The position numbers and the translations under genes are program-made. Source: a virus. From it: a DNA stretch of 20,723 nt. Under the pieces are notes generated by a model. The model saw only the letters and a program-made list of their open reading frames with translations. It did no database searches and was not told the DNA's origin. Location: positions 1 through 20,723 of the IMG/VR virus record IMGVR_UViG_3300012269_000032; one strand, written 5' to 3'. Below are positions 1-20,723 of this stretch, piece by piece. Numbering within the stretch: position 1 is the stretch's first letter; every line of letters starts with the position of its first letter.

Positions 1-502
1 TAGCCCACGCATTCATTGGTTTACTGCTTGGAGTAGCTGTAGCCATGTAAAATCGCTTAGGAGGGTGTTTTTGCAGGTACTGATAGGCTGCTTCAAACAT
101 CTGTGACGCTTTTGGTATCTGAATCCGATTCCGTTGCCTGGTTTCTGGCAATACACCTAGCATATTGTGAGCTTCGTCGAATATAACAGTATCGAAACCT
201 TCGATTGAATCCCAGTCCCTGCGGAACTCTTCTTTTGACATAACTGTGAGATTTTGGTCCAAGTTGAATTTGTTGTTGTTCTTTTGCCACGTCTCATCAA
301 GTTTTTGCTGCTTTGGGCACACTACCAATATACGACCTTCACCAAGCACCAGACACGTCAAAGTCTTACCGACTCCAGTACCGAGGAACACTCCTGTTGT
401 CTGTTTATTCTCAATAATAATTTCCTTCTGTATATCGTAGAAGTTAATCCCCGGATATTTTTGAGGCCAATCTATTACTGTGTAATCAATTTGATATTCC
501 AT
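1..502 (-). CDS. DEAH-box superfamily 2 helicase, C-terminus cut by window edge
   Basis: The reading frame begins with ATG at 502 and stays open to the left edge, giving 167 codons. The translation shows a Walker A motif (GTGVGKT, about residues 40-46), a Walker B DEAH box in VIFDEAHN, and a motif III-like MATATPSSKP, in the order expected for an SF2 helicase RecA-1 domain. The N-terminal stretch resembles a Q-motif region (FYDIQKEII). The second RecA domain lies off the window. The start follows the primase stop by one base (TAA-T-ATG), so the two genes are cotranscribed. Family knowledge supports ATP-driven DNA remodelling or unwinding in phage replication or recombination; which of these is not visible. 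SF2 assignment is firm, exact role open. Confidence 0.85.
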   Translation of the reverse strand, partial: MEYQIDYTVIDWPQKYPGINFYDIQKEIIIENKQTTGVFLGTGVGKTLTCLVLGEGRILVVCPKQQKLDETWQKNNNKFNLDQNLTVMSKEEFRRDWDSIEGFDTVIFDEAHNMLGVLPETRQRNRIQIPKASQMFEAAYQYLQKHPPKRFYMATATPSSKPMNAWA

Positions 503-503
503 A

Positions 504-2927
504 TTAGAAGTCTAAATCTTGCGGATAATGTGACACGCGGTTCAGGTCAACTCGGGGGGTGGTGTCTTCGAAGTTAACGTCAGCCCAACTACTGGCCACA
601 TCGACCCCTTTGAAAAAACCAGGATTGTGACCGTTTGTTCGTTCGATGTAGATGAATTTACCAGTACGTCTTCCATACGCCTTGAGTTCTTTGGTAAATG
701 CCACGCTGCTCTTATACTTCCGACCGTCGCGCATACAGAAATCTTTATACTCACCATATAGTTTGGTGGTCATAGAAACCTTCGTCTCGTCAAAGTCGAG
801 GCATGATGCAATGAATCCATCCACTGAAGAGTTTTCTTCTCGGTATTCAGCCAATGAAATTTCTTGCTCTCTCGTGGTTACAAACCTTCGTTCTTTCTGT
901 AAGTCTTTGAACCCAGCGACCATCCAGTTCAAAATTCCTGACAATTCTTTTGCCAAGGTTCCTTCACCAAACCTGAGATCCATATCTGGATTGTCTCGGA
1001 AGTTATTTCCAAACTGCACCACTGCCATACGTCTTTCGGTAGCATTCGATGAGTCGTCTACTCGCGGCATAGTGTTCACTGAAAATACAAACTTGGCTTC
1101 AGGTCGGAAATCGAGCTGATCTTTAAACTTCACATCAATAGTCATTGCTTCACCACTTACTAATTTCTTTAATTTGTGTGATTGATAGTAGTTACCGCTA
1201 ACCTCTTCAATAATGTTGAGGCGCTTCCCGATCAACCCTTTCATCCCGTATTGGCCGTACAACCCTTCGAGGTCAATGTTAGAGGTGGCTTGCTTACCAA
1301 TTACCATCGCTAATGTGTCGATAAAAGTTGATTTACCATTTCCACCATCACCAACAATAAACAAGGCTTTTGCATATGCTACTGAGCTCGTCAGTAAGTA
1401 CCCCGCAAATTGCTGGAGTAGCCTGGCCTTCTCTTCACTTTCAGATCCTTCCATCCACGCTTGCACACACGTTGCCCACGTTGGAGCGGTTGCCGCTGGA
1501 TCAAACACCACTGGCGACTGGATCAGAGTTACAAAGTCTGGAGTGTGTTCTTTCAGTTCACCTGTCGATAGTTGTAGTAGTCCATTTTTCACGTTAAAGA
1601 AATCACCCTTGTCTGGAGTTAGTACCAAGTCGGGAATAATCGAAATGAGACACGCTACTTTGTCGGACACATTTCGTTTGGTTCTATACCCCCACAACAT
1701 ATCTTCATGCAGCATATTGAGCACGATCCCCGACAAATCTTGGTCGGATAGCATTTTATATACACCATCGTAATAATTGAATACGATCCCAATCTCATTC
1801 TTTTTGAGGTGCGGGTACCGACTCACTATTTCGTATTCGTAGTTACTGAACCGAACTTTGTCAGTGTCCTTTTTCTTTTTGGCAACGTCAGTGTATGCCA
1901 TCTGGATCTTCACCTGCTCTTCAGGGCTCATGTTGTAAGCAATCACATCGTTCTTGTACGAGTATGTGTAATCACCTTCAAAAGCTGAGTTGATAGTGTT
2001 CGCAATCTCTTGAGGCCCGCTGCGCTCAGACTCGATACCGTGCCAGCCAACTTTCATGATGTGCTCAAGCGCATCCTTTTTTTTCCAGCCCGCTTGCCGC
2101 ATTTGTGTCGCCACAATCAGCAACGCCATATTACGTGACGCGATGTTCGGTGGTAATGTCCCAGCTTCACCAGAAATTAGTTTTTGAAATGACGGTCGAT
2201 CCTCAATTGGGTACGCCTTGTTGACCATGTCGAAAAACCCTTTGCGTTCCGCATCTGCATATTTCTGCATCTTTTCACCCTGGGCTGTCTCCGGGAATGG
2301 TGCGACTAGCTGCTGCGCTTCAGTCGGGAATACCTCTTCGACTTGGTCCATTGAGTAAGTTGCAGATGGTTGTTTAAATAACCCTTTGATTTTAAACGGG
2401 GCGTTTTTTACCCCACCCTTGTACGCATCGCCAGATTTTTTCCAGTAGTATGTGCCTGGAATTCGCATAATTCGAGTCAGATCTTTTACCACGGGATCGC
2501 CCTTGAGTATTTTTACAACCGATTGCTCGATCCTCTCCCACCGCGCAATAGCCAACTGCCATTCTTCAGCGGTTACTTCTTCTTTGTAAATTGGCTCGTC
2601 AAGTACCCAGTACAAGTGATACCCGTTACCTGTCTCAAGAATAAATGTCGGGCACAGTTTGTCTTTTATAAACTCTAGCTCTGCTTCGTCCTTCCGATCG
2701 TCAATGTCTACAAAAAAAGCATTGAGTGACGTACAGCTTTCTTTTTTTGCATCAGGTGATCCTTGGAATCCGTTTACTGTGAAATAGGATTCATACCCCA
2801 TTTTCTTATTGAGGTCGTCACGACGAACGTCAGATGATACTGGCGGTCGACCTTCACCCGTTTGGTCCAGGTACCGAAATACATGGTCGGGAAAGCTATC
2901 TAGAAATTTATAGTTTTTTAATGGCAT
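504..2927 (-). CDS. Primase-helicase fusion (AEP/PrimPol-like N-terminus, D5-type SF3 helicase C-terminus)
   Basis: This 807-residue protein probably primes and unwinds phage DNA. The N-terminal third resembles an archaeo-eukaryotic primase: acidic catalytic motif FFVDIDD (residues 71-77), GNGYHLYW (100-107) with a candidate catalytic His, and DLTRIMRIPGTY (149-160). A linker follows. The C-terminal SF3 helicase core has Walker A GDGGNGKS (526-533), Walker B NIIEEV (571-576), a motif C/sensor strand FVFSVNTMP (613-621) and ERR (631-633) as a candidate arginine finger. A D5_N-like helical region lies before Walker A. The length is normal for such fusions. The protein ends QDLDF, echoed by the terminase small subunit (ELDF). 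It is preceded by a roughly 260-base gap filled with strong hairpins, the likely regulatory leader. No SD is seen. Confidence 0.9.
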   Translation of the reverse strand: MPLKNYKFLDSFPDHVFRYLDQTGEGRPPVSSDVRRDDLNKKMGYESYFTVNGFQGSPDAKKESCTSLNAFFVDIDDRKDEAELEFIKDKLCPTFILETGNGYHLYWVLDEPIYKEEVTAEEWQLAIARWERIEQSVVKILKGDPVVKDLTRIMRIPGTYYWKKSGDAYKGGVKNAPFKIKGLFKQPSATYSMDQVEEVFPTEAQQLVAPFPETAQGEKMQKYADAERKGFFDMVNKAYPIEDRPSFQKLISGEAGTLPPNIASRNMALLIVATQMRQAGWKKKDALEHIMKVGWHGIESERSGPQEIANTINSAFEGDYTYSYKNDVIAYNMSPEEQVKIQMAYTDVAKKKKDTDKVRFSNYEYEIVSRYPHLKKNEIGIVFNYYDGVYKMLSDQDLSGIVLNMLHEDMLWGYRTKRNVSDKVACLISIIPDLVLTPDKGDFFNVKNGLLQLSTGELKEHTPDFVTLIQSPVVFDPAATAPTWATCVQAWMEGSESEEKARLLQQFAGYLLTSSVAYAKALFIVGDGGNGKSTFIDTLAMVIGKQATSNIDLEGLYGQYGMKGLIGKRLNIIEEVSGNYYQSHKLKKLVSGEAMTIDVKFKDQLDFRPEAKFVFSVNTMPRVDDSSNATERRMAVVQFGNNFRDNPDMDLRFGEGTLAKELSGILNWMVAGFKDLQKERRFVTTREQEISLAEYREENSSVDGFIASCLDFDETKVSMTTKLYGEYKDFCMRDGRKYKSSVAFTKELKAYGRRTGKFIYIERTNGHNPGFFKGVDVASSWADVNFEDTTPRVDLNRVSHYPQDLDF

Positions 2928-2955
2928 GATTGTTTGGAACTAGTTCTGATGAACT

Positions 2956-3026
2956 GATCTCCGTGAAATATTTTTATGGCTAATTAGTCTCCACACCAAT
3001 TAGTTAAAAATATTTCAACGGGGATC
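2956..3026 (-). promoter_or_regulatory. Large hairpin in the leader of the primase gene
   Basis: Arms 2956-2987 and 2996-3026 are inverted copies (GATC, CCGT, then GAAATATTTTTA, then CTAATT) with an 8-base loop and small bulges. The right arm shares bases 3024-3026 with a second inverted repeat at 3024-3043 (ATCAACT, six bases, AGTTGAT), so the two folds compete. In the leftward mRNA this lies about 30 bases before the primase ATG. There is no U-run typical of an intrinsic terminator. It could be an attenuator, a translation control element, a protein-binding site or part of an origin. Confidence 0.6.
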
Positions 3027-3044
3027 AACTAATCAAAGTTGATT

Positions 3045-3145
3045 GTCACACACACAAAACAAAACGGACTCTCAGTTAAAATGGAAAGCCCCTTCGACAA
3101 GGCAACATTTTTTGCTGAAAATCCGTTCTGTGTTGTGTGTATGAC
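3045..3145 (-). ncRNA. 101-nt near-palindrome, probable structured RNA or processing site
   Basis: Positions 3045-3075 and 3115-3145 are inverted copies matching at 26 of 31 positions by eye. Four of the five mismatches become G.U pairs in the RNA made from the leftward strand, while on the other strand they would be A.C mismatches. Pairing continues inward with AAAATG (3078-3083) against CATTTT (3106-3111) and GCC (3088-3090) against GGC (3101-3103), closed by a CGAC-containing loop. It lies between the 97-residue gene and the primase gene, in the sense orientation. It may be an RNase III site, an attenuator or a small phage RNA. No known RNA family is recognised. Confidence 0.55.
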
Positions 3146-3177
3146 TGGATTGTCGTTGTCGAAGTATTGTTTTTCAT
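3076..3177 (-). CDS. Possible 33-residue ORF with an SD-like sequence
   Basis: ATG at 3177 is preceded, after a six-base spacer, by AGAGGA (3184-3189), one of the few good Shine-Dalgarno-like sequences in the window. The product starts MKNNTSTTT and ends CRRGFPF, with no recognisable domain. Against it, most of the frame lies inside the 3045-3145 hairpin, whose structure explains the sequence better, and the AGAGGA overlaps the stop of the upstream gene. It may be a leader peptide coupled to the hairpin, or chance. Confidence 0.2.
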   Translation of the reverse strand: MKNNTSTTTIQSYTQHRTDFQQKMLPCRRGFPF

Positions 3178-3187
3178 GAGTGTTCCT

Positions 3188-3481
3188 CTATTGTACCTTG
3201 CTTGCTTGCCCAGCTTCAACTGCGGCATCTCCGACAGTTTCAGGTAGCGTCTGAATTGACCCTGCTGCGTACTGTCCACGGATAACTCCTTGCTCATCGA
3301 ATTGGTCAACCATGCCTGTGATGCGGTATTGAGCCAATCCAACTGATTCAGCTGGAGTCTGCTCGTCTTCTGGAGTCTCTTCTGGAGTCTCTTCTGGAGT
3401 CTCTTCTGGAGCCCCCTGCTCTGATTGAGTAGTTACCCCCTCTTCAAGCCTTTGATCGTCGTTTTGTGGTTCTGGTGACAT
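3188..3481 (-). CDS. Hypothetical 97-residue acidic protein with PEET repeats
   Basis: Not recognised as a family. The first half is acidic and low in complexity, with consecutive PEET tetrapeptides around residues 25-40 encoded by a 12-base tandem repeat. The second half (from about residue 45, GLAQYRITGMVDQFDEQG) looks like a small folded segment. It starts 17 bases after the SSB-like gene stop and ends with TAG, so it belongs to the SSB-primase transcription unit. A disordered acidic partner of the replication machinery is possible but inferred only from position. No SD; the start was chosen by spacing to the upstream gene. Confidence 0.7.
   Translation of the reverse strand: MSPEPQNDDQRLEEGVTTQSEQGAPEETPEETPEETPEDEQTPAESVGLAQYRITGMVDQFDEQGVIRGQYAAGSIQTLPETVGDAAVEAGQASKVQ
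3368..3413. repeat. 12-bp tandem repeat (3.8 copies) inside the 97-residue gene
   Basis: The unit TTCTGGAGTCTC is repeated three times exactly (3368-3403), followed by a partial fourth copy. On the coding (minus) strand it encodes repeated PEET tetrapeptides. The period is a multiple of three, so slippage changes repeat number without breaking the frame. Confidence 0.9.
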
Positions 3482-3498
3482 ATAAAATATGAATTTAA

Positions 3499-4137
3499 TT
3501 AGTAGTCGTCTTCGTCCGCGACTTCGTCACTTCCTCCAACTTGCTCTTCTACCTCCATTGCTTGATCAGCTGCTGTGGCTTGCGCTACAGGTTGCTTCTC
3601 TGGCAATTTTGGCACAATGTGCTCCATTACCATAGCGTATAGCCAGTTAACCTGGTCGGTGTCGTCCCATTGCTGCACCCCTTTAATTGTCACTTGAGTC
3701 ATTGGTGGAAGTCCGTTGGGGTTCTCTCTCGTGTATGCGTGCTTCAGTGTCACCCCATCTTGAGAAATAAATAGTGATGATTTCTTTTTCCCATCCTCCA
3801 TTTTTTGTGCTGGTTGCACTTTCATCTCTTTGTCTAAATCGACGTTCGGCAACATTTTAAGTATATTCTTCGCAAAAGAATTACTATACGATAACTGTAG
3901 ATTAAAGATTTCTCCATTATCTTGGAACTGAAACATCCAGTTCTTACCATATGACGAATCTTGGGTTTTGATCCCGACCAACTTCCCTGTGAATTCGCTG
4001 TAGTATTTTTCATGTACAGTGTTACCTAGTTTGTTAACTCGGGCGGTCGCTCCTTCAGTCCCTTGCGGTACTCGAATGCAAAACTTGCCTTCTAAAATAG
4101 TAATGTAGTTCCCCGTCTCTCGATTGTCTAATCCCAT
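3499..4137 (-). CDS. Putative single-stranded DNA-binding protein
   Basis: This 212-residue protein has a beta-rich body (about residues 10-175) with alternating hydrophobic and aromatic residues, such as YYSEFTGKLVGI (45-56), NWMFQFQDNGEIFNLQL (66-82) and VNWLYAMVMEHIV (163-175), which would suit an OB fold. A Gln/Ala-rich linker leads to a strongly acidic tail ending SDEVADEDDY, as in phage and bacterial SSBs, whose acidic tails recruit partners. It lies immediately upstream of the primase-helicase block and has its own promoter. The SSB call rests on architecture and context, not on an identified signature. Alternative: another phage replication accessory protein. No SD before the ATG. Confidence 0.5.
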   Translation of the reverse strand: MGLDNRETGNYITILEGKFCIRVPQGTEGATARVNKLGNTVHEKYYSEFTGKLVGIKTQDSSYGKNWMFQFQDNGEIFNLQLSYSNSFAKNILKMLPNVDLDKEMKVQPAQKMEDGKKKSSLFISQDGVTLKHAYTRENPNGLPPMTQVTIKGVQQWDDTDQVNWLYAMVMEHIVPKLPEKQPVAQATAADQAMEVEEQVGGSDEVADEDDY

Positions 4138-4223
4138 ATAATTGTTTGATTGTTATTTTTTTGATTTGTAACGGTCTTACGCCGTCAGATTTTGATTGTT
4201 TTGAGGAATCTAAACCTTCGACT

Positions 4224-4251
4224 AGTATACTATATGTCGCTGTCGACACAA
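4224..4251 (-). promoter_or_regulatory. Leftward promoter of the SSB/primase/helicase unit
   Basis: On the minus strand there is TTGTGT (4246-4251), a 16-base spacer and TATACT (4224-4229), a good -10 with a weak -35. Its core GACAGCGACATATAGTATA matches the main early promoter at 11694-11722 apart from one substitution and a three-base gap. Transcription would start near 4217, about 80 bases before the SSB-like ATG, allowing separate expression of the replication genes. A small inverted repeat (ACGG...CCGT) lies in the leader near 4170-4185. Confidence 0.55.
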
Positions 4252-4281
4252 GTACCTATTTTGTGCATAACCCTGGGGATA

Positions 4282-4461
4282 TCATTTGGTAGCTGCGTAT
4301 ACCTCCAAGTCGCTCTTCATTCTGCTCTCGGCGGCTTTTATCATGATGTAATGTGTACCGCAGTATGCAGCCGTGGATCTTAAATCCAGTCTCAGTTGCC
4401 CTTCTCGTTTACATACTGTGCAGGTACTCATATCATCTATTACTCGGCTTCTTGTAGCCAT
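4282..4461 (-). CDS. Small zinc-binding-like protein, 59 residues
   Basis: ATG at 4461, stop TGA at 4282-4284. The product has CTVC (Cys14, Cys17) followed by YCGTHY (Cys34, His37), a CX2C...CX2H arrangement typical of small phage zinc-binding proteins, then a helical basic C-terminus. The start lies inside the preceding 28-residue gene in another frame, giving a 22-base overlap. An internal ATG at residue 11 (MSTCTVC) would also keep the zinc ligands. Function is unknown; DNA or protein binding is the usual role of such fingers. It is the last gene before the 4224-4251 promoter. Confidence 0.65.
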   Translation of the reverse strand: MATRSRVIDDMSTCTVCKREGQLRLDLRSTAAYCGTHYIMIKAAESRMKSDLEVYAATK

Positions 4462-4526
4462 ACGATTACTTTAAATAAAATAAACAGTACGACTCCAAAA
4501 AGATATATTGCTATTGCTAGTGTCAT
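4440..4526 (-). CDS. 28-residue single-pass membrane peptide
   Basis: ATG at 4526 overlaps the stop of the upstream gene as ATGA, a standard translational-coupling arrangement. The product is almost entirely one hydrophobic segment (about residues 3-24, AIAIYLFGVVLFILFKVIVW) ending in QEAE, which suits a membrane-inserted micropeptide. Being so short, it could arise by chance in AT-rich DNA, but the exact stop-start overlap and the continuous hydrophobic stretch favour a real gene. No function can be assigned. Confidence 0.5.
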   Translation of the reverse strand: MTLAIAIYLFGVVLFILFKVIVWLQEAE

Positions 4527-4819
4527 GATTGTTGTTCGTTTACTTTTTTGATAATTTGATTATATACTTTTTCGGTCGCGTCTGCATCTGGACATGATTG
4601 TCCGGCACAATAGTCCCCGGTTTCACCAATCTTTACCATCGCGTACTCACCTTCGAACATAAGTGTCCCTTTCTTTGGGTACCACAGAAACTTTCCTGTG
4701 AGGTCTGGGTATGTCAGCCCTAGTTGCCATGGCTGGTACTTCACCACTTTGATCCCCATCGCTTCAAGGAATTCGTAGTCAACTTGCTCGTCGTATTCTG
4801 TTTTAATTATTTCGTTCAT
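4523..4819 (-). CDS. Hypothetical protein, 98 residues
   Basis: Not recognised. The N-terminus is acidic (NEIIKTEYDEQVDYEFLEAMGI), followed by an aromatic beta-like centre (YQPWQLGLTYPDLTGKFLWYPKKGTLMFEGEYAMVKIG), a Cys pair in DYCAGQSCPDAD and a C-terminal helix. The pattern suggests a compact soluble domain. It starts two bases after its upstream neighbour stops, and its stop overlaps the next start (ATGA). Part of the early leftward operon. Confidence 0.75.
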   Translation of the reverse strand: MNEIIKTEYDEQVDYEFLEAMGIKVVKYQPWQLGLTYPDLTGKFLWYPKKGTLMFEGEYAMVKIGETGDYCAGQSCPDADATEKVYNQIIKKVNEQQS

Positions 4820-4821
4820 GG

Positions 4822-5040
4822 TTATTTTAGTTTAATTCCTCGTCTTTTCTGCTCTTTTGGCGAAATCAAATCTGGAAAATATTTTTCAACTCCGTCAACT
4901 TCTTTTTTCTCGCAGTTATCGAAATCCAGAATATATCGCTCGTTGTTTAATTGACAAGATCCGTAGTGTCTTACTACTGATAATTGACTATTTGACCAAT
5001 TTGGATAAGGAATTACATCTGGCCATTTTTTTTGATTCAT
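4822..5040 (-). CDS. Hypothetical protein, 72 residues
   Basis: Not recognised. A mixed polar and aromatic product (MNQKKWPDVIPYPNW...) with a lysine-rich C-terminus (PKEQKRRGIKLK). It overlaps the upstream zinc-ribbon gene by four bases and is followed after two bases by the next start, so it sits firmly within the operon. No transmembrane segment, signal peptide or motif is visible. Confidence 0.7.
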   Translation of the reverse strand: MNQKKWPDVIPYPNWSNSQLSVVRHYGSCQLNNERYILDFDNCEKKEVDGVEKYFPDLISPKEQKRRGIKLK

Positions 5041-5255
5041 GAATTAGTTGTATATCGCTTGTAATAATCTGTCATCCCTGATTGCTGTAGGTGCCACAGA
5101 TAACTTCCTTTAGTTGGTCCAGTTCCTTTTCTTTTATCTCGGAGTTTTAAATTTGTGCAATGTTTGCAGTTGCTCTGTAACCCATCCTTCTTTTGCTTTT
5201 GGTTACCAAACTCAGAAATATTTTTTTTGATTTTGCAGCAGTAACACGTTTTCAT
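5037..5255 (-). CDS. Zinc-ribbon protein, 72 residues
   Basis: Two CX2C knuckles, Cys4/Cys7 (KTCYCCK) and Cys30/Cys33 (NCKHC), enclose the segment ISEFGNQKQKKDGLQ. This layout (Cys pair, SEF, KDGLQ, second Cys pair) is familiar from the N-terminal zinc ribbon of many phage HNH endonucleases. Here the HNH catalytic part is missing: after residue 40 there is only a short basic tail. It is therefore a stand-alone zinc ribbon or a remnant of a homing-type nuclease. The start follows the upstream stop by one base, and the stop overlaps the next gene. Confidence 0.75.
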   Translation of the reverse strand: MKTCYCCKIKKNISEFGNQKQKKDGLQSNCKHCTNLKLRDKRKGTGPTKGSYLWHLQQSGMTDYYKRYTTNS

Positions 5256-5256
5256 A

Positions 5257-5448
5257 TTAACTGTGTATTCTGCAATTTGTAGGGCATGATGGCGGTCTTT
5301 TTTCGTCTATTTCATAACAAGTCTCGGTTTCTTTTTTAGTCACCACAATGTGACAATGGCCTTCATCTTCGTTGTGTAAATCAAACTCAACCCTCCCCGA
5401 CTCCAGCTTCGTTATTTGAGCTTGAGTCATTTCTATTCTTATTTCCAT
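5257..5448 (-). CDS. Hypothetical protein, about 63 residues, start uncertain
   Basis: Not recognised. The frame is open up to 5517, but I place the start at 5448 (MEIRIEMTQAQ), because the longer version would lie almost wholly over the upstream gene. A further ATG at 5430 (MTQAQITKLE) is equally plausible. The product has a central HCHIVVTKK strand and four Cys (32, 44, 55, 59), possibly metal-binding. It overlaps the C-terminal codons of the upstream 134-residue gene by up to 62 bases and ends one base before the zinc-ribbon start. Confidence 0.55.
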   Translation of the reverse strand: MEIRIEMTQAQITKLESGRVEFDLHNEDEGHCHIVVTKKETETCYEIDEKRPPSCPTNCRIHS

Positions 5449-5791
5449 TTTCAATAGTTTTAATTTTTTTGATAATCTCGTCGGTTGTGAATACCTGTTT
5501 GTGCGATATCCCGACATAGAAATCGCAGTCGTTTTTTTGTTGTCGTCGAAATGATGGTTTGTGGCTTGAGAATCTAATTTTAAATATCAGGTCGCCTTTT
5601 TCTACAAACACATACTTCGAGTCTTTCACCGTGTGAATTTTTACCTCCCAACCAGCCTCCAGCATCTTCCACATAAACGTCATATACTTTGGCGTCGAAT
5701 ACTGGCTTGGGTAACTCATGATCATCCGATCGACCCGAAACTTCGTCACTTCCTTAGCGATGTGCTGATTGACTCGAAACTTAGACTTCAT
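5387..5791 (-). CDS. Hypothetical protein, 134 residues
   Basis: Not recognised. The body (residues 1-105) is basic and mixed alpha/beta, with KFRV occurring twice near the N-terminus, MTFMWKMLEAGWEVKIHTV and a beta-rich YVFVEKGDLIFKIRFSSHKPSF. The last 25 residues are polar and low in complexity (NGNKNRNDSSSNNEAG) and lie over the next gene in another frame, so the tail is probably a by-product of that overlap. The start overlaps the upstream membrane-protein gene by 11 bases. Confidence 0.7.
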   Translation of the reverse strand: MKSKFRVNQHIAKEVTKFRVDRMIMSYPSQYSTPKYMTFMWKMLEAGWEVKIHTVKDSKYVFVEKGDLIFKIRFSSHKPSFRRQQKNDCDFYVGISHKQVFTTDEIIKKIKTIENGNKNRNDSSSNNEAGVGEG

Positions 5792-6116
5792 TTTGTTGAC
5801 TCTTGAGGATTTCGAGTAGTGCTGTCAATTGCGCAATGATGTCGAGTAGTTGCTCGCGGTGCTTTTGTTCAATCAGTGCAACTTCAGTTGATGTCGCTGA
5901 AATCATTGGCGCTGGTGCTCGTTTCACTTGTAACGGTTCGTCGATTGATTCCATTACTTCGATGTAGTCGGTTGACTCAATTGGGAAACATTCGAACACT
6001 CCCACTGAGCAAAGAAACTGCTCGCGCTCTGGTGTCATGGCTTCAGCTGTCGATAATCCGATGATGAATCCCGCAATGAATAATGTGATTAGTATAATGA
6101 TTATTTTTTTAGTCAT
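5781..6116 (-). CDS. Exported or membrane-anchored protein with C-terminal coiled coil, 111 residues
   Basis: The N-terminus is a clear signal peptide or anchor: TKK then a hydrophobic core (residues 5-21), with STAEA at 22-26 as a candidate signal peptidase site. No lipobox Cys is present. Cys36 and Cys43 could form a disulfide outside the cytoplasm. Residues 79-107 form a heptad-like helix (EQKHREQLLDIIAQLTALLEIL). The early position argues against a lysis role and favours an envelope-acting early protein such as superinfection exclusion; that is inference. No SD (leader AAATAACAT before ATG). Confidence 0.7.
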   Translation of the reverse strand: MTKKIIIILITLFIAGFIIGLSTAEAMTPEREQFLCSVGVFECFPIESTDYIEVMESIDEPLQVKRAPAPMISATSTEVALIEQKHREQLLDIIAQLTALLEILKSQQNEV

Positions 6117-6119
6117 ATG

Positions 6120-6320
6120 TTATTTTAGTTGATTTTTAAACTCTGTTAATTCGACGTGATTATATTTTATGTAATTTGTCGCGTCTCGCAATGCTGTCAA
6201 TATTTCCCTGTCATGACTGAATACTTTTGGTGTCGCACCTGGTGCCATTACTAGCACTTGCTGTGGTCGCTCTACCATCGAATAAATGCCGCCGATTTTG
6301 ATTGTAATTTCTTTGTTCAT
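6120..6320 (-). CDS. Hypothetical protein, 66 residues
   Basis: Not recognised. A small soluble protein with two beta-like stretches (ITIKIGGIYSMV and QQVLVMAPGATPKVFS) followed by a helix (REILTALRDATNYIKYN). It ends three bases before the exported-protein gene. The start ATG lies two bases after the stop of the zinc-finger frame at 6323-6480, and a GGAG-like stretch (TTTGGAGAC) upstream is one of the few SD-like sequences in the block. Confidence 0.7.
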   Translation of the reverse strand: MNKEITIKIGGIYSMVERPQQVLVMAPGATPKVFSHDREILTALRDATNYIKYNHVELTEFKNQLK

Positions 6321-6322
6321 AA

Positions 6323-6480
6323 TTAGTCTCCAAAGTTAATTCTTTTTTGCTTTGTTAGTAATCTACGGTGGTCGAGGCATACGTGCACCATTCTCCCTTC
6401 ACCGCTAGCTTCGAGATATTTAGCTGGTGCGGTGCACGGTGTCCATTCGCACCGGGTTGGTTTATTTGTTTTTTTGTCAT
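6323..6480 (-). CDS. Small zinc-finger protein reachable only by a -1 slip or stop readthrough
   Basis: A 52-residue frame ending TAA at 6323-6325 carries RCEWTPC (Cys11, Cys16) and HVCLDH (Cys35, His38), a convincing CX4C...CX2H finger with a basic tail. It has no in-frame start codon. The only nearby ATG (6478-6480) reads ATG-ACA-AAA-AAA-C, and a -1 slip on the in-frame A-AAA-AAA heptamer leads straight into the finger; without a slip it gives an unremarkable 41-residue product. The finger frame is also in phase with the clamp-like gene across its TAG stop (6482-6484), so readthrough would fuse the two. A one-base homopolymer error in the assembly is the dull alternative. Confidence 0.55.
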
Positions 6481-6481
6481 A

Positions 6482-6982
6482 CTAGCGATTCATTGGCATT
6501 AATAATGCCTTGGCGGTCTGCACTTTTCCCGGCTCTTCACATTGCGCCGTGATAAATAATGGTTTGTATTTTGTCGTCGGTATTCTCAGTGTCACGGCCT
6601 CGAACGGGTCAAGGTTTTTTAGGATGTCGCAGATTTCAGCTAGAAACCTCGCATTCACTTTGTGTTCGATATACTCCACGTCTTTATCTTCGTTGAGTAT
6701 CATGTCGATATTGGGGTATTTGTCCCCTGACACGGCGGGTTTTACTTTGATATCTTTCCCGTCGATTCGATCCGTCTTTTTTAGTTTTACTTCTTTTTTG
6801 ATGTCGTCCGCAAAATATAATGTCGGTACTTCTTGCTTTTTACCTGTCGCGCTCATCTCGATCAGTCGAAATGAATCAGTGGCGATGGTGCGGTCGCCGT
6901 ATAGTGCGACACATGCTAGTTCTGGTTTGATGCGGTTCTTGTGGGCGATTTTGCCGATGGCAAAGTTGTTTTTGTTGTACAT
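6482..6982 (-). CDS. Compact DnaN-like sliding clamp protein
   Basis: At 166 residues this is less than half a bacterial beta clamp (about 366), yet it carries clamp landmarks in order: LACVALYGDRTIATDSFRLIEM (22-43), like the ATDGHRL region of DnaN domain 2; SGDKYPNIDMIL (85-96), like the GKFPDYRRVLP junction; NARFLAEICDIL (110-121), like the domain 3 helix; and a C-terminal ALLMPMNR, like the MPMRL ending of E. coli DnaN. Domain 1 and parts of the others appear to be missing. It would act as a processivity factor or as a decoy or partner of the host clamp. No DNA polymerase gene lies in the window. It ends in TAG with the frame open beyond. The similarity is by eye. Confidence 0.55.
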   Translation of the reverse strand: MYNKNNFAIGKIAHKNRIKPELACVALYGDRTIATDSFRLIEMSATGKKQEVPTLYFADDIKKEVKLKKTDRIDGKDIKVKPAVSGDKYPNIDMILNEDKDVEYIEHKVNARFLAEICDILKNLDPFEAVTLRIPTTKYKPLFITAQCEEPGKVQTAKALLMPMNR

Positions 6983-6987
6983 GATGA

Positions 6988-7185
6988 TTATTGGTTAGAT
7001 TTCATACTGGTTAATATTTGTTCCCACTGTTTGATGGTGTGAATACCACTAGCGATTTCTCTGACTGCAATACCGTCTCGTCGAAACTGGGTATCTAGCA
7101 GCCGTTGCTTTTGGGCTTTGTTAGCACAAAATACTTTAAATGTGCGTCCGTCTTTAAATGTGATTCTGTATAATGTTGTCTGCAT
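6988..7185 (-). CDS. Hypothetical small basic protein, 65 residues
   Basis: A small basic protein with a beta hairpin-like start (TTLYRITFKDGRTFKVFCANKAQKQRLL) and a C-terminal helix. The start resembles short conserved proteins seen in many phage early regions, but I cannot name a family. Its first 32 bases overlap the end of the upstream 58-residue gene in another frame. Five bases separate its stop from the clamp-like gene, so the two are probably translated from one message. Confidence 0.7.
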   Translation of the reverse strand: MQTTLYRITFKDGRTFKVFCANKAQKQRLLDTQFRRDGIAVREIASGIHTIKQWEQILTSMKSNQ

Positions 7186-7330
7186 GATTTTGTCTGATTA
7201 TTTGTAATAGTTTCTTGTAGTGCTTGCCCGCGCGGTTAATGTTGTGGGGTATACGATTGATCTGGGCTTGGATGCGGTCGCGATCGTAGGGTTGTACGTG
7301 CTGGTAGTATTCGGCTGCTGTGGTGATCAT
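7154..7330 (-). CDS. Hypothetical protein, 58 residues
   Basis: ATG at 7330 overlaps the stop of the upstream 39-residue gene (ATGA), and the frame runs to TAA at 7154-7156. The product (starts MITTAAEYYQHVQPYDRDRI, then RIPHNINRAGKHYKKLLQII) is helical and basic. The stop-start coupling and the filled gap make it a credible gene that length filters would miss. It overlaps the next gene by 32 bases. Function unknown. Confidence 0.6.
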   Translation of the reverse strand: MITTAAEYYQHVQPYDRDRIQAQINRIPHNINRAGKHYKKLLQIIRQNHADNIIQNHI

Positions 7331-7446
7331 AGGTTGTCGATCACACTGTCGATCGCGTCCCTGTATATGTCGTCTTCGATACTGGCAAGGTCGTGCGGTG
7401 ATACGGCGTATAGATGTTGTCGCAATGTCTCTTTGTCGGTGGTCAT
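7327..7446 (-). CDS. Hypothetical acidic micropeptide, 39 residues
   Basis: ATG at 7446 follows the stop of the upstream gene by one base (TAA-T-ATG), the same junction as at 502/504. The product is acidic and helical (TTDKETLRQHLYAVSPHDLASIEDDIYRDAIDSVIDNL). Its stop overlaps the next start. It is short, but both junctions fit the operon pattern. Function unknown. Confidence 0.55.
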   Translation of the reverse strand: MTTDKETLRQHLYAVSPHDLASIEDDIYRDAIDSVIDNL

Positions 7447-7447
7447 A

Positions 7448-7669
7448 TTATTTAAGCATATATAACAAGGTTTCTAATTGCTTGGGATCTTGCTCGCTGG
7501 CGTGGTTTTCGTACTCGTCGGCGATTGTTAGCATGATCGCTTGCTTGTACCCCTCGCATTTGTCAAAGGTGCCACAGTAGTGCTCCATAGCTGCCTCCAG
7601 CTTCTCAAGGTTCTCGTCGTCGTTGCTAATATTGTTTAGCGCGTTTTGTACTTGGTTGATTTGGTTCAT
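7448..7669 (-). CDS. Early protein, 73 residues; paralogue of the 8358-8588 gene
   Basis: An acidic helical protein with paired Cys (YCGTFDKCEG). It aligns without gaps over its core with the product of 8358-8588: about 26 of 45 positions identical, including DEN.E.LE..ME..CG..D.CEG.K.A and YxNHAxEQxP. The two Cys are conserved and may bind metal or form a disulfide. No known family is recognised. The pair reflects a duplication within this phage or its ancestor. Tightly packed on both sides. Confidence 0.8.
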   Translation of the reverse strand: MNQINQVQNALNNISNDDENLEKLEAAMEHYCGTFDKCEGYKQAIMLTIADEYENHASEQDPKQLETLLYMLK

Positions 7670-7673
7670 GGTG

Positions 7674-7826
7674 TTAGTTGATTACTTTAATATTAAGCTG
7701 GCCTCGGTTTTTTAGAATAGCGATGTGCTTGGCGATCCGTTTGGATTTGGTCGCGGGTGTCGTCGCTAGGGTGTCGATCCGTTCTTGGCGGTCTGGGCTG
7801 ATCGATGTGATGGTAGTTGATTGCAT
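7674..7826 (-). CDS. Hypothetical basic protein, 50 residues
   Basis: ATG at 7826, TAA at 7674-7676, four bases before the next gene. The product reads MQSTTITSISPDRQERIDTL and then a basic helix (TKSKRIAKHIAILKNRGQL). The PDRQ motif near the N-terminus also occurs in the 56-residue product at 8200-8370 (TPDRQQ). The basic helical half could contact nucleic acid. Function unknown. Confidence 0.6.
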   Translation of the reverse strand: MQSTTITSISPDRQERIDTLATTPATKSKRIAKHIAILKNRGQLNIKVIN

Positions 7827-7847
7827 GATCTCGGTACGTGTTAATTA

Positions 7848-8189
7848 CTAATTAGGACAATAGAATGCTGTGCTGTCGTCGGCGTGCGCTAGGTATAGAT
7901 TCCCGTGACACATTGTGAAGTCATCCTCGGCGTGTGGTAGTAGTGCGATGCACTGATCGAACTGGGCTGGCGTCAAATAGTAGTCGGGCAATTGGGTGAG
8001 GTAGTGCGCGTGGGTGGCGCAGGTGTGTGCTTGCTGGCGGTCCAGGGCGATGGGTATGATTATGATGACTGCCAGTAGGGTAAGAATAACTAGTGCGGTT
8101 TTGATAAATAATATTTGCCTAGCGGTTTCTTTTTTAAATTGTGCAAGGGTTTTCAATTGTCCGTTCTTTTTAAATACTGGGATTAACAT
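7848..8189 (-). CDS. Single-pass membrane protein with four cysteines, 113 residues
   Basis: A basic cytoplasmic N-terminus (residues 1-25) leads to one strong transmembrane helix (about 28-49, FIKTALVILTLLAVIIIIPIAL), then a soluble domain of about 60 residues with Cys57, Cys80, Cys94 and Cys111, which would suit two disulfides outside the cytoplasm. By the positive-inside rule the C-terminus faces outward. Such early membrane proteins often alter the host envelope or exclude other phages; that is inference. Leader is A/T-rich with no SD. Confidence 0.7.
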   Translation of the reverse strand: MLIPVFKKNGQLKTLAQFKKETARQILFIKTALVILTLLAVIIIIPIALDRQQAHTCATHAHYLTQLPDYYLTPAQFDQCIALLPHAEDDFTMCHGNLYLAHADDSTAFYCPN

Positions 8190-8199
8190 AATGATTGAA

Positions 8200-8370
8200 T
8201 TAATTCGGGTTAGTTAGTGATCGGTCAACAACTTCCTGCATGTACTGATAATCGACGTGGGGCGAGTGTTGGTTGATCTGCATGATTTTGATCTCCTTGG
8301 CTACGTTCTCTTGTCGCACAACGGCTATATACTGTTGTCGATCTGGTGTCACTGCATTTATTGTAGGCAT
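8200..8370 (-). CDS. Hypothetical protein, 56 residues
   Basis: ATG at 8370, TAA at 8200-8202, overlapping the end of the upstream 76-residue gene by 13 bases. The product begins MPTINAVTPDRQQYIAVVRQ and is helical throughout. The TPDRQ motif is shared with the 50-residue product at 7674-7826. The overlapping longer frame at 8225-8491 runs over the upstream gene and lacks these features. Function unknown. Confidence 0.6.
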   Translation of the reverse strand: MPTINAVTPDRQQYIAVVRQENVAKEIKIMQINQHSPHVDYQYMQEVVDRSLTNPN

Positions 8371-8588
8371 AGAATTTTTTTAAGTTCGATAATATCGTCG
8401 GGGCTTTGTTCGTCGGCATGGTTCGTATACTGATCTTCAATGGTTTTTCGTAGGGCATACTTGAATCCCTCGCAGATATCATAGTTGCCACAAAAATATT
8501 CCATTCCCTTTTCTAGTAGTTCGATATTCTCGTCGCAACTTTCAATGTCGTCGATCGCTTCGAGTAAGTCTTCAATTTCTTTTGTCAT
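8358..8588 (-). CDS. Early protein, 76 residues; paralogue of the 7448-7669 gene
   Basis: An acidic helical protein with CGNYDICEG, the same Cys spacing as the 73-residue paralogue. Shared features run from DEN (residues 19-21) through NHADEQSP. It ends LKKILCLQ. Being the longer and more upstream copy, it may be the parent, but direction cannot be decided from one genome. Leader AATAATCACT before ATG, without SD. Confidence 0.8.
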   Translation of the reverse strand: MTKEIEDLLEAIDDIESCDENIELLEKGMEYFCGNYDICEGFKYALRKTIEDQYTNHADEQSPDDIIELKKILCLQ

Positions 8589-8599
8589 AGTGATTATTA

Positions 8600-8974
8600 T
8601 TAGAATTGCATAACTAGAATACTTTTAAGTGGGTCGCGGTGAGCGGTGTCACCTATTACAATATTTTCAACGTCGAGCACGGTTGTGTTATCTTCGAGCC
8701 ATTCTCGGGCTTGCTCTTCAGTAGTTATTTTTTGATCGTCGGGCAAGTCACTATCGTCACCGTGGTGTTGTGTATACACTTCAAGTGCATTGTCGTATTC
8801 GCTCCAGTCACAACGAATTGCAACGTGGTCAAGTTCGATATCTTCACCTATGTCGTCGGACAAATTCTCGTAGTAGTCAAACAGTGCCTTGGTTGCACCA
8901 TATGTCCAGTGTGCATATTCGTCAGCTAGTAGCACGTTAGTGAATCGCCATTCGTTTACAGTTTCTTTAATCAT
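8600..8974 (-). CDS. Conserved phage-type acidic protein, 124 residues
   Basis: The segment ALFDYYENLSDDIGEDIELDHVAIRCDWSEYDNALEVY (about residues 29-66) resembles a small protein type common in phages and plasmids (pattern L.DY.E...D.GE.IELD.IA..C..SEY), whose function I do not know. A second region contains TEEQAREWLEDNTTVL, the usual companion of that pattern. The protein is strongly acidic. Early position fits a host-takeover or anti-defence accessory role, but nothing in the sequence proves it. Confidence 0.75.
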   Translation of the reverse strand: MIKETVNEWRFTNVLLADEYAHWTYGATKALFDYYENLSDDIGEDIELDHVAIRCDWSEYDNALEVYTQHHGDDSDLPDDQKITTEEQAREWLEDNTTVLDVENIVIGDTAHRDPLKSILVMQF

Positions 8975-8976
8975 AG

Positions 8977-9168
8977 TTATTTTGTGTAGTGGTTTATAAG
9001 TTCGTTTTCTACTCGCTCCAGGGCTTCGAGCATGTTTTGGTTGTTGTACCCTTGCTCTTGAGCGTCATAGTCATACGGGTCGATAAAATCGTCGTCAGCC
9101 ATGAGTGCCTTGCCATGTTCGATACATTGCATGATCACGTTGTACTCCTGCTCTGTTAGTTTTCGCAT
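8977..9168 (-). CDS. Hypothetical acidic protein, 63 residues
   Basis: Not recognised. A helical N-terminus (RKLTEQEYNVIMQCIEHGKAL), an acidic loop (DDDFIDPYDYDAQEQ) and a C-terminal helix. It begins one base after the stop of the exported-protein gene and ends two bases before the next start, so translation is probably coupled. Confidence 0.7.
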   Translation of the reverse strand: MRKLTEQEYNVIMQCIEHGKALMADDDFIDPYDYDAQEQGYNNQNMLEALERVENELINHYTK

Positions 9169-9169
9169 A

Positions 9170-9553
9170 TTAGTAGCCGTATTTAGTTTTTAACTCTTCG
9201 TGGTCAATAAAGGGTGAATTTGATAGTTCCGACAATTCGAGTAGTTCCGCATACTCTTCCTGTATCGCATTTTGTCGGTACTGTTCGAGTAGTATGTCTC
9301 GGTTCGCTTCGAGCGTGTCGATTGCTTTTTGGTTTATTCGTATTTCTCGAGCCTGTTCAGCTTCGTTTAGTGGTTTGGTATACGTCACTTCATGAGTAAA
9401 GGCACTTGCAACTTTGATCCAGGTATCGTCGATAGTGTCACCGTGGGCTTGTATTAAGATAACGGTAATTAGTGACAGTATGAGAATTTCTCTCGGGTGT
9501 CGGTACGTCCAACTATTCGTGACGTTGTTTTTAATTTGTTTTAGTTTTTGCAT
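9170..9553 (-). CDS. Membrane-anchored coiled-coil protein, 127 residues
   Basis: Basic residues at 1-21 precede a short hydrophobic helix (about 22-37, EILILSLITVILIQAHG), probably one transmembrane segment or uncleaved signal anchor. Residues 60-115 are highly charged and helical (EAEQAREIRINQKAIDTLEA, then ILLEQYRQNAIQEEYAELLE), suggesting a coiled coil. With 5781-6116, 7848-8189 and 11091-11270 it is one of several early membrane proteins. Leader AAAAAATAACT before ATG, without SD. Confidence 0.7.
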   Translation of the reverse strand: MQKLKQIKNNVTNSWTYRHPREILILSLITVILIQAHGDTIDDTWIKVASAFTHEVTYTKPLNEAEQAREIRINQKAIDTLEANRDILLEQYRQNAIQEEYAELLELSELSNSPFIDHEELKTKYGY

Positions 9554-9555
9554 AG

Positions 9556-10185
9556 TTATTTTTTAATTGGTTCGCATTCGATAACTTCGTGCCAACCGCC
9601 GTTGCTTACTAGCATGTCGTGTTGGTCAAAATAGTAGTCTTCAGGTGTATAATCGTCGGCCGTCTTTTTGTTCAGGTAGTAAGCGAGCATGGTTTGTTCA
9701 CGGTTGCCCATCCACCAGAATCCGCTACGGTCTTGCAATTTGTTTTCGTGGTATTCATCTTTGTTATCGACGAGACAAAATTGCACTAGCTTTTCGTGGT
9801 CAACTTCAAAGTCAATCCAACCCTTGTCAGTCGAAAAATTGTATTCACGTGGTGACGTTGGTTCGCCGTTTGGTTCGATTGCCAGCACAATATCGTCGAT
9901 ACAATTATCTCGCATTAGTTCAATACAGTTATCGAACAGCATTTTTACTAGCTTTTTGTGGTCATACGCCCAGTCGAAGTCGTCATAGTTGTAGTCGGTA
10001 CCGTGCTCTTCATTATAGTATTCGATTTCAGACTCTTCGTGGTTATCACTCAGGAACGTAGAATACGTGTCGAGCGTATACGGGGTGTATAGGGTTTCAA
10101 GTGTTATTTTCATGGTGTTATTTTGGTTAACGTGGTCGGCAATAATGTTGCGAGCTTTTATTGCGTGTTCAGTTAGTTGTGCCAT
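9556..10185 (-). CDS. Large acidic early protein, 209 residues
   Basis: Very rich in Asp/Glu and Tyr (for instance HEESEIEYYNEEHGTDYNYDDFDWAYD in two adjoining runs, residues 49-75). The segment PTSPREYNFSTDKGWIDFEVD (about 109-129) resembles a motif, PREYNF.TD, seen in uncharacterised phage proteins. The net charge is compatible with DNA mimicry, as in anti-restriction proteins, but no ArdA, Ocr or other named family is recognisable. A C-terminal GGWHEVIE follows a Tyr/Asp-rich stretch. An ATG at residue 25 (MKITLETLYTP) is a possible alternative start. Confidence 0.7.
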   Translation of the reverse strand: MAQLTEHAIKARNIIADHVNQNNTMKITLETLYTPYTLDTYSTFLSDNHEESEIEYYNEEHGTDYNYDDFDWAYDHKKLVKMLFDNCIELMRDNCIDDIVLAIEPNGEPTSPREYNFSTDKGWIDFEVDHEKLVQFCLVDNKDEYHENKLQDRSGFWWMGNREQTMLAYYLNKKTADDYTPEDYYFDQHDMLVSNGGWHEVIECEPIKK

Positions 10186-10186
10186 A

Positions 10187-10843
10187 TTATTTTGCTAGGG
10201 TTTTTAATTTGTTAGTCGCTATTTCAATTTTGGTTTGTTCGTAGTCAATTGACTCTTCGATGTGCATTTGCAACTCTTCGATGTAAAATTCAGGCTTTTC
10301 TAGTTCGTTACAGTATCGCTTGTGCATGTCGACAATTCGAGCGTGTACTTTGTCGATGTATGCAATTGCATTATCAACGGCTTTGCACTGTTCACGCTGC
10401 TCTTTTTTTGTCAGGTATTCGATCGCATAGTCGTAGCCTTCTAAGTAGTCGCCTATAGCGTCGAAGTCGAACACAACCGCCAGCCAACCGCCAGAACGTC
10501 CACCGTAGTCGAGTGAGTCCACTTGAGCGGTTTCGTTCTGTAGTGTGTCGTCGTCTTTCAGTGACTCAAGTAACCATTCTCGGGTACTTTCAATATCACG
10601 CCATTTCAATTCGTCGCAGAATTGATCCACGTCTATGTCGAGTACCGTCACAGCTTCTCTTTCTCTTTCTGTTAGTCCAGCCAGTACTTTGTCAGTGTCT
10701 ACCCAGCAGTGCATTTTCACGTTGATACAGTCAGCACTTTGTCGGTTCGTGTACCACCATGAATGATGCCCTAAGTCTTTTTGCATACGGGTCAAGTATT
10801 CTGCATTGTGGTCGTGGGTTGTTTGGTCGTGTAGTTTTGTCAT
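10187..10843 (-). CDS. Early protein with GRSGGWL motif and C-terminal coiled coil, 218 residues
   Basis: The centre carries SLDYGGRSGGWLAVVFDFD (about residues 109-127), a motif I associate with uncharacterised phage and plasmid accessory proteins. The C-terminal third is charged and helical (about 145-218) and probably forms a coiled coil. The N-terminus is His-rich (LHDQTTHDHNAEYL, then GHHSWW). It starts four bases after the upstream stop and ends one base before the 209-residue gene. These two are the longest genes of the early cluster. Function unknown. Confidence 0.7.
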   Translation of the reverse strand: MTKLHDQTTHDHNAEYLTRMQKDLGHHSWWYTNRQSADCINVKMHCWVDTDKVLAGLTEREREAVTVLDIDVDQFCDELKWRDIESTREWLLESLKDDDTLQNETAQVDSLDYGGRSGGWLAVVFDFDAIGDYLEGYDYAIEYLTKKEQREQCKAVDNAIAYIDKVHARIVDMHKRYCNELEKPEFYIEELQMHIEESIDYEQTKIEIATNKLKTLAK

Positions 10844-10847
10844 AGTG

Positions 10848-11078
10848 TTATGAGTTTAGGGTTTTTACAATGTGAGCGATATCTGAGTCTAAGTTGTACG
10901 ATTGCACAACGTAACCGCTACCATATTTTTTACCGCGATATTTTTCGAGTCCGACTGATAGTCGTAGTTTGTCGGGCATTTTGTCGAACAGATACACGGG
11001 CACGTAGTAACGTGGGTTGCCGTATATGTCCGAGTCAATACGGGTAAAGTCGTCGGGTGTTATTGCATTTTTTTTCAT
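10848..11078 (-). CDS. Hypothetical protein, 76 residues
   Basis: The product contains IYGNPRYYVPVYLFDK and GLEKYRGKKYGSGYVVQSYNLDSD. The GNPRYYV start resembles a motif in small phage early proteins of unknown function. Mixed alpha/beta, soluble. Leader AATAACGCT before ATG, without SD. It lies 12 bases downstream of the 59-residue membrane-protein gene. Confidence 0.7.
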   Translation of the reverse strand: MKKNAITPDDFTRIDSDIYGNPRYYVPVYLFDKMPDKLRLSVGLEKYRGKKYGSGYVVQSYNLDSDIAHIVKTLNS

Positions 11079-11090
11079 AGCGTTATTAGT

Positions 11091-11270
11091 TTAGTTTGAT
11101 AGATATACAACGGCCAGCACGGTTGCGACGATGGTCACGATTAGTGCACGGGTTGCAATGTCTTTCAATTCTGATACTGCTTTACTTTGTCGGTACGATT
11201 GTATCGCGTGGGCTTTACTTTTTGTCAGTTTGATATTTTTTGACGGTTTTCCGTCGATGTAATGAATCAT
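11091..11270 (-). CDS. Tail-anchored membrane protein, 59 residues
   Basis: ATG at 11270, TAA at 11091-11093. A basic N-terminal part (MIHYIDGKPSKNIKLTKSKA) is followed by a C-terminal hydrophobic helix (about residues 42-57, ALIVTIVATVLAVVYL) ending SN. The gene fills an otherwise unexplained gap and keeps the orientation and spacing of the operon. Short tail-anchored early proteins can modify the host membrane; function here is unknown. Confidence 0.6.
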   Translation of the reverse strand: MIHYIDGKPSKNIKLTKSKAHAIQSYRQSKAVSELKDIATRALIVTIVATVLAVVYLSN

Positions 11271-11370
11271 AATAATGATTATGTTGTGGCATTTGGTCGG
11301 TTGTAGTTACTTTTTGTCTACTGTCGATGCCGTTTTATAATGTGCGAAACGATACATATATATGAGTTGG

Positions 11371-11403
11371 TACGTGGCTCTTATAATTTGATTACGTGGC
11401 TCT
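11371..11403. repeat. 11-bp direct repeat TACGTGGCTCT, 22 bp apart
   Basis: Copies at 11371-11381 and 11393-11403, two helical turns apart, with an A/T-rich TTATAA-containing spacer between. They lie between the 69-residue gene and the left arm of the 27-bp inverted repeat. Spacing on one face of the helix suits a dimeric protein site, possibly around an internal leftward promoter. No regulator is identified. Confidence 0.6.
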
Positions 11404-11408
11404 GTACT

Positions 11409-11618
11409 CTATTCGATAATACCGCAAGCTTGGTTGAATCGTGTAACATCAAAATTTGGGTTTTCTGTTACAAAATAACTTGCTAGTGCTATAACGGTTT
11501 TATCGTACGGCAAAACGTGGGCAATTGTGCCGTTTTGCTTTTCGACGGTTGTGGCGTTGTCCTTGATAATTTGGGCAATGGCTACAAAGTTTTTTCTTGT
11601 CATATGTTTTTTATACAT
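11409..11618 (-). CDS. Small conserved phage/plasmid-type protein, 69 residues
   Basis: The product resembles a short family of unknown function found in phages, plasmids and many bacteria: MTRKNFVAIAQIIKDN at the start, ALASYFVTENPNFDVTRFNQACG at the end (pattern MTRK.F..IA..I...., A...A.....NP.FD..RF..ACG). Those proteins usually start at the MTRK methionine, here residue 6, so the true start may be 11603. It is the first gene of the leftward operon and is bracketed by the 27-bp inverted repeat, which makes it a possible separately acquired cassette. Confidence 0.75.
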   Translation of the reverse strand: MYKKHMTRKNFVAIAQIIKDNATTVEKQNGTIAHVLPYDKTVIALASYFVTENPNFDVTRFNQACGIIE

Positions 11619-11666
11619 TAGTTGATTGGTTTACCAACTCATATATATGTATCGTTTCAATGTACT

Positions 11667-11686
11667 AGTCAGATGTCTTTCTGACT
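11667..11686. promoter_or_regulatory. Inverted repeat at the early transcription start
   Basis: AGTCAG (11667-11672) and CTGACT (11681-11686) form a perfect 6-bp inverted repeat with an 8-base centre. It begins where transcription from the 11694-11722 promoter should start, so it is either an operator or a 5' stem protecting the early mRNA. Confidence 0.45.
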
Positions 11687-11693
11687 TATTTAT

Positions 11694-11722
11694 ATACTAT
11701 CATATGTCACTGTCGCTGTCAA
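11694..11722 (-). promoter_or_regulatory. Main leftward early promoter
   Basis: On the minus strand a perfect -35 TTGACA (11717-11722), a 17-base spacer and a -10 TAGTAT (11694-11699) preceded by TGA. Transcription would start near 11687 and read all leftward genes. Its core GACAGTGACATATGATAGTATA recurs with one substitution and a three-base gap in the promoter at 4224-4251, so both probably answer to the same polymerase or regulator. Confidence 0.65.
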
Positions 11723-11993
11723 ATACTTATACCCAGTATTTATGGTTGCGCGATGTTTTTATATTATGTCAAGTTTATGATATTTGGGGTGTATTTTGGC
11801 TATAAGGTATGTTTTTTTAAAAAGCTATAAGGTAGGGTCTAGGGTAGGTTTTTTTTAGGGGTCTTGTGATAGGCGAGGTTGGTAGGCCCCTAGAGAAAAT
11901 CGATCAAATATACCCTTTTGTACCCTCTTTTATATTATGCCACACCAAAAAACGGTGGTCAAAAAAAATCAATATGGCTTAAAATAAGGTTTA

Positions 11994-12042
11994 TTGACGG
12001 GGCACAAGATTCATGACATAACTCGTGCCCCACTCGTGCCCC
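11994..12042 (+). promoter_or_regulatory. Promoter/operator-like module 1
   Basis: TTGACG (11994-11999), a 17-base spacer and CATAAC (12017-12022) preceded by TGA, a weak extended -10. Inverted arms GGGGCAC (11999-12005) and GTGCCCC (12025-12031) flank the spacer and -10. ACTCGTGCCCC is then repeated head-to-tail (12021-12031 and 12032-12042). A repressor bound to the arms would block the promoter. Module 2 at 12229 has the same layout. Confidence 0.5.
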
Positions 12043-12081
12043 GGCCATTCTGGCCTATTCTATAAGGTTATTTTCCTCCTC

Positions 12082-12182
12082 GGGGCACGTGGGCACAAGA
12101 TTTTAAAAAAAATTAGTATTTCACTTTTTTGATTTTGTTTTACGACAAACGACTTTTTGGCTTTTTCGTGCCCACGTGCCCC
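12082..12182. repeat. Perfect 15-bp inverted repeat, GGGGCACGTGGGCAC
   Basis: Arms at 12082-12096 and 12168-12182 are exact reverse complements, 71 bases apart. Each arm contains the GGGGCAC unit used in the two flanking promoter-like modules plus a central CACGTG. The intervening bases are A/T-rich. Possible roles are paired operators joined by DNA looping, or an origin element with an unwinding region between. Confidence 0.75.
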
Positions 12183-12228
12183 ATTTGCTAGCTGTTTGGT
12201 GTATAGCTTGACAGAATCACTGTTTTAT

Positions 12229-12267
12229 TTGACGGGGCATAAGATGTGTGGTAAATAAGTTGTGCCC
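12229..12267 (+). promoter_or_regulatory. Promoter/operator-like module 2
   Basis: TTGACG (12229-12234), a 17-base spacer and TAAATA (12252-12257) preceded by TGG. GGGGCATAA (12234-12242) and TTGTGCCC (12260-12267) form an imperfect inverted repeat in the same relative places as in module 1. The two modules share TTGACGGGGCA, AAGAT and TAA.T.GTGCCC, so they are diverged copies about 235 bases apart. The -10 is weak, so activity is uncertain. Confidence 0.45.
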
Positions 12268-12311
12268 TCATGATTTTAAGAAATGTCAATAGCTAGAAAT
12301 TTTTATAAGGT

Positions 12312-12380
12312 ATGATCGAGTCGCCCCAAAATAAATATATTTTTATGCCATATACCCCGAAAATTTTGAAAACTTTTTAA
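12312..12380 (+). CDS. Possible 22-residue leader ORF
   Basis: An ATG directly after TATAAGGT, the same context as the terminase small subunit start, opens a frame of 22 codons (MIESPQNKYIFMPYTPK...) ending TAA. The product has no recognisable feature. It is listed only because of the shared start context; it may be chance in AT-rich DNA or a leader peptide. Confidence 0.2.
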   Translation: MIESPQNKYIFMPYTPKILKTF

Positions 12381-12495
12381 AGACTTTTCACTTTCTTTTT
12401 TTAAATTTTAAAAACTAAAAATAAAGCGGTAGGGGGCTACCCCTATCCAGGTACCCCGGGTGTGTTACTAAGAAAGGGTCCCCCTCCCACACACA

Positions 12496-12606
12496 GGACA
12501 GATATATATTTTAGTGAACCAGGACGGATATATATTTTAGTGAACCATGACAATGATCCTGGACAGATATATTTTAGTGATCCAGGACAGATATATTTAT
12601 TCACTA
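12496..12606. repeat. Four iteron-like 24-26-bp repeats
   Basis: Copies begin at 12496, 12522, 12561 and 12585. The unit is GGACAGATATATATTTTAG followed by TGAACCA. The first two are 26 bases and differ at one position, the third is shorter (24) with TGATCCA, and the fourth diverges after GATATATTTA. Thirteen bases separate copies 2 and 3; the others abut. The layout suits an iteron origin or an operator array in front of the late genes. Confidence 0.8.
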
Positions 12607-12711
12607 CAGCTGATCCGTAATAAAGACCCCTTAGTCGTATTTAAAAAGTCACTCAAAAAATTTTTTCAAAAAATCTGCCAAAATCAAAGTTACTATGATA
12701 TTCTATAAGGT

Positions 12712-13272
12712 ATGAAACGACCGAAGAACGGTTCTACTGTAAAACAATACGCTTATGCGGTTAGACGACTAGGCGGTAAAGGTAGTACTAAAAAAGAGAT
12801 GGCAATGCTATCAGGATATTCACCAAAAATGGCAAACAACGCTAAAAACAAAATCGAAGAAACTGAAGGCTACCAAAACGCTATTATCAAGCTCGCTGCT
12901 GATAGTAATAATTTGTTGCTCGGAGTGATGGCTGAGTTTAAAGCCAGGGGGCTAAAGAACTTTTCAAACAAAGATCTGAACTCTGCGCTTAATGCGATTA
13001 GTGGTGCTTGGGATCGAATTGAAAAAACTCGTGCACCGAACCGACTCAAAACTCCTGAAGGTAATCCGTTGCGAGCTATTTTTACTGAACGAACACGCAC
13101 TGCTACTTTTGAATCGTCTCCAGGCGAAGAAGCCGCTACCGCTAGTGAAATGGAAACACCAGTTGTTTCTTACGAGGTGAAGGAGGAAAAACCAGAAAAG
13201 AAGAAGAAAAGTAAAAACACTAAAAAGGAAAAAGAAACCGCTCCGCTAAGCGATGAGGAATTAGATTTTTAA
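12712..13272 (+). CDS. terS: Terminase small subunit
   Basis: A 186-residue protein directly upstream of the large terminase. Residues 24-55 (GSTKKEMAMLSGYSPKMANNAKNKIEETEGYQ) form the helix-turn-helix typical of small terminases that recognise packaging sites (pattern K.E.A...GYS...A.N.K.KIE). The centre (60-110) is helical and probably oligomerises. The C-terminus has a Glu-rich part, then a Lys-rich run, then the acidic end PLSDEELDF. The start is at TATAAGGT-ATG. It probably binds phage DNA and passes it to TerL. Confidence 0.8.
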   Translation: MKRPKNGSTVKQYAYAVRRLGGKGSTKKEMAMLSGYSPKMANNAKNKIEETEGYQNAIIKLAADSNNLLLGVMAEFKARGLKNFSNKDLNSALNAISGAWDRIEKTRAPNRLKTPEGNPLRAIFTERTRTATFESSPGEEAATASEMETPVVSYEVKEEKPEKKKKSKNTKKEKETAPLSDEELDF

Positions 13273-13273
13273 T

Positions 13274-15064
13274 ATGGTTGATGTTCACTTTCAAAAGAAG
13301 CATAACGATTCGCTGATCCAGGCGCTGATTGCAAATCCCGATCTTATTGATGACAAGCGGTGGCGGATTGATAACCTGTATTGGATTATTACGAAGTCGG
13401 GGACAAAAGAGTTGTTTGCGATGAACCGGGCGCAACGGCATTTTTTTGAAAACTATCTTATTAAATCGGGTGAGGTGTATTACCGACACTGTGTGCTCAA
13501 AGCCAGGCAGCTCGGATTCACTACGTTTATTGACTTGTGGATTCTTGATGAGATTTTGTTTAACACCAACCGTGAAGGATTGATTATCGCGCACACGCAG
13601 AAAGACGCGACTGAGATTTTTGATCGAAAGATTGATTATGCGATTCGAAACATGTGTGACGAGATTAAACAAGGAGCTTTTAAGTTGGTGAAAAACTCAG
13701 CGAAAAAGATTCAGGTGGTGGTGGACTATGGACCGGAAGAAGGTTCCACTTCAAGTATCAATGTGTCGGGGTCCGCTCGCTCGGGTACGTTTTACTACGT
13801 GCACATTTCTGAGTTTGCGAAACTGTGTGCGACTTACCCGCGAGTAGCTGCTGAAGTAGAAACTGGTACATTCCCTGCGGTCCCGTTTGATGGATTTATT
13901 TTTATTGAGTCAACTGCTGAAGGTATGGCTGGTCGGTTTTATGAAATTTTCACCGAGGGATGGCGTAATAAAGACACGATAACACCCATGAAATCAAGAG
14001 TGATGTTTATGGCTCACTTCTATAACTGGCAGTACGACGATTCGGAAATGCTGAAGATCACGGAGACGATCCCAACGAAAGAGATGGAGCTGTGTGAGAT
14101 TGACTGGGGTGAGTATAAAGAACAGCACAAACTCACTGATATTGAAATCACGTATTACTACATGAAGTGGTTGCAGATGGGAGGAAAAAACTCGAGTGAT
14201 GCGATTCACAAATTGCACCAGGAGTTTCCCACTACTCCAGAAGAAGCTTTCTTGTCTACCGGGCAAACTTATTTCCCGACCGCGCAAGTATTTGAAATGA
14301 TGCAGACAGCAGTATCTGGGACCAAAGGGGAACTAAGCGCAAACGAAAAAGGGGAAGTTTCTTTCCAGGAATTTTCAGCGGGGGATCTGGAAATATTTGA
14401 AATGCCACAAGACGGTCAGCGATATATCATCGGGGGCGATACCGCGGAAGGACTCGCTCACGGAGACAGTCAGATTTTGTATGTGTTGAAACATAAGACG
14501 GAGGAGTGTGTTGCTGTGTATAAATCAAACGTGCCACCAGATGAGTTTATCGGTGTTGCTTATAACGTCGGTAAATTTTTCAACTGGGCGCTACTTGCAG
14601 TTGAGTCAAACAAAGACGGGCTGTGGGTAAACGATGGGCTTGATAAAATGGGCTACGTGAATTTGTACTACCGAAAGTCGTTTGATGACATTACAAAAAA
14701 TGTCACAAAATTCTTTGGATGGAAAACCACTAGTGCAACCAGACCATTTGCGCTCGCGGCACTCAAGGCGGTGTTTCTCCGGAAGAAGACAGGATTTCCT
14801 CAAGCTATTTTGTCTGAGATGATTACGTTTCTTCGAAATGCGAAAGGAAAGCCGGAAGCATTGGCTGGTAAAAATGACGACGTAGTTATGGCGGCTTCAA
14901 TTGCGTATGCGGTTATGCAAGAACAAGGCGAGTATCAAACGACAACTTCTGACGAATCGTTTTCGATGACAAAAGCGATGTTTGGTGAAAATCAAAATGC
15001 TACAATGCCAGGAGCACCTCAACAACCAAGAAGTGAATCAACCGCGGGGGTCAGAGAATTATGA
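13274..15064 (+). CDS. terL: Terminase large subunit (packaging ATPase and nuclease)
   Basis: The 596-residue packaging motor. ATPase half: a Walker A-like KARQLGFTT (residues 76-84, the degenerate form usual in TerL), Walker B YVHISEFA (175-182) and the coupling motif FIESTAEG (210-217). Nuclease half (RNase H fold): Asp389 in IIGGDTAEG, Glu444 in LLAVESNKDG and Asp535/536 in GKNDDVVMAA, the expected acidic triad. It cuts concatemeric DNA and pumps it into the prohead. The start lies one base after the terS stop (TAA-T-ATG), and the stop overlaps the next start (ATGA). Confidence 0.95.
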   Translation: MVDVHFQKKHNDSLIQALIANPDLIDDKRWRIDNLYWIITKSGTKELFAMNRAQRHFFENYLIKSGEVYYRHCVLKARQLGFTTFIDLWILDEILFNTNREGLIIAHTQKDATEIFDRKIDYAIRNMCDEIKQGAFKLVKNSAKKIQVVVDYGPEEGSTSSINVSGSARSGTFYYVHISEFAKLCATYPRVAAEVETGTFPAVPFDGFIFIESTAEGMAGRFYEIFTEGWRNKDTITPMKSRVMFMAHFYNWQYDDSEMLKITETIPTKEMELCEIDWGEYKEQHKLTDIEITYYYMKWLQMGGKNSSDAIHKLHQEFPTTPEEAFLSTGQTYFPTAQVFEMMQTAVSGTKGELSANEKGEVSFQEFSAGDLEIFEMPQDGQRYIIGGDTAEGLAHGDSQILYVLKHKTEECVAVYKSNVPPDEFIGVAYNVGKFFNWALLAVESNKDGLWVNDGLDKMGYVNLYYRKSFDDITKNVTKFFGWKTTSATRPFALAALKAVFLRKKTGFPQAILSEMITFLRNAKGKPEALAGKNDDVVMAASIAYAVMQEQGEYQTTTSDESFSMTKAMFGENQNATMPGAPQQPRSESTAGVREL

Positions 15065-15348
15065 TAAATATATTATGGCGAGGAGATACAAATCACTCCA
15101 TCACAATCTTCAAGAAGGTCAGAATGTTGTTTTTCATCGTGAGCACAGATCTCCAAGGAATCGTAGTAAAATCAAAAAAAATCCACTTCAACAATACAAG
15201 CGGTCAAATCGAAGGAAGTGGAAGCAGCTTCAAAGTTGCCCCGGATTTCTGGCTGCGATCCACAAACCTATTCAAAAAAAGAAAAAAAAACGGAAGCGAA
15301 AGAAAAACTGTTGACAACTCGCCACTTGTTTTATCTGAGTTAAACTAA
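15061..15348 (+). CDS. Hypothetical protein between terL and portal, 95 residues
   Basis: Not recognised. The ATG overlaps the terL stop (ATGA), indicating coupling. The first half is beta-rich with amphipathic strands (NHSITIFKKVRMLFFIVSTD, then GIVVKSKKIHF), followed by APDFWLRSTNLF and a basic run (KKRKKNG). A small beta protein in this position could be a virion or packaging accessory. A longer overlapping frame at 14982-15314 is rejected because it runs through the terL C-terminus. Confidence 0.65.
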   Translation: MINILWRGDTNHSITIFKKVRMLFFIVSTDLQGIVVKSKKIHFNNTSGQIEGSGSSFKVAPDFWLRSTNLFKKRKKNGSERKTVDNSPLVLSELN

Positions 15349-15361
15349 TACTATTGCACAT

Positions 15362-17596
15362 ATGGACGATTACCAAGCAGCTACTTCTAAGAAAAATAAA
15401 GATACTCGAGATAAAGAGTCTTTTACATTTGTCGAGGACAAAAAAAAGCTGATGAAAGATTCTCAATATCGAACTCGTTTTGATCAACTTTCAAGAGAGA
15501 TCGCTGAGAACATCATAAACACCACTGTTTCATATGGTGAAAAGAAGTACGAGAAAAGCGGCTGGGGATCGATGGTTTTTTATAACAAAATGGCTAACGG
15601 TGGTTACGACATAAACGTATACCCGCACAAATCACCTGATCAGAATCAAAGCCAGTCTGGAGTACCGGTATCACAAGAACCAATTGCACTTTCAAAAATT
15701 CTCATCGCAACCAGTGTTCTTGCTGGTAAGGTTCCAGATGCTCAAGTGATTGGTGACGACAAGGTGTACAACAAAGCTGCGTATGAATTGTGGAAACGAA
15801 CATGGACTCTCAAAGGGGCTAACGGTCAAAACACTTTAGAGCGAACATATCAGAACTTGCTCACTTACGGCTGGGCCGCGTGGCGAACATATCCGCGACG
15901 GGTTTCTGTTAAACGAAAAGGAATCGACAAGATTTTGTTTGATGACGTGTACCGGGAACCGATGGATCCAGATCGAACCTGGCTTGGAGTTGGTCAGAAC
16001 GTCGGTGATTACTGGTCAGCATTTGAGGTATATTACGAAAAAGATATTCTCAAGGATGAGTTTTTCAAAATGGTTCCAGAAGCTGAAGAGCATAAGAAAA
16101 AAAGAAAGTATTTCGAAGCCACATCTTCAGAAGAATCAAAGAATGAAAACCAACTGCTTTCACAAAATTCGTACACAATTGGGTATTACGAAAACGTACT
16201 GCTCAACCGGTACGTGGTGAAGTGTGGAAAATTTATTATCTACGACGGGGAATTACCAAACGAAGATTCCTACGGATCGATTATGGTTGCCCGATGTTTT
16301 GTAAAAAATATCTTGGACCCATATGGCGTGGGGTTGTACGAAATGATGCGCGGTAACACGGCTTTGTTTACTTATATTAACTCATTAAATGCTCAGCAAG
16401 TTGAGGCGGAAATTTTCCCGCTACTGTTTGGTCCACAGGTGCAAAATGGTACGAGCACTTACCGTCGGTCACCAAACGTAATTAACCCAAAGAATCCAGG
16501 GACTTCAATCGACGTAGTAAAAACTTCTGGAAACGTCCAGCAAGGAATCGCATTTGGTCGAGATCAAAAACTAGCAATTGAAGAAAACACTGGAGTCAAC
16601 AACATCGTCGCTGGTCAAAACGGAGAAAGCACTTTGGGGGCTACGGTGATTTTGAAAGAGGCGGCATACAACCGTTTGACTCCACCGCGTAACTCGATGA
16701 TGAACGCATTGCAGACAGACGCACACATTGCACTGTCCTGGATTGAGCAGACGTATCCAGTCGATAAAGTTTTTATGGTCGACAAAGATGAAGACATTGC
16801 TGAGTTTGTAAACCAAAACCCAGACTACTTTGTTGAAACTCAAGAAATCACAGGAGACGATGATGAAACCATTGTTGGTCACGTTATCACTGCGTCACGA
16901 AATCTCCGACTGAACTTTGACTTCACTGAAGAAGGTGAGTTGCTTGAAGATGTCCCAACGAGGACCATCGCTGCTCGAAACTTGTTCCAGGAAATGAACG
17001 AACATGGTCACAAAAAAGCCTATCTTGAATTTATTATTGATCCGGACTCAATGCTTGTTCCGTCAATTGAAATCCAAAAACAAAACTACATGGCGATTTC
17101 TCCAATCATTACAAATCAAATTAACTTGATTTTCCAATTACGGAATAATGATCCTGAAGCTGCAGCATCACAGTTGCGTGCGTTTGAGCGGTTACTCAAG
17201 ATTCAAAAAGAAAATATCTACGACTACATTCCAAAAGGATTGTACGACAAGATTATTTCTATGGAACCAGCTGAAGGTATTCCAGAATCTCCAGAAGAAC
17301 CAATTGATAAAACTAAATTGTACAAAGACGCTCCAGCTGATGTGCAGCGTGAAATTGAATCCCAAGCTGGACTTGAACCGTCTCAAGACAACATGACAGC
17401 TCCACAAACTCCAGGAACAATTCCACCAATTAAACGACAAAATCCTCCTACCGGGATTCCCGGTGAATCGTCTGATCCAAATTTAGCTCGTCCACAAGGT
17501 CCAGAGCAACTCGCTCGACCGCAAAGTCCGATGGGGGCAGCGGTTGACGCAAGTGTAGGAAGGGCTGCTAACTTACCGTTTTTCCCTGGTGAATAA
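15362..17596 (+). CDS. Portal protein
   Basis: This 744-residue protein follows terL and matches the size and place of a large portal. Consistent features: an N-terminal Lys/Asp-rich region, a core with repeated aromatic strands (WGSMVFYNKM, WAAWRTYPRR), a long central part where a portal stem would lie (GVNNIVAGQNGESTLGATVI then LKEAAYNRLTPPRNSMMNALQ), and a Pro/Gln-rich C-terminal tail from about residue 650. Portals form the dodecameric ring through which DNA enters. The call relies on gene order and general likeness rather than an exact signature. Confidence 0.75.
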   Translation: MDDYQAATSKKNKDTRDKESFTFVEDKKKLMKDSQYRTRFDQLSREIAENIINTTVSYGEKKYEKSGWGSMVFYNKMANGGYDINVYPHKSPDQNQSQSGVPVSQEPIALSKILIATSVLAGKVPDAQVIGDDKVYNKAAYELWKRTWTLKGANGQNTLERTYQNLLTYGWAAWRTYPRRVSVKRKGIDKILFDDVYREPMDPDRTWLGVGQNVGDYWSAFEVYYEKDILKDEFFKMVPEAEEHKKKRKYFEATSSEESKNENQLLSQNSYTIGYYENVLLNRYVVKCGKFIIYDGELPNEDSYGSIMVARCFVKNILDPYGVGLYEMMRGNTALFTYINSLNAQQVEAEIFPLLFGPQVQNGTSTYRRSPNVINPKNPGTSIDVVKTSGNVQQGIAFGRDQKLAIEENTGVNNIVAGQNGESTLGATVILKEAAYNRLTPPRNSMMNALQTDAHIALSWIEQTYPVDKVFMVDKDEDIAEFVNQNPDYFVETQEITGDDDETIVGHVITASRNLRLNFDFTEEGELLEDVPTRTIAARNLFQEMNEHGHKKAYLEFIIDPDSMLVPSIEIQKQNYMAISPIITNQINLIFQLRNNDPEAAASQLRAFERLLKIQKENIYDYIPKGLYDKIISMEPAEGIPESPEEPIDKTKLYKDAPADVQREIESQAGLEPSQDNMTAPQTPGTIPPIKRQNPPTGIPGESSDPNLARPQGPEQLARPQSPMGAAVDASVGRAANLPFFPGE

Positions 17597-17607
17597 AATA
17601 AAAATAT

Positions 17608-17847
17608 ATGTCTGAAGAAATTAACGAACAGTCAATGAAGCAGAAGAAAATAGCATTTGCCCAAAGTGAGCACGTTGCTATTGCGATTCGTATTTTGCAA
17701 GATTGTGGAAGTATTCAACAACTTGTTGGTGAGACAGAATACGCTACCGTGGTAAACGCGGTAACTCTTGATGCGCAGCAAGACATGATTAAAAAGTTTA
17801 TTAATAGTTTGGATTCTATCCGAAAAAATAACTTCACAGAACAATAA
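17608..17847 (+). CDS. Hypothetical virion-region protein, 79 residues
   Basis: Not recognised. A helical, Gln-rich product (MSEEINEQSMKQKKIAFAQS, then VAIAIRILQDCGSIQQLVGE). Its stop overlaps the next ATG by one base (TAATG). It lies between portal and scaffold, where head-assembly accessory genes are usual. Leader AAAAATAT before ATG, no SD. Confidence 0.65.
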   Translation: MSEEINEQSMKQKKIAFAQSEHVAIAIRILQDCGSIQQLVGETEYATVVNAVTLDAQQDMIKKFINSLDSIRKNNFTEQ

Positions 17848-18344
17848 TGTCAAAAAAACCAGTAGAACTGAAAAAAGAAAAATATACGTTGCAGGTAAAC
17901 TACAATGAAGAAGCTTGTGAAAAAAAGTTGATGAAATTCATTACACCTTCGGGAGATGAGTTTACGATTAGTGCCGAAGAAATGTCGACGATTCTTATTG
18001 GTCAAGTAAATTCTGATGTAGTTGAAGCTACGTTTGTTGAAACCGATCGAGTAAACGTAGTTGAGGTTGAACGCCAAATTGCGGTTCGTGCTGATCGAGA
18101 CATTAAAAAAGGTGAAGAGATTAGATTAAATTATTCTCATCCGTACCCTGTGGAATTTGCGATTATCGAAGAAGCAGCCAAGATTGCTCGTATCAGAAAA
18201 AACGTACCGGTGATGACTCTTACTAAAGAATATATCGATAGCGTGAAAGGTCAGATTACTCCAGATCAACATAAGTTTGTTGACTCATTCTACAAATTCT
18301 TTAAAAATCTATTCAAAAGCAAATCAGTCACTAATTCTCCGTAA
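17847..18344 (+). CDS. Virion-region protein with a SET-like motif, 165 residues
   Basis: The segment RQIAVRADRDIKKGEEIRLNYS (about residues 76-97) matches the end of SET domains, where A.RDI.KGEE...NY closes the cofactor and lysine site (the Tyr is catalytic in SET methyltransferases). The upstream part of the domain, including the NH..NP cofactor motif, is not recognisable: DSDVVEA-type sequence stands in its place. It is either a degenerate SET-related protein or a structural protein with a look-alike beta motif. The C-terminus is basic and aromatic (FVDSFYKFFKNLFKSKS). It is coupled to its upstream neighbour by TAATG. Confidence 0.6.
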   Translation: MSKKPVELKKEKYTLQVNYNEEACEKKLMKFITPSGDEFTISAEEMSTILIGQVNSDVVEATFVETDRVNVVEVERQIAVRADRDIKKGEEIRLNYSHPYPVEFAIIEEAAKIARIRKNVPVMTLTKEYIDSVKGQITPDQHKFVDSFYKFFKNLFKSKSVTNSP

Positions 18345-18403
18345 GGGAATTGGGGGCGTTATTATTTAAGAACCCTTGATAGGCAGGATAGCCATCATAA
18401 CGT

Positions 18404-19012
18404 ATGTCTCTAACGACAAAGAAAAATAAAGCAACTCGAATGGGTATTCCTTTTGAGGAAACCGTAACTGAAGATATCCTTGATCAACTAATTGCTGACG
18501 AAGACGCAAAAATTGCAGCGGAAAAAGAAGAGAAAAAAATTCAAGCTGAAGCTGCAAAAAAAGCTGCTGAAGTAGAAGCTGCAAAAAAGATTGTGTTAAA
18601 AGATACTGACGGTGACGATGTTGACCAGAAAGACTATTTCTTCCCACGGAAAATTGACGAAACAATCAGTGGGGAAAAATTCAAAAAAACTGATCAAACT
18701 GCTCCTGAGTGGTTTAACCGAACTTGCGGTTACCCAGTTGATCGAGAAGAAATGATTGAAATCTTCAACCAAAAGTTTCCAAAGAAAAAAGGCTTCTTGT
18801 TTTACAAGCAGCGAAATAGCGAAGTGTACTTGGTTATTGTTCCGTTGAAATACGCGACAACAATTACTGATTCAAACGAAGCTCAGGCTGGTGACTACCA
18901 ACGACACGCAATTTCATTTATTACAGAAGGTTCTGTGAACTTAGATTCTCTAAAAATGAAGCTGGATCGGATTTCAAAGCACTCTTCTATCTCCAGGGAA
19001 CCTCTTGCGTAA
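18404..19012 (+). CDS. Hypothetical virion-region protein with coiled coil, 202 residues
   Basis: Residues 24-66 are a charged Ala/Glu/Lys helix (ADEDAKIAAEKEEKKIQAEA, then EVEAAKK), probably a coiled coil. The second half is a compact domain (EWFNRTCGYPVDREEMIEIF, then YLVIVPLKYATTI) with no recognised family. It lies directly upstream of the scaffold, so a head-assembly role is likely by position. The 59-base gap before it contains no clear promoter. Confidence 0.65.
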   Translation: MSLTTKKNKATRMGIPFEETVTEDILDQLIADEDAKIAAEKEEKKIQAEAAKKAAEVEAAKKIVLKDTDGDDVDQKDYFFPRKIDETISGEKFKKTDQTAPEWFNRTCGYPVDREEMIEIFNQKFPKKKGFLFYKQRNSEVYLVIVPLKYATTITDSNEAQAGDYQRHAISFITEGSVNLDSLKMKLDRISKHSSISREPLA

Positions 19013-19032
19013 AGAGCAAGACATTGTATTAT
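19005..19032 (+). promoter_or_regulatory. Possible promoter for scaffold and capsid genes
   Basis: TTGCGT (19005-19010), a 16-base spacer and TATTAT (19027-19032), a good -10 with a weak -35, lie at the end of the 202-residue gene and about 40 bases before the scaffold ATG. Extra expression of capsid genes would make sense. A 5-bp inverted repeat (CTTGC/GCAAG) lies over the -35. Evidence is the boxes alone. Confidence 0.3.
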
Positions 19033-19074
19033 TAAAGTAACTCACGAGACGACTGCGATAGTGTCGGATAAAAT

Positions 19075-20019
19075 ATGAGCGATCAAACACCAAACGTACC
19101 TGAAGTAAACGATGATTCAGCGCTCGACGCAGAGCTGGAAAAAAGTATTGCAGATGTACAAGCTGGAAAAGTTCTCGAATCAAAAGACGAGGACCAGACT
19201 GCAGAAGAAGGAGCGACAGGAGCTGATGCACCGACTGGTGACGAAGCAGAAACGGGAGACGAAGAAACTCCAACTGAACCAACTGAACCTGCAGGAGAGG
19301 AAGCCGGCGACTCTCAAACCACTGGAGCTGAAGGAGAAGATGAATTCCGTATTCCTCACAAGGGAAAATGGGAAACTGATGAGGCCTATGAAAAGCGAGT
19401 TGAACTCTTCGATTTAGTTCGGAGAAGGCGAGCTGCTGAAACTCCGGAAGCAAAGGAAAAACTTTCTGAAGAAATATCAAAAGTAAAAGGAAACTTAAAA
19501 CTATTGAGTGGAACAGAAAGATTTACTCAGCAAAAAGCTGAAGATTCTCCAGAAGGTGATCCCAATCCTGAATTAGACACAGATAAAGAACGAGCTAAAC
19601 AGCTTGGTCTGATGACTAAGGAAGAAGCGGCGGAAATGTTCCGTCAAGAGCGAATGACTCAAGAAGTTCAGTCTGATTTGAAAGGTTTCGTAGAAGCACA
19701 CAAACAGCTGCAGGACGAAGATGTTCGAGAAGTTTTCTTTGACTTTGTAGATAATAACTACAATTGGCAAGGTAAATCAGGCCAGGAACTAAAATCAGTT
19801 CTTGGAATGGCATATGAAAATATGTTTCGACCATCAGAAACTATGCAGCAACGAGTGCTGAAAGGAGCCGGTATTTCTGAAAAAGTAAATGCGATGCAGT
19901 TCCCTGGTGGAAGCACCACGAAAGGCTCACATTCACCAGAGATACAAAAATCAATCGACGAACTGAAAGCGACAGGAATGTCTGAGGAAAAAGCTCTTGA
20001 ATTGCTTGCTGAAGATTAA
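19075..20019 (+). CDS. Head scaffolding protein
   Basis: This 314-residue protein is acidic, hydrophilic and mostly helical, as scaffolds are. The N-terminal 85 residues are a low-complexity Glu/Thr/Gly/Ala run, followed by charged helices (AYEKRVELFDLVRRRRAAET and onward), a segment LGLMTKEEAAEMFRQERMTQ (about 182-201) and a compact end (IDELKATGMSEEKALELLAED). It lies between the portal block and the decoration/capsid genes, the standard place. It would guide prohead assembly and then leave or be digested. No protease motif is seen. Confidence 0.65.
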   Translation: MSDQTPNVPEVNDDSALDAELEKSIADVQAGKVLESKDEDQTAEEGATGADAPTGDEAETGDEETPTEPTEPAGEEAGDSQTTGAEGEDEFRIPHKGKWETDEAYEKRVELFDLVRRRRAAETPEAKEKLSEEISKVKGNLKLLSGTERFTQQKAEDSPEGDPNPELDTDKERAKQLGLMTKEEAAEMFRQERMTQEVQSDLKGFVEAHKQLQDEDVREVFFDFVDNNYNWQGKSGQELKSVLGMAYENMFRPSETMQQRVLKGAGISEKVNAMQFPGGSTTKGSHSPEIQKSIDELKATGMSEEKALELLAED

Positions 20020-20044
20020 TCTTCATCGGTAATATTTTTGAAGT

Positions 20045-20455
20045 ATGTTCACACAAAGTGTAATCAAAAATCCAAGCCGTTCTCTTCGAGACGTTGCGAA
20101 AGCATCTGCAGCTGTAACAACCAAAGGTTTTGTACTTCAGTACACAAACGGTTTAGCAGTACAGGGTGACAACGGAACTACTCGAACAGAGGTGATCGGT
20201 GTCTGTAACAAAACTATTTCAGCAGTAGACGCTGAGACAGTGGTTCCAGTAATCGACATTTTTGAGAAGGATGTTTGGATCGCAGACTCAACTAACAACT
20301 CCAACGCGGCACACAACGGACAGTTGATGGTGCTAGGAGCTAACGCAGGTTTGGTAAACAACACTGGTACAACTGCAGCCGCAGGTATTGTCCAGCAGGT
20401 CGGTGTTTATGGTGCTGCAGCTGACAGGAAGATTCTTGTGCAGTTTGTCCAATAA
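20045..20455 (+). CDS. Probable head decoration protein
   Basis: A 136-residue small-residue-rich beta protein (many Ala, Gly, Val, Thr), with VTTKGFVLQYTNGLAVQGDN, VVPVIDIFEKDVWIADS and a Gly/Ala-rich end. This composition and the place directly before the major capsid gene suit a decoration or stabilisation protein binding the capsid lattice. The family is not identified with certainty. Leader TTTGAAGT before ATG, no SD. Confidence 0.55.
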   Translation: MFTQSVIKNPSRSLRDVAKASAAVTTKGFVLQYTNGLAVQGDNGTTRTEVIGVCNKTISAVDAETVVPVIDIFEKDVWIADSTNNSNAAHNGQLMVLGANAGLVNNTGTTAAAGIVQQVGVYGAAADRKILVQFVQ

Positions 20456-20483
20456 TTATTAACACTCTAATTAATTTTAAAGT

Positions 20484-20723
20484 ATGAGCGGAACAATTCA
20501 GGACTACGCAGTGATCGTAAACAATGTGCTAAAACACATTGCACCGAAAGTTGCACCAGAAGTTAAATCTGAATACCTTGACTTCATGCACAAGGTAGAA
20601 GACAACCAACGTATCTATTCAGATACAGGTGTCACCGGTTTGGGAATGGCCGAAATCATTCCAGACGGAGGTGTAGGTTCGTCTGATGCTCCAATCCAGG
20701 GGTATTCAAAAAACTACACGCAA
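20484..20723 (+). CDS. Major capsid protein, N-terminal 80 residues only
   Basis: Open to the right edge. The N-terminal helix (MSGTIQDYAVIVNNVLKHIA) leads to YLDFMHKVEDNQRIYSDTGV and then GLGMAEIIPDGGVGSSDAPI, GYSKNYT. The last segment resembles the start of HK97-fold capsid proteins (an E-loop-like stretch with Gly and Asp/Pro before a Y.K.YT strand). Position after scaffold and decoration supports the call. The leader is TTTTAAAGT before ATG. Confidence 0.7.
   Translation, partial: MSGTIQDYAVIVNNVLKHIAPKVAPEVKSEYLDFMHKVEDNQRIYSDTGVTGLGMAEIIPDGGVGSSDAPIQGYSKNYTQ

Follow-up and report, generated by a model that had tools for sequence, protein, structure and literature searches.

We describe a perfect inverted repeat of 27 bp that encloses the first gene of the early operon in a small uncultured phage group, and which, judged from its sequence, we tentatively read as a long-range stem closing that cistron in the early mRNA, most likely serving in RNase III-type processing or in protection (probability roughly 45%). 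The window, that is, the whole stretch of DNA analysed, is a 20.7-kb virus record (20,723 nucleotides), and a 42.8-kb contig contains the identical sequence. The group that carries the arms has two members, the window phage and a contig referred to here as L003. The early genes lie on the minus strand behind a promoter, and the enclosed gene is indeed the first of them, as the original prediction had proposed. Directly downstream of the promoter is a hairpin, which 8 nt separate from the 5' arm; the enclosed gene follows, then, after a further 36 nt, the 3' arm, and finally the gene for a small membrane protein. The coordinates are listed below.

11694 to 11722, minus strand: early promoter, TTGACA-17-TAGTAT with an extended -10 TG (consensus scan; close variants of TTGACAGCGACAGCGACAT lie upstream of the early operon in relatives)
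11667 to 11686, minus strand: hairpin where the early mRNA is predicted to have its 5' end, 7 bp with a hexaloop (fold; compensatory change in L003)
11659 to 11665, no strand: AATGTAC, right copy of a possible 7-nt target duplication, 6/7 (sequence; chance 0.5 to 0.9%)
11632 to 11658, minus strand: 5' arm of the inverted repeat, in the mRNA leader (27/27 match, L003 comparison, fold)
11409 to 11603, minus strand: enclosed gene, 64 amino acids, three predicted helices (dN/dS and start site from L003; PHROG match; model)
11346 to 11372, minus strand: 3' arm of the inverted repeat, 36 nt past the stop codon (27/27 match, L003 comparison, fold)
11339 to 11345, no strand: AATGTGC, left copy of the possible 7-nt target duplication, 6/7 (sequence; chance 0.5 to 0.9%)
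11091 to 11270, minus strand: next gene, small membrane protein, 59 amino acids (tblastn homologues in L003, L018, L015, and L016)

The two arms are complementary at all 27 positions and are separated by 259 nt around one early gene of 64 codons, and the perfect repeat recognized in the original prediction is thus borne out far above chance. When the window was shuffled 40 times with its dinucleotides preserved, no perfect inverted repeat at any distance exceeded 18 bp, the longest found; in 20 shuffles with the span held to at most 1 kb, the longest was 15 bp. Apart from L003, none of 60 related and comparison loci (~833 kb) held another inverted repeat of at least 25 bp with a gap of 100 to 700 nt; the next longest in this set (16 to 24 bp) fall mostly in origin-like arrays of the control region. 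The shuffles and the ~833 kb of phage contigs together rule out a chance palindrome. Among 2.9 million viral contigs, the exact 27-mer occurs only in the window phage and L003; it is absent from the genomes of 85,000 species, and the 16-mer core of the arm gave no further paired copies. These 27-mer and 16-mer scans revealed no instance of the same arms around other genes, for which the original prediction had proposed to look. A separate observation concerns the distant relative L034, in which a 17-bp perfect inverted repeat, ATTTACTAAGGGTAAAT, with a gap of 263 nt exactly frames one cistron (positions 4266 to 4562) for an Acb2/Tad1-type sponge (PF24729), of which the L009 homologue is without arms. 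Each L034 arm by itself forms a 6-bp hairpin, and this repeat may be a second case or may lie near chance.

L003 is a 4.26-kb contig from a different sample with 92.7% identity to the window over 11091 to 11735, and both of its arms match those of the window letter for letter. None of the 54 arm positions differs between the two phages, as opposed to 22 of the 216 other non-coding sites between the promoter and the membrane gene (Fisher p 0.006), at a dS of 0.22 for the enclosed gene and 0.25 for the membrane gene. These figures support the earlier suggestion that the arms are actively maintained. They also bear on the view that the arms are a functionless relic, either a one-off inverted duplication or an assembly palindrome. 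A single template-switch step could duplicate leader sequence in inverted form, which counts for a relic, but the persistence of unchanged arms at this dS in a separately assembled contig largely refutes it: at 20% divergence, the probability of no change at 54 sites is ~6e-6, or 0.002 if homogenisation of the arms leaves 27 sites to count. We consider such a relic very improbable, and an assembly artefact in particular is ruled out by the diverged, separately assembled L003 with both arms unchanged.

The arms are invariant in both members and therefore offer no covariation; the neighbouring 5' hairpin, in contrast, covaries at one pair. The T-A pair at 11684/11669 is C-G in L003, a compensatory change on both sides of the pair, which indicates that the RNA-level structure of the leader is under selection. 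Hairpins of unlike sequence directly behind the promoter also open the early mRNAs of L011, L022, and L024, in addition to those of the window phage and L003; no such hairpin was seen in L034 or at one promoter of the L009 contig. A further observation from the comparison with L003 is that dS is 0.22 to 0.25 in the early block (11091 to 11735) and 1.39 in the terminase gene (13274 to 15061), and from this difference we conclude that both phages are mosaic, the early block being the part that they have shared more recently, with the exchange point predicted to be located somewhere between ~12300 and 13255.

Both arms are untranslated and lie downstream of the early promoter, which is the basis for placing them in the early transcript. 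Transcription would start at about 11687, giving an RNA with the 5' hairpin, the 5' arm, the small gene, and the 3' arm, and in the cell the arms would anneal to a 27-bp duplex, closing a loop of ~260 nt that contains the whole cistron and leaves its start codon free. In folds of 600-nt transcripts, the mean probability of arm pairing is 0.99 for the window and 0.98 for L003, and the start region is predicted to be mostly unpaired (0.71 and 0.77, respectively). The arm duplex by itself has a predicted energy of -40 kcal/mol, and scrambling one arm costs about 14 to 20 kcal/mol; the MFE z-scores of -7.9 and -9.6 are largely accounted for by the arms alone. Since neither arm overlaps the coding region, translation within the loop could proceed without melting the stem. 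The duplex would most likely be the site of a double-strand RNase (RNase III-type), in which case the first cistron would be cut from the operon and the downstream mRNA would gain a new 5' end; alternatively, it could clamp the ends of the cistron against exonucleases.

There are precedents for such duplexes in bacteria: RNase III of Bacillus subtilis cleaves long-range mRNA duplexes of 10 to 36 bp whose sites lie as much as 505 nt apart (PMC11780869), and a duplex between the 5' and 3' UTRs of icaR in Staphylococcus aureus is an RNase III substrate (PMC3868564). By its predicted pairing, the phage element falls within the B. subtilis ranges, with 27 bp, 259 nt, and both arms in one transcript; it differs in that its duplex is perfect and frames exactly one cistron, and its cleavage is putative. 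As in icaR, the 5' leader is predicted to pair with sequence past the stop codon of the same cistron. However, translation of icaR is blocked because the pairing includes its Shine-Dalgarno region, whereas the phage start is predicted to stay open, the phage duplex is longer, and the phage cistron is part of an operon. The predicted pairing, taken together with these two precedents, makes a conserved closing stem, processing or protective, the most economical function for the arms. The original prediction had offered three options, namely, a non-autonomous cassette, an invertible segment, and a stem closing the cistron into a loop; the last is the best supported, its function being inferred. 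Pre-rRNAs likewise have long-range processing stems, formed by inverted repeats around the RNA segment to be released. The phage arms resemble these in enclosing a segment but frame a protein-coding cistron and have no sequence relation to them.

Several points weigh against the mRNA stem. Strict identity of the arms would fit a protein-binding or recombination site equally well, the group has only two members and its relatives manage without arms, and insertion accounts better for the 7-nt direct repeats at the ends. No phage RNase III of the families searched was found in the 42.8-kb record, so that a host enzyme would be needed. Searches against known RNA families returned sub-threshold chance matches only. 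We also considered a conserved plus-strand promoter, TTGTCT-16-TATAAT (11314 to 11341), from which an antisense RNA would start in the 3' arm; this candidate was rejected, as such promoter-like sites are no commoner than in shuffles.

In more distant relatives, the promoter is shared and the arms are absent. Comparable arms around an early gene were found in none of the terminase relatives (L009, L011 to L018, and L030 to L044), the unlike case of L034 aside, with several of these contigs stopping short of the early operon. In L009 and L034, the first gene past the promoter leader is a small membrane gene, which we equated with that at 11270 to 11091 by position and type. The enclosed gene has homologues downstream of the membrane gene in L009, L011, and L015, from which it follows that the enclosed gene occupies an unusual place in the window phage. 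No arms surround the enclosed-gene homologues in L009, L011, and L015 or in seven other phages. The L009 contig has one further feature of note, an intein-like insert in its large terminase gene (6166 to 8799); the insert spans ~280 codons, and CFVKGTM and VHNC mark its start and end, respectively.

This gene order bears on a second explanation, in which the enclosed gene is a passenger between 27-bp terminal inverted repeats that was inserted into the early leader with duplication of ~7 bp and is mobile only with a transposase supplied in trans, as in a mobile insertion cassette. The original prediction had pointed to AATGT near both outer ends, and the match is stronger than claimed: AATGTGC and AATGTAC abut the arms exactly and agree at 6 of 7 positions, which is the geometry of a target duplication and is reached by 0.5 to 0.9% of random position pairs (a chance of about 0.5 to 1%). 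These flanks, together with the different gene order, make insertion of a cassette between the leader and the membrane gene a plausible account of origin. On the other hand, the 27-mer is confined to the window phage and L003 and lies at the same site in both, and a dead insertion would not hold both ends unchanged at a dS of 0.22. A search of the 42.8-kb record for rve and DDE_Tnp_1 transposases was negative. Elements of this class, such as the MICE of pAC3 (PMC5444012) and MITEAba12 (PMC6382973), share with the phage element a single gene, perfect terminal inverted repeats of 20 to 30 bp (here 27/27), TSD-like flanks, and the lack of a transposase inside. The phage element differs in its imperfect TSD and in its ends, strictly conserved at one site, neither copies elsewhere nor an autonomous element with the same ends was found in the viral and genome collections, and no related transposase of the families searched was detected. 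What stands of the proposed non-autonomous cassette is thus its possible role as the origin of an element that now may work as RNA; as an account of the present element we regard it as doubtful. The fuller scenario, in which the transposon-like end pair of a captured cassette has become a conserved 27-bp stem that releases or protects the first cistron as a looped message, seems to us quite unlikely.

It is also conceivable, but in our view unlikely, that the arms are two opposed sites for a DNA-binding protein or for a host site-specific recombinase, as in an Xer-like pdif module or an invertible segment. A length of 27 bp would suit a recombinase core site, each arm contains the palindrome CATATATATG (internal dyad p 0.05), and a constraint on sequence in addition to pairing is in keeping with a protein site. 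However, all of the few contigs that hold the arms have them in a single orientation, no integrase or resolvase domain (PF00589 and PF00239) was detected in the 42.8-kb record, and the enclosed gene has a dN of 0 and is in phase with the early promoter. To our knowledge, the arms have no resemblance to the half-sites of dif (XerC 11 bp, 6 bp, XerD 11 bp), which also counts against this explanation. An invertible segment is therefore not supported, given the one orientation and the lack of a detectable tyrosine or serine recombinase. In pdif modules, a gene or gene pair lies between short, oppositely oriented sites (PMC7399989, PMC7885321); the phage arms are similar in length and likewise opposed, but they are in a phage, and TSD-like flanks are not expected for pdif. 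The mRNA stem remains the reading that we prefer.

The start codon of the enclosed gene is the ATG at 11603, giving 64 codons, because an in-frame ATG at 11618 reads ATA in L003. Between the two phages, the gene has a dN of 0 at the dS given above. The protein it encodes resembles phrog_19432 weakly (E 0.07; the L009 homologue, E 5e-5), has no Pfam match and no PDB relative, and is modelled as a small protein of three helices with a mean pLDDT of 77. Unrelated phages encode homologues (that of Mycobacterium phage Predator is a weak one), and none was found in a collection of 72,556 plasmids; of the proposal that this gene type moves between phages and plasmids, the phage part is in line with these homologues, and the plasmid part finds no support in that collection. 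The genome collection contributed a single relative, on a Dehalococcoidia MAG contig that is possibly misbinned. A plus-strand ORF at 11340 to 11486 is open in L003 as well; coding evidence for it was not found, and it was set aside.

Other sequence features of the region deserve mention in their own right. The early genes of the window from 11603 to 2927 lack Shine-Dalgarno sequences, and A/T-rich words precede their starts, for example, AACTAATNNN-ATG. The arm core, CATATATATG, doubles as start-codon context for the L003 membrane gene and the second gene of L013. Between the early promoter and the small terminase gene is a control region (window positions 11994 to 12303) composed of inverted repeats of one word, which varies by phage (GGGGCACAAG, GGAGCATAAG, GGGACACAAGG, GGGGCATAAGG, and others) in a layout that is constant in L003, L009, L011, L013 to L016, L018, and L034. 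By their sequence, these repeats look like an origin or an initiator-binding array. Immediately upstream of the small terminase gene, at 12494 to 12601, the window contains degenerate tandem-like CAGGACAGATATATATTTTAGTGAAC repeats.

In summary, the repeat is real, maintained, and unusual in its anatomy, and its novelty is that a conserved, putative long-range stem frames a single early phage cistron, as a variant of an already known kind of RNA element; a limited literature search turned up no phage operon in which a perfect conserved stem frames exactly the first gene. Strong purifying selection, on the protein (dN of 0) as well as on the arms, suggests that it is important for the phage how much of this small protein is made, or when. 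In B. subtilis, recent work has shown that RNase III is guided by long-range mRNA duplexes, and if the interpretation given here is true, the phage stem would be a compact means of separating the fate of one early gene from that of its operon and would offer a simple design for looped bacterial messages.
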